A stretch of 63,198 nt of DNA from Natrinema versiforme JCM 10478 (GTDB lineage: Archaea > Halobacteriota > Halobacteria > Halobacteriales > Natrialbaceae): the NCBI RefSeq assembly GCF_000337195.1, contig NZ_AOID01000027.1, positions 19,910 through 83,107 of the forward strand. The letters are read 5' to 3'. Below the pieces are notes generated by a model. It saw nothing but the letters and a program-made list of their open reading frames with translations. It made no database searches and had not been told where the DNA came from. Of the stretch, positions 1 to 63,198 are shown in pieces (positions within the stretch are counted from its first letter, which is position 1; each line of letters opens with the position of its first letter). A program made the position numbers and the translations under genes.

Positions 1-1
1 G

Positions 2-691
2 ATCTACGTCGGCACCAGCAGACAGACCGCGGATGCCGCGGAGTTCACCGTCGTCGGGACCTCGGGCTACTACTCGCAGTATCTGGGCTCGCCGGCGGTG
101 ACGGTCCCGCTCGGCGATCTGCAAGCGGTCGCCGGCACGTCGGGTACCGACCGGGCGACGTTCATCACCGCCGACGTGACCGACGACGCCGATCGGGCGA
201 CCGTCGCGAACGATCTCGACGAGGCGTATCCCGAGTACGACGTTCGGACCAGCGACAACCAAGTCCAATCGATGGTCGAAGAACGCACGATCGTCCTTGC
301 GAGCGGTGCGACGCTGGTCGGCCTCGCCGTCGTCGGCGGCGTCGTCCTGACGGCGAACCTGTTCGCGCTCGTGGCCCACCAACAGCGCGAGCAACTCGCG
401 GCGCTCCGGGCCGTCGGGCTCTCCCGGCGGGTGCTCGCCGGGACGATCGGCACGCAGGGGCTCGTCATCGGCCTGCTCGGTGGACTCGTCGGCCTCGCGA
501 CGACGCCGCTGGCCGTCCTCGGGGTGAACCGATTCGCGGCGTCGATACTCGGCTTCGAGGGACTCCTCCGGACCCCGCCCGCGGTCTATTTCGGCGGCTT
601 CGCGCTCGCGCTCGTCGTCGGGACGGTGGTCGCGATCGTCGCCGGCTGGCGGGCCGGCCGCTACGCCCGCATCGAACACCTCGAGCTGTGA
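2..691 (+). CDS. ABC transporter permease, FtsX/MacB type (5' end missing)
   Basis: The reading frame is open from the first bases of the window, so the N-terminus lies outside. The visible 229 residues contain a periplasmic-type soluble segment, then three strongly hydrophobic stretches (roughly residues 100-120, 145-170 and 195-215 of the visible part) ending in the typical basic FtsX tail (GWRAGRYARIEHLEL). This is the conserved C-terminal half of FtsX/MacB-like permeases, which work with a LolD/MacB-type ATPase in export or lipoprotein/envelope functions. The ATPase is not in the window. The substrate cannot be inferred. Confidence 0.85.
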   Translation: MYVGTSRQTADAAEFTVVGTSGYYSQYLGSPAVTVPLGDLQAVAGTSGTDRATFITADVTDDADRATVANDLDEAYPEYDVRTSDNQVQSMVEERTIVLASGATLVGLAVVGGVVLTANLFALVAHQQREQLAALRAVGLSRRVLAGTIGTQGLVIGLLGGLVGLATTPLAVLGVNRFAASILGFEGLLRTPPAVYFGGFALALVVGTVVAIVAGWRAGRYARIEHLEL

Positions 692-778
692 TCGCGAGCG
701 GCCGGCACCGCCGACCCGCGATCGCTGCCGGCCTGCGCACGCCGAACCCACTTCCCGACCGAGTTCGAACGACGCGTG

Positions 779-1471
779 ATGCGACTCCGAACATCCGACG
801 GCGATCGATCCACCTCGGTGGCCGCCGACCCGCCGGCCGCCTCCTCTTCCTCGAGACGCTTTGCCAAACACCTGCTCACTGCGGCCGGTCTCCTCGGATT
901 CACTTACCTGGTGTTGCGAGTGCTGGGCCCGCGCGACGACGTTCCCGTCCAGTCCGTCGACGAGGTGCAGGCCGACGTGGAGGACGCCGTTCCCGACGAG
1001 ATCCAGCGCCGTGCCGCGGACGCGGTCCCCGGGGATCGACTCGACACGATCCGGAACCGGACCAGCGCCACCGTCCCCGACGACATCACCGAAATCTCTA
1101 TCGAGGGGCCTAGAAGCGAGGCGTCCGAGACCGATCCGGACGTCGACCCGTCCGCTGACGCGGACGAGGCCGAGCGCGAGGACGCCGACGTGACGGGGCT
1201 GGACGGGAGCAGTGATGACGAGATGAACGAGACCGAACCCGGTCCGGGCGCGAACGACGACGGAGACGATGGACTCGAGGAGACCGAGACGAAGGCCGAC
1301 TACGCCGACGAACGCGCCGACGAGGAGATCACCGAACGCGCCGAACCCGACGTGCAAGACACACCGTCGGAGCCGGGCGAGATGGCGGTCGACGAAGACG
1401 TCGCGGAGGAACTCGTCGACGCGGATTTCGACGCCGAATCCGACGGCGAGAGCGACGAATCCGAGGAGTGA
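779..1471 (+). CDS. Acidic membrane-anchored protein of unknown function
   Basis: A 230-residue protein. After a short polar N-terminus there is one hydrophobic segment at about residues 30-50 (HLLTAAGLLGFTYLVLRVLG). The remaining 180 residues are very rich in Asp and Glu and low in complexity, like a haloarchaeal exposed tail. No catalytic motif is visible. I chose the ATG at 779; a GTG directly before it (776) is possible. It follows the ABC permease gene by about 90 bases and may be unrelated. Function unknown. Confidence 0.6.
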   Translation: MRLRTSDGDRSTSVAADPPAASSSSRRFAKHLLTAAGLLGFTYLVLRVLGPRDDVPVQSVDEVQADVEDAVPDEIQRRAADAVPGDRLDTIRNRTSATVPDDITEISIEGPRSEASETDPDVDPSADADEAEREDADVTGLDGSSDDEMNETEPGPGANDDGDDGLEETETKADYADERADEEITERAEPDVQDTPSEPGEMAVDEDVAEELVDADFDAESDGESDESEE

Positions 1472-1611
1472 GTGGGTTTCGAGACGAATTTCGTGGCCGT
1501 CGATGACCCTCAGCGTCTCGGCTTCCGACATCGACTCGAGCCGATAGTCGATCCGTGCCGCGTTCACCGGAAACGTGGCCCTTATCCGGCGTTCGCCCCT
1601 AGCGCGTTTCG

Positions 1612-4452
1612 ATGACTGACGGGGACGTCGCGGCCTTTACGCGCCTCGGACCGACGGTCCGGGGGGCGCTCTCCGAACGCGGCTTCTCGCAGCCGACGGC
1701 ACCGCAGCGACTGGCGATTCCGCCGCTGTCGGCCGGCGAGAACACGCTCGTGATCGCGCCCACCGGCAGTGGCAAGACCGAGACGGCGATGTTGCCCGTC
1801 TTCGACCATCTCGTTGCTGAGGATGGCCCACCCGACGGGTTCGGCGCGCTCTACATCACCCCGCTGCGGGCGCTCAACCGCGACATGCGCGAGCGCCTCG
1901 AGTGGTGGGGCGAGTACTTAGACCTCGAGGTCGACGTTCGCCACGGCGACACGACCCAGTACCAGCGGGGGAAACAGGCCGAGGATCCGCCGGACGTGCT
2001 GATTACGACGCCCGAGACCGTCCAGGCGATGCTCACCGGCGAGCGCTTGCGCGAGGCGCTCGAAGACGTCTCCCACGTCGTGATCGACGAGGTCCACGAA
2101 CTCGCGGCCTCGAAGCGGGGCGCGCAGTTGGCGATCGGCCTCGAGCGACTCCACGACCTCGCGGGGCGGTTCCAGCGGATCGGGCTCTCGGCGACCGTCG
2201 GCGACCCGGGGGAGGTCGGCCAGTTCCTCACGGGCGGCCGGCCCTGCGAGATCCGGGAGATCGACGTGGGAAGCAACGTCGACGTGACGGTTCGCGAGCC
2301 CGAGATCACCGAAGAAGACGAGCGGTTGGCCGGCGAACTCATGACCGAAGCGGACACGGCCAGCCACGTCCGCGTTATCCGGGACTTAGTCGAGGAAAAC
2401 GAGTCGACACTGATCTTCGTGAACACGCGCCAGACGGCCGAGGCGCTCGGCTCGCGGTTCAAGGAACTCGACTTGCCGATCGGGGTCCACCACGGCTCGC
2501 TCTCGAAGGAAGCGCGGATCGATGTCGAGGACCGGTTCAAGGCCGGCGACCTCGACGGGTTGCTGTGTACCTCGTCGATGGAACTCGGGATCGACGTGGG
2601 GCAGGTCGACCACGTGATCCAGTACAAGAGCCCCCGACAGGTCACCCGTCTGCTCCAGCGGATCGGCCGCGCGGGCCACCGGCAGGACGAGGTCTCGAGC
2701 GGGACGGTCGTCACGACCCGGCCCGACGACACCTTCGAAGCGCTGTCGATCGCCCGCCGGGCCCGCGACGGTGAAGTCGAGCCGGCGGCGATCCACGAGG
2801 GGAGTCTGGACGTGGTCGCGAACCAGTTGCCGGCGATCGTCCAGAGCCGCGGCGATACGTACGTCGACGAGGCAGTCGAGACGATCACCCGCTCCTATCC
2901 GTTCCGGAACGTGCCCGAAGCGACGATCCGGGAGATTATCTCGGAACTGGACCGCAACCGAATCCTGTGGTTCGACGAGGGCGAGGATCGCATCGAGACC
3001 ACCGGCGGCACGTGGCAGTACGTCTACGCGAACCTCTCGATGATTCCCGACGAGGAGACCTACGAGGTCCACGACATCGCCTCGGGCGGCCAGATCGGGA
3101 CCTTAGACGAGCGGTTCGTCGTGAACTTCGCCCAGCCGGGGGAGGTGTTCATCCAACGGGGCGAGATGTGGCGGATCGCCGAGATCGACGACGAGGAGGC
3201 TCGGGTCAAAGTCAGTCCGATCGAAGACCCCGCGGGCGAGGTGCCGTCGTGGATCGGCCAGGAAATCCCAGTCCCCGCAGCGGTCGCCGGTGAGGTCGGC
3301 GAGATCCGCGCCGTCGCGGAGCCGCAGTTCGAAGCCGGAGCCGACGCGGCCGCGGTCGGGCGCGAACTCGCCCACCGCTACCCGTCCGACGAGTACACCC
3401 TGACCGAGGCCTGCATCCAACTCGAGCAACAAATCGACAGCGGGTCGCCGATGCCGACGGCGGATCGGCTGGTCCTCGAGCGACAGGGCCGGACGATCGT
3501 GCTCAACGCCCCCTTCGGCCACACGGCTAACGAGACGCTCGGGCGGATCTGTTCCGCGCTGCTCGGCCAGCGGGCGGGCTCCTCCGTCGGCCTCGAGACC
3601 GATCCCTACCGGATCGAACTCGAGGTACCGAACTCGATCGCGACCAGCGAGGTGATTGAGGTGCTCGAGACGACCGATCCCGAGCACGTCGAGGCGATCG
3701 TCGAACTCGGGCTCAAGCGGTCGGACGCGCTCGCCTTTCGGCTCGCGCAGGTCTCGGCGAAGTTCGGCGCGCTCAAGCGCTGGCAGGGCAGCGGGTCGGG
3801 CCGGCTCTCGAACGACCGCTTGCTGTCGGCCCTCGAGGACACGCCGATGTACGAGGAGGCGATCCGGGAGGTGTTCCACGAGGACCTCGACATCGAGCGC
3901 GCGAGTGCGGTGCTCGAGGGGATTCAGTCGGGCGACCTCGAGTTGGTGACCCACCGCGGGCGCACACCGATCGGACAGGGCGGGCGCTCCTCGGGCGGCA
4001 AGGAACTGCTCGCGCCGGAGAACGCCGACGCGAGCGTCATCAAGACGGTCCGCGAGCGGATTCAGAACGACCGCGTCATTCTGCTGTGTACCCACTGCAC
4101 GGAGTGGAAGGTGAAGACGAAAGTCAAGCGGGTGCCCGACCAGCCCGAGTGTCCCGAGTGTGGCTCGACCCGGATCGCATCGCTGAATCCGTGGGCCGAC
4201 GAGGTCGTGCAGGCGGTCCGCTCCCAGGAGAAAGACGACGAGCAACGGGAGATGACCGAACGCGCGTTCCGGGCCGCGAGCCTCGTCCAGAGCCACGGCA
4301 AGCAGGCCGTGATCGCGATGGCCGCCCGCGGGGTCGGCCCGCACAACGCCGCCCAGATCATCAACAAGCTCCGCGAGGACGAGTCCGAGTTCTACCGGGA
4401 CATCCTCTCGAAGGAGCGCGAGTATGCCCGGACGCAGGCGTTCTGGGACTGA
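1612..4452 (+). CDS. Lhr-type (aLhr2-like) superfamily 2 DNA/RNA helicase
   Basis: A 946-residue ATP-dependent helicase. The RecA1 domain shows a Walker A motif APTGSGKT (residues 49-56), DEVH (159-162) and the SAT motif (193-195). The RecA2 domain carries the ARGINR-like QRIGRAGH motif near residue 350. The long C-terminal part is of the Lhr kind and ends with a CxxC...CxxC zinc ribbon (Cys826, 829, 847, 850) followed by a basic helical tail, as in archaeal Lhr2 proteins. Members unwind nucleic acids 3'-5' in repair or RNA transactions. A TTAT-rich element about 29 bases upstream supports the ATG start. Family assignment is firm; the exact cellular role is not. Confidence 0.93.
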   Translation: MTDGDVAAFTRLGPTVRGALSERGFSQPTAPQRLAIPPLSAGENTLVIAPTGSGKTETAMLPVFDHLVAEDGPPDGFGALYITPLRALNRDMRERLEWWGEYLDLEVDVRHGDTTQYQRGKQAEDPPDVLITTPETVQAMLTGERLREALEDVSHVVIDEVHELAASKRGAQLAIGLERLHDLAGRFQRIGLSATVGDPGEVGQFLTGGRPCEIREIDVGSNVDVTVREPEITEEDERLAGELMTEADTASHVRVIRDLVEENESTLIFVNTRQTAEALGSRFKELDLPIGVHHGSLSKEARIDVEDRFKAGDLDGLLCTSSMELGIDVGQVDHVIQYKSPRQVTRLLQRIGRAGHRQDEVSSGTVVTTRPDDTFEALSIARRARDGEVEPAAIHEGSLDVVANQLPAIVQSRGDTYVDEAVETITRSYPFRNVPEATIREIISELDRNRILWFDEGEDRIETTGGTWQYVYANLSMIPDEETYEVHDIASGGQIGTLDERFVVNFAQPGEVFIQRGEMWRIAEIDDEEARVKVSPIEDPAGEVPSWIGQEIPVPAAVAGEVGEIRAVAEPQFEAGADAAAVGRELAHRYPSDEYTLTEACIQLEQQIDSGSPMPTADRLVLERQGRTIVLNAPFGHTANETLGRICSALLGQRAGSSVGLETDPYRIELEVPNSIATSEVIEVLETTDPEHVEAIVELGLKRSDALAFRLAQVSAKFGALKRWQGSGSGRLSNDRLLSALEDTPMYEEAIREVFHEDLDIERASAVLEGIQSGDLELVTHRGRTPIGQGGRSSGGKELLAPENADASVIKTVRERIQNDRVILLCTHCTEWKVKTKVKRVPDQPECPECGSTRIASLNPWADEVVQAVRSQEKDDEQREMTERAFRAASLVQSHGKQAVIAMAARGVGPHNAAQIINKLREDESEFYRDILSKEREYARTQAFWD

Positions 4453-4627
4453 CAGCGACTGACCAGCGTACGGCGTTCCAGCGAGGTCCTGTGGCCAGTT
4501 CGAGACGCCAATTTGAGGTGGCGTCCTGCGTACTTTCTCGTCATCAGAATTGCTGAGAAAGCTGTCGCCGGGTCTACAGATACCGCGTTCCACAGCCCTT
4601 ATCTACGGTACCGTCGAAGGGCTGTCA

Positions 4628-6682
4628 ATGGAACCTGGCCCGTCAAATGACCCGTCCGTATCCGAGGACGGGACCGCCGCCACCGGCCCGATAGCCGACG
4701 GGATGGCGGGGCTGCTCGAGGCGGCAGACGTCGCTTACTTCCGAGCGACGGCGGCGGGGACGATCGTCGGCGTCAACGACGCGTTCACGCGGTTGACTGG
4801 CTACACGCGAACCGAACTCCGCGAGCGATCCTTCGAGACGCTTTTCGACGACGGAACGACCCTCGAGTCGCTCGTGTCCGATCTCGGTCACGGGGACTCA
4901 CCACCGGTATCGACATCGGTCCCGATCCGAACGAAGACGGATGTCGTTCCCTGTACCGTCCACCTCGAGCGACGGTCGCGAGGGGGAGACGGGGAGGGAG
5001 ATGTCGACCGGCAGCCGTCGATCACCGGAATCGTCCGCCGCCGAGAACCGGTAGCCGGTTCGACGGTGACGTCCCAGTCCGATCTCACGTACGGCCGGAC
5101 CTTCGAGGCGCTCGCCGACGCGCTCCCCGACGGCATCATCGTCCTCGACACGAACAGCGACATTCAGTACGCCAATCCCGCCGTCGAACGCATCCTCGGC
5201 TACGACCCCGACGAACTCGTCGGCTCGAGCAAGGTCAAGATCATCCCGGAGCGGCTGCGCCAGACCCACCTCTCGGCGCTCCAGCGCTATCTCGACACCG
5301 GCGAGCGACACATCAACTGGACCTACGTCGAGTTGCCGGGCCAGCACACCGACGGCCACGAGGTGCCGCTGGGCGTCTCGCTCAACGATTTCACGTACGA
5401 GGGCGACCGCTACTTCGTCGGCCTCTTCCGTGACATCTCCCCGCGCAAGGAGGCCGAACGAACGCTGACGGAGAAAGTCGTCCAGCTCGAGTCGGTCTCC
5501 TATCTCGGTCGTAACGCCCTCGAGAGCGCCGATACCGACGAGTTGCTCGAGAAGGCGACCGAACTGGTCGTGGCAGCACTCGACGCGGAGTACGCGGCTA
5601 TCTTCGAACACGAGGCGGCCGGCCCCGACGGCGAGACGCTCCGGCTCCGAGCCGGCACCGGCTTCGACGCCGCCGACGGGGTGACCGCGTCCGTCGCCGA
5701 TTCGATCGGCGCGGCCGCGCTGGCCGACGACGGGCCCGTCGTGATCGAGAACTTCGAGACCGAAGACCGGTTCGACGGGCCGTCCGTGGTGGACGATCCC
5801 GACGTCCGGAGCGGGATCACCGTCACCGTCGGCCCGGCGGCCGACCCGTGGGGCGTCCTCGACGTCTACGATACCACCGCGCGGGAGTTCGCCGATCACG
5901 ACGTCGACTTCCTCGAGAGCGTCGCGACGATCCTCGCGACCGCGATCGAGCGCCAGCGCTACGAGCGCCGACTCAACGAGACCGTGTCGGACCTCGAGGC
6001 CTCGAACGAGCGCTTAGAGCAGTTCGCCTACGCCGCCTCCCACGACCTCCAGGAGCCCCTGCGGATGGTCTCGAGTTACCTCCAACTCATCGAGGGCCGC
6101 TACGCCGACGAACTCGACGCGGACAGCCGGGAGTTCATCGAGTACGCCGTCGACGGTGCCGACCGCATGCGAGACATGATCGACGGCCTCCTCGAGTACT
6201 CCCGGATCGACTCGCAGGGCGACCCGTTCGAACCCGTCGATCTCGACGCCGTGCTCGAGGACGTTCTGACGGACCTGCAGGTGATGATCGACCGGCAGGA
6301 CGCCGAGATAACGGCCGAGTCGCTCCCCGAGATACAGGGCGATTCGCGACAGCTCCGCCAACTCTTCCAGAACCTGCTCTCGAACGCGATCGAGTACAGC
6401 GGCGACGAGCCGCCGCGGGTGCACCTCAGCGCCGAGCGGACCGGCAGGAACTGGAAAATATCGGTCGCGGACGAGGGGATCGGCATCGATCCCGACGATC
6501 AGGAGCGAGTCTTCCGGGTCTTCCAGCGCCTGCACAGCCGCGAGGAGTACGACGGCACCGGCATCGGACTCGCGCTCTGTCGCCGCATCGTCGAGCGCCA
6601 CGGCGGCCGCATCTGGGTCGATTCCGACCCCGGCGAGGGGTCGACGTTCACCTTTACGATCCCGGTCGAGGGCGCACAGTAG
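4628..6682 (+). CDS. PAS-PAS-GAF sensor histidine kinase
   Basis: A 684-residue soluble sensor kinase. Order of domains: PAS (about 35-140), second PAS (about 165-285), GAF (about 305-455), HisKA dimerisation domain with the phospho-acceptor His472 in YAASHDLQEPLR, then a HATPase domain with N box (LLSNAIEYSG), G1 (DEGIGID) and G2 (GTGIGLAL). No membrane segment is visible, so it probably senses a cytoplasmic signal such as redox, light or a small ligand. The layout resembles the kinase half of phytochrome-like proteins, but the GAF lacks an obvious chromophore cysteine. I prefer the ATG at 4628 to an upstream in-frame ATG-like start at 4550 because homology begins after it. No response regulator is adjacent. 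Confidence 0.9.
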   Translation: MEPGPSNDPSVSEDGTAATGPIADGMAGLLEAADVAYFRATAAGTIVGVNDAFTRLTGYTRTELRERSFETLFDDGTTLESLVSDLGHGDSPPVSTSVPIRTKTDVVPCTVHLERRSRGGDGEGDVDRQPSITGIVRRREPVAGSTVTSQSDLTYGRTFEALADALPDGIIVLDTNSDIQYANPAVERILGYDPDELVGSSKVKIIPERLRQTHLSALQRYLDTGERHINWTYVELPGQHTDGHEVPLGVSLNDFTYEGDRYFVGLFRDISPRKEAERTLTEKVVQLESVSYLGRNALESADTDELLEKATELVVAALDAEYAAIFEHEAAGPDGETLRLRAGTGFDAADGVTASVADSIGAAALADDGPVVIENFETEDRFDGPSVVDDPDVRSGITVTVGPAADPWGVLDVYDTTAREFADHDVDFLESVATILATAIERQRYERRLNETVSDLEASNERLEQFAYAASHDLQEPLRMVSSYLQLIEGRYADELDADSREFIEYAVDGADRMRDMIDGLLEYSRIDSQGDPFEPVDLDAVLEDVLTDLQVMIDRQDAEITAESLPEIQGDSRQLRQLFQNLLSNAIEYSGDEPPRVHLSAERTGRNWKISVADEGIGIDPDDQERVFRVFQRLHSREEYDGTGIGLALCRRIVERHGGRIWVDSDPGEGSTFTFTIPVEGAQ

Positions 6683-6822
6683 CTCGTCGCCGGTCCCCGG
6701 TCATCGGAACGGCTGTTCTTCGGCCGGGAGCCGACGCCGTCGCTCACCGATCGAACGCGCCGTCGCCGTCCCCGACCGCCCCATCCGTAACGGCCATACG
6801 ATTCGATCACGTTACCGCTCCT

Positions 6823-7620
6823 ATGAACTTCGCGCCGGGGGCCTGGAAGTACGCGATCCTTCCGTTGCTCGCCGCCCCGTTCGCCCTTTTCATCAGTGTC
6901 ACGGCAGGGCTCGTCACGTTCGCGGCCGGTGCCGGTACCCTCGCGTTCTTCCGCGATCCCGAACGCACCCCGCCGCCGTCGGGCGTCGTCTCGCCGGCCG
7001 ACGGGAACGTCTCCGTCCTCCGTGAGGAGGGCGACCAAGTCCGACTGGGGATCTTCATGAACGTCTGGCACGTCCACGTCATCCGCGCACCCTTCGCGGG
7101 CCGCGTCACCGATGTCGAACACGTCTCCGGTGCGAACCGGCCCGCCTTCTCGAAGGAATCCGACCGGAACGAACGCGTCCACGTCCGCCTCGAGACCGAC
7201 GCTCCGACCCTGCCGTCCGACAGTGACGAAACGACGACGATCGCAGACGACGGTGGCGAACCGGTCGCCACCGACAGCGAGGAGATGGCCGGAGACGGCC
7301 CCCCGAATTCCCACCCCGACGAACCAGCTCACGACGCCGAAGTCACGCTGATCGCCGGCGCGTTCGCCCGCCGCATTCATCCCTACGCCGAGCGCGGCGA
7401 CGCCCTCGAGCGCGGCGACCGCATCGGCCACATCGCCTTCGGGAGCCGCGTCGACCTGCTCTTCCCGCCCGCAGTCGACCTCGAGGATATCGCCGTCGAG
7501 ATGGGCGAGTCGATGACCGCCGGGGAGACGGTCGTCCTCGAGTCCGCCGGCGGCTCATTCACTGGCGAGTTCGACCTCGGAACCGACGCGGGAGCCGGCG
7601 GCGACGATCGGACCGAGTAG
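6823..7620 (+). CDS. psd: Phosphatidylserine / archaetidylserine decarboxylase proenzyme
   Basis: A 265-residue enzyme converting archaetidylserine to archaetidylethanolamine in ether-lipid head-group synthesis. It has an N-terminal hydrophobic hairpin (residues 8-45), the conserved GIFMNVWHVHVIRAP block and the self-cleavage site G207-S208 (in IAFGSRVDLLFP), which would yield the pyruvoyl group. This is the short PSD-A type. An acidic low-complexity insert of about 40 residues (roughly 125-165) splits the domain, which is typical of halophilic adaptation. The frame stays open far upstream because of high GC, but homology starts at the ATG at 6823. Confidence 0.93.
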   Translation: MNFAPGAWKYAILPLLAAPFALFISVTAGLVTFAAGAGTLAFFRDPERTPPPSGVVSPADGNVSVLREEGDQVRLGIFMNVWHVHVIRAPFAGRVTDVEHVSGANRPAFSKESDRNERVHVRLETDAPTLPSDSDETTTIADDGGEPVATDSEEMAGDGPPNSHPDEPAHDAEVTLIAGAFARRIHPYAERGDALERGDRIGHIAFGSRVDLLFPPAVDLEDIAVEMGESMTAGETVVLESAGGSFTGEFDLGTDAGAGGDDRTE

Positions 7621-7667
7621 CGCGCCTCCCACTGAGCCACCGCCACAGTTGCCCCGACGGCGGTTAC

Positions 7668-7676
7668 CTTTTTATT
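7668..7676 (+). promoter_or_regulatory. TATA box for the 7699-8765 operon
   Basis: The T/A-rich element CTTTTTATT sits in GC-rich DNA, centred 27 bases before the GTG at 7699. This is the spacing expected for a leaderless haloarchaeal transcript, and it decides the start codon of the next gene. Confidence 0.55.
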
Positions 7677-7698
7677 GGATCGGGCGGCCAAGCCGGCC

Positions 7699-8070
7699 GT
7701 GATCGAACTCGACTGGGAGACGGACCGAACCGAGGGAGTGACGCTGATCTCGGCGATCGTCACGAACGCGCTGACGACGCCCCAGATCGTCCGTATCGAA
7801 AACCGCGTCGACGGACCGCTCTGGACCCCGAACGGCGATCGACGATCGGCACCCGAGTGGAGTGACGGCTGTTGGGAAGGGCTGGTCGAACCGAACCGCC
7901 GCCGCGGGCTCGGCTTCGCGAGCCTGAAGGACCCGGCAGCGATAGCTGACCCGCCGCTTGCGGTGACCGACACTCACCGTGCGAGCGACCGCGTCTCGGA
8001 ACCGACCGATGTGCTCGCGTCGATGGCCGACTGGCGACCGCCCCTCGACAGCCTCGACCGGGTGCGATGA
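7699..8070 (+). CDS. Small protein translationally coupled to MinD-like ATPase, unknown function
   Basis: A 123-residue soluble protein beginning IELDWETDRTEG; a central DGCWEGLVEP segment and a C-terminal proline-rich part are visible. I chose the GTG at 7699 over a TTG at 7675 because the TATA element overlaps the latter. Its stop overlaps the start of the next gene (ATGA), so both are made together and are probably partners. I do not recognise a domain. Haloferax is known to have a small protein co-transcribed with MinD2; whether this is its orthologue is inference. Confidence 0.65.
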   Translation: MIELDWETDRTEGVTLISAIVTNALTTPQIVRIENRVDGPLWTPNGDRRSAPEWSDGCWEGLVEPNRRRGLGFASLKDPAAIADPPLAVTDTHRASDRVSEPTDVLASMADWRPPLDSLDRVR

Positions 8071-8765
8071 TCGTCGCCGTCAGCGGCGGGAAAGGCGGCG
8101 TCGGCAAATCGACGGTCTCGCTCAACCTCGGCCGCGAACTCGATGCCGTCGTCGTCGAAGGCGATTTGACGACCGCGGACCTCCCACGCGGTCACGGGCC
8201 GGACCTCCACGACGTGCTGGCTGGCCGAGCCGACCCCCTCGAGGCGATCGACCGGCACCAGGCCGTCCGCGTTCTCCCGGCCGGACGCACGCTCGCCGGT
8301 GCCCGCGCCGCGGATGTGACGGCGCTTCCACGCGTCCTTGAGCGGATCGAACGCGAGTGCGGTCGCGTCGTCGTGGACTGTCCGGCCGGGCTGGCACGCG
8401 ACGTGGGGCACCAACTGGAAAGCGCCCAACTGACGGTCCTCGTGTCGACACCAACGGAGTCGGCGCTGGCCGATGCGCTCCGCACGCGACGGCTCGCCCT
8501 CGACCTCGAGACGCCGGTCGCAGCGGTCGTCCTCAACAGAGCCGACGCCGCTGCCGTCGAGCGGCTCGCTGACCGCGTCGAGCGGACGTTCGGCGCGCCG
8601 GTAATCGGGATCGAAGAGCGAGCGGCGGTCGCCGACGCACAGCGCCGGTGGCGGGCGGTCCGCGATGTCTATCCCAACTGTGCCGCAGTCGATGCGATCC
8701 GAACGGTCGCCCGACGGATCGAACGCTGTGAAAAGCGGCTGTCGGATCGAATCGGCGTCATCTAA
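8067..8765 (+). CDS. MinD/ParA-family ATPase
   Basis: A 232-residue deviant Walker A ATPase: KGGVGKST at residues 9-16 and a second conserved region VVVDCPAGL around residue 107. There is no clear amphipathic membrane-targeting helix at the C-terminus; the tail is RRIERCEKRLSDRIGVI, which is only weakly amphipathic. MinD/ParA proteins form ATP-dependent dimers that position complexes in the cell; in haloarchaea MinD paralogues place motility and chemosensory arrays and influence cell shape. It overlaps the upstream small gene by 4 bases and converges on the MinD-KaiC fusion gene (8801-10090) with only 35 bases between the stops. Confidence 0.9.
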   Translation: MIVAVSGGKGGVGKSTVSLNLGRELDAVVVEGDLTTADLPRGHGPDLHDVLAGRADPLEAIDRHQAVRVLPAGRTLAGARAADVTALPRVLERIERECGRVVVDCPAGLARDVGHQLESAQLTVLVSTPTESALADALRTRRLALDLETPVAAVVLNRADAAAVERLADRVERTFGAPVIGIEERAAVADAQRRWRAVRDVYPNCAAVDAIRTVARRIERCEKRLSDRIGVI

Positions 8766-8800
8766 CTGCTCCGATCTATCGTCCAGACGCTCGCGGCCGT

Positions 8801-10090
8801 TCAGCCATCCTTTCCGGCTGATTCGACCTGACTCGAGGGAGCTCCGAACTCGAGTTCGATCGGCTCCATCGACCGCCCGCCGGCCCTGCACTTCGGGATC
8901 GTAAGACGGTGTTCGAGACGCGAGTCGGCCTCGGGTGTGATCGTCTCCATCTCGAGGACTGCATCGACTGCGTGCATCGTCGTGGTCCGATGGTCGGGGG
9001 CTGCCGGCTCGTCGAGACAGTGTAACAGGCCGATACTTTCGGTGGCGACCAACTGCTCTTTGAGGTCGTCGAGAAAGGTGACGTAGGCGTCCCGGTCGCC
9101 GCTCTCCAGTGCGTTTACGGGATCGACGACGAGCGTCGACGCGGCAGGTAGTTTCTCGATCAGGTCCGTCGCCGCCGAAGGACGGGTATCGCCGTCGAGT
9201 CGACGAACCGTCGGGGTCCCGGTCGTCGTTGCCGCGGCCTCGAGCGCTCGCTCGACGTTCGCGACCGACCGTTCGGTCGACAGATAGAGCGTCCCACGGA
9301 CGGCGGTCGCCTCGTAGAGGAGTTGCTCCGACTGACTGGCCGGATCCGCGACCACCGCGACCAGCGATCCCGGGGCCAGTCCCCCACCCAACCGTCGATC
9401 GAGTTCGTCGATTCCCGTCGGTAATAGATCGTCGTCGTACTCCACCGGCGTTCGGTCCGGTGGTGCCCTCCGCTCGAGCGCCTGTGCGAGATCGTCGTAG
9501 GCCGCGCGGGTCTCCTCGTCCGTCAGGGGCGACGATTCGTCGGGGATTTGGCCCAACACCGGAACGTCGGTCCACGATTCGACCGCCTCCGGAACGCTGT
9601 CACATCGATTCAGTACCGTTCCGAGCACCGGGACCTCGAGTCGCCGCGCCAGCTTGATCGTCGTCTCCGCGGCGCTGCAACTGCGCTCGCCGTCGGTCGT
9701 CACGACGATTACGCCGTCGGCCGCCGAAAGCGGTTCGACGACATCGGGCCCCGCACCCGACGGACAGTCGACGAACGTCTGGACACCGTCGGTCTCGAGC
9801 AACTCGAACGCCGCCTCGAAGTCGACCTGCGTCGACGGCTCCGGAGCCGAGAGCAACCCGACGTTCGAGACCCGCGGACTCGATTGGACGACCGAGTCGA
9901 TATTCGTGCCAGACTCGAGTGCCGCGAGCGTCGGTTCCCGATCGACACCACCCGCGACGTGGACGTTCGGCAGTTGTCGATCGGCGTCGACCGCGACCGC
10001 CGCCGTCCCGCGCCGGCCGAACGCCTCGGCCAGCCCGATCGTCGTCACCGTCTTTCCACAGCCGCCTTTCGCACCCGCGATAGCGATCAT
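8801..10090 (-). CDS. MinD-like ATPase fused to a P-loop-less KaiC/RecA-like domain
   Basis: A 429-residue protein with two ATPase folds. Residues 1-215 are a MinD/ParA domain with the deviant Walker A KGGCGKT (8-14) and TFVDCPSGAG. Residues about 220-429 look like a KaiC/RAD55-type RecA fold: it starts LPTGIDELDRRLGGGLAPGS, where a Walker A should follow, but the sequence reads VVADPASQSEQLL with no GKT/S. A Walker-B-like strand TLVVDPVNAL is kept. So the second half is probably a non-hydrolysing partner or regulatory module. I chose the ATG at 10090 because the MinD fold begins there; the upstream extension is shadow. Convergent with the other MinD gene. Confidence 0.85.
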   Translation of the reverse strand: MIAIAGAKGGCGKTVTTIGLAEAFGRRGTAAVAVDADRQLPNVHVAGGVDREPTLAALESGTNIDSVVQSSPRVSNVGLLSAPEPSTQVDFEAAFELLETDGVQTFVDCPSGAGPDVVEPLSAADGVIVVTTDGERSCSAAETTIKLARRLEVPVLGTVLNRCDSVPEAVESWTDVPVLGQIPDESSPLTDEETRAAYDDLAQALERRAPPDRTPVEYDDDLLPTGIDELDRRLGGGLAPGSLVAVVADPASQSEQLLYEATAVRGTLYLSTERSVANVERALEAAATTTGTPTVRRLDGDTRPSAATDLIEKLPAASTLVVDPVNALESGDRDAYVTFLDDLKEQLVATESIGLLHCLDEPAAPDHRTTTMHAVDAVLEMETITPEADSRLEHRLTIPKCRAGGRSMEPIELEFGAPSSQVESAGKDG

Positions 10091-10280
10091 ACCGACAGTG
10101 GCTCGGCATCCCTTTTGAACCTCGGTTCGAGCGCGGTCGTAGCCTTCGCCCTCGTCTGTCAGTGCGTGGTTGGCAGAGGGGGGGTTCTCGATGGAACGGG
10201 TTACCGCGCTCGTTTTCGCCATCTCTCGATCGGGTTCTCTCGAGATACATTATCCACGTCGAAGTATGAGATTCCAAGCG

Positions 10281-10290
10281 TTTTATTTGA
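10281..10290 (+). promoter_or_regulatory. Probable promoter (TATA) of the lipoprotein gene
   Basis: TTTTATTTGA lies about 30 bases upstream of the ATG at 10316, giving a leaderless or nearly leaderless transcript. The surrounding DNA is moderately AT-rich, so specificity is lower than elsewhere. Confidence 0.4.
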
Positions 10291-10315
10291 TTGAACAGGA
10301 AATACGGAGTATATT

Positions 10316-11521
10316 ATGGGCAATCGATCGATCCGAACTCGTCGCAATTGGTTGGCGAGTTGTCTCGGCGTGACTGCCGGGATTTCGGGACTCGCTGGGT
10401 GTATGAATACCGATAAGAGCGATAATGATAAGAACGGGGCCAGTGACGAACTTCTGCCCAGCGAATGGCCAATGTACGGCGTCGATCCGCAGAATACGGG
10501 GTATCATCCGACTGCGACTGGGCCAACTAATGAAAATGTTGAATCAAATGTAGTTGTAGAAACAGAAGGATCGATTAGAAATAGTCCGATAATTGTTGAG
10601 GGCACCCTATATGTGAGTTCTTCAGATGGGAATTTTTATTCATATGATCTTGATAAGGAGGAATTAAATAGCGAGAAAGTGATAAACTCGTTGCATGATT
10701 CTCATCCCGCGTTCAAAAATGATCGCATATTTGTCGGAATAAAAGACGGGATAGTAGCACTTGATAGAGACGATCTGAGCATTGATTGGGAATATAATTC
10801 AGCAATAAGTAATATCCAACCCACTCCAGTTCCGAACGGTATAATTGGTACAGAGAATATGTTTTTACACCGTTTTGATTCACGCGGCAACAAAACGACC
10901 ATACATAACATGCGTGACCATTCTGGAGGGCGCCCCTATTCGAAAGTACCAGCAGTGAATAATAATCGAGTGTATTTTACAAGCGGGATTATGTTGTATG
11001 CAGTGAATCCTAAAGACGGTGAAATAGAATGGAGTTTTGAAAATCCGAATGAAGAAATAATGGGTGAATGTAATCCAGCAATTTCTGATGGCTCTGTTTA
11101 TGTTGGTGGTGAAGATCAACAACTTTATTCGATTAACTCCATCAACGGGACGAAAGAGTGGTCAATTGATACTAAATCCGTAGTTCCATCTGACCCGTCA
11201 GTAGCAAATGGTATAGTCTATGTTGAGGCGAACGGTTCTGCTTACCTTGGTGGAGATTCCTGGTTACTTGCGATAGATATAAACAAACAAGAAATAGTGT
11301 GGGAGCAGAAACTTACTTCTACGACAAGTTCAAAACCAGTTATCGTTGATGGATCGGTATATCATGTTGATCTTAAAACTATCTATTCATTTGATGCTGA
11401 AAAAGGACATGAGATCTGGAAAAGTGAAGTGTTTGAGGAGCCTGCTAGTGTCTCACCAGTTGTATTTGATAATGATATATATGCGTCAGCAGCGGACGGA
11501 AATGTTTACAAAATCAGTTAA
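10316..11521 (+). CDS. Tat-exported lipoprotein with PQQ-type beta-propeller repeats
   Basis: A 401-residue secreted protein. The N-terminus has a twin-arginine motif (RTRRNWLAS), a hydrophobic stretch and a lipobox LAGC with Cys29, so it is probably exported by Tat and lipid-anchored. The mature part begins with the signature WPMYGVDPQNTGYHP and has about seven repeats ending in W-containing strands (WEYN, WSFE, WSID, WEQK, WKSE), as in PQQ/BamB-like propellers. These act as scaffolds or enzymes at the cell surface; no cofactor site can be named. From about residue 70 onward the DNA becomes AT-rich with codons such as AAT, ATA and TTA, unlike its own 5' end and unlike most of the window. It ends 8 bases inside the opposing pilin-like gene. 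Confidence 0.85.
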   Translation: MGNRSIRTRRNWLASCLGVTAGISGLAGCMNTDKSDNDKNGASDELLPSEWPMYGVDPQNTGYHPTATGPTNENVESNVVVETEGSIRNSPIIVEGTLYVSSSDGNFYSYDLDKEELNSEKVINSLHDSHPAFKNDRIFVGIKDGIVALDRDDLSIDWEYNSAISNIQPTPVPNGIIGTENMFLHRFDSRGNKTTIHNMRDHSGGRPYSKVPAVNNNRVYFTSGIMLYAVNPKDGEIEWSFENPNEEIMGECNPAISDGSVYVGGEDQQLYSINSINGTKEWSIDTKSVVPSDPSVANGIVYVEANGSAYLGGDSWLLAIDINKQEIVWEQKLTSTTSSKPVIVDGSVYHVDLKTIYSFDAEKGHEIWKSEVFEEPASVSPVVFDNDIYASAADGNVYKIS

Positions 11522-14500
11522 TTGGAAGCCCATTTGCACCATTAGTTATACATTTGTTACTATCACTTTCAGTAAAACTAGGCCCGCTTTTATTCCAGCC
11601 CTTTGAACAACTCTGACGTGTCGCACCGCTATTTCCATACCTCCACGTATCTCCAACACCGGGTGATCCTTGGGCTAGTAATTGCGGACTCGGGACAACA
11701 ATCGGTATCAGTAGAGTATTCTCGAACGAGATTGGTTCCACAGTGCCAACTGTCAATTCGTCTTGATCTGCCCAAGATGCTGTTTCAATTGTCACTTCTG
11801 AATCTTGACGAGCATAGGACATTTGGTTAGAATTTGTTGGGTCCCCATTGGTTGTACGAACCTCAAAGCGAGCATACTCTCCTTGTAAATCAACATAATA
11901 TGCATCAAGTTGTAGGTAAAACAGGGAAGGCCATGGCATGAGGGGAAGACCTGGATGGCCGACTCCGTCAAGATAACCAGCTCCCAAGGGAGCATGCTCT
12001 GTATCGTTTATCTCAAGAACGCCTTCTCCTTCTGGTCGGACAGCCGGAACATCTGATCGATTAACCGTCTCTAGTGACAGATACGTTGGAGATGCCTCAA
12101 TTTGATAGTTAGAATCTTCTGTTAATGGTGATTTTTCGATTGAGGCAAGGGTATCATTGGGGCGTGTTTCTGGATCCATCATTCGATCGATGAAGTCCAT
12201 TGGCCCACCAAGGAGATTATTACCTGTATCAAGGAGATCTCCAAGGAGAGAATTAAGTATCGCACTGCTCTCACCAAGTGTCTCATCATGCCAATCGCTA
12301 ACCTGATCAATATTATTGTATGTATTCTGGTAATACTGCTTTCGTACTTCAACTCGCAAGAGGTCTGCCGTATTGTTATATGGAATGGATGTATTCTGAT
12401 ATACTATTTCATGCTCTATCTTACTCACGTTGTCCTTCACTTGTCTAATCGGACTTGGCTTCTTAACCATATTTGATAGATCTGACTGGTGAGGATCGAC
12501 AACTGTTACAGTCTCATAATGGGTTTGGTTAAGCTCGGCTAATAGCCATTCATAAAGTTCATCTTTATCTCGTGGGCTGACGTCGACCTCTGGGTTTGCA
12601 GAATAAGAAATTGCTTGCTCGAGGTCACTCTCTGTGATTATCGAACCACTCGATTTCTCTATTCTACGCTCAAGTTCCTGTTCTTGAGAACTAATAGATG
12701 CAGATCGAAGATTAAAGCTTTTCTTCACTGATTTTTCTTCTACACCCTCAAAGTTATCCACATCTCCATAACTTTCATTCCACGAATCTGTAGAGAAGGG
12801 TGATTTCAAACCGTGCGATTCTTTTTCAGCAGTAGCACTATCTGACGCGAGGTCTCCGGATATTTCATAGTCTGCGCTATATGTTATTCCAGATTTCCAA
12901 TTCAGATGCGTATAAGAGGAACGATTTTCATCGTCATGTTTCCATTCTGATTTTATACCAATCGAGTTTTCATATTCTATATTAACCTTGGCCAGATCTC
13001 GATTGTTAAAATCAGTATTCTTGTTATCAGAGATAAATTCGATTGAAACATTAGCATCCGCAGGAAAGGTGTTTGGTAGATAAGTTGTGTTGATCGGACC
13101 AGACCAGTTTCCGGGGTGTTGAGCCCAGTCACTCGGCGGTGATGGATTTGGTAAACTCTCATGACGATATGGTCCTGCTTCACTTGTTTTTATATCTATG
13201 CTATATATATCGGATATCAATTCACTGATTTCATCAGATTCTTCTGCAACACTGTATAAATCGTCAATTTCACCAATAGTGTTACCTAGATTAGCGACAC
13301 TTTCTGCCTGTCCCGAGTTATCGATATCATTAGCAAAGTAGTGTTTAAGGTAGTCTTCATTGAATCGCTCGTCTTCCTTTAATGATTTATTGAACTCTGA
13401 TTCAACTTGACCCATGTCCATCCCGGCCGCCATCTGCATATAGGAGACATCAGCGAACGGATGGGCCTGAATCTCGACATCGGTCTCGACGTTGTCCTCG
13501 AGCATCGTCAAAACGATATCTTGGACGGTCGGTGCGTCCGGGAGCTCACCCTCGGCGTCGATCAGATCGGCGTTACAGAGGTCGCTCTCGTTGGCGAGTG
13601 AGTTGTTCTCGCCGCCGGGAAGGAAGTCCTCGGTTTTGACATCACCTGCACTCGAGGCGAGATCGCTTCCCATACAGAGCGTCGGGAGGAGCATGGCGCG
13701 GTCCTTGTAGGGGTCGGTCGTGCCGAAGGTCTTCTCTTGGAGGCCGAAGACGGCGTCGTTGACCATCACTTCGGTGTGCTCGTTCGGGGTGAGGTTATGG
13801 AAGGCGCGGTCGCCGCTGGAGAGGCGATCGTAGTAGGCTTTCCCCCACGTGTAGGGGTACATTCGGGCCGCGAAGTACCGCCCGAAGCCGTCGTAGCTGT
13901 CGGTTTCGAAGAAGCCTTTGTTGAGTTGGCTCTGGAACTCCTCGGTTCGGTCTTTGAGCTGGTAGAGCGGTGTGCCAACCGTCACCGCGAGCGATCGCTG
14001 CTCGGTCGCCGTTTCGCCGTCGCCTTCGCTGACGGTCAGTTCGATCCCGTCGACTTCGACGGTGATGACACCGGCTTCCCGCCTGTCGATCGAGACGCGG
14101 TCGATCGCTGCCTCGAGGTCGTCGCCGTCGCCCCAGTCGATCCGGTCGACCGAGGCTCGGGCGGTGGTGTCGTGATCGACCCGTTGCTCGGCGGTCGCGA
14201 ACGATTCGGAGACCTCGCGGTAGATGAGGAGTTTGAAATACTGGTCGAACACCGCCTCGTCCTCGTCGATCGCACTGCTGAAGGCCGCGTCCGCCCCGTC
14301 GGTCGATGTGACGGGCGCGCTGGCGGCATCGTCGGCGGCGCGGAGGACCGCCTGTCTCAGTTCGCCGACGGCGACGGACTCGGCGCGGTCCATCGCGAGT
14401 GCGTTGTCGGTGTCGACGGTCGGTGTGTCTCTGGATTCCAGGACGCCGACGATCATGATGCTGCTGAGCAGCAACAGGACGGCGATCAGGGCGAACGGAA

Positions 14501-14552
14501 TGCGGGCACGGTCGTCGTCTGCGATCGAAACGGTATGGGGTCGGTCAGTCAT
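11514..14552 (-). CDS. Very large pilin-like/minor-pilin cell-surface protein of the pilus operon (mosaic gene)
   Basis: A 1012-residue protein, last in the pilus-like operon. One hydrophobic segment near the N-terminus (residues 19-40, IPFALIAVLLLLSSIMIVGV) fits a type IV pilin-like anchor; the rest is extracellular-type, Asn/Ser/Tyr-rich toward the C-terminus, with few cysteines (a pair in the last 40 residues). The first 375 codons are GC-rich like the rest of the operon. From about position 13,420 down to the stop the DNA is AT-rich, a shift inside one intact frame. It overlaps the upstream gene by 8 bases and the converging lipoprotein gene by 8. Likely a tip or minor subunit with a variable distal domain; that role is inference. 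Confidence 0.75.
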   Translation of the reverse strand: MTDRPHTVSIADDDRARIPFALIAVLLLLSSIMIVGVLESRDTPTVDTDNALAMDRAESVAVGELRQAVLRAADDAASAPVTSTDGADAAFSSAIDEDEAVFDQYFKLLIYREVSESFATAEQRVDHDTTARASVDRIDWGDGDDLEAAIDRVSIDRREAGVITVEVDGIELTVSEGDGETATEQRSLAVTVGTPLYQLKDRTEEFQSQLNKGFFETDSYDGFGRYFAARMYPYTWGKAYYDRLSSGDRAFHNLTPNEHTEVMVNDAVFGLQEKTFGTTDPYKDRAMLLPTLCMGSDLASSAGDVKTEDFLPGGENNSLANESDLCNADLIDAEGELPDAPTVQDIVLTMLEDNVETDVEIQAHPFADVSYMQMAAGMDMGQVESEFNKSLKEDERFNEDYLKHYFANDIDNSGQAESVANLGNTIGEIDDLYSVAEESDEISELISDIYSIDIKTSEAGPYRHESLPNPSPPSDWAQHPGNWSGPINTTYLPNTFPADANVSIEFISDNKNTDFNNRDLAKVNIEYENSIGIKSEWKHDDENRSSYTHLNWKSGITYSADYEISGDLASDSATAEKESHGLKSPFSTDSWNESYGDVDNFEGVEEKSVKKSFNLRSASISSQEQELERRIEKSSGSIITESDLEQAISYSANPEVDVSPRDKDELYEWLLAELNQTHYETVTVVDPHQSDLSNMVKKPSPIRQVKDNVSKIEHEIVYQNTSIPYNNTADLLRVEVRKQYYQNTYNNIDQVSDWHDETLGESSAILNSLLGDLLDTGNNLLGGPMDFIDRMMDPETRPNDTLASIEKSPLTEDSNYQIEASPTYLSLETVNRSDVPAVRPEGEGVLEINDTEHAPLGAGYLDGVGHPGLPLMPWPSLFYLQLDAYYVDLQGEYARFEVRTTNGDPTNSNQMSYARQDSEVTIETASWADQDELTVGTVEPISFENTLLIPIVVPSPQLLAQGSPGVGDTWRYGNSGATRQSCSKGWNKSGPSFTESDSNKCITNGANGLPIN

Positions 14553-15603
14553 GGTTCCACGTCTGAATCGTGATCGTCACGTCGGCAGTCGATATCTCGT
14601 CGGCGAGCAGCGCCGCGATCTCCTCGTCTCGTCGGTCGCCGTCGTACTTCTCCTCGATCGCCGCAATTTCGGGCTCGAGAGCGGTCTGTAGGTCCTTCCC
14701 GATCCAGTGTCCCAACCCGTTTCGACCGAACGCGTCGGCGTCTTCGAGTCCGCGGAGTACCTGTGCGTTCGCTTCGACGGCGTCGGCCTCGTCGCGCTTG
14801 AGCGGGCCGTGATGATCGGGGTTCGTCGTCCCGGTAAACTCGTACTCGAGGGGTGCGACTATCTGCTCGTAGCGAAAGACCGCGAGTTCGTGGGAGACGC
14901 CTTGGCTCTCGAGGGTTCGCTGGGTGTCGGCCGGCGGGAAGTAGCCGTCGACGATCGCCGAACCGACCACCATCCCGGCCGCCTCGAACGATTTGTTCTC
15001 GGGCGTATCGATGCGGTCGGTTCGATTGCCCAGATACTCGTTCCAGTCGGTACCGCCGTCCAGATACGCGCGTTCGATTTCGGCCGAATCGACGGCCGGG
15101 AACCCGCTCGAGGCGGTCAGCGTGACGCTCGAGACGTCCGCGGTCGGCGGGGGTCGCTCGCCGGCGGTGGCCGTGCCGTTGATCGAGGCGTTGTCGTAGG
15201 GCTCCCACTCGGCGACGGCGTAGAAATCGCCGCTCGAGCCGACGAGAGCGCTTTCGACGGACGCGTCGACGGCGGTTTCGAACTCGTCGCCGGCGGGTCG
15301 GATTCGGGTCCCGTCGATGCGGGCGTTCGCGACGGCCGCGTCCGCGAGCAGTCCCGTGGCCGAGCCGTACTCGGTTCGGTAGGACTCGCCAGCGCGGTCG
15401 TCGATCGGTGCGGTGTCAGCCAGACTGTACCGAACGCTGAGCGTCGACTCGCCGAGGAGTTCGGCGGTTCTGTCGGCGCGGTCGTCGTCGAACTCGTCGT
15501 CGGAGCCGGACAGGTGCAGCCCGACCAGCAACACGCTCGCGCTGATGAGCAAGAGCGCCATCGCGACGTCCATGACCGTACTCACGGCGCGGTCGCCGCT
15601 CAT
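14545..15603 (-). CDS. Pilin-like N-anchored protein of the pilus operon (352 aa)
   Basis: The N-terminus reads DRAVSTVMDVAMALLLISAS, the archaeal pilin pattern of a charged residue pair before a hydrophobic helix, followed by a mostly extracellular acidic domain. The ATG at 15603 overlaps the stop of the upstream gene (ATGA), which fixes the start. The 3' end overlaps the next gene by 8 bases. Probably a minor pilin or pseudopilin assembled by the PilB/PilC machine encoded upstream. A family-level function is not known to me. Confidence 0.75.
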   Translation of the reverse strand: MSGDRAVSTVMDVAMALLLISASVLLVGLHLSGSDDEFDDDRADRTAELLGESTLSVRYSLADTAPIDDRAGESYRTEYGSATGLLADAAVANARIDGTRIRPAGDEFETAVDASVESALVGSSGDFYAVAEWEPYDNASINGTATAGERPPPTADVSSVTLTASSGFPAVDSAEIERAYLDGGTDWNEYLGNRTDRIDTPENKSFEAAGMVVGSAIVDGYFPPADTQRTLESQGVSHELAVFRYEQIVAPLEYEFTGTTNPDHHGPLKRDEADAVEANAQVLRGLEDADAFGRNGLGHWIGKDLQTALEPEIAAIEEKYDGDRRDEEIAALLADEISTADVTITIQTWNHD

Positions 15604-16067
15604 CCGTCCCACACCCCCACGGTCAGCGTTCCGCCCCGAACGGAACCGGGTCTCGTTTCGACGGCGACCGGGCGTTCGGCTACGCCCGCTTCCGCCGGCG
15701 GCCCCTCGAGTTCCCCGCTCTCGATCGGGTCCCGATCCGGCCGGCCGTCAGTTCCGAAGAACGCGTCGGCGACGACGGTCTCGCGGCCGTCCTCGATGAT
15801 CGTGACCTGCACGTAGACGTTCCGCCCGTGCGGAAGCGAGGCCGTCTCGATATCGTCTCCGAGCGCGCGGTCGTCGCCGGAAACGACGCCGTCGGTTTCG
15901 ATATCGTCCTTGATCCGGCTGACTGCCGTCGTCTCCGTCGTCCGATCGGTCGCTCCGGGGAGCGTCTCGGTGATATAGAGCCCGTACAGTCCAACGCCGA
16001 CAATGAGCGCCGAGACGGCGACGAGCGCGGCGAGCGGTTCGGTCTGCCCGCGCCGGCCGCTAAACAT
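15600..16067 (-). CDS. Small pilin-like protein of the pilus operon (155 aa)
   Basis: Starts RRGQTEPLAALVAVSALIVG: the GQTEP...L arrangement resembles a class III (prepilin peptidase) signal, then one hydrophobic helix and a beta-rich soluble domain. Two start codons are possible: ATG 16067 (chosen, shorter leader before the signal) and ATG 16082. Either overlaps the stop of the upstream gene. No prepilin peptidase gene is in the window, so processing would depend on one elsewhere. Confidence 0.72.
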   Translation of the reverse strand: MFSGRRGQTEPLAALVAVSALIVGVGLYGLYITETLPGATDRTTETTAVSRIKDDIETDGVVSGDDRALGDDIETASLPHGRNVYVQVTIIEDGRETVVADAFFGTDGRPDRDPIESGELEGPPAEAGVAERPVAVETRPGSVRGGTLTVGVWDG

Positions 16068-16986
16068 CGACGAGCGTGACATCGAACCGTTCCGTCGCCG
16101 CGTTGTGTCTCACGTATCCCGGTATCTCCGCGGGCGTATCGATGGCTGCGCCGCCCGAGCCACACACCGGGACCATTTCGGTATCGTGGTCCGCGGGGAC
16201 CCCTTCGAGAGCGTCGACGCTCTGCTCGGCGCTGATCGTCTCGGTACAAACGATCTCGTCGCCGACCCGGACCCGCACGTCGATCGGGAAATATAACACA
16301 CTGTGATCGCTGAGATCGTCGGGTCCGAGATTCGCGGTCCTCTTCGAGGGACCTGCATCGACGGATTTCTCGAGTTGACCGAGGTCATTGCTGCCGGTCG
16401 CCAGTATCTGTACGGTCGCGTCCGTGTTCGCCTCGTAGGCGAACCGACCTTCATGCGTCTGGTCTCCCGGAACGGATTCGAATGCGACGGCGGCGCTGAC
16501 AGTCGGGACCGGCGTGGTACTGACGGTTCGGGTGCGCAGCCGCTCGTCCGCAGTCCGCCACTCCCCGGTGTTGTCCGCGTACGCGTCGTCGACGTCCTCG
16601 AGAAAGACGTCGAACGCGTTTACGTCCGCTCGGTCGAGTTCCGTCGCGTACTCCTCTGCGAAGGCGCGTCCCGCGGAGAGGTTCTCGAGGCGTTCGTGGC
16701 CCATGACGGGGACGACGTGGCCGTAGGTGAGACTCGCTCGAGCGGTACCGTGCTCGTTTCGCATCGCGACCGTCCGGCCGTCGAACTTGATCTCGGTCGC
16801 GTCGTGGTCGTAGGTCGAACTCGCGTCGGCGGTACTGCCGGCGGTTTCCTCGATGGCGTTTGCTGCTCGGTTTGCGTCCGGCGGTGGCCCGTTGGGTAAC
16901 CCGACTGCGATACCCGCGATGGCGACGCTGACGATGGAGACGGCCAGCCAGACGTACCAGCCGTCGACTGGGGTTTCCAAATCCAT
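16060..16986 (-). CDS. N-anchored pseudopilin-like protein of the pilus operon (308 aa)
   Basis: An N-terminal segment WYVWLAVSIVSVAIAGIAVG forms one membrane helix, followed by a long soluble domain with two widely spaced cysteines (in IVCTETIS and PVCGSGG) that might form a disulfide outside the cell. The frame is open upstream to 17367, but the ATG at 16986 is preceded at 27 bases by a TATTTAAAT box and comes just after the end of the PilC-type gene. It overlaps the next gene by 8 bases. Confidence 0.75.
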   Translation of the reverse strand: MDLETPVDGWYVWLAVSIVSVAIAGIAVGLPNGPPPDANRAANAIEETAGSTADASSTYDHDATEIKFDGRTVAMRNEHGTARASLTYGHVVPVMGHERLENLSAGRAFAEEYATELDRADVNAFDVFLEDVDDAYADNTGEWRTADERLRTRTVSTTPVPTVSAAVAFESVPGDQTHEGRFAYEANTDATVQILATGSNDLGQLEKSVDAGPSKRTANLGPDDLSDHSVLYFPIDVRVRVGDEIVCTETISAEQSVDALEGVPADHDTEMVPVCGSGGAAIDTPAEIPGYVRHNAATERFDVTLVDV

Positions 16987-17008
16987 GCTGCCTCTCGCCG
17001 CGTGTTCG

Positions 17009-17017
17009 TATTTAAAT
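17009..17017 (-). promoter_or_regulatory. TATA box inside the pilus operon, before the pilin-like genes
   Basis: TATTTAAAT is centred about 27 bases before the ATG at 16986, in the short spacer after the PilC-type gene. It suggests a separate leaderless transcript for the four pilin-like genes, allowing more subunit than machine. Confidence 0.55.
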
Positions 17018-17033
17018 CCGAGTCCGGTGAGTC

Positions 17034-18749
17034 TTATAGTAACACCTCGAGGACGGTCACCGTCGCGACGTACAGCACCATCGAGGAGACGAGCGTGCGG
17101 CCGATGTGGTAGCCGAAGAGCGCCCGATCGATCCCGTGGCGCAGAGCGATCGAGAGCGGCGTGACGATGAAACACAGCGCGATCAGGTAGATGCCGACGA
17201 CGATCCCGAGCGAGTCGGCGGGGAACGCGGCGGCGTCGACCCCCCTTGCCCCGGTCAGATCCGCACTGGACATCATCGCGGCCATCCCGACGGTCGCACC
17301 GGCCACGAGCGGCGCGAAGTACGCCGCCGTGTTGTCGAGTGTACTCGTCACCTGTTCGAGGTTCCATTTCGCCTCGGCTTCGACGTCCTCGAGTTCCTCG
17401 AGGTGGTCGGCCATCGAGACGATGGCGCGGCCGGCGGGTTTCCCCTCGTCGGCGGCGATCGCGAGCAACGCGGCGGTCCCGCGAGCGCGCGGGCTCGGGA
17501 TGTCTCTCAGCGCGCCGTAGTCGCCGAGAAACGCCGCCCGGACGCCCATGTGCAGCCGCCGCTGGAGGCCGGCCGCCCGTTCGAAGACCTCGCCGGTCTC
17601 GGCGGGGACGCGGTCGGCCGCCAGTTCGACCGCCGATTCGACGGACTCGCCCTCAGCGACCTGCCGTCCCACGATGTACAGCGCGTCGGTGAGGTGTGCT
17701 TCGACGTCGCGGACGTAGTGGCGGACCGCGAGGATGGGGGCGTACGTGGCCAGCAGCGCGATGCCGAGGCCGATACCGACGGCAGCGATCGGCGCGAGGT
17801 GTGCGGGGCCAACGGCGGCGATCAGCGGATAGCTACAGAGGCCGGCGAGCACGCCCCAGAGCGCCCGAAGCCGGAGCCGGTCGGGAACGTCCGGATGATC
17901 GTGCCCGATCGTTGGCGGCGGAAACGCGACCGGTCGGCGGACGAGCAACCAGAGACTCGCGCCGATCAACGCGGCAGGGAGGACCGCGTTGTACAGGAAG
18001 ACGAAAAACCAGATGTTGACCGCGTAGCCGACCATCGGGACCGTCGGAACGAGCGAGACCAGCGCGAGCGGGATCATGATCCCGAACGCGAACAGCCCGG
18101 TCGCCGGAGCCCGGATCGCGGTCGTGAAATCGGCCATCTGGCTGCGAGTCCCCGAGAGGATGGCCGAGAGCGATCGATCGAGCGTACGGACGCGCTCGGC
18201 GTCCGGCGCGTCTTGGGCGGCCACGAGCAGGTGCGCCGACCGCCGGAGCGCCGGAAACCACTCGGCCCACTCGTCGGCGAAGGAGAGCAAGCCCGTTCCA
18301 GGCGTGCCGATCGACCGGTCGATGTGGCCGTCGAGGCTCTGTGAGAGCGGGCCGTGGCCCGTTTCGGCCGCGAACCGAACCGCGCCCTCGAGCGCCGGCT
18401 GGACCTGCATTCGCAGCACCGCTCGGCCGATGAGATTCGGCGTGTCGCCGAGCGCTTCGGTCCGGCGAAACGCCGCCTGCAAGTGTGGCATCGAGTGAAC
18501 GGTATGGATCGCCGCGAGCGGTGCGACCAGCACGAAAAACAGGACGAAGGGGAGCGGAGCCGACGTTACCAGTAACGCCAGCGGGAGAAAGGCCGCGACG
18601 ATCCCGGCCCCGTATCCCGCCCGGATGATCGTCTCGGCGTCGTATGGCGAGTCGGTAAAGGAGAGCGACTCCTCGAGGTCGTCGCTCCCGTCGACGGCGG
18701 CCGGATACAGCGCGGCGAGCGTGCGGACGAGCGTTGAGAAGTGTCCCAT
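17034..18749 (-). CDS. PilC/TadC-type (T2SSF domain) pilus assembly membrane protein
   Basis: A 571-residue polytopic inner-membrane platform protein. Two T2SSF-like halves are seen, each with a soluble helical domain followed by two to three hydrophobic helices (around residues 50-90, 215-265, 300-340, 480-520 and the C-terminus). Such proteins pair with a PilB-type ATPase to assemble type IV pilus-like fibres. It starts 7 bases after the PilB-type gene stops, so the two are co-translated. Archaeal PilC proteins are typically duplicated in this way. Confidence 0.9.
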   Translation of the reverse strand: MGHFSTLVRTLAALYPAAVDGSDDLEESLSFTDSPYDAETIIRAGYGAGIVAAFLPLALLVTSAPLPFVLFFVLVAPLAAIHTVHSMPHLQAAFRRTEALGDTPNLIGRAVLRMQVQPALEGAVRFAAETGHGPLSQSLDGHIDRSIGTPGTGLLSFADEWAEWFPALRRSAHLLVAAQDAPDAERVRTLDRSLSAILSGTRSQMADFTTAIRAPATGLFAFGIMIPLALVSLVPTVPMVGYAVNIWFFVFLYNAVLPAALIGASLWLLVRRPVAFPPPTIGHDHPDVPDRLRLRALWGVLAGLCSYPLIAAVGPAHLAPIAAVGIGLGIALLATYAPILAVRHYVRDVEAHLTDALYIVGRQVAEGESVESAVELAADRVPAETGEVFERAAGLQRRLHMGVRAAFLGDYGALRDIPSPRARGTAALLAIAADEGKPAGRAIVSMADHLEELEDVEAEAKWNLEQVTSTLDNTAAYFAPLVAGATVGMAAMMSSADLTGARGVDAAAFPADSLGIVVGIYLIALCFIVTPLSIALRHGIDRALFGYHIGRTLVSSMVLYVATVTVLEVLL

Positions 18750-18756
18750 TCCGCGA

Positions 18757-20727
18757 TCACTCCTCTCCGTTGCCCCGGCCGGCGTACACTGCGGCGACCG
18801 ATTGCGGGTCCGTTCGGCCGTCGCGGGCGAGCGTCGACAGGAGGTCCGCTCTCGCCGAAATCGCCTCCCGAACGTCGGCGTAGCTCTCGGTCGGTCCGGC
18901 GAGGCGCTCGACGACCCGACTCTCGCCGCGGTCGATGCGTCCGGTCGCGACCGCCCGTTCGCCGTCTAACTCGTACAGCGGCTCGAACCAGATATCGTCG
19001 CCGCTGCCGACGACTTCCTCGATGCTGGCGAGGCGTCGCCGTCGCCCCTCAGGCGTTCGGTGGGCCTGAACGGTGACGACGAGATCCGTCGCACCGAACG
19101 ACGAGGGTTCGACGGCGAGGTCGGAGACCACGCGCTCGTAGACCTCGTCGGCACCGTCGCCGTGAATCGTCCCGAGCACCGCGTTCGCGTTGGCACCGAC
19201 CCGCATCGCCTCGTAGAGAACTTGCGCCTCCTCGCCGCGGATTTCGCCGACGACGAGCGCCCCGTTACCGAGTCGAAGCGCCGTCCGCAGCGCCGCTTCG
19301 GCCGTTATCTCGGGCCCGTCGCCGGACCCCGTTCGCAGCGCCTGCACGTCCCGTCCCACCGACTGCAACGGCCCAACCGGGAGTTCGGGCGTGTCCTCGA
19401 TCAGGACCGTTCGGGTCTCCGCCGCGAGTTCGTACAGCAGCGTTCCAAGCAGTGTCGTCTTTCCGGAGCCGCGGGTCCCGGCGATCAACGCGGCGGCGTT
19501 GCGTTCGACGGCGACCGAGAGAAACGCTGCGACCGCCGCCGACATGGTCCCGTTCGCGACGAGCGCCGGCAGGGTGAACTCGTCGTCGGGTTGTTCCCGA
19601 AACGCGAAGGCGATGCCGTCCGCGACCGGATCGGTGATGCCGGCGACCCGGATCCGGGTACCGCTCTCGAGCGCGGCCGTCGCGTCGACCGTCGGACTCG
19701 CCCGGGAGAACGCCCGCCCGCTCGTGCGCCGAACCCGCGAGGCGAGCGCTCGAGCGCCGCCGGGCGTGAGGTGGACGTTCGTGGTCATCGACTCCCCGTC
19801 GACGACGACGCGGATGGGGTTCGCCGAGACCGGCGACGTGACGTACACGTCGGTGACGCGAGGATCGGCGAACAGGTCCTCGAGGATGCCGTACCCGATC
19901 GTGTGTTTGCGTAAGATTGCAGTCAAGCGCGGATCGGCCGGCTCGTCACCGACGGCTTCGATCGCCCGTGAGGCTGCGCGATCCCCCTCCACGACGCCTT
20001 CCGCGATCGCTTCGTACCCCTCGATGAGACGTTGGCGTTCAGCACTGGCGAGTGTCGTGTCGATCACGTCGAGGGCGTAGCGCGCGACGCCGTCCGGCCG
20101 TCCGTAGATTCGCGCGTCGCTCCCGGTCTCGAGCGACCGGACGTCCCTGAGGTGTGCGCCGTCGGCGATCGTCCGGTCGACGAAGTACTGGCCGATGGTG
20201 AGCCCGACGGTCGGCGTCAGCGCCGCGTCGTCGCTCCCGGTCTCGAGCCCACTCGCGGCTGCGACCAGTCCTGATTCGACGCCGATGTCGGCGATCGGGC
20301 CGACTCGTCGTCGGACGTCCTCGGCGACCGCGAGCGGTTCCCGTGTGGCTGCCGTCGCCAGCTGCTCGTCACGATCGCCGAGCAGCGCGACGAACCGGCC
20401 GGCCGCCCTGAGGATGGCGACACCGCGACCGTCGTACCGGTACTCGAGCCCGTTCGATCGGACGACGATCTGGTCGGCGTCGCGGTCGGCAAGCGCGTCG
20501 ACTGCCGTCTGCCGGCAGGCGCTCGCGCTCTCGAGGTCGCCATCGCAGTCGGCCGCATCGAGGAGCAGCGTCTCGTCCTCGACGGATACCCGACAGGCAC
20601 ACGGTGATCGTGCATTTTCGCTTCGGCCGAAGAGACGCCCCACTCCTGGGTTGTCCCGACCGAGGAAGTTGCGAACGCCGAGGCCGTCGATGACCGACCG
20701 GAGGTGTCCGATCTCGTCCTGAGACAT
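18757..20727 (-). CDS. PilB/GspE/TadA-type secretion ATPase
   Basis: A 656-residue hexameric ATPase driving pilus or secretion-system assembly. The C-terminal RecA-like core has Walker A GTRGSGKTT (about residue 415-425), an Asp box, Walker B-like VVGEIRG (about 490) and a His box around LGTIHGDGADEVYERV. An N-terminal regulatory region of about 250 residues precedes it; it includes a CxC pair (PCACRV) near residue 45. The ATG at 20727 is supported by a TTTAAA box 27 bases upstream. It is followed directly by its PilC-type partner. Confidence 0.93.
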   Translation of the reverse strand: MSQDEIGHLRSVIDGLGVRNFLGRDNPGVGRLFGRSENARSPCACRVSVEDETLLLDAADCDGDLESASACRQTAVDALADRDADQIVVRSNGLEYRYDGRGVAILRAAGRFVALLGDRDEQLATAATREPLAVAEDVRRRVGPIADIGVESGLVAAASGLETGSDDAALTPTVGLTIGQYFVDRTIADGAHLRDVRSLETGSDARIYGRPDGVARYALDVIDTTLASAERQRLIEGYEAIAEGVVEGDRAASRAIEAVGDEPADPRLTAILRKHTIGYGILEDLFADPRVTDVYVTSPVSANPIRVVVDGESMTTNVHLTPGGARALASRVRRTSGRAFSRASPTVDATAALESGTRIRVAGITDPVADGIAFAFREQPDDEFTLPALVANGTMSAAVAAFLSVAVERNAAALIAGTRGSGKTTLLGTLLYELAAETRTVLIEDTPELPVGPLQSVGRDVQALRTGSGDGPEITAEAALRTALRLGNGALVVGEIRGEEAQVLYEAMRVGANANAVLGTIHGDGADEVYERVVSDLAVEPSSFGATDLVVTVQAHRTPEGRRRRLASIEEVVGSGDDIWFEPLYELDGERAVATGRIDRGESRVVERLAGPTESYADVREAISARADLLSTLARDGRTDPQSVAAVYAGRGNGEE

Positions 20728-20750
20728 ACCGGTGCTGGCAGCGGCTTCCG

Positions 20751-20757
20751 ATTTAAA
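20751..20757 (-). promoter_or_regulatory. TATA box for the PilB-type gene
   Basis: ATTTAAA is centred 27 bases from the ATG at 20727. It straddles the 3' end of the preceding gene (stop at 20759), so this promoter is internal to the gene cluster. Confidence 0.5.
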
Positions 20758-20758
20758 C

Positions 20759-21223
20759 TCACACACGGCTCGCGACGACGACCGGGTCCCCGTTCTTGTC
20801 GGCCTGAAGCGTCAGTGCGAGCCGGATCCCGCCGGTCCCGCCGAGTTCGACCGATTCGTTGGCCGCGGGATCGTTCCAGACGATCGGTTCTCCGATTACC
20901 GACTTGCGTGTCGTCCCGTCCTCGAGCACGTAGCTGACGGCGCTGTAGCTCCCGTTCGCCCGCGGCGTGATCTCGAAGTGATCGACGGATGCGGTCGTAA
21001 GCGACCCTCGCGGCAGCGTCACGTCGACGACTCGCCGGGAATCGGGGTGGCCGTCGGGCGAGAGTTCGCCGGAGTCGGAAAGCGATGTCGCCGCGTCGTC
21101 GATCGCCGCGATGCTCGTGTCGACCTGCCGCTGGGTATTCATCGACGCTCCGCGTTCGATCGCCGGGACCGCGAGCACCACGATCGCGACCGTGAGCACG
21201 ATCGCGACAACGTACCGGATCAC
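20759..21223 (-). CDS. Small N-anchored protein of the pilus cluster
   Basis: 154 residues: an immediate hydrophobic segment (IRYVVAIVLTVAIVVLAVPA) and then an acidic beta-rich domain. It has the single-anchor build of the other pilin-like proteins in this cluster. The GTG start overlaps the stop of the upstream coiled-coil gene (GTGA), which fixes the start and implies coupled translation. No known enzyme motif. Confidence 0.72.
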   Translation of the reverse strand: MIRYVVAIVLTVAIVVLAVPAIERGASMNTQRQVDTSIAAIDDAATSLSDSGELSPDGHPDSRRVVDVTLPRGSLTTASVDHFEITPRANGSYSAVSYVLEDGTTRKSVIGEPIVWNDPAANESVELGGTGGIRLALTLQADKNGDPVVVASRV

Positions 21224-22104
21224 GGCAGTCTGGCCCGAATCGACTGCAATACGCCGCCGGCGGACTCCTCGTCGCCATCGGGCGGAACGTCGCGTGCGTC
21301 GTCCGTTCGGGAGGTTCCGTCGACACCGTCGCTGCCGGCCGCTCCGTTCGGATCGGCCGAATCGGAGAGTCGATCGTCGAGGGCGGCCTGCGTCGCGCCG
21401 GTGGTGGTCCGTGGCTCTCGAGCCGTCGAGCCGTTTCGATTCGAGAGACCGCCGGTGTGTCCATCCGGTGGGTCCCCGTCCGATTCGTTGCCTTCGTGGC
21501 TCGAGTTGTTGGCTCCGATACTCGAGTTGCTGTCTCCGTGGCTCGAGTCGGCGCGTTCGCGGCCCGATTCGCTGTCCCCTTCGGTCGCCGGCGAGACAAT
21601 CTCCGAGACGGTTCGTTCGACGGCGGGCAGGTCGCTGCCTGACTCGCTCGCATCAACCCGCTTGCTCGATACCGCGCTCGAATCGCGGTCGTCTCGAGCG
21701 GGGACCGCCCCATCCGTCTCGGTGTTTTCGGTCAGGTTTTCCGACGTAATGCCGTCAGCGGCGGGGCGCGGTACGTCCACGTCGAGATCAATCGTCTCGT
21801 CGACGGCCCCCTCGAGTTCGTCGAGGCGGTACTCGAGTCGATCAACCGCGGCGACGGCCGCGTCGGCACGGCGCTCGACGGCTTCGTTAACCGAGTCGAC
21901 GCTGCCGACGGCCCCGTCGAGTGCGTCGGTCCGGCCCTCGAGGGCGGCGAGACGGCGTTCGTGCTCCTCGACCTGTGCGGTCAGTTCCTCGAGGATCCCG
22001 GCGACGGACGCGATGTCGGCGAGTTCGTCCAGTTCGATGTCGCCGTCGACGACCGCGCGCTCGACGGCGGAGAGTCGCCGCTCGATCCGCTCGATGTCGC
22101 TCAT
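21220..22104 (-). CDS. Coiled-coil acidic protein, first gene of the pilus cluster
   Basis: A 294-residue soluble protein. Residues 1-115 are a predicted coiled coil with heptad Leu/Val (for example IERRLSAVERAV, LEYRLDELEGAV); residues 120-294 are a disordered, Ser/Asp/Gly-rich linker ending in GGVLQSIRARLP. It has no membrane segment. It may be a cytoplasmic regulator or scaffold of the PilB/PilC machine; this is inferred from position only. The ATG at 22104 has a TTTAAA box 27 bases upstream; the longer frame to 22137 would include that box. Confidence 0.7.
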   Translation of the reverse strand: MSDIERIERRLSAVERAVVDGDIELDELADIASVAGILEELTAQVEEHERRLAALEGRTDALDGAVGSVDSVNEAVERRADAAVAAVDRLEYRLDELEGAVDETIDLDVDVPRPAADGITSENLTENTETDGAVPARDDRDSSAVSSKRVDASESGSDLPAVERTVSEIVSPATEGDSESGRERADSSHGDSNSSIGANNSSHEGNESDGDPPDGHTGGLSNRNGSTAREPRTTTGATQAALDDRLSDSADPNGAAGSDGVDGTSRTDDARDVPPDGDEESAGGVLQSIRARLP

Positions 22105-22126
22105 GGCGAGCGTTGCTCCACCTTCG

Positions 22127-22135
22127 TATTTAAAC
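22127..22135 (-). promoter_or_regulatory. TATA box for the pilus cluster
   Basis: A TATTTAAAC-type element, 27 bases before the ATG at 22104, is the probable main promoter of the eight-gene minus-strand cluster. It has the same sequence and spacing as the internal boxes near 20,754 and 17,013. Confidence 0.55.
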
Positions 22136-22322
22136 ATGAGACTACGCCGCTGTGCCGAATCAGGGCGCTACTGGTCCCATCACTGTTCGCATGTCAAAGA
22201 CGGCATTCGGCGGTAAATCGCTCGTTCAATCTGCCCGATCCCGTTGAACTCGCCGTAATCGTCCGAAACGGTCGGGCCGGTATTTGCGTCGGCGCGCCCG
22301 ACAGTACACTCTCGGAGACACC

Positions 22323-22598
22323 ATGGCGAGCCCCCCTTCCCTCCCCGACCGGCGATCTACCGACTCGAGTTCGTCGAGTGACCGCCGCGACGACGAACAC
22401 GGTGTGCTCGAGCGCGCAGCACCGGCGATCGCGACGCCGATCCGCGCGGCGGGGTTCTGGACGGCGATCGCCATGCCGATTCTGTACCTGCCCCTGCTCG
22501 CCAGGGGGCTGTCGTCGTCGCTCGAGGGGGGCGTATTTCTGGCGCTGATCGTCGGGAACCTGCTGGCGCTGTACGTCGGGCACGCACACCGCCAGTGA
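22323..22598 (+). CDS. Small two-helix membrane protein, unknown function
   Basis: 91 residues: a polar, Ser/Asp-rich N-terminus of about 35 residues and two hydrophobic helices (about 45-62 and 68-85). The ATG at 22323 is preferred because residues before it in the same frame are basic and non-conserved in style. It is divergent from the pilus cluster and convergent with the transporter gene. Function unknown. Confidence 0.55.
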   Translation: MASPPSLPDRRSTDSSSSSDRRDDEHGVLERAAPAIATPIRAAGFWTAIAMPILYLPLLARGLSSSLEGGVFLALIVGNLLALYVGHAHRQ

Positions 22599-22697
22599 GA
22601 CGCCTCGCGGGGTTCATATGGGTTACTGCACCGATTTACCGAACCGTCATTCGGTCGGGGTCGGGGTTGTGCCGGCACTGACGGACGGGAGACCGTC

Positions 22698-23624
22698 TCA
22701 GTCGCTCGAGCCCCGCGATCGAACGTGGCCGAACTCCCGCTGGATCGCCCGCCGCTTGACGAGGACGAACCCGACCGCGATGAGCCCGAATCCGAGCAGC
22801 GTCGCGGCGTCGACGACCTCGCCGAGGTAGAGCCACCCGACGACAGCGGTGACGATCGGTGCGACGTACGATACCATGTTGATCTCGACGGCACCCAGTC
22901 GCTCGAGCAGGTCGAAGTAGATGAGAAAGCCGACGGCGCTTGCACCCACCGATAGGTACGCGATCGCGCCGATCGCTTCCGGGTGGGTCCACGCGGCGGG
23001 CTCGACGGGTTCGCCGATCGCGAGGCTCGCGATGTGCAACAAGAGCGCGCCGCCGAGCATCGACCACGCCTCCATCGTCTCGATGGGGAGCGAAGCATCG
23101 ATCCGCCGGGTGAGGACGCTGCCGAGTGCAAACGCCGCCGCGGCACAGAAGACGAGTCCCTTCGCTACCGCGTCGGTGGCGAGCAGGTTCGACGGGTCGG
23201 GCCGGACGATCACCGCGACGCCGACGAGGCCGACGAGGACGCCGACGATCCCGACGGACGAGAGCGCGTCGGAGGGGACGAGCAATCGGGCGAACCCGGT
23301 GCTCAGGACCGGCGAGAGACTCACCAAAATCGCGGCCGCCGCGGCCGTCGTGTTCAGCTGTCCGACGAACAGGAACGCGTGGTAGGCCGCGATTAAGAGC
23401 GCGGCACCGACGGCGACCTGCGTCCACTCGAGCCCGCCGCGTGGCCGCCAGTGATCGACGGCGATGGCGGCGTAGCCGAGCATCAGTAGGCCGGCGATAT
23501 CGTATCGCAGCGCCGCGAACAGCACCGGCGGAATGTACTCGAGGCCGGCGCTGATCGCGACGAACGCCGACCCCCACAGCGTTGCGAGCGTCAGGAAGAG
23601 GACGAGATTTCGATAGCGGCTCAC
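22698..23624 (-). CDS. DMT-superfamily (EamA) transporter
   Basis: A 308-residue membrane protein with about ten helices arranged as two EamA repeats; the first half contains LATLWGSAFVAI and LRYDIAGLLML, typical of this family of metabolite/amino-acid exporters. Substrate unknown. I chose the GTG at 23624, which places the first helix near the N-terminus; the frame runs on to 23732, adding a polar 36-residue extension that is atypical. Confidence 0.88.
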   Translation of the reverse strand: MSRYRNLVLFLTLATLWGSAFVAISAGLEYIPPVLFAALRYDIAGLLMLGYAAIAVDHWRPRGGLEWTQVAVGAALLIAAYHAFLFVGQLNTTAAAAAILVSLSPVLSTGFARLLVPSDALSSVGIVGVLVGLVGVAVIVRPDPSNLLATDAVAKGLVFCAAAAFALGSVLTRRIDASLPIETMEAWSMLGGALLLHIASLAIGEPVEPAAWTHPEAIGAIAYLSVGASAVGFLIYFDLLERLGAVEINMVSYVAPIVTAVVGWLYLGEVVDAATLLGFGLIAVGFVLVKRRAIQREFGHVRSRGSSD

Positions 23625-23830
23625 AGTGGCCCTCCCGGCAGAGACGGCCTTTGTCTTTCGATTCGAGACCGGTTCGGCGACCGGCGAACCGCCGACTCGT
23701 CTGTCGATCCAGTTGGGACCGTCGCCGACCACGTTCGGATTAAGAGATCAGTGACTTGCCGCTTTGCGGTCGGGAACCGGAAATCGGGGGTCGGCAATCG
23801 GGACTCAAGAAGGAAGACTGGACGCCGGGC

Positions 23831-24196
23831 TCAGAGCGGGGGCCGTTCGCGAATCTCGGGTTCCTCCTCGGTTTGTCTGAATTGCTCGAGCAGGGGCTTG
23901 ATGTCGTCGAATCCCTCGGCCAGTACGATATCGCCGCTGCGCAGATCGTACTCGATGATGTCGTAGTCCTCGAGCCGCGGCAGGTGGTTGTGAACTAACG
24001 AGACGTAGACGCGCTGTCTGGTCTCCTTGCCGACCGCGTCGGTGCGGGCGTCGAGTTCCCATGCCGCGACCTGGGTGACGAGATCTTCGAGGTTCGCAGT
24101 GGCGTCGTCGGCCAACTGGTAGAGCAGATAGCGCCGCTCGGACTCGGCGAGCAGGGAACAGGCCGCTTCCATCCGACTGGCGTTCGTCTGGTTCAT
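23831..24196 (-). CDS. Haloarchaeal winged-helix regulator-like protein
   Basis: 121 residues with a winged-helix style pattern: SERRYLLYQLADDA, a variable charged loop, then the motif YVSLVHNHLPRLEDYDIIEYD characteristic of a large haloarchaeal family (the one I recall as DUF7344). These are presumed transcription regulators; no ligand domain is attached. A TATTA element about 25 bases upstream supports the ATG at 24196 rather than 24214. Confidence 0.7.
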   Translation of the reverse strand: MNQTNASRMEAACSLLAESERRYLLYQLADDATANLEDLVTQVAAWELDARTDAVGKETRQRVYVSLVHNHLPRLEDYDIIEYDLRSGDIVLAEGFDDIKPLLEQFRQTEEEPEIRERPPL

Positions 24197-24474
24197 ATCT
24201 CGTCCACGCACCAAGCGGTATTACACCTACTGCCAACACAGATAGGGTCCGAATCCCCGCCCCGACGAGCCCGCTTTCGAGGGCGCTCGGTACGAGCCCA
24301 CAGCCGACCGATTTCGTCGAATTCGGTGTTCATGGGGCGTCTCGAGACTGTTTCCATAACCTGTCTTTCCGTCGTCGCTGTGGGTCAGGATGATCCGATC
24401 GGTTCCTATGACTATGTCTGTCATATGTTATCAGGGACAGAATAGTTAAGACGGCGAGTGCCGTAGACGGGAGC

Positions 24475-25116
24475 ATGGCCGCTCACGGCCGGCCCGCACT
24501 ACGGGACCTGTTCGACGAGTCGCCCACACCCCACATCGCCCATCCGCCGCGGACCCATCACCGTGACTTCTACGTCGCTACCGACGGGTCTTTCCGGGGC
24601 TCGGGCGGTGGGCTGGGTGCCGTCATCGAAACGCGCGACGGCACCCGCGTCGCACGCGTCTCGACTGCGGATACGCCGCCGGACAACAACGTCGCGGAGT
24701 ATCGGGCGCTCCACCTCGGACTCGACGTCCTCGCAGCGCGAGCGCCGCGAGACGCCGCCGTCGGCGTCCTCATCGACCACGACGCGCTCGCCAGCAACGT
24801 CAACAGTGCCATCCTCGCGACGCGGCACCCGGACGGGAAAGCACCCCGTCCCGTCTCGGTCCCGGCCGCGACGCGGTATCACTGGCGCGGGATTCAGGCC
24901 CGACTCAGCGGGTTCGACGAGGTGCGGGCTGCCCGGATCGACAGCGATCAGAACCCCGCCCACCCCCTCGCGAACGCGCCGGACCAGTACCGCCACGTCA
25001 ATCGCGAACTCGACCGCTGTGTCCTCCCCGAGACGCCAGAGCCGGCGGCTGGCGAGTTCCCGCCACCGTCTCGAGCCGATCGGAACGGCGGTGGCGGCGG
25101 TCGCGCCTCCGACTGA
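24475..25116 (+). CDS. rnhA: Ribonuclease HI-family protein
   Basis: A 213-residue archaeal-type RNase HI-like protein that would cut RNA in RNA-DNA hybrids. The acidic residues expected in the active site are Asp37 (TDGSF), Glu75 (NNVAEYRA) and Asp101/103 (IDHDALAS). The position of the fourth carboxylate, normally in an N-x-x-x-D-x-LA motif, reads NPAHPLA with His163, so the last metal ligand may be replaced. An N-terminal extension of 30 residues precedes the core, as in haloarchaeal RNase HI. An ATAGTTAAG element lies about 27 bases upstream. Confidence 0.82.
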   Translation: MAAHGRPALRDLFDESPTPHIAHPPRTHHRDFYVATDGSFRGSGGGLGAVIETRDGTRVARVSTADTPPDNNVAEYRALHLGLDVLAARAPRDAAVGVLIDHDALASNVNSAILATRHPDGKAPRPVSVPAATRYHWRGIQARLSGFDEVRAARIDSDQNPAHPLANAPDQYRHVNRELDRCVLPETPEPAAGEFPPPSRADRNGGGGGRASD

Positions 25117-25209
25117 TCGCCTGCCACGCCAGCAGTTTCGCTCGCGCTCCGGCCCCCGAGTCGGCCGGAACCGCCATCGTTTTCTCACCGCTCGAGCAAG
25201 TCGTCCCCG

Positions 25210-25668
25210 ATGAGCCTCCGCGTCGCGGTCGCCGCCCCGTTCATCCAGAACGGGACCCGTCGACTGCAGGAAAACGAGTTCGTCGTCGCCCTCTCGCTCG
25301 ACCGGGACTGGTTCTCCCCCGATCAGGCCAAGCGACTGATCGACATCGCCACCGGCGAGGGCCTGCTCGAGCGCGGCGACGACGGCCTCGAGGTCGCGTT
25401 CGACCCCGCCGAGGTGACGGTGCCCGAGGAGTTCGTCCCCGACGAGGACCTCCTGCGGGAACGCTCCGCGTTCGAACGCGTCCTCGACTCGCTCGTCGCG
25501 GAGGGCATGGCGAAACACGAAGCGGTCGGCGCAATCAACACCCTCCAGCGGGACCTCGGGTTGACGATCGAGGCCGCCGCGGTGGTCTACGCCCGCCGCG
25601 AGGGCATCGATACCGACGACCTCGTCCCGATCGCCCGGGAGGCCGTCGTCGACACCGAAGAGGGTTAA
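25210..25668 (+). CDS. DUF2240 family protein
   Basis: 152 residues, starting LRVAVAAPFIQNG and containing VVALSLDRDWFSPDQAKRL, a pattern I recognise as the archaeal DUF2240 family. The N-terminal half looks like a winged helix, the C-terminal part is helical (AVGAINTLQRDLGL). Function unestablished; in other haloarchaea it is found near replication genes. It precedes the next gene by 23 bases, so they may be co-transcribed. Confidence 0.8.
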   Translation: MSLRVAVAAPFIQNGTRRLQENEFVVALSLDRDWFSPDQAKRLIDIATGEGLLERGDDGLEVAFDPAEVTVPEEFVPDEDLLRERSAFERVLDSLVAEGMAKHEAVGAINTLQRDLGLTIEAAAVVYARREGIDTDDLVPIAREAVVDTEEG

Positions 25669-25691
25669 TCCCGCCGCCCGCACCACCGAGT

Positions 25692-26090
25692 ATGGTCGAG
25701 GATCGGATCACCGACGGCCGCCGGATCGCCCAACTGCTCGCGAGCGAACTCGACGGCCGCGAGGACGGCGAACTCGCTCATTTCGCCGTGACGAACGCCG
25801 ATCGGGACGTCGAACCGACGGCCGACGGCGCTCGCGCCTACGACGTGACCCGCCACGACGAGCGGATCGCCCGCGCGTTCGTCCACGACGACCGGGCACA
25901 CCTCGAGTTCGAAGCCGGCCACGACGCGGCGGCCGAGGCGGCTTCGGACGTCGACCTCCGAGTCCGTCCGAAGGCGACGGATCCGCCCCGCACGCTGGTT
26001 TTCGTGGAAAGCGGAGCCGAGGTCAAACGCGCGACGGACGTGGTACAGCAGGTAAGTCGGGTGCTCGCGGAGACCGACGAAGAGGAATAG
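25692..26090 (+). CDS. Small acidic protein, unknown function
   Basis: 132 residues. A mixed alpha/beta pattern without membrane segments: an N-terminal helix (RRIAQLLASELDG), beta strands (AHFAVTNADRDVEPT), and a final helix. No motif is recognised. Close spacing behind the DUF2240 gene suggests an operon. Confidence 0.6.
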   Translation: MVEDRITDGRRIAQLLASELDGREDGELAHFAVTNADRDVEPTADGARAYDVTRHDERIARAFVHDDRAHLEFEAGHDAAAEAASDVDLRVRPKATDPPRTLVFVESGAEVKRATDVVQQVSRVLAETDEEE

Positions 26091-26215
26091 AGTCGCCTTA
26101 TAGAGAGCGCACTGCAGGGGCGCGCGCTGTCGGTCGCCCGAGTGCAAGCGAGGGCGGCCGACGACGATGTGCGAGGGATGCGGACCGCAGCGACCGAAAG
26201 CGCGGCGCGAAGCGT

Positions 26216-26240
26216 TCGAGAATCGCGTCGCGATTCTCGA
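26216..26240. repeat. Perfect 25-base palindrome
   Basis: Two 12-base arms TCGAGAATCGCG / CGCGATTCTCGA surround a single central T. It could form a hairpin in RNA from either strand or be a dyad protein site. It follows the stop of the + gene by about 125 bases, so it might serve as a processing or termination stem. Confidence 0.9.
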
Positions 26241-26245
26241 GCCCA

Positions 26246-26268
26246 TCAGAAGTGCTTTGCACTTCTGA
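26246..26268. repeat. Perfect 23-base palindrome
   Basis: Arms TCAGAAGTGC and GCACTTCTGA (10 bases each) flank a TTT loop. It sits five bases after the first palindrome, so the pair would form two adjacent hairpins. Confidence 0.9.
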
Positions 26269-26382
26269 GGACGCCGCGGAAAGGCGAGCGGCAACGCCGC
26301 GAGCCGGGGAGCGAGGACCGCAATCGGTTGGGGAGGCTGTGGTTTTCCGTGCTGCCAGCCGGCGCAGAGCACCGTTCTTCGT

Positions 26383-26453
26383 CAGTACCACGATCGCCAG
26401 TACGACGATCGGCAGTACCACGATCGCCAGTACGACGATCGGCAGTACCACGA
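26383..26453. repeat. Tandem 15-base repeat array
   Basis: Alternating units CAGTACCACGATCGC and CAGTACGACGATCGG occur two times each, followed by a partial fifth unit (CAGTACCACGA). The two variants differ at two positions, so it is equally a 30-base repeat. It begins about 80 bases downstream of the HAD gene's stop on that gene's own strand. Confidence 0.95.
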
Positions 26454-26530
26454 AACCAGTCGTCCGAAACGATCGTGATCCCATCGAACGGCGAAGTCGA
26501 TCTCGAGGCCGGCCCCACGGACTCGACTTC

Positions 26531-27190
26531 TTACTCGAGGTCCGCGACGATCTCCGGTAGCGTCGCGGCGATCTCCGCCTGCTCGACGTGGGCGATCGCG
26601 CGCGAATCGGGCTCGGGCCCGTCCGCGAGCAGCACTTGAATCGCGGCCATCCCAGCCTCGGTTGCACCGCGAATATCGGCCTCGACTTCGTCGCCGATGT
26701 AGACCGCGTCGCCGGGATCGACGCCCAGCGCGTCGGTGATCGCCCCGAACGCGCGCGGGTCTGGCTTGCCCGCCTCGAGTTCGCCGGTAACCAGCGCGGC
26801 GTCGAAGGTATCTTCCCAGCCCAGCGTCTCGAGTTTGTCCCGCTGGGCCTTGACAGGCCCGTTCGTGAGCAGCCCGACCCGGTACTCGCCCCGCAGGTCC
26901 GCGAGCATGGCTTCGACCCCCGGCAGGGGCTCCAGGGAGTCCGAAATCGTCTCCCGGTAGGCCGTCGCGACGGCGGCCGGATCGGCGTCGCTCTCGCACT
27001 CCTCGAGCAGGTCGGCGAAAATGGGTTCGCGCGTCTCGCTGGTGAGGTTCCGTCGGTGGGCCTCGAGGTACGCGTCGCGAGTGAGCGACGGCGCGCCCGT
27101 CGCGGCCGTGGCTTCCTCGAGGATGGTCGCCCGAGTTCGACGGGGAACGGCGAGCGTGTAATCGAGGTCGAAGACGACCGCCTGTGGCAT
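26531..27190 (-). CDS. HAD-superfamily phosphatase
   Basis: A 219-residue hydrolase. Motif I is FDLDYT (Asp8, Asp10), motif II LLTNG, motif III lysine in GKPDPRAF and motif IV YIGDEVEADIRGA. A helical cap domain lies between residues 15 and 85. It resembles phosphoglycolate-phosphatase-like HAD proteins; the substrate is not predictable. The frame is open upstream to 27460, but the ATG at 27190 begins the fold. Confidence 0.88.
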   Translation of the reverse strand: MPQAVVFDLDYTLAVPRRTRATILEEATAATGAPSLTRDAYLEAHRRNLTSETREPIFADLLEECESDADPAAVATAYRETISDSLEPLPGVEAMLADLRGEYRVGLLTNGPVKAQRDKLETLGWEDTFDAALVTGELEAGKPDPRAFGAITDALGVDPGDAVYIGDEVEADIRGATEAGMAAIQVLLADGPEPDSRAIAHVEQAEIAATLPEIVADLE

Positions 27191-27284
27191 AGCTATGTGA
27201 GGGGCCTCGAGCGGGTTGAAGCTATCCCTTCGAACGGGCGGTGACGCAGTCCTCGATGGCCGCCCGGACGCCCCGCGGCCCGCG

Positions 27285-27653
27285 TCACTCGGCGAGCCCC
27301 TCGATGAGAAACGTCGCGGACGCGAGGTTCGTCGCGAGCGCCGTGTCGTGGACGTCACAGATACGCAGCAGCGCCGAGATATCGGGCTCGTGTGCCTGTG
27401 CTCGCAGCGGATCCCGGAGGAAGACGATCCCGTCGAGGCGGTCCTCCGCGACTTCGGCACCGATCATCAGGTCCCCGCCGAGCGGCCCCGACTCCTTGCG
27501 TTCGAGCTCGAGGTCGGTCTCTTCCATGAGCTGCGCCCCCGTGGTCCCGGTCGCGATCAGTTCGTACTGCTGTAGTTGCTCCTCGTGCGTCCGTGCGAAC
27601 TCGATGATATCCGGTTTCTTCTCGTCGTGGGCGATCAGCGCGACGCGCGTCAT
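27285..27653 (-). CDS. mgsA: Methylglyoxal synthase
   Basis: A 122-residue enzyme converting dihydroxyacetone phosphate to methylglyoxal and phosphate, a bypass of lower glycolysis. Conserved parts: LIAHDEKKPDI with the active-site His9, SGPLGGDLMIGAEVAE with the catalytic Asp, and FLRDPLRAQAHEPDISALLR containing the Asp/His pair, then ATNLASATFLI. It is shorter than the bacterial enzyme but complete. It lies 94 bases upstream of the HAD phosphatase gene on the same strand. Confidence 0.93.
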   Translation of the reverse strand: MTRVALIAHDEKKPDIIEFARTHEEQLQQYELIATGTTGAQLMEETDLELERKESGPLGGDLMIGAEVAEDRLDGIVFLRDPLRAQAHEPDISALLRICDVHDTALATNLASATFLIEGLAE

Positions 27654-27797
27654 ACCGTCCTCTCACCCTCGCGGGAAATAAACGCTCGTCCGCGGTCGGT
27701 CGCCCGTCCCTCAAGCGGGCGACCGGTCCGACGTGATAGCTCGCATCGACGGCAGTGGCGGCTATCGACTTTTGTGCGTGGCGACCGACCTCCGGAT

Positions 27798-28598
27798 ATG
27801 GACGACCCGACTGAACCCGGCGACCGAGCGGCGAGACACGTCTGGTCGGCCGGCCGCTACCCCGCGATGGCCCCGAACATGCTGCCCGCTATCGCACGGC
27901 TGGTCAACGTCGCCGGCATCGATCCGGGCAACCGCGTCCTCGACGTCGGCTGCGGGACCGGCAACGCCGCGCTGACGGCCCGTCGAGCGGGGGCCGATGT
28001 CCTCGGGCTCGACCTCGCGCACGACATGCTCGACCTCGCCCGCGACAACGCGGCGCTGGCCGGCTACGACGACATCGGCTGGCTCACCGGCGATGCCGAG
28101 ACCCTCCCCGTTCCGGACGGCGCGTTCGACGTCGTCCTCTCGAACTTCGGCCACGTGTTCGCGCCGGACTCCACCCGCGCCGGGGCGGAACTCCGGCGCG
28201 TGACCAAACCCGGCGGCCGGGTCTGTTTCACCGCGTGGTCGCCCAACGGCGTCGTCGGTGACCTCACTCGAGTCCTGACCGACCACGTCGCCGACCCGCC
28301 GAGCGATCCGTGGTCGCACCTGCAGTGGGGCGACCCCGAGTTCGTCCGCGAGCAGTTCGCCGATGTCGCGGACTGCTCGTTCCAGCGCCGACTCCTCGAG
28401 TTCCGATACGCTACGCCCCATCACTTCTGGCGCGAGTTCGCCGAGGAGTCCGGGCCGCTCTCGCCGGTGCTCCGGCGCATGGACGACGACGATTCGCGGG
28501 CCGCGCTCCGACGCGACGCCGTCGCCGCCCTCGAAGAGTGGTTCGGGGACAACGCGATCCGCGTCGAATACCTGCAGGTGCGGGCCGTCGTCGAGTGA
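27798..28598 (+). CDS. SAM-dependent class I methyltransferase
   Basis: 266 residues. Motif I is VLDVGCGTGNAAL, followed by an acidic end of strand 2 (LGLDLAHDM), GDAETLPVPDGAFD and the KPGGRVCFTAW post-strand region. This is the UbiE/methyltransferase-11 type; the substrate is unknown. The frame extends upstream to 27576, but the ATG at 27798 gives the family-like N-terminus. Confidence 0.88.
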   Translation: MDDPTEPGDRAARHVWSAGRYPAMAPNMLPAIARLVNVAGIDPGNRVLDVGCGTGNAALTARRAGADVLGLDLAHDMLDLARDNAALAGYDDIGWLTGDAETLPVPDGAFDVVLSNFGHVFAPDSTRAGAELRRVTKPGGRVCFTAWSPNGVVGDLTRVLTDHVADPPSDPWSHLQWGDPEFVREQFADVADCSFQRRLLEFRYATPHHFWREFAEESGPLSPVLRRMDDDDSRAALRRDAVAALEEWFGDNAIRVEYLQVRAVVE

Positions 28599-28701
28599 CC
28601 GCGACGCCGCGCGAACGACGAGCGCCGACTCGTCGCCCCGCCGGTCTGCGAGCCCGCATGTCGGGCCAAGCTATTTCGACGGTCGCAGGGTAGTCGTGGC
28701 C

Positions 28702-29391
28702 ATGTCTTTCGACCCCGACGCGGTCGAAACGATCGCGTTCGATTCCTACGGGACGCTCGTAGACGTCTCAGCCGTTGCCGAACCGCTCTCGGACCACGTC
28801 GACGAACACGATCCCGAACTCGTCGCGAAGCTCTGGCGGGAGCGCTCGCTGTCGTACGCGATGGTCGGCAACGCGATCGGCGAGTACGACTCGTTCTACG
28901 AGATGAACCGCCACGCGTTACGGTACGCCCTCGAGACGATCGGCGTCGAAATCGACGCGGACGACCGCGAGGACATCCTCTCGAAATACCACGATCTGCC
29001 GGTCTTCGACGACGTCCACGACGGCATCGAGCGGTTGCGCGACGCGGGCTATGACTGCTACATCGTCTCGAACGGCAGCGAGGACATGCTCGAGTCGCTG
29101 CTCGAGTACGCCGACCTCGGGGACCTGATCGTCGACACGGTCAGCGCCGACGAAATCCGGCAGTTCAAACCCCAACCCGAACTCTACCGCCACGCCGCCG
29201 ACGAGATCGACAGGCCGAGCGAGGAGATCGCGTTCGCGGCCGCGGGCTGGTGGGACGTGCCGGGTGGAAGCACTGCCGGTATGCAGGGCGTCTGGATCAA
29301 CCGGCAGGACACCCTCTGGGGACCGTACGAGCGGGACCCGGCGCTGACAATCGAGAGCATCCACGACCTCGCGGACGAACTCGAGGACTGA
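28702..29391 (+). CDS. HAD type II (haloacid dehalogenase-like) hydrolase, copy 1
   Basis: A 229-residue hydrolase of the L-2-haloacid dehalogenase type: the nucleophile motif FDSYGTLVD, a helical cap, motif II YIVSNGSEDML, Lys in FKPQPELYRHAA, and the final AAGWWDVPGGSTAGMQGVW. Dehalogenases proper use the same nucleophile Asp; the true substrate is unknown. A close paralogue lies at 31291-31974 with the same length, motif spacing and C-terminus, so one gene is a duplicate of the other. Confidence 0.88.
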   Translation: MSFDPDAVETIAFDSYGTLVDVSAVAEPLSDHVDEHDPELVAKLWRERSLSYAMVGNAIGEYDSFYEMNRHALRYALETIGVEIDADDREDILSKYHDLPVFDDVHDGIERLRDAGYDCYIVSNGSEDMLESLLEYADLGDLIVDTVSADEIRQFKPQPELYRHAADEIDRPSEEIAFAAAGWWDVPGGSTAGMQGVWINRQDTLWGPYERDPALTIESIHDLADELED

Positions 29392-29544
29392 CGGCGGACC
29401 GAGAGCCCTCTCGCGCTCCCGATCGCTGCGCGCGGGAGAAGGGCAACTCGAGCGCGTTCCATAGTTCGATGTGACGGTCACGTCCCGATCACCGTGTGAG
29501 TTCGCAAGACCGTCGTTTTTGGCACTTACAGCTGTGGGTGTCCC

Positions 29545-30636
29545 ATGGGCGTCTTCGACAACTGGGACGGCAAGCGGGTCGCTTGGGTCGTGCTCGGACT
29601 GGTCCTCGCGGCACTGATCGGACTCGCTCTCTTCCGGTACATCGGGCCCCTGCTGTTCGCGGTCTTCCTGTACTACGCGACGCGGCCGCTGTACCGGCGG
29701 ATCGATCGCGTCATCGACCATCCGAACGTGACGGCGACGGCGACGATACTGTTCGTCATCCTCCCGATGCTGGCCGTCGTCGGCTACGCGATCGTCGTCG
29801 GACTCAGGGAACTGGATCAGTTCCTCGCCACGAGCGACCTCGAGGCCGTCCGGTCGGCGCTTCAGCCGTATTTGGGTATCGTCAGACAGGGGAACGTCGA
29901 TCGACTGCGGGAAGCGATCGCCTCCGGTTCGGGCGGCTCGATCACGAGCGTCCTCAGTCAGGGGCTACCGGGGGTCGTGGGCCAACTGCGGTCGATCGCC
30001 GCGGGCGTCTTCGCCGTCCTCGCGCGGTTCTTCCTCATGATCACCTTTCTGTTCTATCTCCTGCGGGACGACTGGAAGCTGCGCCAGTGGTTCTACGAGA
30101 GCATCGACCACGACGACGACGTCGTCTCGTACACGCAGGCAGTCGATAACGACCTCGAGACGGTCTTTCTCAGCAACCTGGCAGTGATCGCGGTCGCGGC
30201 CGGCGCTGCCGCCATCACGTACTACGGTCTCAACGTCCTCTCTTCGGGCGGTCCCGTCGTCCCGACGCCGGTCCTGCTCGCCCTGCTCATCGGCATCGGG
30301 ACGCTGATCCCGGCCGTCGGGATGAAGATCGTCTACGTGCCCTACGGACTGGTTCTCCTCGGCGTCGCGCTGACGACCCCGAAGCCGCTCTGGCACCCGA
30401 TCGCCTTCCTCGCGCTCACGCTGGTCGTCGTCGACACCATCCCCGACTTCTTCGCGCGATCGTTCCTCTCCGCGCGCAGCGGCGTTCACATGGGGCTGGT
30501 CCTCCTGGGCTACTTCCTCGGCACGCTCGCGTTCGGCTGGTGGGGGCTGTTCCTCGGCCCGATCGTCGTCGTCCTCGCCGTCCACTTCGGGGAGGAGGTC
30601 TTTCCGGGCCTCGCCGGCGATTTCATGTGGGAGTGA
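29545..30636 (+). CDS. AI-2E family (PerM-like) membrane transporter
   Basis: A 363-residue membrane protein with about eight helices: two near the N-terminus (VVLGLVLAALIGLALF, FAVFLYYAT), one at about 65-85, a middle soluble segment with an amphipathic region, and five toward the C-terminus. The layout and the ATRPLYRRIDR motif fit the AI-2E/PerM family of putative exporters; the substrate is not known. Flanked by two HAD paralogues and the peroxiredoxin-like gene. A T-rich element about 30 bases upstream could be its TATA box. Confidence 0.88.
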   Translation: MGVFDNWDGKRVAWVVLGLVLAALIGLALFRYIGPLLFAVFLYYATRPLYRRIDRVIDHPNVTATATILFVILPMLAVVGYAIVVGLRELDQFLATSDLEAVRSALQPYLGIVRQGNVDRLREAIASGSGGSITSVLSQGLPGVVGQLRSIAAGVFAVLARFFLMITFLFYLLRDDWKLRQWFYESIDHDDDVVSYTQAVDNDLETVFLSNLAVIAVAAGAAAITYYGLNVLSSGGPVVPTPVLLALLIGIGTLIPAVGMKIVYVPYGLVLLGVALTTPKPLWHPIAFLALTLVVVDTIPDFFARSFLSARSGVHMGLVLLGYFLGTLAFGWWGLFLGPIVVVLAVHFGEEVFPGLAGDFMWE

Positions 30637-30725
30637 CGGCCCGCGGCTCCGTCGCGGTGCCCTCGCTGCCCGTTGCTTCCACATTCAGCCCCCAGCCATA
30701 CCCCGCTGTGGACCCTCGTCTGCGT

Positions 30726-31208
30726 ATGGGATTGGAAGGCGAGCAAGCGCCCGACTTCACGCTGCCGAGTACCGCCGGCGACGAGGTCTCGCTCTCGGAC
30801 CGGCTCGAGGAGGGACCGGCCGTCGTCGTCATCAATCGGGGCCACTGGTGTAGCTTCTGTGCGGAACAGCTCCAGACGTTCAGCGAGGTCTCCTACGACC
30901 TCTGGTTCCACGAGAACGTTGACGTGCTGCCGGTCGTGACCGATCCCCTGCCGCGGGTCACCGAGATGCGCGACCGCTACGACCTCGAGATCCAGCTCCA
31001 GGCCGATCCGAACGGCGAGGTCGCCGACCAGTACAGCGGCACCGAGCAGACGAGCCACGGCCTCACCGGCATCGCGGGCGTCTACGTCGTCGACGAATCG
31101 GGGACGGTCCGATACGAACAGGTCGCGGACGACCCGGCCGACCGCACCTACGGCAACTGGATCCGGTACTTCATCCGAAACGACTACGAGGACCCGTTCG
31201 GAGAGTAG
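30726..31208 (+). CDS. Peroxiredoxin/thioredoxin-fold protein
   Basis: A 160-residue AhpC/TSA-like protein: APDFTLPSTAGDEVSLSD near the start and the redox centre HWCSFCAEQLQTF with Cys42 and Cys45. The CxxC is three residues wide, as in peroxiredoxin-Q-like and thioredoxin-like families, and would cycle between thiol and disulfide with peroxide or a protein substrate. The ATG at 30726 gives the family start; the frame is open to 30540. It follows the AI-2E-family gene by 90 bases. Confidence 0.85.
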   Translation: MGLEGEQAPDFTLPSTAGDEVSLSDRLEEGPAVVVINRGHWCSFCAEQLQTFSEVSYDLWFHENVDVLPVVTDPLPRVTEMRDRYDLEIQLQADPNGEVADQYSGTEQTSHGLTGIAGVYVVDESGTVRYEQVADDPADRTYGNWIRYFIRNDYEDPFGE

Positions 31209-31290
31209 TCGGCCGGAAATGCCGCAGACCCAGACCCCGGACCGCCTGCCGGCCATACGAATTATCGACGCGGGCCGCATACGGGGCCGC

Positions 31291-31974
31291 ATGGCGTTCG
31301 ATCCCGACGCGGTCGAGACCGTCACGTTCGATTCGTACAGCACCATCGTCGACGTCGACGCGGCCGAACGGGCGCTGGCCGACCGGGTCGACGATCCCGA
31401 ACCGGTCTCGCGGCTCTGGCGGCTCCGATCACTCGAGTACACGCTCGTCGCGAACTTCCTCGACGCGTACCAGCCCTTTTACGAGATGAACCGCGACGCC
31501 TTGCAGTACGCACTCGATGTCCACGGCGTCGACATCTCCGCGGACGAGCGCGACGAGATTCTGGCGGTCTACCACGAACTCGAGGTCTTCGACGACGTCC
31601 GCGACGGCATCGAGCGGCTCCGTGAGGGCGGCTACGACTGTTACGTCGTCTCGAACGGCGACCCCGACATGCTGTCCTCGATGGTCGCCCACGCGGACAT
31701 CGGCGACCTCCTCGCGGACACCGTCAGCGCCGACGAGGTGGAGACGTTCAAGCCGGCCGCCGAACTCTACCGCCACGCGGCCGCGCGGACCGGCACCCCG
31801 ATCAACGGGATCGTCCACGTCACCGCGGGCTGGTACGACGTCATGGGTGCCAAACACGCCGGCATGCAGGGTGCGTGGGTCGACCGGAAGGGCCGCCCGT
31901 GGGAGCCGGTCGCCGGCGATCCGGACCTGACCGTCGAGTCGTTCCACGAACTCGCGGACGAGCTCGGCGTCTAA
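31291..31974 (+). CDS. HAD type II hydrolase, copy 2 (paralogue)
   Basis: 227 residues; a second copy of the 28702-29391 hydrolase, with conserved nucleophile motif FDSYSTIVD (Ser replaces Gly after Tyr), VVSNGDPDML, TFKPAAELYRHAA and TAGWYDVMGAKHAGMQGAW. The active-site Asp is kept, so it is likely functional. The changed residue next to the nucleophile may alter specificity. I prefer the ATG at 31291 over 31219. Confidence 0.87.
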   Translation: MAFDPDAVETVTFDSYSTIVDVDAAERALADRVDDPEPVSRLWRLRSLEYTLVANFLDAYQPFYEMNRDALQYALDVHGVDISADERDEILAVYHELEVFDDVRDGIERLREGGYDCYVVSNGDPDMLSSMVAHADIGDLLADTVSADEVETFKPAAELYRHAAARTGTPINGIVHVTAGWYDVMGAKHAGMQGAWVDRKGRPWEPVAGDPDLTVESFHELADELGV

Positions 31975-32060
31975 GGCGTGCCGGCGTCGGCCGCTCGGTC
32001 GGGACGATGGCCCGCCAACGGTCTCGCAACGGTCGTGCGGGACCGACGCATTGGAGGGGA

Positions 32061-32069
32061 CGATTAAAG
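32061..32069 (+). promoter_or_regulatory. TATA box for the HTH gene
   Basis: CGATTAAAG, centred 30 bases before the ATG at 32095, supports that start over an in-frame ATG at 32077. Confidence 0.45.
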
Positions 32070-32094
32070 GCAATCGATGGCGAGAGAGCAATAT

Positions 32095-32373
32095 ATGAGT
32101 GACCAGGTCGTCCTCACGTCGGATACTGCCCCGGACGCCGTCGACGATGTCCCACCGAGTGCCAAACTCGTGTTGACCGTCCTCGCACACGAGGGGAACC
32201 TCACGCAGTCCCGGCTCGCCGAGGAAACGATGCTCCCCGCACGGACGGTCCGCTACGCGCTGAAACAGCTCGAGGAACACGACCTCGTCAGTTCACAGAT
32301 CTCCTTTGCGGACGCGAGACAACACGTCTATTCGATCAACGGCGACCGGTTCGCGGACCCGGACCCCCGCTGA
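32095..32373 (+). CDS. Small MarR-like winged-helix transcription regulator
   Basis: 92 residues forming a winged helix: KLVLTVLAHEGNLTQSRL, the recognition-helix region TVRYALKQLEEHDLV, and a wing YSINGDRF. No effector domain. Such stand-alone haloarchaeal HTH proteins often regulate the neighbouring gene; the dioxygenase gene starts 68 bases after its stop. Confidence 0.8.
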   Translation: MSDQVVLTSDTAPDAVDDVPPSAKLVLTVLAHEGNLTQSRLAEETMLPARTVRYALKQLEEHDLVSSQISFADARQHVYSINGDRFADPDPR

Positions 32374-32411
32374 TCACCCGCAGACTCGAGGCTCGCCCGT
32401 TCGTTCCCGGT

Positions 32412-32418
32412 TTTATAC
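32412..32418 (+). promoter_or_regulatory. TATA box for the VOC dioxygenase gene
   Basis: TTTTATA is centred 27 bases before the ATG at 32442, a textbook leaderless haloarchaeal promoter. Confidence 0.65.
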
Positions 32419-32441
32419 CACTGACACGCATATATGGCGGT

Positions 32442-33374
32442 ATGCCCGCGGACATTCCCGGCATCCACCACGTGACCGCCATCGGCAGCGACCCCCGACG
32501 CAACCTCGAGTTCTACACCGAGACGCTGGGGCTCCGCCTCGTGAAGCGAAGTGTCAATCAGGACGACACCTCGGTCTACCACCTGTTCTACGGCGACCGG
32601 AGCGGGAGCCCCGGGACGAGCATGACGTTCTTCCCGTACCCCGACGCCCGGCAGGGACAGGTCGGTACTGGACAGGCCAGCGCGGTCGCGTTCCTGATTC
32701 CAGACGGGGCGGTCGAGTTCTGGACCGATCGGCTGGCCGACGCCGGCGTCGATGCCGACGAGCCCCACGAACGGTTCGGCGACACCGTGATTCCCTTCCG
32801 AGACCCGGACGGGCTCCCGCTCGAACTCGTCGCCCGGTCGGACGCGCCCGCCGGCGATCCGCCCGAGGGACCGGTTCCGGACGAGCACGCGATTCGCGGC
32901 TTTTTCGGCGTGACGCTGTCGCTGTCGACGGCCGGCCCGACCGCCGAAGTCTTGGAGACGATGGGCTACGCCGAGACCGAGACAGACGGGACCCGCACCC
33001 GATACGAGAGCGAGGGTGAGCTGGGGTACGTCGTCGACGTTTGCGAGGAGCCACAGGTCCAGCGGGGCCAACCCGGCGCTGGGACCGTCCATCACGTGGC
33101 GTTTCAAACAACTGCCGACGACCACTCCGAATGGCGCACCGTCCTCCAGGGGCAGGGACTGCGCCCGACCGAAATCATCGACCGCAAGTGGTTCGAATCG
33201 GTCTACGTCCGCGAACACGGCGGGGTTCTCTTCGAGTTCGCCACGAAGGAGCCGGGCTATACGGTCGACGAAGACCTCGAGTCGCTCGGCGAACGGCTCG
33301 TGCTCCCCGAGTGGCTCGAGGACCGCCGCGCGGAGATCGCGGCCGGGCTTCCGGACCTCGGGCTCGAGGACTGA
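32442..33374 (+). CDS. VOC-family ring-cleaving dioxygenase
   Basis: A 310-residue two-module glyoxalase/dioxygenase-fold protein. The metal-binding residues are visible as GIHHVTAI (His9/10), TVHHVAFQTT and the Glu in GGVLFEFATKEPG. The arrangement matches MhqO/LinE-type extradiol (hydroquinone) dioxygenases, which open aromatic rings with Fe(II). The substrate is not decided. The promoter and the upstream HTH gene suggest a regulated detoxification gene. Confidence 0.87.
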   Translation: MPADIPGIHHVTAIGSDPRRNLEFYTETLGLRLVKRSVNQDDTSVYHLFYGDRSGSPGTSMTFFPYPDARQGQVGTGQASAVAFLIPDGAVEFWTDRLADAGVDADEPHERFGDTVIPFRDPDGLPLELVARSDAPAGDPPEGPVPDEHAIRGFFGVTLSLSTAGPTAEVLETMGYAETETDGTRTRYESEGELGYVVDVCEEPQVQRGQPGAGTVHHVAFQTTADDHSEWRTVLQGQGLRPTEIIDRKWFESVYVREHGGVLFEFATKEPGYTVDEDLESLGERLVLPEWLEDRRAEIAAGLPDLGLED

Positions 33375-33420
33375 GACAGTCGCGGACGGGGACGTATGAG
33401 GGGCGGACGGCTCGAGCGGC

Positions 33421-34839
33421 TCAGTCCCGGAGTTGCCCGCCGAGGACCTTCGCCGCCACGAGGACGGGGTCCCAGGTGGTGTTGAACGGCGGCGCGTACG
33501 CGAGGTCGTAGTTCTCGAGGTCGGCGACGGTCGCGCCCTCCGAGAGCGCGGCGACGACGGCGTGGCTCCGGTGGACCGCGCCCTCGCCGTACTCGCTGGC
33601 GAGGCTGGCACCCAGTACCCGTCCGGAGTCGCGGTCGGCGGTCAGCGTGAGCCGGACGTTCCCGCCCTCGGGGTAGTAGCCTGCCCGCGACTTCGCGGTC
33701 ACCGTCTCGCTGACGGGGTCGAACCCGGCCGCGCGGGCCGCCTCGTAGTCCAGAATCCCGGTGCGGGCGGCCTCGACGTCGAAGGCCTTGACCGCGGCCG
33801 TCCCAGCGACACCGCCGCCCTCGGTCGGGGTTCCGGTGACCGTTTGCCCGATCGCCCGCCCGTGGCGGTTGGCCGTCAGCGCGAGCGGGACGTAGGTCGG
33901 GTCGCCCGTGACGACGTGGGTCGCCTCCGCACAGTCGCCCGCGGCGTAGACATCGAGCGCGCTCGTCTCGCGGTAGGCGTCGGCCGAGATCGCGCCGGTC
34001 TCGCCGAGTTCGATCCCGGCGGCTTCCGCGAGATCGGTTCTGGGTCGTACGCCGGTGCCGAGCAGGACCATCTCGACCGGGATCCGGTCGTCGGCGGTGA
34101 CCACGGTCTCGACGCGGTCGCCGCCCGCGAGTTCCTCGACCTCGGCGTCGAGATGGAGCGCGACGTCCTTATCACGGAGGTGGTCGGCGACGTACTCGCT
34201 GGTCTCGTCGCTAAAGCCCTTCAGCACGCGGTCGCCGCGCTGGAAGAGGTTCACCTCGAACCCGTTTTCGGCCAGCGCCTCGGCCATCTCGATGCCGATG
34301 TAGCCGCCGCCGACGACCCCGACCGGTCCCGTACAGTCCTCGAGGTAGCGACAGGCCGGTCCCCGGTCGGGCTGTTGAAAGCCCTCGCCGTCGCGGGCGC
34401 GGGCGACGTACTCGCGGAGTTCCTTCCCGTCGCTCATGGAGCCGAGCGTGTAGACGCCCTCGCGGTCGGTGCCGTCGATCGGCGGCACGACCGCTTCCGA
34501 GCCGGTCGCGAGCAGGAGATCGCCGTAGGACTGCGTGACCGTCCCCGACTCGCTCTCGGCGGTGACCGTTCGCTCGTCGGTGTCGACCGCGACGACCTCG
34601 TGACCCGTCCGGAGGTCGATGTCCCGTTCCTCGCGGAACTCCTCGGGCGTGACCGAGACGAGGTCCTCGAGCGACTGGATCTCCCCCTTGACGTAGTACG
34701 GTAGCCCGCAGGCTCCGTAGGACACCCACTCGCCCTTCTCGAAAACGACGATCTCGCGGTCCGGTGCCTCGCGCCTGGCCTTGCTCGCCGCGGACATTCC
34801 GGCTGCGTCACCGCCGACGACGACGAACGGATCGCTCAT
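33421..34839 (-). CDS. FAD-dependent pyridine nucleotide-disulfide oxidoreductase (CoA-disulfide reductase/NADH oxidase type)
   Basis: A 472-residue flavoprotein: FAD-binding GGDAAGMSAASKA at the N-terminus, the redox cysteine Cys44 in YGACGLPYYV, NAD(P)-binding GVVGGGYIGIEMAE and the FAD motif DVYAAGDCAE, ending in the dimerisation domain. A single redox Cys preceding GLPYY is the CoA-disulfide reductase/NADH oxidase signature. It would reduce CoA disulfide or polysulfide, or oxidise NADH; which is undecided. The ATG at 34839 gives the standard N-terminus. Confidence 0.9.
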   Translation of the reverse strand: MSDPFVVVGGDAAGMSAASKARREAPDREIVVFEKGEWVSYGACGLPYYVKGEIQSLEDLVSVTPEEFREERDIDLRTGHEVVAVDTDERTVTAESESGTVTQSYGDLLLATGSEAVVPPIDGTDREGVYTLGSMSDGKELREYVARARDGEGFQQPDRGPACRYLEDCTGPVGVVGGGYIGIEMAEALAENGFEVNLFQRGDRVLKGFSDETSEYVADHLRDKDVALHLDAEVEELAGGDRVETVVTADDRIPVEMVLLGTGVRPRTDLAEAAGIELGETGAISADAYRETSALDVYAAGDCAEATHVVTGDPTYVPLALTANRHGRAIGQTVTGTPTEGGGVAGTAAVKAFDVEAARTGILDYEAARAAGFDPVSETVTAKSRAGYYPEGGNVRLTLTADRDSGRVLGASLASEYGEGAVHRSHAVVAALSEGATVADLENYDLAYAPPFNTTWDPVLVAAKVLGGQLRD

Positions 34840-34930
34840 ACCGACCGTGTGGGCGGGAAGACACATAACTACTGACCGGACCGCGGTGGTCCACAACAGC
34901 GGATTGCTGACTGGGCCGCGGACGACGGAC

Positions 34931-35100
34931 TCAGGCGATCGAACTGTCCTCGTCCGACGCGGCAGCGAGGTGTTCGCGCCCCCAGTCGCGCATCTCCACG
35001 ATGACCGGTTCGAGCGACTCGCCGAGTTCGGTCAGTGAGTACTCCACGCGGCCCGGCCTCTCGCCGACGACCCCGCGGTTCACGAGCCGTTCTATTCCGA
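34931..35100 (-). pseudogene. 3' remnant of an HxlR-family transcription regulator
   Basis: Reading the minus strand, the frame ending at the TGA (34931-34933) encodes GIERLVNRGVV followed by a segment matching the HxlR C-terminus: RVEYSLTELGESLEPVIVE then MRDWGREHL. The homology begins about 35,100 and the N-terminal HTH that must precede it is missing: the carbonic anhydrase gene (stop at 35092) occupies that place in another frame. About 56 of the usual 100-110 residues remain. It is therefore a truncated, probably dead gene. Confidence 0.75.
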
Positions 35101-35715
35101 GACGCGCGTGTTGACCCCCTCGGAGACCCGTTCGCCGGGACGACGGAGCGCGCCGCTTTCGACCTCGTAGACGTACCCGTGGACTTCGACCTCGTCGGGG
35201 ATGAGCGGATGCTCCGCGAGGTAGTCGACTTGGGCTCGACAGGCCTCGTCGATGTCGTCGGTCATCGAGACCCAGTCGGCGATCGACGCGTCGCCGATGT
35301 CCAAGTTGGGGAGCGCGGGGTTGAGGTCGACGTCGTCAAGGTCCCCGCCGGCGGCGGCCTCGAGTCCGTCGATGATGGCGTCGTCCGGCGCGCTCATCAT
35401 CCCGCAGTCCGTGTGGTTGACGACGATGATCTCGGTCGTGTCGAAGAAGTTCGCCGTCAGCGCGGCGCTCCGGACGACGTCGTCGGTCACCTTCCCACCG
35501 GCGTTTCGAAAGATCTGCGCGTCGCCGAGTGACAGGCCGAGCGCCTCTTCGACGGGGATCCGTTCGTCCATGCAGGCGACGACGAGCAGCTGTTTGTCCG
35601 TCGGGATCCCTTTTCGACGGCGGCGCGCCCAGTCGTCCCGCCGTTCGACTCGCTCATCGACGGACTCGAATACCCGTCCGGCTTCCGGTTCGGAGTGGTC
35701 GCTGTGATCGGTCAC
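35092..35715 (-). CDS. Beta-class carbonic anhydrase
   Basis: A 207-residue zinc enzyme interconverting CO2 and bicarbonate. The metal ligands are Cys48 (ACMDER, with Asp50/Arg52 dyad), His101 and Cys104 (NHTDCGMM). The N-terminus is a polar stretch and the C-terminus ends YVYEVESGALRRPGERV. The start is GTG at 35715. Its last codons overlap the truncated HxlR frame, which looks like a rearrangement border. Confidence 0.92.
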   Translation of the reverse strand: MTDHSDHSEPEAGRVFESVDERVERRDDWARRRRKGIPTDKQLLVVACMDERIPVEEALGLSLGDAQIFRNAGGKVTDDVVRSAALTANFFDTTEIIVVNHTDCGMMSAPDDAIIDGLEAAAGGDLDDVDLNPALPNLDIGDASIADWVSMTDDIDEACRAQVDYLAEHPLIPDEVEVHGYVYEVESGALRRPGERVSEGVNTRVSE

Positions 35716-35874
35716 GGTGGAACGTCATACGGTACCGCCTATCGCAGTTAGCGTAACGGCAACCGCTGCCACCACATCGCTGGAGTGACTGTCCCGACGA
35801 GCGGACGACGGATCGCGAGCGACCGCCGCCACGCAGACGGAAGCGTTTTTTCGCCGCGCTGGCACGACCGAACC

Positions 35875-36294
35875 ATGACGGATCTCAGCGCCCACCACGT
35901 CGGACTCACGGTCACTAATCTCGAGGAGACGCTCGCGTTCTACTGCGATACGCTCGGTCTCACCGTCGCCGACCGGTTCAGCGTCGGCGACGAGGCCTTC
36001 GCCGACGCCGTCGGTATCGAGGGCGCACGCGCCGACTTCGCCCACCTCGAGGCCGACGGCGTCCGGATCGAACTCGTCGAGTACGACCCCGAAGCGCGGG
36101 GGTCCCCGGCCGCGGGGCTCAACCAACCGGGTGCCTCACACGTCGGCCTCTCGGTCGACGACCTCGAGGCCTTCGCCGCTGACCTCCCCGACGACGTGCC
36201 GACGATCAGCGGGCCGCGGACGACCGAGACCGGGACGACGATCATGTTCCTGCGCGATCCCGAAGGCAACCTGATCGAAGTGCTCGAGACGTAA
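35875..36294 (+). CDS. VOC-family (glyoxalase/epimerase-like) protein
   Basis: A 139-residue single VOC module pair: HHVGLTVTNLEETLAFYCDT, SHVGLSVDDLEAFAADL, FLRDPEGNLIEVLE with metal-binding His7/8, His in SHVGLSV and the terminal Glu. The layout is like methylmalonyl-CoA epimerase or glyoxalase I relatives; the substrate is uncertain. A T-run about 27 bases upstream may act as its TATA box. Confidence 0.85.
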   Translation: MTDLSAHHVGLTVTNLEETLAFYCDTLGLTVADRFSVGDEAFADAVGIEGARADFAHLEADGVRIELVEYDPEARGSPAAGLNQPGASHVGLSVDDLEAFAADLPDDVPTISGPRTTETGTTIMFLRDPEGNLIEVLET

Positions 36295-36347
36295 CGACCG
36301 CCAGCGGTACGCAGGGCGGTGCCGAAACCGGCCCGTTCTGTGAGGAG

Positions 36348-36611
36348 CTATCGGCCGTTGCACGCAAGCGTCGATCGCACCTGGTCGACTTCCGCGTCGC
36401 AGTTCGAACAGACGCGCTTCTCGGTGGCGATATAGACGTCGCCGCAGTGTGAGCAATGAAAGAGGTTGCCAGACGAGTTGGGGATGCGCTCCGCTTCCTC
36501 GTCGCCGTGTACGGGCTCGTCGTCGGCCGTCTCCGAGTCGTCCCGCAGCGTCGACTGCACCTGTTCGCGGAGCCGATGTGAGAACGACGTGACGTTCGTT
36601 TTGATTCCCAT
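36348..36611 (-). CDS. Small zinc-ribbon protein
   Basis: 87 residues; an acidic N-terminal half and a C-terminal zinc ribbon with Cys53, Cys56 (HCSHCGD) and Cys68, Cys71 (VCSNCDA). It is one of the haloarchaeal small CxxC proteins, with no known partner. Convergent with the VOC gene; 225 bases of spacer separate it from pyrF on the other side. Confidence 0.7.
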   Translation of the reverse strand: MGIKTNVTSFSHRLREQVQSTLRDDSETADDEPVHGDEEAERIPNSSGNLFHCSHCGDVYIATEKRVCSNCDAEVDQVRSTLACNGR

Positions 36612-36836
36612 ACAGTGACCGACTATTATACGAATGAAGTACCTGATGTCTAAAGCATTTGGAACGGGTCGTTGTCACGTGGCACACGCCGGGTCGGCAG
36701 CGTCGACTACCCGGCGCTCCGATCGAACCGCTGCCAACGAGGAGTATTGTGTGATTAGTGGTACTAATCTGTGTTCGCGAGGGGGATCGGCCGACGGTAT
36801 AGCAACCTTTTCGACCGTCGCGGGACCACGTCCGGC

Positions 36837-37640
36837 ATGAACTTCTTCGACCGCTTGCACGACCGCATTCGGACGGTCGACAGCGTCGTCTCGGTCGGCC
36901 TCGATCCCGACCCGTCGCGTATCCCCGAGCACCTCCAGGAGTACGACCTGCCGCGCTGGGCGTTCAACCGACGGATCATCGACGCGACTCACGAGCACGC
37001 CGCCGTTTACAAACCAAACGCCGCCTTCTACGAGGACCCCGACGGCTGGGCCGCCTTGGAGGAGACAATCGCCTACGCCCACGGAAAGGACGTCCCCGTC
37101 CTGCTCGACGCCAAGCGAGCCGACATCGGGAACACGACCCGACAGTACGCGCAGTTGCTCGAGCGGGCCGACGCGATCACCGTCAACCCCTACATGGGCC
37201 GGGACTCGCTGCAGCCGTTCCTGGCGAACGAGGAGGCCGGCGTCTTCGTCCTCTGTCGGACCTCGAACCCGGGCGGGGCCGATATCCAGGACCTCGAACT
37301 CGAGACGGGCGAACCCGTCTACGAGCGGGTCGCGGCGCTCGCGGACCTCTGGAACGAGAACGACAACGTCGGGCTCGTCGTCGGCGCGACCCAGCCCGAG
37401 GAACTTGAGGACCTCCGCGAGCAGGTGCCCGACCTGCCATTCCTCGTCCCCGGCATCGGCGCGCAGGGCGGCGACGCCGAGGCCGCCGTCGAGTACGGGC
37501 TGGCCGACGGTGTCGGGTTAGTCAACTCCTCGCGCGGGATCATCTTCGCCGGAGAAAACGATGGTGAGGAGTTCGCGAGAGCGAGCGGGCAGGCCGCAAA
37601 GCGGCTCAAGAACCGGCTGAATCAGTACCGAGAGGACTAG
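36837..37640 (+). CDS. pyrF: Orotidine-5'-phosphate decarboxylase
   Basis: A 267-residue enzyme of the last step of UMP synthesis. The active-site signature DAKRADIGNT contains the Lys/Asp pair; FLVPGIGAQGGD is the phosphate-binding loop. The length matches the PyrF type 2 subfamily. I chose the ATG at 36837 rather than 36771, because homology begins at MNFFDRLHDRI. The 3' end overlaps the next, convergent gene by 4 bases. Confidence 0.95.
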   Translation: MNFFDRLHDRIRTVDSVVSVGLDPDPSRIPEHLQEYDLPRWAFNRRIIDATHEHAAVYKPNAAFYEDPDGWAALEETIAYAHGKDVPVLLDAKRADIGNTTRQYAQLLERADAITVNPYMGRDSLQPFLANEEAGVFVLCRTSNPGGADIQDLELETGEPVYERVAALADLWNENDNVGLVVGATQPEELEDLREQVPDLPFLVPGIGAQGGDAEAAVEYGLADGVGLVNSSRGIIFAGENDGEEFARASGQAAKRLKNRLNQYRED

Positions 37641-37939
37641 CGGTCCGCCGCCTTTTGGTCCGAGTCCGTCGCGTTTCTCGGACCGGCACCGTCCTCGTCG
37701 ACGTCGACCACGCGGCCGGCGATCCGGTCGTCGACCACACGACCGACGATCTCGACTGCGACCGGCTCCGGCGGCGGCCGCTCGTCGAGCCGATGCAACC
37801 CCCCGACGACGGCGATGTCCATCGGACTGGCCTCGTTCGGGTGCTCGGCGACGAGGGTTCCGTCGCGCTCCTCGAGTCGGAGCCGGTACGTCTCCCCGAC
37901 GCCGAGTGTCTCGCCGAGCAGGTCGCGGATGGAGGTCAC
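37637..37939 (-). CDS. Short hypothetical protein
   Basis: 100 residues, soluble: a start like an OB/SH3-style small barrel (GVGETYRLRLEERDGTLVAEH), a second repeat-like strand group (VEIVGRVVDDRIAGRVVDVD), then a polar tail. GTG start. Function unknown. It converges on pyrF with a 4-base overlap and is 27 bases from the next minus-strand gene's stop. Confidence 0.6.
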   Translation of the reverse strand: MTSIRDLLGETLGVGETYRLRLEERDGTLVAEHPNEASPMDIAVVGGLHRLDERPPPEPVAVEIVGRVVDDRIAGRVVDVDEDGAGPRNATDSDQKAADR

Positions 37940-37966
37940 GGTATCGAGTGCGGTGGCTGTCCTCGG

Positions 37967-38146
37967 TTAGAAGCGATTGATTTCGACGTCGTCGTTTCCG
38001 GGCCCCGGCTGGGCCTCCGAGGCGCAGTCGGCACAGAGGTCCATACTGTCCTCGAAGTGGACCTCACACGCGAGCGTGCCGCAGTTGGAACACCGTTCCT
38101 GTGCGGGACGGGATTCACAGATCTGACAGAGGCCGCTGACACTCAT
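37967..38146 (-). CDS. Short double-zinc-finger protein
   Basis: 59 residues with eight metal-ligand-like residues: Cys7, 10, 19, 22, 27, His30, Cys38, 41. The CxxC-x8-CxxC-x4-CxxH-x7-CxxC order resembles B-box/HIT cross-brace fingers. I chose the ATG at 38146; upstream residues in frame are basic and unrelated. The function is unknown; zinc binding is likely. Confidence 0.75.
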   Translation of the reverse strand: MSVSGLCQICESRPAQERCSNCGTLACEVHFEDSMDLCADCASEAQPGPGNDDVEINRF

Positions 38147-38307
38147 GTCTCGAGGAACGTGCTCGAGGGGCTTGAAAGCGAGCCCGGCACGTTCGGTCCG
38201 GTTCGTCGACGCCGAGCGACGGCGGTTGCGGGGAGCACTGCGACGGCGATCCGTAGCCACAGCGCTGAGAGAGCGGCTATCGGCGTAGTTTTCTCCGACT
38301 CGGCAGT

Positions 38308-38331
38308 TATACTATGGTATACATTGTCAAT
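38308..38331. promoter_or_regulatory. Inverted repeats upstream of the GTPase gene
   Basis: Two short dyads sit 42-65 bases before the ATG at 38373: TATAC-tatg-GTATA and ATTG-t-CAAT, in a small AT-rich island. They lie just upstream of the presumed TATA box, where activator sites usually are. Only the symmetry is seen; binding is conjecture. Confidence 0.3.
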
Positions 38332-38372
38332 ACACGGGAAGGCTTTTGCCGTGTGGTCGACTAACAGGGGAT

Positions 38373-40028
38373 ATGAGCCGTGACCGGGCTCTCCTCGAGC
38401 GAGCCCTGGACCGTGGCGAACAGGACGGTGGCAACGTCGAATTCAAGGAACGGTTGTCACGAGACGTCCACCTCGAGGGTGGGCGGCGAGAGAGCCTGGC
38501 CGCGCAACTCCGACACCGACTCCTTTCGGGCGACGGCGAGGCGACCTACGTCGTCGGCGTCACCGACGACGGCGGACTTGCCGGCGTCGATCCCGATACC
38601 TTCTCCGAGACGATGGACGTGCTGTCCCTGCTGGCCGAAGAGGCCGACGCACATATCGAGGACGTCCAGACGTGGGGTATCAACGGGGTTTCGGACTCGA
38701 TCGAGTCCGAAGCAGATCGGTCGTCGGAGACGTCCGATCGTGGGCTCGTCGGCGTCGCACAGGTCCGAGAAGGCGGCGTCCTCGAGACGGACGACGAACA
38801 CGTCGTCGTCGGGACGGCCGGCCACGTCGACCACGGGAAGAGTACGTTAGTGGGGTCGCTCGTCACCGGCAAGCCCGACGACGGCGACGGCGCGACGCGG
38901 GCGTTCCTCGACGTCCAGCCCCACGAGGTCGAGCGGGGCCTCTCCGCTGATCTGTCCTACGCCGTCTACGGCTTCGACGACGAGGGCCCGGTCCGCGTTC
39001 GCAACCCGAACCGCAAGGCAGACCGCGCCGAGGTCGTCCAAGCGGCCGACCGGCTCGTTTCCTTCGTCGACACCGTCGGCCACGAGCCGTGGCTCCGAAC
39101 CACCATTCGGGGCCTCGTCGGACAGAAACTCGACTACGGCCTGCTCGTCGTCGCCGCAGACGACGGCCCCACCCGCACCACGCGAGAACACCTCGGCGTC
39201 TTACTCGCCACCGATCTCCCGACGATCGTCGCGATCACCAAGACCGATACCGTCGACGAGGAGCGCATCGAGGAGGTCGAACGCGAGGTCGAACGGCTCC
39301 TCCGCGAGGTCGAGAAGTCGCCCCTGCGGGTCAGCCGCCACGGCATCGACGCCGCCATCGAGGAGGTCGGCGAGCGCGTCGTCCCCATCGTCGAGACGAG
39401 CGCGATCACGATGGACGGCCTCGAGACGTTAGACGAGTTGTTCGACCGGCTTCCGAAGACGTCCCAGGACACCGGCGACTTCCGGATGTACGTCGACCGC
39501 AGCTACTCGGTCACCGGCGTCGGCGCGGTCGCCTCGGGAACGGTCATGTCCGGCGAGGTCGAGGCCGGTGACGAACTCCTGATCGGGCCGATGTCCGACG
39601 GCCGCTTTCAGGAGGTCGAGGTCCGGTCGATCGAGATGCACTACCACCGGGTCGACAAAGCCCAAGCGGGCCGGATTGTCGGCATCGCGCTCAAGGGGAT
39701 CAAGGAAAGCGCTATCGAGCGCGGGATGGTCTTGCTGCCCCGCGACGCCGACCCCAGCCCCGTCCGGGAGTTCGAGGCCGAGGTCATGGTGCTCAACCAC
39801 CCCACCCGGATCGGCGAGGGCTACGAACCCGTCGTTCACCTCGAGACGATCGGCGAGGCTGCGGCCTTCTACCCCGAAAACGGCCGTCTTCTGCCGGGCG
39901 ATAGCGGCAAGACGTCCGTCCGGTTCAAGTTCCGTCCGTACCTCGTCGAGGAAGGCCAGAAGTTCGTCTTCCGCGAGGGCCGCAGCAAGGGCGTGGGGAC
40001 GGTGACCGACGTTCACCCTGCGGACTGA
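38373..40028 (+). CDS. GTPBP1-like GTP-binding protein
   Basis: A 551-residue translational-GTPase-family protein. The G domain starts near residue 145: G1 GTAGHVDHGKST, G3 DTVGHE, G4 TKTD, G5-like ETSAIT. After it come EF-Tu-like beta-barrel domains II and III (SVTGVGAVASGTVMSG; VRFKFRPYLV). The N-terminal 100 residues contain NVEFKERLSRD and ATYVVGVTDDGGLAGV, the conserved front part of GTPBP1 proteins. Function in archaea is unclear; eukaryotic GTPBP1 acts in translation or mRNA turnover. A leaderless start is supported by a T-rich element about 30 bases upstream. Confidence 0.87.
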   Translation: MSRDRALLERALDRGEQDGGNVEFKERLSRDVHLEGGRRESLAAQLRHRLLSGDGEATYVVGVTDDGGLAGVDPDTFSETMDVLSLLAEEADAHIEDVQTWGINGVSDSIESEADRSSETSDRGLVGVAQVREGGVLETDDEHVVVGTAGHVDHGKSTLVGSLVTGKPDDGDGATRAFLDVQPHEVERGLSADLSYAVYGFDDEGPVRVRNPNRKADRAEVVQAADRLVSFVDTVGHEPWLRTTIRGLVGQKLDYGLLVVAADDGPTRTTREHLGVLLATDLPTIVAITKTDTVDEERIEEVEREVERLLREVEKSPLRVSRHGIDAAIEEVGERVVPIVETSAITMDGLETLDELFDRLPKTSQDTGDFRMYVDRSYSVTGVGAVASGTVMSGEVEAGDELLIGPMSDGRFQEVEVRSIEMHYHRVDKAQAGRIVGIALKGIKESAIERGMVLLPRDADPSPVREFEAEVMVLNHPTRIGEGYEPVVHLETIGEAAAFYPENGRLLPGDSGKTSVRFKFRPYLVEEGQKFVFREGRSKGVGTVTDVHPAD

Positions 40029-40087
40029 TTCTCTCCGTCGGCTGGCGGCCGCCGACGCCTGACGAGTAGCTGCGGGCGACGAGACCG

Positions 40088-41134
40088 CTACGCGCCGGAA
40101 CCCGGCGGCTCCTTCGGCGGGAGATAGAAGTAGACGACGTTGCCGTCGTCACCCGTTTCGAACGCGAGTTCCCCGCCGAGCGCTTCGATACACCACTTCA
40201 TCACGAAGAGGCCTACCCCGGAGCCGTGGGACGTACTGGTCACCTCGGTGAACCCGTCGATCGCGTCGGTTTCGACGGCCGGAATCGGACGGGCGGAATC
40301 GGCGATACGGATTTCGACGCGGCCGGTGTTGGGCGACGAATCGATCGTTATCTCGACGCGCGGGTTCGGGTCGTCGTTGTGGACGATGGCGTTTTCGACG
40401 GCGTGGGCGAGCGCGTCGGTGAATCCGCTGTCGGCGCGGATCCCCATCGGGCTGCGTTCGTCGACCGTGATCTCCGCGCTCGGATACTCGGCCCGGAACT
40501 CGTCGGCGACGAGCCCCACCGCGTCGGCGGCGTTCCGATAGGAGGGGTATTCGTCGGTCGTCGTCGCTCGCTCGATTTCTCTCACTGACTCAGTGATCGC
40601 GCCAAGATCGGTCGCTGCCGCCCGGATCGTTCGTGCGGTCTCGCGTACCGACTCGGTCTCGGCGGCGGTCTCGATCTGTCGTGCGTGGCCAGCGATCACG
40701 TTCCCCTCGTTTCGGAGGTTGTGTCGAAGGATCCGCGAGAACAACCCCAGCCGTCGGCTCGCGGTGTAGTAATCGGTAATATCGTGGACCTCGGCGAGAA
40801 CGGACGGTCGTCCGCCCGACCTCCGCCGGGAGAGGTGAAACCGGACCCAGATGAGTTCCCCGTCTGCGCGTTTGACACGCCACTTGAACTGCTGTGGATT
40901 CCCCGTAGCGGTTGCACGTATTCGGTCGACGAGTTCTGCCCCCGAAACCGAGTACGTGTTCGCGCTGTACTCGTCGGCGGTCAGCGTCCGTAACTCGTCG
41001 GTCGCGTATCCGAACAGCGACTCCAACTCGGCGTTTGCGTCCCGTACTTTGCCCGTCGATGGATCGTACAGCATCATCCCGACGGCGAGACGATCGTACT
41101 CCGCGGGCAACCCGACCTCAGCGTGTTCCGACAT
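40088..41134 (-). CDS. PAS-domain histidine kinase, haloarchaeal type
   Basis: 348 residues: one PAS domain (about 12-125, with GKVRDANAELESLFGY), a His box RILRHNLRNE (His138) typical of haloarchaeal kinases, and a HATPase with N box VENAIVHND, a weak G1 (RIADSARPIP, lacking the usual DxGxG) and G2 GSGVGLFVMK. The weak G1 is common in this haloarchaeal subfamily. No membrane helices. An ATG at 41134 follows a GTG at 41137. No response regulator adjacent. Confidence 0.85.
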   Translation of the reverse strand: MSEHAEVGLPAEYDRLAVGMMLYDPSTGKVRDANAELESLFGYATDELRTLTADEYSANTYSVSGAELVDRIRATATGNPQQFKWRVKRADGELIWVRFHLSRRRSGGRPSVLAEVHDITDYYTASRRLGLFSRILRHNLRNEGNVIAGHARQIETAAETESVRETARTIRAAATDLGAITESVREIERATTTDEYPSYRNAADAVGLVADEFRAEYPSAEITVDERSPMGIRADSGFTDALAHAVENAIVHNDDPNPRVEITIDSSPNTGRVEIRIADSARPIPAVETDAIDGFTEVTSTSHGSGVGLFVMKWCIEALGGELAFETGDDGNVVYFYLPPKEPPGSGA

Positions 41135-41329
41135 CACTCGTCCTCAGAACTGGCGGGACCCACCCTGTCTGTTACTAGGAGCCCTATATACCGATATGGT
41201 CCTATGGGGACGCCGCAGGAATCCGTTCGGAGTCACCGTTCGGCGGTCCGAAACCGGTTTCGCTCGAGTCCGTCGGTCCGATCGAAACCAAAGTTGGTAT
41301 GTCCGCCTCGGTACCACAGCCTAGACAAG

Positions 41330-42115
41330 ATGGTACAGACGAGCGTTATCGGTTGTGGCAACATGGGGAGCGCCCTGATCAAGGGCCTCCATCGATCGGG
41401 GAAGCACACGGTGACCGCGTGTGACCTCGATCCCGACGCACTCGAGTCGGTCGCAGACTACGTCGACCACACGACATCGGACGTCTCCGAAGCGTCCGCG
41501 GCCGACGTCGTGATCGTCGCGGTGAAACCGGACATCGTCGGCGCGGTGCTTTCCGATCTCGATCTTTCGCCGGACCAGACCCTTCTCTCTATCGCCGCCG
41601 GCGTCTCCACGGACTACGTTGAGGCGCGGACCGACGCGAACGTCGTCCGAATCATGCCGAACCTCGCGGCCGAGACGGGCGATATGGCCGCGGCCGTGAC
41701 CGCCGACGGCGTCACCGACGAGGTGCGCGAACTCCTCGACGACGTCGGCGAGTTCGCCGAAATCGACGAGGCGAAGATGGACATCGCGACCGCGGTCAAC
41801 GGGAGCGGCCCGGCCTTCGTCTTCTATCTCATTCAAGCGATGGCCGACGCGGGCGTCGAAGGGGGTCTCGAGGAAGACGACGCCGAGACGCTGGCTGCAC
41901 AGACGTTCAAGGGGGCCGCCGAGACCGTCCTCCGTTCGGAGCAGAGCGTCGACGAACTGATCGACGCCGTCTGCTCGCCCAACGGGACGACCATCGAAGG
42001 GATGGAGGTCCTCTGGGACAGCGACGCCGACGCGGACGTCGCCGCGGCAGTTGCGGCGGCAGAAGAGCGCTCTGAGGAACTCGCAGCCGAATTCGGCAGT
42101 GAGGACGATGAGTAA
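41330..42115 (+). CDS. proC: Pyrroline-5-carboxylate reductase
   Basis: A 261-residue enzyme making proline from P5C with NAD(P)H. The Rossmann motif [12 protein letters not shown] is at the N-terminus; the C-terminal dimerisation signature [20 protein letters not shown] and [11 protein letters not shown] follow. First gene of a proline operon; its stop overlaps proB by 8 bases. The frame is open back to 41123, but homology begins at the ATG at 41330. Confidence 0.96.
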
Positions 42116-42941
42116 GGGACTGACAGACGCCGCCGTCGCGGAGACGCGGCAGTTGGCCGCCGACGCCGACCGCGTGATCGTCAAGGCCGGGACGAACTCC
42201 CTGACCGACGAGGACTCCAATCTCGACGACGGGAAACTCGACAAACTGGTCGACGACATCGAGGACCTGCTCTCCCGCGACAAGGAGGTCATCCTCGTCT
42301 CCTCGGGTTCGATCGGGGCCGGCACGGGCCGGATCGAACAATCGAGCGGGACCGTCGAGGAGTCCCAGGCGCTGTCGACCGTCGGCCAGAGCCTCCTCAT
42401 GCACCGCTACACGGAGAGCTTCGACCGCTACGACCGGAAGGTCGCCCAACTCCTCCTGACCCAGCACGACCTCGAGAACCCGGAGCGATTCACCAACCTT
42501 CGGAACACGATCGAGACGCTGCTCGACTGGGGGGTCGTCCCGATCATCAACGAGAACGACGCCGTCGCGACCGAGGAGATCCGAATCGGCGACAACGACA
42601 TGCTCTCGGCGGCGACGACGATGGGCGTCGACGCCGATCTGTTAGTGACGCTGACCGACGTCGGTGGTGTCTACACTGGCAATCCGAAAGAGGACGACGA
42701 CGCCGAGCGCATCGAAGCGGTCGGGACGAACTACGATACGGTCCAGGAGATCATCTCCGAGAGCACATCCGAGGGATTCGGCGGAATCCAGACGAAAGTC
42801 GAGGGCGCACGCGACGTCAGCGAGCACGGGGTTCCGGCCTACATCGCGAAGTCGACGGAACCCGACGTGCTCGAGAAGATCGCTACTGCCAAGCCCGTGG
42901 GAACCATATTCATCCCCATCAACGGTGGGAGCGATGACTGA
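42108..42941 (+). CDS. proB: Glutamate 5-kinase
   Basis: A 277-residue amino-acid kinase that phosphorylates glutamate. Motifs: [49 protein letters not shown] and [11 protein letters not shown]. It lacks the C-terminal PUA domain of many bacterial ProB proteins. It overlaps both proC and proA by 8 bases, so the three are translated together. Confidence 0.95.
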
Positions 42942-44271
42942 GACCGATATCGAACGAGACGTCGACGAGGCACAGACCGCGGCCCTCGAGCTCGCGAAAC
43001 TGGGAGACGAAGAGCGGAGCGCGGCCCTCTACGAGATCGCCGACGCGATCGAAGCCCGCACGGACGAGATTCTCGTAGAAAACGAGACAGACGTCGAAGA
43101 AGGCGAACGACTGCTCGAGGACGGCGAGTACACGCAGGCGCTGGTCGACCGGCTGAAACTCTCCGAGTCGAAGATCGAGGACATCGCCGAGATGGTCCGC
43201 AGCGTCGCCGAACAGGACGACCCGCTCGGCAAGACGCTCTCGGCCAGAGAGCTCGACGAGGACCTCGAACTCTACAAGGTCGCCGTCCCGATCGGCGTCG
43301 TCGGAACGGTCTTCGAGTCCCGGCCCGACGCACTCGTCCAGATCGCCGCGCTCGGCCTGAAATCCGGCAACGCAGTCATTCTGAAGGGCGGCAGCGAGGC
43401 GCTGCACTCGAACCGCATCCTCTTCGAGATCATCGAAGATGCCGCGGCCGACGCCGGGATTCCCGACGGCTGGGCCCAGCACATCGAGGCCCGCGAGGAC
43501 GTCGACGCACTCCTCGAGATGGACGATGCGATCGACCTCCTCATGCCCCGTGGCAGCTCCGCGTTCGTGAGCTACATTCAGGACAACACGAGCATCCCCG
43601 TCCTCGGTCACACGGAAGGGATCTGTCACGTCTACGTCGACGACGAGGCGGACCTCTCGATGGCTGAGGACATCGCGTTCGACGCGAAAGTCCAGTATCC
43701 GGCGGTCTGTAACGCCGTCGAGACCTTACTGGTCCACGAGGACGTCGCCGACGAGTTCCTGCCGGCGATCGCGGACCGCTACGAGACCGCCGACGTCGAG
43801 ATCCGCGGCGACGAGCGCACCCGCGATATCGTCGATGTCGAGGCCGCGACGGAGGCCGACTGGGACACCGAGTACGGCGACCTGATCGTCTCGATCAAGG
43901 TGGTCGACTCGCTCGAGGCGGCGATCGATCACGTCACCGCCCACGGCTCGAAACACACCGAGTCGATCGTGACCGAGGACGCCGACCGCGCGAGCGCGTT
44001 CATGCGCAGCCTCGACTCCGCGAGCGTCTTCCACAACGCTTCGACCCGCTTCGCCGACGGCTACCGGTTCGGCCTCGGTGCCGAGGTCGGCATCAGCACC
44101 GGTAAAATCCACGCCCGCGGCCCCGTCGGTCTCGAGGGGCTGACCACCTACAAGTACCACCTCGAGGGCGACGGCCACCTCGTCGCCACCTACGCTGGCG
44201 AGGACGCCGCGCCGTTCACGCACCGGGAGTTCGACGGCGAGTGGACCCCCGGCCGGCTGTCCGACGAGTAG
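42934..44271 (+). CDS. proA: Glutamate-5-semialdehyde dehydrogenase (gamma-glutamyl phosphate reductase)
   Basis: A 445-residue aldehyde-dehydrogenase-fold enzyme reducing glutamyl phosphate. Catalytic Cys lies in [31 protein letters not shown] and [19 protein letters not shown] are conserved ProA blocks. Third gene of the proCBA operon. Full length for the family. Confidence 0.96.
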
Positions 44272-44282
44272 CGGTTTCCGAT

Positions 44283-44807
44283 TTACTTCTTCTCACGCAC
44301 GGGCGCGAGGCGGTACCCGTTTTCGACTCGGTCGGCCACCCCGAGCAACGCGGCCCACCCGAGGAGTCGCTCGACGCGATCCTCCGAAACGCCGTTCGGA
44401 CGGGATCGCCGCTCGCTACTCGATCGGTCGTCGCCCAACGCGTCAGCGACTGCCCCGGTGGGCAGCGGCTCGTCGGCGCGCTCGAGGACGGCCAGCGCCG
44501 CGTCGGCTCCGTACACGCGGTCTCGAAACCTCTGGCCGAGTCGATCTCGGTCGAGAGCCGGCGAATCCGCATCGCCGCTCGAGGCCGGGCCACGGCGGCG
44601 AAAGCCCACCGGCTCCTCGGCCGCGAGTTCGAGCGCGCGCAAGAACGTGAGCCACGTCCCCGCCTCGTCGCGGGTCTCGAGGGGCGTTTCGTCGATGAGG
44701 TGCTGACAGCAATCGTCGATCTCGCCGGCGTCGGCGGGGAGGGCTCGCCGGACCGTCTCGAGGCGCTCGAGGTCGGCGGGCGGGTCGGGTACCGGCTTGA
44801 ACTGCAC
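44283..44807 (-). CDS. Protein downstream of mch, unknown function
   Basis: 174 residues, soluble: helical N-terminal half (ETVRRALPADAGEID, TWLTFLRALELAAEE), an acidic linker and a winged-helix-like end (RVERLLGWAALLGVADRVENGYRL). The GTG start lies 2 bases after the mch stop, implying coupled translation. A role in C1 metabolism or its control is only suggested by position. Confidence 0.65.
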   Translation of the reverse strand: MQFKPVPDPPADLERLETVRRALPADAGEIDDCCQHLIDETPLETRDEAGTWLTFLRALELAAEEPVGFRRRGPASSGDADSPALDRDRLGQRFRDRVYGADAALAVLERADEPLPTGAVADALGDDRSSSERRSRPNGVSEDRVERLLGWAALLGVADRVENGYRLAPVREKK

Positions 44808-44809
44808 GA

Positions 44810-45742
44810 TTACAGCTCGAAGGAGTCGACGAGCAGTTCCTCGTCCGTTTCGCCGTGGACGTAGGTCGGGCCGCCGATCACGTCGATCGTCACTGTCGCG
44901 GGTGCAAAGAGGTCCGACGGCACCTCCGCGAAGTCCCAGTCGAGGTCGTCGAAGACCTCGCCGAACGGCCGGCCGTGGTCCTCGGCGGCCGTCGACGGCA
45001 CCGAGTCGAATACATCGGCGTCCTCCCGGACGGTCAGGTGTGCGCGCCCACCGTAGGCGATCGCGTCGTTAGTGCGGGCGATCGCCGTCCGCTCGTCGCC
45101 CGCGACGGGCGCGACCGGTGCGCGGCCCGTCGCCGAGACGATGTCGAGGGGGTCGTAGCCCAGTTCCGAGAGTCGGAACGTGGCGAGTTCGGCGGCACGA
45201 GCGGCGTTCGTGATGCTTCCGGCGATACTCGCCGTCGGATAGGCAAGCAGGAAGACGCTGCTCGTCTCGACCTCGGCGCGGTCGGCGACGTGTTCGGCCA
45301 CGGATTCGGTCGGGTCCATCTCGGTCTCGACGGCCAGCGCCGTCAGATCGAAGGCGTCGGTGTAACCGATGCGGCGGAACTCGTCCTCTTCGGCCACCAG
45401 CGCACGCGCGGGCCCGCTACCGAGCCCTTCGAAATCCTCGGTCATGACTTCCCAGCCCGCCTTCTGCGAACACAGCAACGAGAGGGCCGGCTGATCCGTC
45501 GACAGTTCGACGTAGGGGATCGACGCGTCGCCGAGTTCGCCCAGTTCGTAGCTCGGCGTCGCCATCCCCGCCGTCTGGATCTCCGTCAGCAAGAGCCCGG
45601 CCTCGATTCCGCCGTCGAACTCGAGCCCGAAGTCGAGGACCGTCGATTCGTTCTCGAGGTCGTAGCCCCCGATGTTCAACTCCTCAGCGTAATCGAGGGC
45701 CTCGTCGACCAGCTCGATCGCCATTCGATTGAGACTTTCCAT
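44810..45742 (-). CDS. mch: Methenyltetrahydromethanopterin cyclohydrolase
   Basis: A 310-residue enzyme that interconverts methenyl- and formyl-pterin one-carbon units; haloarchaea use it with folate/pterin C1 carriers although they do not make methane. Conserved parts: GGIEAGLLLTEIQTAGMA, LSLLCSQKAGWEV, SATGRAPVAPVAGDE, MARTNDA-like IARTNDAIAYGG. The ATG at 45742 starts the family sequence; the ORF continues upstream without homology. TGGTAAAACC about 30 bases upstream may be its TATA box. Confidence 0.94.
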   Translation of the reverse strand: MESLNRMAIELVDEALDYAEELNIGGYDLENESTVLDFGLEFDGGIEAGLLLTEIQTAGMATPSYELGELGDASIPYVELSTDQPALSLLCSQKAGWEVMTEDFEGLGSGPARALVAEEDEFRRIGYTDAFDLTALAVETEMDPTESVAEHVADRAEVETSSVFLLAYPTASIAGSITNAARAAELATFRLSELGYDPLDIVSATGRAPVAPVAGDERTAIARTNDAIAYGGRAHLTVREDADVFDSVPSTAAEDHGRPFGEVFDDLDWDFAEVPSDLFAPATVTIDVIGGPTYVHGETDEELLVDSFEL

Positions 45743-45909
45743 GCGACCGGATTCGCCCTCCGTGGTAAAACCGTTTGCCAGTTCGTGTCTGACCGGTGTC
45801 TGACGAGGACAGACTGACGCGTCGACAGTACAGCCCGCGTCCTCGATCATTCTCGCTAACGACATCCGCGTCGACCCTCGACGGGAGTACAGCCACGGGC
45901 GTCGTGCAG

Positions 45910-46224
45910 TCACTCCTCGCGGTTCGTCGCCGAGCGCCCGAGTTCTTCCTCGACTGCCGTCACTTTCGCCGACGCCTCGATGTCTCGAGTCCGCTTGTCG
46001 TCGATTTTCAGCACCGTACTCACGCGGTCGGCGTCGACGGCGTCGTGGGCCGCCTGCGCGGCCGCGAAGAGTTCGTCCGTCGTCTCGGCTTCGATCACCG
46101 TCCCCATCGGGTTCGTCTCGTAGGTGACATCGTACTCCTCGAGTGCGTCGACTGCGTTCGCGACCTCGCCGGCCATGCTCTCCTCGATCACCGGTGCGAC
46201 GCTCAGTAGCGCGACTACCGTCAT
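45910..46224 (-). CDS. MTH1187/UPF0045 thiamine-binding family protein
   Basis: 104 residues: VVALLSVAPVIEESMAGEV at the start, NPMGTVIEAETTDEL in the middle, VLKIDDKRTRDIE near the end. This is the small ferredoxin-like UPF0045 family, some members of which bind thiamine or pyrimidines. ATG at 46224 preferred over a GTG at 46233. It precedes mch on the same strand by 167 bases; a functional link is unproven. Confidence 0.85.
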   Translation of the reverse strand: MTVVALLSVAPVIEESMAGEVANAVDALEEYDVTYETNPMGTVIEAETTDELFAAAQAAHDAVDADRVSTVLKIDDKRTRDIEASAKVTAVEEELGRSATNREE

Positions 46225-46385
46225 GCCGTTCACTCATGGGGGACGGGACCTAAAGCCGTGCCATGTGGTCGTTGCCGTTGCCGGCGACTCCGCGAGCGAC
46301 GATGTCCACGCCGCTCAAGGGGATGCGTTCGCGCGAAAAACGATCAGTGCCGACTGCAAGACCGCAACCGCGTGCGGTCACGGGG

Positions 46386-46739
46386 TCAGTTCCTGGTGGG
46401 CGTTCGGGGCGTCTCCGCGGGCGGGTAGATGATGACGTCCCCGTTGGCATAGACGTACACCTCGTGTTCGAGGGCGGTAAAGGCGATGTGGCCGCCCGTT
46501 CGCTCGGAGCCGTCGGCCTTTTTCCTGAAGATGCGGTCGAGCGCGTCCGGGTCGACGCTATCGTAGAGGGAGAACTCCCCCTGTGAAACGTCGGTGTCCG
46601 CGATCGACGCGAGAGCGTGGACGATCGTCGTCGTGATCGTCGCCGTGCCATCGGGGTCGTGGTGGAAGACGTAGCGGTCGTTTGGCTGGTCGTACTCGAG
46701 ATCGGCCGTGCCGTCTGCGGGTGAGAGTTCGGTCTGCAT
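46386..46739 (-). CDS. HalOD1 domain protein
   Basis: A 117-residue stand-alone copy of the haloarchaeal output domain HalOD1, seen in RYVFHHDPDGTATITTTIV, HALASIADTDV and the strand-rich C-terminus IAFTALEHEVYVYANGDVI. These domains are usually attached to or act beside signal-transduction proteins. The ATG at 46739 is followed about 50 bases upstream by a TATA box, implying a leader of about 20-25 bases. Confidence 0.82.
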   Translation of the reverse strand: MQTELSPADGTADLEYDQPNDRYVFHHDPDGTATITTTIVHALASIADTDVSQGEFSLYDSVDPDALDRIFRKKADGSERTGGHIAFTALEHEVYVYANGDVIIYPPAETPRTPTRN

Positions 46740-47137
46740 TGCTAAATCTGATCGCTCAATCGTGTATTGGTCTGTAGTTACTCGCAGTATAAAAGCCACT
46801 CGTCACCGCTAACAGTAGTCATACGTGAAATAGTCTACCGTATGAAAATCGAATGTGAAATACCGCTCGTGACGGGACTTTGCCGGGCTCGATTCTATCG
46901 TCGGCTGCATCCATTCACGATAATATGGACTTTGCGTGCGTTAATCCGTGATTGCCGCCGCTCGGCCCGGACGCCGAGAGAGGTGTGTCCGTGCCTGCGT
47001 CCGCGACCACCGCTCGCGGTCGTGGCTCTCGCTCTCGAGCGACTCGAGTCACCGAAGACGAGTTACACAATCGCGCTCTCCTGTCGCTTGCTACGGCCGC
47101 CCGGTGCCTTATCTACGCACGTGCTCTGAAAAATAGT
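46740..47137. other. 398-base intergenic region with divergent promoters
   Basis: No gene is supported. It holds a TTTTATA box on the minus strand (46788-46795) for the HalOD1 gene and a CTTATCTA element about 27 bases before the DUF4112 gene's ATG on the plus strand. The middle part has ordinary GC-rich open frames without recognisable proteins. Confidence 0.55.
46788..46795 (-). promoter_or_regulatory. TATA box for the HalOD1 gene
   Basis: CTTTTATA on the minus strand, about 50 bases from the ATG at 46739; transcription would start near 46,765, giving a short leader. Confidence 0.5.
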
Positions 47138-47584
47138 ATGGCATCTGACTCGCCCGACGACATCAGTTCGGAACTCGAGAAATTCGAGGACGACCTTCCC
47201 GCGACCGTCGACGAGGCGGCGATCGAGCGCATGCAAACGGTCGCTCGCACCCTCGACGAAGGGATCCGACTCCCGGGGACCGATTTCAAGTTCGGGATCG
47301 ACCCGATCGTCGGGATCCTCCCCGGAGCCGGGGACACCGTCATGGCGGCCGTCTCGCTGTACATCGTCGCCGAGGCCGCCCGCATGGGTGTCTCTCAGTC
47401 GACGCTGCTCCGCATGCTCGCGAATATCGGCGTCGACACGCTGGGCGGTTCCGTCCCCGTCCTCGGCGTCGCCTTCGACGCCTTCTGGAAGTCGAACAAA
47501 TGGAATCTGCGGCTCGCTCTCGAGGACCTCGCCGACGCTGACGGACAGGCAGACACCGAACCGAAGACCGTCACGATCGAGTAA
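47138..47584 (+). CDS. DUF4112 membrane-associated protein
   Basis: 148 residues: a polar N-terminus, then the conserved block IRLPGTDFKFGIDPIVGILPGAGD (shown here in parts: FKFGIDPIVG and LPGAGDTVMA), two hydrophobic helices and VPVLGVAFDAFWKSNKWN. This is the DUF4112 family of unknown function. The ATG at 47138 is preferred; the frame to 46952 has no homology-like sequence. Confidence 0.85.
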   Translation: MASDSPDDISSELEKFEDDLPATVDEAAIERMQTVARTLDEGIRLPGTDFKFGIDPIVGILPGAGDTVMAAVSLYIVAEAARMGVSQSTLLRMLANIGVDTLGGSVPVLGVAFDAFWKSNKWNLRLALEDLADADGQADTEPKTVTIE

Positions 47585-47883
47585 CACGTTACGAACTTCA
47601 GCGTCGGGGTATCGACTGAACATTCCATTCGGACTGCGAACTGTTATTCTCGGCGGGTGGTCGAATCGGATTCACTCAGAAGGGTCTCTCTCGCTGAACT
47701 AGTTACCCTGGGCCGAACCCGACCGTTGATTCGGTGTCTCGGTCAGTAGCACGTTTTTCGGTCACGACCTGTTTCAGTCATCTTCTTTTCCATGAGCGAA
47801 CCAGCCGTTATTCATATAAATTTCTCCCCGATATAGCATACAATAAGGTTCATAATCGGTCATTGCCTCGGTCCAATCGTCTA

Positions 47884-48774
47884 ATGGCGAATTACCGAGC
47901 GGAGAAACAGGATGTTTCCGACGCTGCAACAGACACCGATACACCACGAGTCGGACGACGACAGTTGCTCCAATCGACGGCTGTCGGTGCAGCGACCGTA
48001 CTCGGGGGACTGTCTCTCGGCAGTCGATCCGCGAGGGCGGATGCGGGAACCTCGCCGTTGGAGTCCCGCGACTGGTCTCTAGCACTCGACGAACCGTTCG
48101 ACGGCTCCTCTCTCGACGAGGATCGCTGGGGAATCGGCTTCGGATGGGGAACCGACTGTGACAACGACGACGCCACTGTGAGCGAGGACAACGTCGTCGT
48201 CGACGACGCCCTGCGGCTCAAGATCACCCACGGCGGTGGCGGCACGTCCGATGTCCGACAAGGAGCGATTAATACGAGAGATCGCCAAACGTTCGGGCCG
48301 GGCCACTACTTCGAAGCCCGCATGAAACTGCCGGCGCGACAGGGGGTCTTGCCGGCCTTCTGGGCGAAACCGAACTCGGATCTCTGGCCGCCCGAACTCG
48401 ATTTCATCGAACTCTTCCAAGACAGCGACGCGGACCTCACGCAGGCACACTACAACGTCCACTACGCCAATCAGGTCGGCGATGCAGCCAGCCACAGTCA
48501 GTCGCCGGTCGTACACAATGCGGCACAGCCACTCACCGAATCGTTCAACGTCTTCGGCTGTGCTTGGCTCGAGGACAGTATTTCCTTCTACTTCAACGGC
48601 GAACACGTCGGCGCGTGCGAGACGGCGGACGCGCTGGCGACGACCAACGGCGCAGCACCGTTTTACCTCATGTTCAGCAACCACGTGAACCGGATCGGCT
48701 CCGCCGACCTCTCGCAGCCGTGGGAGGAAGAAACCGTCGTCGACTGGTGTCGCGTCTGGGAACCCTCGGCGTAG
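47884..48774 (+). CDS. Tat-secreted glycoside hydrolase family 16 protein
   Basis: A 296-residue extracellular enzyme. A twin-arginine signal VGRRQLLQS (Arg25-Arg26) and hydrophobic stretch lead into a beta-jellyroll with the GH16 catalytic motif ELDFIE: Glu171 nucleophile, Asp173, Glu176 acid/base. GH16 members cut beta-1,3/1,4-glucans, laminarin or galactans; the target is not decided. There is no lipobox, so it is probably released. The 299-base upstream region (47585-47883) contains AT-rich elements (ATATAAATTT, GATATAGCATAC) that may hold the promoter. Confidence 0.9.
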   Translation: MANYRAEKQDVSDAATDTDTPRVGRRQLLQSTAVGAATVLGGLSLGSRSARADAGTSPLESRDWSLALDEPFDGSSLDEDRWGIGFGWGTDCDNDDATVSEDNVVVDDALRLKITHGGGGTSDVRQGAINTRDRQTFGPGHYFEARMKLPARQGVLPAFWAKPNSDLWPPELDFIELFQDSDADLTQAHYNVHYANQVGDAASHSQSPVVHNAAQPLTESFNVFGCAWLEDSISFYFNGEHVGACETADALATTNGAAPFYLMFSNHVNRIGSADLSQPWEEETVVDWCRVWEPSA

Positions 48775-48789
48775 GTCACACTCGAGTCG

Positions 48790-48815
48790 CGCTGACCGGG
48801 ATTTGAACCGCGGTC
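48790..48815 (-). repeat. Degenerate tRNA T-arm fragment
   Basis: On the minus strand the segment reads as a T-stem/loop with GGTTCAAATCCCGG and an acceptor-like end. No anticodon or D-arm accompanies it. It is one of several T-arm scraps downstream of the tRNA-Gly genes. Confidence 0.5.
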
Positions 48816-48823
48816 GGAGAACG

Positions 48824-48936
48824 CTTCCCTGATTCAAATCCAGAACCACTTCCTGAATTCGTCGGGGACTCGCGACACGCCAGCGCGGTCGCTCGCGGGA
48901 TTGAATTCGGAGAAGTGCGCTGGCTGGGATTTGAAC
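48824..48936. repeat. tRNA-associated repeat unit A
   Basis: A 113-base unit that starts with CTT-ccctGATTCAAATCCAG, contains CTTCCTGAATTC and GGGATTGAATTCGGAGAAG, and ends with the last 21 bases of tRNA-Gly (48916-48936, minus sense), cut off at the T-loop. Its ends form an inverted repeat (TTCAAATCC / GGATTTGAA). It aligns with units C (48987-49097) and B (49358-49469). Confidence 0.75.
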
Positions 48937-48986
48937 AACGCGAAGACGGTCCTGCTCGCTCACTCCGTTCGCTGTGCGGGCTGCGT

Positions 48987-49097
48987 CTTCTCTCGTTCAA
49001 ATCCAGTACGACGTTACGGCTCACGGATGGCGAGCACACGCTACGCGGTGCTCGCCGAAGTTGTTCGCCGTAAAAGTGCGCTGGCTGGGATTTGAAC
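48987..49097. repeat. tRNA-associated repeat unit C
   Basis: A 111-base unit with the same ends as units A and B: CTTCTCTCGTTCAAATCCAG at one side and GCGCTGGCTGGGATTTGAAC at the other, where it runs into the complete tRNA-Gly copy 1. Its middle differs from A and B, so the ends are the conserved part. Confidence 0.7.
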
Positions 49098-49147
49098 CCA
49101 GGTTGTGACCATGGCAAGGTCACGTGATACCACTACACTACCAGCGC
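49077..49147 (-). tRNA. tRNA-Gly (anticodon GCC), copy 1
   Basis: A 71-base tRNA on the minus strand. Acceptor stem GCGCTGG / CCAGCGC with discriminator A; anticodon arm TGACC-TTGCCAT-GGTCA with GCC at positions 34-36; T-arm CTGGGTTCAAATCCCAG. No intron and no encoded CCA. Identical to copy 2. A TATAAATA box lies upstream (49197-49205). Confidence 0.95.
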
Positions 49148-49448
49148 GTTCGACCGCCACTCGTTCGCGAGTGCAAATAGACGGTTGCCCCTCATCTATT
49201 TATACATAACGAACCGATGACTAGAAGTCAAAGCGACGACACTGTTCAGCCTTCTAGCGGATACCCTCTCTACCTAACAGGTCCAGCGTCTCATACCGTC
49301 GCTGGTCTGGACTCGAGAATAGCGGCTTCGAGAAGTTTGCTTGTCGAAAGCAGTCCGCTTCTCTCGTTCAGATCCAGAACGGCTTCCTGAATTCCTGGGA
49401 GTTCCCACTCCGCTACTGCGACCGCTTGTGGAGTTGAATTCAGAGAAA
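49148..49448. other. 301-base spacer between the two tRNA-Gly genes
   Basis: No gene. It contains the promoter element of copy 1 near 49,200, about 150 bases without recognisable features, and repeat unit B from 49358. Confidence 0.6.
49197..49205 (-). promoter_or_regulatory. TATA box of tRNA-Gly copy 1
   Basis: On the minus strand GTATAAATA, about 50 bases before the mature tRNA 5' end; a leader of about 25 bases would be removed by RNase P. Confidence 0.5.
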
Positions 49449-49469
49449 TGCGCTGGCTGGGATTTGAAC
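49358..49469. repeat. tRNA-associated repeat unit B
   Basis: A 112-base unit running from CTTCTCTCGTTCAGATCCAG through CTTCCTGAATTC and GAGTTGAATTCAGAGAAA to the T-arm of tRNA-Gly copy 2. It aligns over its whole length with unit A at the same internal words. Confidence 0.75.
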
Positions 49470-49519
49470 CCAGGTTGTGACCATGGCAAGGTCACGTGAT
49501 ACCACTACACTACCAGCGC
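49449..49519 (-). tRNA. tRNA-Gly (anticodon GCC), copy 2
   Basis: Identical over 71 bases to the copy at 49077-49147: same acceptor stem, GCC anticodon and T-arm. A CTTATACA element about 35 bases upstream (49551-49558, minus sense) is its probable TATA box. Confidence 0.95.
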
Positions 49520-49820
49520 CCTGTTGCACTCATACCTACTGCCGGATGGATGTATAAGGGTTGCGAATCGGGGGAGCTTCGGCATGCCTACGCATGGCGA
49601 TTTTCGAGCCACCGATCCGTCGATCCAGGCTCTTTCCAGCAATTTTCTCTGGCTCCACCGTGGCCGACTGTGACTAGTTATCGTGACTGAGTGTGTGTCC
49701 GTTCGGCACGAATTCGGGGGTGTGAGCCGTTGACAGCCGGGATCGAATCCGCTATTCTTTTAAGACCCTCTCCGCAATACATCGCTACAGTCTAGTGACG
49801 CGGCGCCGAAGCGTTTCGGC
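49520..49820. other. 301-base divergent promoter region
   Basis: Between tRNA-Gly copy 2 (minus) and the SPOUT methyltransferase gene (plus). It has the tRNA TATA box near 49,555 and the TTCTTTTAAG element at 49755-49764. Nothing else is recognised. Confidence 0.6.
49755..49764 (+). promoter_or_regulatory. Probable promoter of the ribosomal superoperon
   Basis: TTCTTTTAAG stands out in GC-rich DNA; transcription would start near 49,787, leaving a leader of about 34 bases before the ATG at 49821. As the genes to the end of the window are spaced by 0-15 bases or overlap, this could drive the whole cluster; internal promoters cannot be excluded. Confidence 0.55.
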
Positions 49821-50696
49821 ATGACTGTCAGCGTACTCGTTCCGTCGTCGCTCAGCCGAGAAGCCGAGGACAAACGCGAGGCCACTCGCAAACTCGGATA
49901 CGTCGCCCGCGCGGCGACGATCTTCCGTGCTGATCGCCTGGTCGTCTATCCCGATCGGGATGGGGAAACCGGGCAGTTCGACGGCGGGTTCGTAAGCACC
50001 GTACTGCGATACGCCGCAACGCCCCCCTACCTCCGCAACGAGGCATGGGGGATGCGGGACGAACTGGAGTACGCGGGCGTCTTGCCGCCGCTCCGCGCCA
50101 TGTCACAGACCGGCTCCGAATCTACCGGTTCGGGGTCGTCAAGACAAGGAATCGTGACCGAGGTCGGACCTGAAGGGCGCGTCCGGGTCAATTGCGGACT
50201 GCAACACCCGATCTCCCTCAACGTACCGCCGAAAATGGCGGTCGAGGAGGGGGAGCGCGTGACCGTCAGGATCTCTTCGCGACGACCGGTCCGGGCGAAG
50301 CTCGTCGATGAACCCCTTCCGGGGCTTTCGATCGAGCAGACGGACCTGCGGGCAGCACTCGGCCGTGAGGACGCCGGCGTTCGCATCGCGGCCTCCCGAT
50401 TCGGTGAACATCTCACCGTCGGGCGGCTCGAGACGCTGGCCGGACGCACCAAGCGCGACGGGATGACCGTTGCCTTCGGCGCGCCCGAGAGAGGGCTGCC
50501 GGCTATCCTCGGAATCGAGGAATCGGCCATCGAAGCGTCGTCCGGACAAGGCGACGCGGCCGATAACGGAGTCGAACCCACTGCCGATCCGGGGTTCGAC
50601 CTCTGGCTAAACACGGTTCCGGATCAGGGAAGCGAGGTCGTCCGAACGGAGGAGGCTCTGTTCGCGACGCTTGCTCCCCTCTCACTGAGAGAGTGA
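49821..50696 (+). CDS. SPOUT-family RNA methyltransferase (DUF171 type)
   Basis: A 291-residue putative rRNA uridine methyltransferase. SPOUT signs are the N-terminal strand VSVLVPSSLSREAEDKRE, ATIFRADRLVVYPD, and the C-terminal knot region with VAFGAPERGLPAILG and FDLWLNTVPDQGSEVVRTEEA. A central OB-like insert (about 108-165) is present, as in the archaeal/eukaryotic SPOUT1 group. It precedes rpl3 by 4 bases, a position conserved in many archaea, which fits a ribosome-related role. Confidence 0.88.
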   Translation: MTVSVLVPSSLSREAEDKREATRKLGYVARAATIFRADRLVVYPDRDGETGQFDGGFVSTVLRYAATPPYLRNEAWGMRDELEYAGVLPPLRAMSQTGSESTGSGSSRQGIVTEVGPEGRVRVNCGLQHPISLNVPPKMAVEEGERVTVRISSRRPVRAKLVDEPLPGLSIEQTDLRAALGREDAGVRIAASRFGEHLTVGRLETLAGRTKRDGMTVAFGAPERGLPAILGIEESAIEASSGQGDAADNGVEPTADPGFDLWLNTVPDQGSEVVRTEEALFATLAPLSLRE

Positions 50697-50700
50697 TAGA

Positions 50701-51720
50701 ATGCCACAAGCAAATACACCACGCAAAGGCTCACTCGGGTTCGGCCCACGAAAGCGTGCGACCAGCGAGGTCCCACGCTTTAACTCGTGGCCGGACACTG
50801 ACGGACAGCCGACGCTCCAGGGCTTCGCGGGCTACAAGGCCGGCATGACCCACGTCGTCATGGTCGACGATAAAGCGAACTCGCCGACCGAAGGGATGGA
50901 AGAGACCGTCCCTGTGACGATCGTGGAGACGCCGCCGATGCGCGCCGTCGCACTGCGAGCATACGAAGACACGCCGTACGGTATGAAGCCGATAACCGAG
51001 GTCTGGACCGACGAGTTCGTTCCCGAACTCGATCGCGTTCTCGACCTTCCCGGTGACGACTACGACACCGACGCCTCCGAAGACGAGCTTCGGGGCCTCC
51101 TCGAGGAGGGCCGCGTCGACGACGTCCGCGTCATCACCCACACGGTCCCGGGGGACGTTCCCTCGGTACCCAAGAAGAAACCGGACGTGATGGAAACGCG
51201 CGTCGGCGGCGGCTCCGTCGACGACCGCGTCGAGTTCGCCCTCGAGACCGTCGCAGACGGTGGCGAACACGTCATGAACGACGTGTTCCGCGCTGGCGAG
51301 TACGTCGACGCAAGCGGCGTCACGAAAGGGAAAGGGACCCAGGGTCCCGTCAAGCGATGGGGCGTCCAGAAACGCAAGGGCAAGCACGCCCGGCAGGGCT
51401 GGCGTCGCCGCATCGGTAACCTCGGCCCGTGGAACCCGTCCCGCGTTCGGTCGACGGTTCCCCAGCAGGGTCAGACCGGTTACCACCAGCGAACGGAACT
51501 GAACAAGCGCCTCGTCGACATCGGCGACGGCGCAGACGCGACGGTCGACGGCGGCTTCGTCAACTACGGCGAAGTCGACGGCCCGCACGCGTTGATCAAG
51601 GGCTCGCTCCCCGGACCGCAACAGCGCCTCGTGCGCTTCCGTCCGGCGATCCGACCCGGAGACCAGCCGCGCCTCGATCCCGAGGTGCGCTACGTCTCCA
51701 CCGCATCCAACCAGGGATAA
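50701..51720 (+). CDS. rpl3: Ribosomal protein uL3
   Basis: A 339-residue large-subunit protein, archaeal size. KGSLGFGPRKRA at the N-terminus and the central hook GTQGPVKRWGVQKRKGKHAR, which reaches the peptidyl transferase centre, identify it. First ribosomal gene of the cluster; four bases after the SPOUT gene and three before rpl4. Confidence 0.97.
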   Translation: MPQANTPRKGSLGFGPRKRATSEVPRFNSWPDTDGQPTLQGFAGYKAGMTHVVMVDDKANSPTEGMEETVPVTIVETPPMRAVALRAYEDTPYGMKPITEVWTDEFVPELDRVLDLPGDDYDTDASEDELRGLLEEGRVDDVRVITHTVPGDVPSVPKKKPDVMETRVGGGSVDDRVEFALETVADGGEHVMNDVFRAGEYVDASGVTKGKGTQGPVKRWGVQKRKGKHARQGWRRRIGNLGPWNPSRVRSTVPQQGQTGYHQRTELNKRLVDIGDGADATVDGGFVNYGEVDGPHALIKGSLPGPQQRLVRFRPAIRPGDQPRLDPEVRYVSTASNQG

Positions 51721-51723
51721 CAC

Positions 51724-52476
51724 ATGGACGCAACAGTACGAAACCTGGACGGCTCGGACGCGGGCACGGTCGAGCTCCCGGCGGTCTTCGAGACCAACTA
51801 CCGCCCGGACTTGATCGGCCGCGCCGTGCGCGCCGCGCAGGCAAACCGAAAACAGGACTACGGCTCCGACGAGTTCGCCGGCCTTCGAACGCCGGCCGAA
51901 TCGTTCGGCAGCGGCCGCGGTATGGCCCACGTCCCACGACAGGAGGGTCGCGCACGCCGCGTCCCCCAGGCCGTTAAGGGACGAAAGGCACACCCGCCGA
52001 AAGCCGAGAAGGACCAGTCCGAATCGATCAACACGAAAGCAAAGAAACTGGCCGTCCGCAGCGCCATCGCTGCGACGACCGACGCCGAACTCGTCGCCGA
52101 GCGCGGCCACGAGTTCGACGAAGACGTCGAGACTCCCGTCGTCGTTGACGACGAGTTCGAGGACCTCCACAAGACACAGGAAGTCGTCGAATTCCTCGAG
52201 GCAGCCGGCCTCGAAGACGACATCGAACGCGCCGACGAGGGTCGGAGCGTCCGCTCCGGTCAAGGGAAAGCCCGCGGCCGGAAGTACAAGACGCCGACGT
52301 CGATCCTCTTCGTCACCTCGAGCGAGACCGGCCCGTCACGAGCGGCTCGGAACCTCGCCGGTGCCGACGTGACGACCGCCGCAGAGGTCAACGCGGAGGA
52401 TCTCGCGCCCGGCGCACAGCCGGGACGGCTGACCGTCTGGACCGAGAGCGCACTCGAGGAGGTGGCCGACCGATGA
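51724..52476 (+). CDS. rpl4: Ribosomal protein uL4
   Basis: 250 residues. The extended loop GSGRGMAHVPRQEGRARRVP lines the exit tunnel and is diagnostic. Archaeal L4 has no C-terminal regulatory part of the bacterial type. Its stop overlaps the start of rpl23 (ATGA). Confidence 0.97.
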   Translation: MDATVRNLDGSDAGTVELPAVFETNYRPDLIGRAVRAAQANRKQDYGSDEFAGLRTPAESFGSGRGMAHVPRQEGRARRVPQAVKGRKAHPPKAEKDQSESINTKAKKLAVRSAIAATTDAELVAERGHEFDEDVETPVVVDDEFEDLHKTQEVVEFLEAAGLEDDIERADEGRSVRSGQGKARGRKYKTPTSILFVTSSETGPSRAARNLAGADVTTAAEVNAEDLAPGAQPGRLTVWTESALEEVADR

Positions 52477-52727
52477 GCTCGGCCATCGAACACCCGCTCG
52501 TCACGGAGAAGGCGATGAACGACATGGACTTCGAGAACAAGCTCCAGTTCGTCGTCAACCCGGACGCGACCAAGCCCGAGATTCGGGACGAGGTCGAAGA
52601 GCGGTTCGAAATCTCGGTTGAGAACATCAACACGCAGGTAACGATGAACGGCAAAAAGAAAGCGATCGTCCGCCTCGCCGAGGAGGACGACGCACAGGAA
52701 GTCGCTTCGCGAATCGGGGTGTTCTGA
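52473..52727 (+). CDS. rpl23: Ribosomal protein uL23
   Basis: 84 residues with EHPLVTEKAMNDMDFENK and KKKAIVRLAEEDDAQEVA. It binds 23S rRNA at the exit tunnel and is the docking site for SRP. Overlaps rpl4 by 4 bases. Confidence 0.97.
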   Translation: MSSAIEHPLVTEKAMNDMDFENKLQFVVNPDATKPEIRDEVEERFEISVENINTQVTMNGKKKAIVRLAEEDDAQEVASRIGVF

Positions 52728-52729
52728 GA

Positions 52730-53452
52730 ATGGGACGACGCATTCAAGGACAACGACGCGGTCGCGGGACCTCCACGTTCCGTGCCCCGTCCCACCGCTA
52801 CAAGGCGGAACTCGAACACAAGAACGAGGAAGAAGACGACATCATCCGCGGCACGGTCGTCGACATCGAACACGACCCGGCCCGATCCGCGCCGATCGCC
52901 GCCGTCGAGTTCGAAGACGGGGATCAGCGACTGATCCTCGCGCCGGAAGGCATCACCGTCGGCGAGGAGCTGCAGGTCGGTGTCAGCGCTGAGATCAAGC
53001 CCGGCAACACGCTCCCGCTCGCGGAGATTCCCGAAGGAGTGCCGGTCTGTAACGTCGAGGCCAACCAGGGCGACGGCGGTCGATTCGCTCGAGCCTCGGG
53101 AACCAATGCTGACCTGATCACGCACGACCGCAACGCGGCGGTCATCCAGCTTCCCAGCGGCGAGGTCAAGCGCCTCGATCCGCAGTGTCGCGCCACCATC
53201 GGCGTCGTCGCCGGCGGTGGCCGAACGGAGAAGCCGATGGTCAAGGCAGGGAACAAGTATCACAAGATGAAGGCTCGGGGCACCAAGTGGCCTCGCGTCC
53301 GCGGTGTCGCGATGAACGCCGTCGACCACCCGTTCGGTGGCGGCGGCCGACAGCACCCCGGCAAGCCAAAGTCCGTCTCGCGGGACGCCCCGCCGGGACG
53401 GAAGGTCGGTGACATCGCGTCCCGAAGCACCGGCCGAGGTGGAAACAAATGA
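52730..53452 (+). CDS. rpl2: Ribosomal protein uL2
   Basis: 240 residues. Conserved [19 protein letters not shown] at the start and [16 protein letters not shown] in the C-terminal part, with the conserved His near the peptidyl transferase centre. Overlaps rps19 by 4 bases. Confidence 0.97.
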
Positions 53453-53871
53453 GTCAGGAGTACCGAACCGGCCGTGAAGGTGAGTTCACCTACCGCGGCC
53501 ACACGCTCGAGGAGCTGCAGGATCTGGAGCTCGACGAGGTTGTGGAACTGCTACCCGCACGACAGCGGCGAAGTATCCAGCGCGGTCTCTCCACCGAGAA
53601 GGAGAAACTTCTCGAGGAGGCCCGCAACAAGGGCGAAGAAGAGACGGCGAACGACCCGATTCGAACGCACCTGCGGGATATGCCGATCCTGCCGGAGTTC
53701 GTTGGCATGACCTTCGAGGTCTACAACGGACAGGCGTTCGAGCGCGTTCGCGTCGACCCCGAAATGATCGGCCACTACCTCGGCGAGTTCCAGCTTACCC
53801 GGACCTCCGTCGAGCACGGTCAGGCCGGTATCGGCGCGACCCGATCGTCGAAGTTCGTCCCACTGAAGTGA
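53449..53871 (+). CDS. rps19: Ribosomal protein uS19
   Basis: 140 residues; [35 protein letters not shown] and [10 protein letters not shown] are the S19 blocks that contact the head of the 30S subunit. A charged linker (about 50-80) is longer than in bacteria, as usual in archaea. Confidence 0.96.
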
Positions 53872-53878
53872 TCATCGT

Positions 53879-54358
53879 ATGGGAATCAACTACTCAGTCG
53901 ACGCCGACCCCGACGCCACGGCGAAAGCCATGCTTCGGGAGCGTCATATGAGCAACAAGCACAGCAAGGAGGTCGCACGCGAGATCAAGGGCCGAACCGT
54001 CGGCGACGCGAAGGCCTACCTTCAGGACGTGATCGACGAGGTACAGTCGGTTCCGTTCAAGTCCCACAACGCCGGCGCGGGTCACCGCTCCGACGTCGAC
54101 GGCTGGGACGCCGGCAAGTACCCGGAGAAGGTCTCCGGCGAGTTCCTCGATCTGCTCGAGAACGTCGAAGCCAACGCAGATCATCAGGGCTTCGACGGCG
54201 AGTCCATGGAGATCGTCCACGTCGCCGCCCACAAGGTCGGCGAGTCCGTGGGCCGCAAGCCCCGCGCGATGGGGCGTGCCTCCTCGTGGAACACGCCGCA
54301 GGTCGATGTCGAGATCGTCGTCGAAGAAGTCGACGAGGACGAAGCAGGTGATAGCTAA
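53879..54358 (+). CDS. rpl22: Ribosomal protein uL22
   Basis: 159 residues; ERHMSNKHSKEVAREIKGR and the tunnel-lining beta hairpin MGRASSWNTPQVDVEIVV identify it. Overlaps rps3 by one base (TAATG). Confidence 0.96.
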   Translation: MGINYSVDADPDATAKAMLRERHMSNKHSKEVAREIKGRTVGDAKAYLQDVIDEVQSVPFKSHNAGAGHRSDVDGWDAGKYPEKVSGEFLDLLENVEANADHQGFDGESMEIVHVAAHKVGESVGRKPRAMGRASSWNTPQVDVEIVVEEVDEDEAGDS

Positions 54359-55326
54359 TGGCTGACGAACACCAATTCATCGAGAACGGCCTGCAGCGGT
54401 CCCAGATCGACGAGTTCTTCCAAGAAGAGCTCGGCCGCGCAGGCTACGGTGGTATGGACGTCGCCAAGACGCCGATGGGAACCCAGATCGTCCTCAAGGC
54501 GGAAAAGCCCGGGATGGTCATCGGCAAAGGCGGCGAGAACATCCGGAAGGTCACGACGGCCCTCGAGGAGCGGTTCAACCTCGAGGACCCCCAGATCGAC
54601 GTCCAAGAGGTCGAAGAACCCGACCTCAACGCACGGATCGTCGCGGACCGACTGGCGAACGCACTCGAGCGCGGCTGGTACTTCCGCAAGGCCGGTCACA
54701 CGACGATCGACCGGATCATGGAAGCCGGCGCGCTCGGCGCGGAGATCGTCCTCTCCGGGAAGGTCACCGGCGCGCGATCGCGCGTCGAGAAGTTCAACCG
54801 CGGCTACATCAAGCACAACGGCGAGCCCGCCGAAACGGTCGTCGACCACGGCCAGGGCGTCGCGGTCATGAAACTCGGCACCATCGGTGTCGACGTCAAG
54901 ATCATCCCGCCGGGCGCGGAACTGCCCGACGACTTCGAGGTCAACGAAGACATGGACCCCGAAGAGATCGTCCCCGACGCGGTCGAAGTCAACGAGGAAG
55001 GCGGTGTCGAGGAACTCCTCGAAGGCGAACCCGAGGACGCCGAGGCCGCCGAAAGCGGTGCCGAGGCCGCGGCCGACGAGACCGTCGAGACCGACGAGGA
55101 AGCCGACCTCGACGAGGACGTCGTCGAGGAGGTCATCGAAGAAGAAGTCGAGGCTGACGCCGACGAGGAGTTCGATGAGGTCGAGGTCCCCGACGGCGAC
55201 GAAGACGTCGAAGAAGAACTCGAGGAACTCGAGGAAGACGTCGAAGCGGAAGCCGAAGACCTCGTCGAGGAGATGGAAGACGAGGAGACGGACGAAGCAG
55301 ACCCGGACGAGGGAGGTGACGCCTGA
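54358..55326 (+). CDS. rps3: Ribosomal protein uS3 with long acidic C-terminal extension
   Basis: 322 residues. Residues 1-205 are the KH domain ([21 protein letters not shown]) and C-terminal S3 fold ([14 protein letters not shown]). The last 110 residues are almost only Glu, Asp, Val and Ala. Acidic tails on S3 are common in haloarchaea, but this one is long. Overlaps rpl29 by one base. Confidence 0.95.
55312..55319 (+). promoter_or_regulatory. Strong Shine-Dalgarno sequence before rpl29
   Basis: GGAGGTGA, inside the last codons of rps3, 6 bases before the ATG at 55326. Clear Shine-Dalgarno sites are rare in haloarchaeal genomes, so it marks internal re-initiation here. Confidence 0.7.
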
Positions 55327-55556
55327 TGGCGATCCTCCACGTCGAAGAGATCCGCGACATGACGCCCGCCGAGCGGGAAGAAGAACTCGAGGAACTCGAG
55401 ACCGAACTGCTGAACCAGAAGTCCGTTCTCGCAGCCGGTGGTGCCCCGGAGAATCCGGGCCGCATCGGCGAACTGGGCCGCACCGTCGCGCGGATCAAGA
55501 CGATCCAGCGAGAGGAAGGCGACCTGGACGACGAAGTAGAAGCGACTGCCGAATAA
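55326..55556 (+). CDS. rpl29: Ribosomal protein uL29
   Basis: 76 residues, two helices: [18 protein letters not shown] and [19 protein letters not shown]. Binds near the exit tunnel. Preceded by a strong Shine-Dalgarno site. Confidence 0.95.
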
Positions 55557-55571
55557 CACAACCACACACCA

Positions 55572-56045
55572 ATGGCACTGACACCCGAGACGCTGCCGCG
55601 ACACGAACTCAACGGACTCCCCGTGCGAGTCGTCGAGAGCGACGACTCCTCGCGGGTCGGTCTGGAGGGCCGCGTCGTCATCGAGACGACGAAGACGCTC
55701 TCGATAGAGGTTCGTACTGACGGCGAATCTCGGGTCGTGATGGTGCCGAAATCGGGCTCGGTATTCGAGTTCGCGATCACAGATGACGCCGCCGAGGACG
55801 CGAAGTCCTCGGGGACTGCGTCCAAACTGGCCAACACTGAACCCGCTGGGATGTCCGAGGATCGATCCTCGCTCACGGCGGACCGAGCCGGCGGCGATGC
55901 CGCCGGCTGTCGCGACGACGGCCCCGCACGGGACCGCCGTCGCGCTGCTGGCGAGGATGTAGCCTACGTTACGGTCGATGGATCGCGGCTGCTCTCACGA
56001 CCCGCCCGACGCACGGAAACGAGTGGTGACTCACCATGGCAATAG
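55572..56045 (+). CDS. rnp1: RNase P protein component 1 (Rpp29/Pop4)
   Basis: 157 residues. This archaeal subunit helps the RNase P RNA trim tRNA 5' ends. The Sm-like barrel is visible as LNGLPVRVVES, LEGRVVIETTKTLSI, VVMVPKSGSVFEF and, after a break, VTVDGSRLLSRPARR. Between the last two there is a polar low-complexity insert of about 55 residues. It lies between rpl29 and rps17, its usual archaeal place, and overlaps rps17 by 10 bases. Confidence 0.9.
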   Translation: MALTPETLPRHELNGLPVRVVESDDSSRVGLEGRVVIETTKTLSIEVRTDGESRVVMVPKSGSVFEFAITDDAAEDAKSSGTASKLANTEPAGMSEDRSSLTADRAGGDAAGCRDDGPARDRRRAAGEDVAYVTVDGSRLLSRPARRTETSGDSPWQ

Positions 56046-56470
56046 GACTAGACGTTGAAACCCCTCCGGAACCGGAAAACCCGGAGGAATACGACTACGA
56101 GAAGTGTCCGTTCTACGGCGAACTCTCCGTTCGAGGACAGATCCTCGAAGGGACGGTCGTCTCGACGGACATGGACAAGACCGTAGTCGTCGAGCGAGAG
56201 TACGATGTGGCGGTCCCGAAGTACGACCGACACATGAAACGACGCTCGCGCATCCCGGCACACGTACCGGGCGTGCTCGAGCCGCTCTCGGTCGGTGACA
56301 CGGTCAAGATCGCAGAGACCCGACCACTGTCGAAGACGAAATCGCACGTGGTCGTCGAAGTAACCGAAGAAGCGACTGCCGAGGACCTCGCGGAGCTGAC
56401 CAGCCAGGCCGAGCCTGAGCCGGCGCTCTCCGACGAGGACCTCGCCGCCGCCGAAGAGGGTGATCAGTGA
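56036..56470 (+). CDS. rps17: Ribosomal protein uS17
   Basis: 144 residues. S17 blocks: [49 protein letters not shown]. An acidic tail of about 30 residues is added. Its stop shares one base with the ATG of rpl14. Confidence 0.95.
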
Positions 56471-56868
56471 TGGAGGCGATGAAAGCCGACGTCACCCAGG
56501 GCCTGAAGAAGGGCTCCCTGATCACGTGTGCCGACAACACCGGCGCACGCGAACTCAAGGTCATCAGCGTCGCGGGCTACCACGGCACCAAGAACCGCCA
56601 GCCGAAGGCGGGGATCGGTGACAAGGTGACCGTCTCGGTCACTAAGGGTACCCCGGAGATGCGCCGACAGGTCCTCGAGGCCGTCGTCGTCCGCCAGCGG
56701 AAGTCGATCCGCCGGCCCGACGGCACCCGACTGAAGTTCGAGGACAACGCGGCGGTCATCATCGACGAGAACGAAGAGCCCCGCGGCACGGAGATCAAGG
56801 GGCCGATCGCCCGCGAAGTCGCAGAACGCTTCGGAGCAATCGCTAGCACGGCGACGATGATCGTATAG
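56470..56868 (+). CDS. rpl14: Ribosomal protein uL14
   Basis: 132 residues; [19 protein letters not shown] and [20 protein letters not shown] are typical. ATG at 56470 chosen over a GTG three bases earlier. Confidence 0.96.
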
Positions 56869-56870
56869 AT

Positions 56871-57227
56871 ATGACTGAACAACCACACAAACAGCGAATC
56901 CAGACGGAACGCGCGCCGCTGCACCAGCGACAGAAGCAGCTGCACGCGACGCTGTCCGACGAGCTCCGTGAGGAGTACGACACCCGTCGAACCCGCGTCA
57001 ACGCGGGCGACACGGTCGAGGTCATGCGTGGCGACCACGCCGGCGAAGAAGCCGAGGTCATCCGCGCGATCCTCGAGGATGGAACCATCCACGTCGAGGA
57101 CGTGACCGTCGAGACGGCTGACGGCGAGGAAGTGCCGCGGCCGCTCGACCCGTCGAACGTCCGCATCACGGACCTCGACCTCGAGGACGAGCGTCGCGAG
57201 GCGCGTCTCGAAGGTGATAGCGAATGA
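56871..57227 (+). CDS. rpl24: Ribosomal protein uL24
   Basis: 118 residues; KOW motif in [20 protein letters not shown]. Helps start 50S assembly. Overlaps rps4e by 4 bases. Confidence 0.95.
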
Positions 57228-57970
57228 CGAAACACCAGAAACGACTATCGGTACCGAAGTCCTGGCCGGTCGAGCGAAAGACCGAGACCTTCACGGTCAA
57301 GGCCGACGCCGGTCCCCACGGCGAAGACGGCGTGCCGCTCGTCGTCCTCCTGCGGGACGTGCTCGGCTACGTGGACTCGCGGAAGGAAGCACGGTACGCC
57401 CTCTCCGAGGACTCGATCCTCATCAACGGCGACGCGATCAACGACGAACAGCGCCCGATCGGCATGTTCGACATCGTCGCGTTCCCCGAGCGAGGGGAGT
57501 ACTACCGCGTCTTCCCCGACGAGGGCGGTCGGCTCGCGCTGACCGAGATCGACGAGGATGCGGCCCAGAGCCGCCTCGGCAAGATCACGGGCAAACAGCA
57601 AGTGTCGGGCGGCGACACCCAGCTGACGCTCCACGACGGGACGAACGTCATCGTCGACGACGACTACAGTCCGAAGGACTCGATCGTCATCGACAACGAC
57701 GACAAGTCCGTCGTCGCACACTTCCCCTACGAGGAAGGCGCACTCGTGACGGCCGTCCGTGGCAACCACGGCGGCAAGGTCGGCGAGATCGACGCGATCG
57801 ACGTTACCCCGGGCAGCGGCTCGAACAGCGTCGGCGTCTCGACCGACGACGGCGGCTTCGAAACCGTCGAAGAGTACGTCGTCGTCATCGACGAGAACTT
57901 CACCGGTGACGACTCGTCGTCGAGTGACGCGAACGGTGGAACCGTGAGCGCGGGTGATGACGATGAGTAG
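57224..57970 (+). CDS. rps4e: Ribosomal protein eS4
   Basis: 248 residues; an S4-like RNA-binding stretch ([20 protein letters not shown]), the eS4 barrel and a KOW-like [15 protein letters not shown]. An acidic/serine tail of about 25 residues follows. Found only in archaea and eukaryotes. Confidence 0.95.
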
Positions 57971-58508
57971 TGAAAGCGAGCCCAGCGGCGACTTCCACGA
58001 GATGCGCGAACCGCGCGTCGAGAAGGTCGTCGTCCACATGGGCGTCGGTCAAGGTGGCCGCGAACTCGGCAAAGCCGAGGACATCATCGAGGCAGTCACG
58101 GGTCAGGAAAGCGTCCGGACCCAGGCGAAGCGAACCGAACCGGACTTCGGTATTCGTCAGGGCGACCCGATCGGCGCGAAGGTCACTCTTCGCGACGAGG
58201 ACGCCTACGAGTTCCTCGAGAAGTCGCTCCCGCTGACGGATATCTCGGCGAAGCAGTTCGACGACACGGGGAACTTCAGCTTCGGTGTCGAGGAACACAC
58301 CGACTTCCCCAGCCAGGAGTACGACCCGAACGTCGGGATTTACGGGCTGGACGTCACCGTTAACCTGGTTCGTCCGGGCTACCGCATCGCCAAGCGCGAT
58401 AAGGCCACCCGTTCGATCCCCTCGAAGCACCGACTGACCCCCGAGGACGCCATCGGCTTCCTCGAGGCCAACTTCGACGTGAGCGTGGAGGGCACGGACG
58501 ATGAGTGA
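57963..58508 (+). CDS. rpl5: Ribosomal protein uL5
   Basis: 181 residues; [35 protein letters not shown] and [16 protein letters not shown]. Binds 5S rRNA. Three starts are possible (GTG 57954, ATG 57957, ATG 57963); I chose the last. Overlaps rps4e by 8 bases and rps14 by 8. Confidence 0.95.
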
Positions 58509-58686
58509 AAGCGAGACAGAAGAAAACGACCGCACGGGCGAGCACGCGGCAAAGCGAACGGGGCAGGCCGAGTCCTGCCAGCGCTGTGGCCGCGAGCAGG
58601 GACTTGTCGGGAAGTACGACATCAATCTCTGCCGGCAGTGCTTCCGCGAGATCGCCCGCGACATGGGATTCAGGAAGTACCGATAA
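58501..58686 (+). CDS. rps14: Ribosomal protein uS14 (zinc form)
   Basis: 61 residues with zinc ligands Cys26, Cys29, Cys44, Cys47 ([17 protein letters not shown]) and the end MGFRKYR. A short acidic N-terminus is added. Confidence 0.95.
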
Positions 58687-58687
58687 T

Positions 58688-59080
58688 ATGACCGGGAACG
58701 ATCCACTCAGCAACGCGCTCTCGGGACTCGATAACGCCGAGAGTGTGGGTCATCTTACCCACGAGGTAACGCCCGCTTCGAACGAGATCGGCAGCGTACT
58801 CGAGGTCTTCTACGACCGCGGGTACATCGACGGCTTCGAGTACGTCGACGACGGCAAAGCCGGTCAGTTCGAGGTCGAACTGAAAGGAGCGATCAACGAG
58901 TGCGGCCCCATCAAGCCCCGCTACGCTGCTGGCGCTGAAGACTTCGAGAAGTGGGAGAAGCGCTATCTCCCCGCTCGAGACTTCGGAGCCCTCGTCGTCA
59001 CGACGAGCAGTGGCATCATGAGCCACTACGAAGCGCGCGACCAGGGTATTGGGGGCCAGGTGATCGCATACGTCTACTAA
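58688..59080 (+). CDS. rps8: Ribosomal protein uS8
   Basis: 130 residues; [26 protein letters not shown] and the C-terminal [20 protein letters not shown]. Binds 16S rRNA helix 21. The ATG at 58688 gives the standard N-terminus and follows rps14 by one base. Confidence 0.95.
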
Positions 59081-59082
59081 TC

Positions 59083-59616
59083 ATGCGAGTCGAACTGGAA
59101 ATCCCCGAGAACGTATCCGTCGAGGTCGACCGTTTCGATGTGACCGTCGAGGGCCCGGAGGGCGCTGTTACGCGCCGTCTCTGGTACCCCGATGTGACCG
59201 TCGAAACCGACGACGACCAGGTGGTAATCGAGAGCGGTGCCGAGGACGCGAAGACGAATTCGACCGTCGGCACCTTCGAGAGCCACATCACTAACGCCTT
59301 CCACGGCGTGACCGAGGGCTGGGAGTACGAGATGGAAGTCTTCTACTCTCACTTCCCGATGCAGGTCCGCGTGGACGGCGACGATGTCGTCATCGAGAAC
59401 TTCCTCGGCGAAAAGGCACCGCGACGAACGACTATCCACGGTGAGACTGAGGTTACCGTCGACGAGGAGCAGATCGTCCTCTCCGGCCCCAGCAAGGACG
59501 ATGTCGGCCAGACGGCGGCCGACATCGAGCAGTTGACGAAAGTCAGCGGCAAGGACACCCGCGTCTTCCAGGACGGGGTCTATATCACCACCAAGCCCGC
59601 GAAAGGAGGTGCCTGA
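59083..59616 (+). CDS. rpl6: Ribosomal protein uL6
   Basis: 177 residues; two L6 repeats, with VEGPEGAVTRRLWYP and the end KVSGKDTRVFQDGVYIT. The ATG at 59083 starts two bases after rps8 ends. Confidence 0.95.
   Translation: MRVELEIPENVSVEVDRFDVTVEGPEGAVTRRLWYPDVTVETDDDQVVIESGAEDAKTNSTVGTFESHITNAFHGVTEGWEYEMEVFYSHFPMQVRVDGDDVVIENFLGEKAPRRTTIHGETEVTVDEEQIVLSGPSKDDVGQTAADIEQLTKVSGKDTRVFQDGVYITTKPAKGGA
59605..59611 (+). promoter_or_regulatory. Strong Shine-Dalgarno sequence before rpl32e
   Basis: GGAGGTG, overlapping the end of rpl6, 8 bases before the ATG at 59620. The second clear ribosome-binding site in this cluster. Confidence 0.65.
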
Positions 59617-59619
59617 TAG

Positions 59620-60342
59620 ATGGCAGACGATCAATCGGACGACCCACAGGAACTCGAAGACATCAGCGGCGTCGGCGCGAGCAAGGCAGACGCGCTGCGC
59701 GATGCCGGCTTCGAGACCATTCAGGACGTCAAGGAAGCGGACCAGGACGACCTGGCCGAAGCCGAAGGCGTCGGGAACGCACTCGCCGCTCGTATCAAGG
59801 CCGACGTCGGTGACCTCGAGGTCACCGAGGAGACCGAGGCCGAAATCGAAGACGAAGGCGTCGACGAAGACGCGGAACCCGACGAAGACGTCGAAACCGA
59901 ACTGCAGCCCCGCGGGCTGACCGAGAAGACGCCCGACCTCTCCGAAGAGGAGGAGCGACTCCTCAACCGACGGAAAAGCGAGGGCAAGCCGCAGTTCAAC
60001 CGACAGGACTACCACAAGAAAAAGCGGACGCCCGAATCCTGGCGACGACCCCGCGGCCAGCTGTCAAAGCAGCGCCGCGGCGTCAAGGGCAAAGGGCCGA
60101 AAGTCCAGGCCGGCTTCCGAACGCCGAAAGCCGTCCGCGGCAAACACCCCAGCGGCTTCGAAGAGGTCTACGTCGAGAACACGGACGATCTCGAGGGCGT
60201 CGACGGCTCTCGAGAGGCGGTCCGAATCTCGTCCTCGGTCGGCGCGCGCAAGCGCGAACGCATCGAGGAGCTCGCCGAAGAGCAGGACGTTCGCGTCCTG
60301 AACCCAACCTACGAGGAAGTCGAGGTGGAATCCAATGACTGA
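59620..60342 (+). CDS. rpl32e: Ribosomal protein eL32 with N-terminal helix-hairpin-helix extension
   Basis: 240 residues; the eL32 core is at about 105-240 ([35 protein letters not shown]). The N-terminal 70 residues form a helix-hairpin-helix domain ([33 protein letters not shown]), of the kind found in RadA and other DNA-binding proteins, joined by an acidic linker. Overlaps rpl19e by 8 bases. Confidence 0.93.
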
Positions 60343-60784
60343 TCTGACCGCACAGAAGCGACTGGCAGCCGATGTCTTAGACGTCGGTCAGAACCGCGTC
60401 TGGCTCGATCCCGACGCCCAAGGCGATATCGCCGAAGCGATCACCCGCGACGAGATCCGTGAACTCGTTGAGGATGGTCGCATTCAGGCCGCCGACGCGA
60501 AGGGCAACTCTCGTGGCCGCGCCCGCGAACGGAACGCCAAGCGCGCCTACGGCCACCAGAACGGCCAGGGCAAGCGCCGCGGCAAGAAGGGCGCACGCCA
60601 AGACGAGAAAGACGAGTGGCAGAACAAGATTCGCGCACAGCGACGGAAGCTGCGCGAACTCCGCGACAAGGGCGAGCTGACGCCCACGCAGTACCGCGAG
60701 CTCTACAAGAAGGCTGGCGGCGGGGAGTTCCGTAGCGTCCGGTACCTGTTGAACTACATCGACGAAAACTACGGTGACCAATAA
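60335..60784 (+). CDS. rpl19e: Ribosomal protein eL19
   Basis: 149 residues; [20 protein letters not shown], the basic loop [20 protein letters not shown], and a long C-terminal helix. Overlaps rpl18 by one base. Confidence 0.95.
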
Positions 60785-61332
60785 TGGCGACAGGACCACG
60801 ATACAAAGTGCCGATGCGGCGTCGCCGTGAGGTCCGGACGGACTACCACCAGAGGTTGCGCCTGCTGAAATCGGGGAAGCCCCGCCTGGTTGCTCGCAAG
60901 AGCAACAAGCACACTACGGCGCAGCTGATCACTCCCGGACCTCAGGGAGACGAGACGCTCGCGAGCGCACATTCGAGCGATCTGGCGGAGTACGGCTGGG
61001 ACGCACCCACGAGCAACATTTCCGCGGCGTATCTGACCGGCCTGCTGGCCGGCCAACGAGCCGTCGAGGCAGGTCTCGAGGAAGCGGTCCTCGACATCGG
61101 TCTCAACACGGCCACGCCCGGCAACAAGGTGTTCGCGGTACAGGAAGGCGCAATCGACGCCGGCCTCGAGATCCCGCACAACGACAGCGTGCTCGCGGAC
61201 TGGTCGCGCACCCGCGGCGAGCACATCGCCGAGTACGCAGAACAGCTCGATGAGCCGCTGTACAGCGGTGACTTCGACGCGACAGACCTCCCCGAACACT
61301 TCGACGAGGTACGAGAGGCGATTCTCGAATGA
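60784..61332 (+). CDS. rpl18: Ribosomal protein uL18
   Basis: 182 residues; [38 protein letters not shown] and [17 protein letters not shown]. Binds 5S rRNA. Overlaps rps5 by 4 bases. Confidence 0.95.
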
Positions 61333-61985
61333 GTGGAAACAACTACAACGACAGCGGATGGGAACCCGTCACCCGTCTCGGTCGGAAGGTCCAAGAGGGC
61401 GAAATCGAGGACATGGAGACCGCCCTCAACTCGGGACTTCCGCTGAAGGAACCCGAACTCGTCGACCAGCTCCTTCCCGGACTGGAAGACGAAGTGCTGG
61501 ACATCAACATGGTCCAGCGGATGACCGACTCCGGACGACGCGTGAAGTTCCGATGCGTCGTCGCCGTCGGTGACCGAAACGGATTCATCGGCTACGCCGA
61601 AGGCCGCGACGATCAGGTCGGGTCCGCCATCCAGAAGGCGATCGGTATCGCGAAGCTGAACATGATCCAGGTCCCCCGCGGTTCGGGGTCCTGGGAGGAC
61701 CGCTCGGACCGGCCACACTCGCTGACCCGACGGACGACCGGCAAAGCCGGCTCCGTCGAAGTCGAGCTCATCCCCGCCCCCGAAGGGCTGGGGCTGGCTG
61801 CGAGTGACACCGTCCGTCACGTCCTCGAACTGGCCGGGATCGAAAACGCCTGGACCAAGAGCCACGGCAACACCCGAACGACGGTAAACCTGGCTAAGGC
61901 GACCTACAACGCACTCGAGAACGCCTCGCAGTCGCGCCATCCGCAGCGACGGCCGGACCGAGAGCGAGCTGAGGTGAGCGAGTGA
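61329..61985 (+). CDS. rps5: Ribosomal protein uS5
   Basis: 218 residues; the dsRBD-like part ([20 protein letters not shown]) and the S5 C-terminal fold ([20 protein letters not shown]). Its stop shares one base with the ATG of rpl30. Confidence 0.95.
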
Positions 61986-62452
61986 TGAAGGCAATCGTTC
62001 AGATCCGCGGCGAAGTGAATCGACAGGAAGACGTCCAAGACACCCTGTCGATGCTCAACATCCACAACGTCAACCACTGCACGCTCGTCCCCGAGACCGA
62101 CGCCTACGAGGGGATGATCGCGAAGGTCAACGACTACGTCGCCGTCGGCGAGCCCGACGCCGAGGTACTCGAGACCCTGCTCGCGAAGCGAGCCGAGCCC
62201 CTCGAGGGCACGCAGTCGGATGTCGACGAGGAGTGGCTTGCCGACAACACGGCCTACGACGGCTTCGGCGATCTCGCCGAGGCGCTCCTCTCCGAGGAGA
62301 CGACACTTCGTGACGAGGGACTGTCACCGACGCTTCGACTTCACCCACCGCGGGGGGGTCACGAGGGTATCAAAAAGCCGACCGTTGAGGGCGGCCAACT
62401 CGGAAAGCATACAACAGGGGAGATCAACGACCTCCTAGAATCGATGCGATAA
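61985..62452 (+). CDS. rpl30: Ribosomal protein uL30
   Basis: 155 residues, the long archaeal form: KAIVQIRGEVNRQEDVQDTL, LNIHNVNHCTLV, FDFTHPPRG-like FRLHPPRGGHEG near the C-terminus (here LRLHPPRGGHEGIKK). ATG at 61985 preferred over a GTG three bases before it. Confidence 0.95.
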   Translation: MKAIVQIRGEVNRQEDVQDTLSMLNIHNVNHCTLVPETDAYEGMIAKVNDYVAVGEPDAEVLETLLAKRAEPLEGTQSDVDEEWLADNTAYDGFGDLAEALLSEETTLRDEGLSPTLRLHPPRGGHEGIKKPTVEGGQLGKHTTGEINDLLESMR

Positions 62453-62454
62453 CC

Positions 62455-62934
62455 ATGACGAGCAAAAAACGACGCCAGCGCGGATCGCGAACCCACAGCG
62501 GCGGTTCCCACAAGAACCGACGCGGTGCGGGCCACCGTGGTGGCCGCGGCCGTGCCGGGCGCAGCAAACACGAGTTCCACAACTACGAACCGAAGGGCAA
62601 ACACGGCTTCAAGCGACCCCACGACATCCGCGAGGATGTCGCGGAGATCGACGTCCAGAAGCTAGACGAGGACGCGATCCTCTACGTCGCTGATGACCTC
62701 GCCGAGGAGACCGACGGCGGCTATCGACTCGACGCACGCGATATCGTCGAGGACGGCCACGAGGTCGACACGGTCAAGGTACTCGGCTCCGGACAGGTCC
62801 GGAACACGCTCGAGATAACGGCGGACGCGTTCTCCGATGCCGCTCGCGAGAAACTCGAGGCTGCCGGCGGCGAGGCAGTCGTCTCGGAGCGAGGCCAGGA
62901 GGACGACGACGACGACGACCAGGACGAGGAATAA
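62455..62934 (+). CDS. rpl15: Ribosomal protein uL15
   Basis: 159 residues; the basic start KKRRQRGSRTHSGGSHKNRR and GAGHRGGRGRAGRSKHEFHN, then a small C-terminal domain (VKVLGSGQVRNTLEITADAF) with an acidic end. Last ribosomal gene before secY. Confidence 0.96.
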   Translation: MTSKKRRQRGSRTHSGGSHKNRRGAGHRGGRGRAGRSKHEFHNYEPKGKHGFKRPHDIREDVAEIDVQKLDEDAILYVADDLAEETDGGYRLDARDIVEDGHEVDTVKVLGSGQVRNTLEITADAFSDAAREKLEAAGGEAVVSERGQEDDDDDDQDEE

Positions 62935-62937
62935 CAT

Positions 62938-63198
62938 ATGGGATGGAAGGAAGCCGCTGAACCGGTCCTAACGCGGATGCCAGCAGTGCGCCGTCCGGAG
63001 GGGCACGTCCCCTTCAAGCGGAAGCTGATGTGGACGGCGGGCATCCTCATGTTGTACTTCTTCCTGACGAACATCACGCTGTTCGGTCTGCAGTCCGGTC
63101 AGGCGACCGACCTCTTCGGCGAGTTCCGTGCGATCCTCGCCGGTTCTCAGGGGTCGGTGTTGCAGGTCGGTATCGGACCGATCGTCACCGCGAGCATC
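62938..63198 (+). CDS. secY: Protein translocase subunit SecY (3' end outside the window)
   Basis: The first 87 codons: [20 protein letters not shown], then [20 protein letters not shown], the first membrane helix, and the plug-region-like [16 protein letters not shown]. This is the N-terminus of the archaeal SecY/Sec61-alpha channel, encoded right after rpl15 as in other archaea. The gene continues past the window. Confidence 0.96.

Follow-up and report, generated by a model that had tools for sequence, protein, structure and literature searches.

Distal parts of two convergent genes at a type-IV-pilus-like locus are exchanged between Natrinema species

Natrinema species exchange the distal parts of two convergent genes, one encoding a predicted Tat lipoprotein and the other a protein of the DUF7286 family. 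The genes were analyzed in a stretch of 63,198 nucleotides from Natrinema versiforme JCM 10478 (contig NZ_AOID01000027.1, positions 19,910 to 83,107; here called the window; Table 1), and the comparison set consisted of nine species-level Natrinema genomes (that of the window, G000, and eight relatives; no strain series). The two genes probably constitute an allele-exchange region of a haloarchaeal type-IV-pilus-like locus, in which old, divergent versions are swapped by anchored homologous recombination. If so, they offer a compact, bounded, and testable case of surface diversification in archaea, with the variable parts of two proteins, the edges of these parts, and the species sharing versions in hand.

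Table 1. Features of the locus (window coordinates).
Feature	Position	Strand	Remarks
Tat lipoprotein gene	10316-11521	+	401 aa; Tat motif and lipobox (RTRRNWL...LAGC) recognized in the sequence
Conserved 5′ part of the lipoprotein gene	10316-10527	+	Tat signal, lipobox (LAGC), linker, anchor
Near-invariant anchor of the lipoprotein			Residues 51-70: WPMYGVDPQNTGYHPTATGP
Exchanged AT-rich part of the lipoprotein gene	10528-11521	+	Complete eight-bladed PQQ/BamB-like beta-propeller
DUF7286 gene	11514-14552	-	1012 aa
Exchanged AT-rich 3′ part of the DUF7286 gene	11514-13411	-	Codons ~381-1012; GC3 and identity change points, divergence windows, tree conflict
Conserved GC-rich 5′ part of the DUF7286 gene	13412-14552	-	N-terminal hydrophobic pilin-like segment; PF23957; GC3 0.83
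DUF7284	14545-15612	-	Small membrane/pilin-like protein; PF23955 above cut-off
DUF7285	15600-16082	-	Small membrane/pilin-like protein; PF23956 above cut-off
DUF7283	16060-17028	-	Small membrane/pilin-like protein; PF23954 above cut-off
Type II/IV secretion (TadA-like) ATPase of the pilus locus	18757-20766	-	PF00437 E 4e-20; best NCBIfam match TIGR03819, under its cut-off
MinD-like + DUF7125 protein	8801-10222	-	Conserved flank upstream of the lipoprotein gene; PF23442 E 1.1e-41, PF01656

As the initial annotation had noted, the lipoprotein and DUF7286 genes overlap tail to tail by 8 bases in the window; across the nine genomes the spacing varies from −8 to +123 bases, and the overlap is not kept. 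DUF7286, DUF7284, DUF7285, DUF7283, and the secretion ATPase lie on one side of the locus, two MinD-like ATPases on the other. The large protein scored 366.8 bits with PF23957, for which the cut-off is 27 (E 4.5e-109 for the protein as a whole; strongest over residues 12-389), and its relatives can be aligned over the full length. With a secretion ATPase (PF00437) and its DUF7283-DUF7286 neighbors in one place, the locus is type-IV-pilus-like and may form a pilus, the pilin-like reading being based on N-terminal hydrophobic segments. The DUF7283-DUF7285 context is kept in the same order in the eight relatives. At the opposite flank, alignments of the MinD-DUF7125 protein with most of its relatives begin only at residue ~30, and its P-loop part starts at a methionine near 10,096. 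The true start of this protein is probably located there, the start of the longest open reading frame being too far upstream; this would leave ~220 bases between the two diverging genes, AT-rich at the lipoprotein end.

The variable part of the lipoprotein, taken for a propeller domain at first reading, indeed forms a complete eight-bladed beta-propeller in an AlphaFold2 model (mean pLDDT 82, pTM 0.82; first strand at residue 77; PF13360 E 7e-26). Its closest folds are those of tetrathionate hydrolase and BamB, and it shares with BamB an eight-bladed propeller on a putative lipid anchor; at 78.1 bits against the TIGR03300 equivalog cut-off of 285.2, it has the BamB fold but is not BamB. One-sided variability of the propeller was rejected, as the pattern is diffuse despite slightly higher and unconvincing values on the AB/CD loop side (p 0.014). 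In Natrinema zhouii, the lipoprotein gene (L058:10049-11278, minus strand) contains an in-frame stop ~35 codons before its expected end, within the last propeller blades. The structure model of DUF7286 reached a pLDDT of 40, and no relative of known structure was found by sequence; the protein may serve as an adhesin.

A single AT-rich block (~10,520-13,430) spans the 3′ parts of both genes, where GC drops from ~0.65 to 0.38-0.47 (~0.41 in the block compared with 0.65 outside). It is unique in the window, all other 500-base stretches having a GC content of at least 0.52. The maximum-likelihood change point of GC3 in DUF7286 is codon 381 (support 379-382), at which GC3 falls from 0.83 to 0.33 (ΔlnL 126.7); that in the lipoprotein gene, at codon 63 (57-74), is weaker (0.60 to 0.30; ΔlnL 9.8). 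GC windows and change points thus bear out the AT-rich block over the 3′ parts of two intact genes that the initial annotation had described, and its borders (10,525 and 13,420) match both the GC3 change points and the identity breakpoints between relatives. Its description of both genes as starting GC-rich holds for DUF7286, but less well for the lipoprotein, the 5′ part of which has already just ~0.55 GC. AT-richness of the intergenic DNA ahead of the lipoprotein gene begins at ~10,220.

Of 28 further genomes from the genus, 8 have a close DUF7286 in the same gene order, with the lipoprotein in place. Another one (G011) carries a distant version (30%), and the remaining 19 had no match to this DUF7286 and matched the MinD-DUF7125 protein only partially; the locus is, therefore, accessory. 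All eight relatives show the GC drop, mostly with change points at codons 379-387, although earlier best points (317-330) were obtained for G021, G024, and G026. Thirteen loci from other genera of the Natrialbaceae, in which the convergent gene encodes a related lipoprotein sharing 29-34% identity with that of the window, drop at around codon 400; named loci of this kind include Natronorubrum and Halobiforma. As the AT-rich block is common to relatives and other genera, it does not represent a recent single import. The drop in DUF7286 is absent from two loci lacking the lipoprotein (L098 and L099) and from 30 loci of other families, for which no lipoprotein was found downstream. L113 kept it with just a 29-residue remnant match to the lipoprotein, and five loci with a very different or unrecognized partner (L114-L118) are AT-rich in the last codons and beyond only. 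The DUF7286 proteins of L098 (G414) and L099 (G208) are 55-56% identical to that of the window, and a second, more distant DUF7286 is encoded elsewhere in each of these two genomes. Four other-genus relatives of DUF7286 (L102, L103, L106, and L110) contain one in-frame stop each.

Across the eight Natrinema relatives the block is hypervariable, while identity in most of the flanks is 80-98%. For G015 and G026, identity amounts to 91-99% over most of the flanks and to 48-82% over the block, whereas the corresponding values for G012 and G015 are 81-97% and 94-98%. Synonymous divergence reverses accordingly: dS of DUF7286 is 0.056 (5′) and 1.85 (3′) for G015/G026, and 0.211 (5′) and 0.105 (3′) for G012/G015, with a dS of 0.131 in the propeller of the latter pair. 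The tree of DUF7286 codons 1-388 joined G015 with G026 (100/100) and rejected G012 with G015 (AU p 6e-5), whereas the trees of the DUF7286 3′ part and of the propeller joined G012 with G015 (100/100 each) and rejected G015 with G026 (p 2e-53 and 4e-7, respectively). As the conflict appears in the 3′ parts of both genes, both moved in the G012/G015 event. The distal parts have thus been exchanged as alleles between Natrinema species. Because no second copy of DUF7286 was found in the genome (protein E ≤ 0.001), the exchange takes place between cells; the further lipoprotein relatives that the genome encodes are remote, with no more than 42% identity over short stretches.

G012/G015 is the one clean two-gene transfer in hand; elsewhere, the two parts differ in history. 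The propeller protein tree divides the nine genomes into four and five across species lines (100/99) and rejects G000+G027 (p 5e-4), G021+G024+G028 (p 2e-12), and G012+G015+G016+G026 (p 8e-5). In contrast, the tree of DUF7286 columns 650-960 recovers two of three species groups, does not reject G000+G027, and rejects the set of five from the propeller tree (p 4e-8), so the propellers have traveled further than the center of DUF7286. The two-gene cassette of the initial annotation consequently describes the G012/G015 transfer, but not the propellers, which cross species groups that the DUF7286 center largely respects. Variability in DUF7286 is highest in codons ~400-470 and in the last ~60, and lower in 650-960. 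Several of the tests (windows, class split) were chosen after inspection of the data.

The edges of the exchanged parts are well confined. In DUF7286, identity breaks at codons 361-390 (best points 375-383) in all eight pairs, from three species groups; in the lipoprotein, seven of the eight pairs break between codons 66 and 82 (best points 68-76), and G021/G024 at codon 122. Mean variability of the lipoprotein is 0.03 in residues 51-70 compared with 0.51 in residues 71-91. Both edges adjoin near-invariant protein segments, and that of the lipoprotein is also the start of the propeller; it is because of this coincidence that they recur at nearly equal codons. A variability edge need not be the point of recombination, and the end of the G012/G015 tract in DUF7286 can be placed only between codons 331 and 469.

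Within the block, substitutions between G012 and G015 are balanced (23 GC>AT, 24 AT>GC) and do not move toward the GC3 of the 5′ part, that is, there is no amelioration. In the flanks of the youngest pair, G015/G026, 267 GC>AT substitutions stand against 81 AT>GC, which implies an equilibrium of 0.40. The block is therefore similar to DNA that has reached mutational equilibrium, whereas some other factor keeps the flanks GC-rich. Fast evolution alone was rejected as the reason for the AT-richness: windows outside the block that are equally divergent (C-terminal half of DUF7283, N-terminus of TadA) have a GC3 of 0.68-0.82. The composition is thus not accounted for by divergence or by exchange on its own. 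GC-biased gene conversion is retained as an option only, because GC content did not determine the direction of gene conversion in Haloferax volcanii (PMC8223754). Positions 16098-16503 (DUF7283 codons ~176-310) form a second, smaller variable patch (GC3 0.68-0.77), which is not AT-rich; variability or exchange can, therefore, do without AT-rich composition. In the protein tree of this patch, G012 and G026 are closest (support only 64/78), though the flank sister of G026 is G015, and G028 is strongly set apart from G021/G024. Codons ~26-100 of the secretion ATPase are GC-rich despite their unusual variability among species (amino acid distance 0.40-0.56). In DUF7286, two halves of a single gene have distinct GC equilibria (GC3 0.83 and 0.33) within one cell, the AT-rich half lying near the value implied by the flanks; this contrast offers a way of testing what maintains the high GC content of haloarchaeal genomes.

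The initial annotation had seen in the block a single foreign piece of DNA that this genome acquired when conserved 5′ ends recombined. Sharp compositional edges inside two intact frames would suit such an event, and the predicted conserved 5′ ends next to exchanged, divergent 3′ parts were recovered in the breakpoints, trees, and dS reversal of the relatives. The import itself was rejected and is exceedingly unlikely, because all eight Natrinema relatives and nearly all further relatives with the lipoprotein, in other genera of the Natrialbaceae, possess homologous versions whose AT-richness begins at about the same codon, and because the recent substitutions in the block are balanced. Sharing of the AT-rich parts by relatives had been named beforehand as the mark of an old, vertically inherited oddity devoid of breakpoints; the sharing was found, but so were breakpoints and conflicting trees. 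That such an oddity evolves fast in place, through relaxed constraint, diversifying selection, or local hypermutation, would agree with the same AT-rich position across genera and with the correlation between GC3 and divergence inside the block (Spearman −0.65). However, evolution in place cannot render the block of G012 and G015 more alike than their flanks while G015 and G026 show the reverse, the shared topologies are rejected by AU tests, and changes within the G012/G015 allele are under purifying selection (dN 0.017, dS 0.105). For these taxa, the dS reversal and the conflicting trees refute this reading, which is very improbable overall. The recurrence of edges at nearly equal codons in three species groups might also suggest programmed variation, driven by a site-specific recombinase, silent cassettes, or a diversity-generating retroelement. 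This is hardly credible, as the domain start and the near-invariant segments suffice to explain the recurrence. Site-specific ends were rejected, for no repeat beyond chance is common to both block ends; instead of the extra partial copies of a silent-cassette system, the genome yielded one DUF7286 match only; and neither a recombinase domain nor the reverse transcriptase of a diversity-generating retroelement was detected in the nine genes scanned (8,067-20,766).

A further possibility, to be held tentatively, extends the allele-exchange reading: the propeller would bind the distal part of DUF7286 like lock and key, serving as an anchor, a receptor, or a partner in self-recognition, and the joint movement or retention of matching alleles would be favored by selection. 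One tract did move both parts, and the GC3 drop accompanies the related convergent lipoprotein in the nine Natrinema and 13 other-genus loci while being absent from the two lipoprotein-less and 30 other-family loci; L113, with its mere remnant match, kept the drop nonetheless. In eight Natrinema genomes, propeller distances correlated with those of DUF7286 columns 401-470 (r 0.52, p 0.006, which is weak given 21 windows tested) and of columns 951-1020 (r 0.62, p 0.004, which may reflect plain adjacency), and with no full window between. Co-variation with one DUF7286 zone, suggestive in Natrinema, was not replicated across genera, where a different window (651-770) emerged under strong phylogenetic confounding, and the tree of columns 390-470 was uninformative. 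Rather unlikely, in our view, is the more elaborate proposal that the distal part of DUF7286 and the propeller of the same or a neighboring cell recognize each other, that balancing selection keeps the alleles across species, and that AT-richness marks DNA that is exchanged only as whole versions and has settled at mutational equilibrium.

In the favored explanation, that of allele exchange, the propeller and codons ~381-1012 of DUF7286 would be old, divergent allele versions, one of which is replaced by another through homologous recombination that uses the conserved 5′ parts and the flanking genes as anchors. The tract would sometimes comprise both gene parts, as observed for G012/G015, and sometimes part of the block. 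Since the versions are homologous and have their anchors in common, both frames are preserved, and the block would remain AT-rich because the versions sit at their own base-composition equilibrium, as the substitution balance indicates, and not because the import is fresh. Ordinary interspecies homologous recombination, described in a review as ongoing among haloarchaeal species (PMC4500145), may be the route. Viral, plasmid, or phage carriers were rejected as vehicle: none carrying DUF7286 was found, the propeller was found in no viral contig, and its plasmid matches were all below 60% identity (best among the matches listed, 23-32%). Judging from the Tat lipoprotein signal and the pilin-like N-terminus, the exchanged parts are presumably surface-exposed. 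The likely benefit would be a diverse exposed face of a pilus-linked structure, and viruses, adhesion partners, or recognition may exert the selective pressure.

Bacterial surface proteins exchange domains as well, for instance, the center of flagellin, pneumococcal surface proteins, and low-GC O-antigen clusters, with conserved ends anchoring the replacement of a variable, often low-GC, exposed part. The Natrinema block resembles these cases in its conserved anchoring ends; unlike them, it is common to two convergent genes, lies in an archaeal pilus-like locus, and has alleles shared across species. Closer to home, surface genes in islands of Haloquadratum walsbyi are likewise diversified by homologous recombination between lineages, an exchange that its authors likened to capsular switching (PMC4535781). 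As in island GI1, conserved flanks enclose phylogenetic conflict; differing gene content was not found, since all nine versions are homologous parts of the same two genes. Recombined segments in H. walsbyi reach 21-25 kb, with contributions from mobile elements including viruses (PMC4535781), whereas the Natrinema block consists of ~3 kb of homologous alleles inside two convergent genes with conserved 5′ parts, nearly every allele being AT-rich. Archaeal type IV pilus loci similarly combine a secretion ATPase, a MinD-type ATPase, and several pilin-like proteins, and large proteins have been proposed as pilus-tip adhesins in some of these systems (PMC4858521). The main text of that census contains neither "PQQ" nor "lipoprotein", unlike the locus described here, and no mention of DUF7286 by name was found in the literature searched. 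Surface exchange by recombination is, therefore, a known kind of process, from which the present case differs in its scale, the convergent two-gene layout, the retention of homologous alleles, and their conserved AT-richness.
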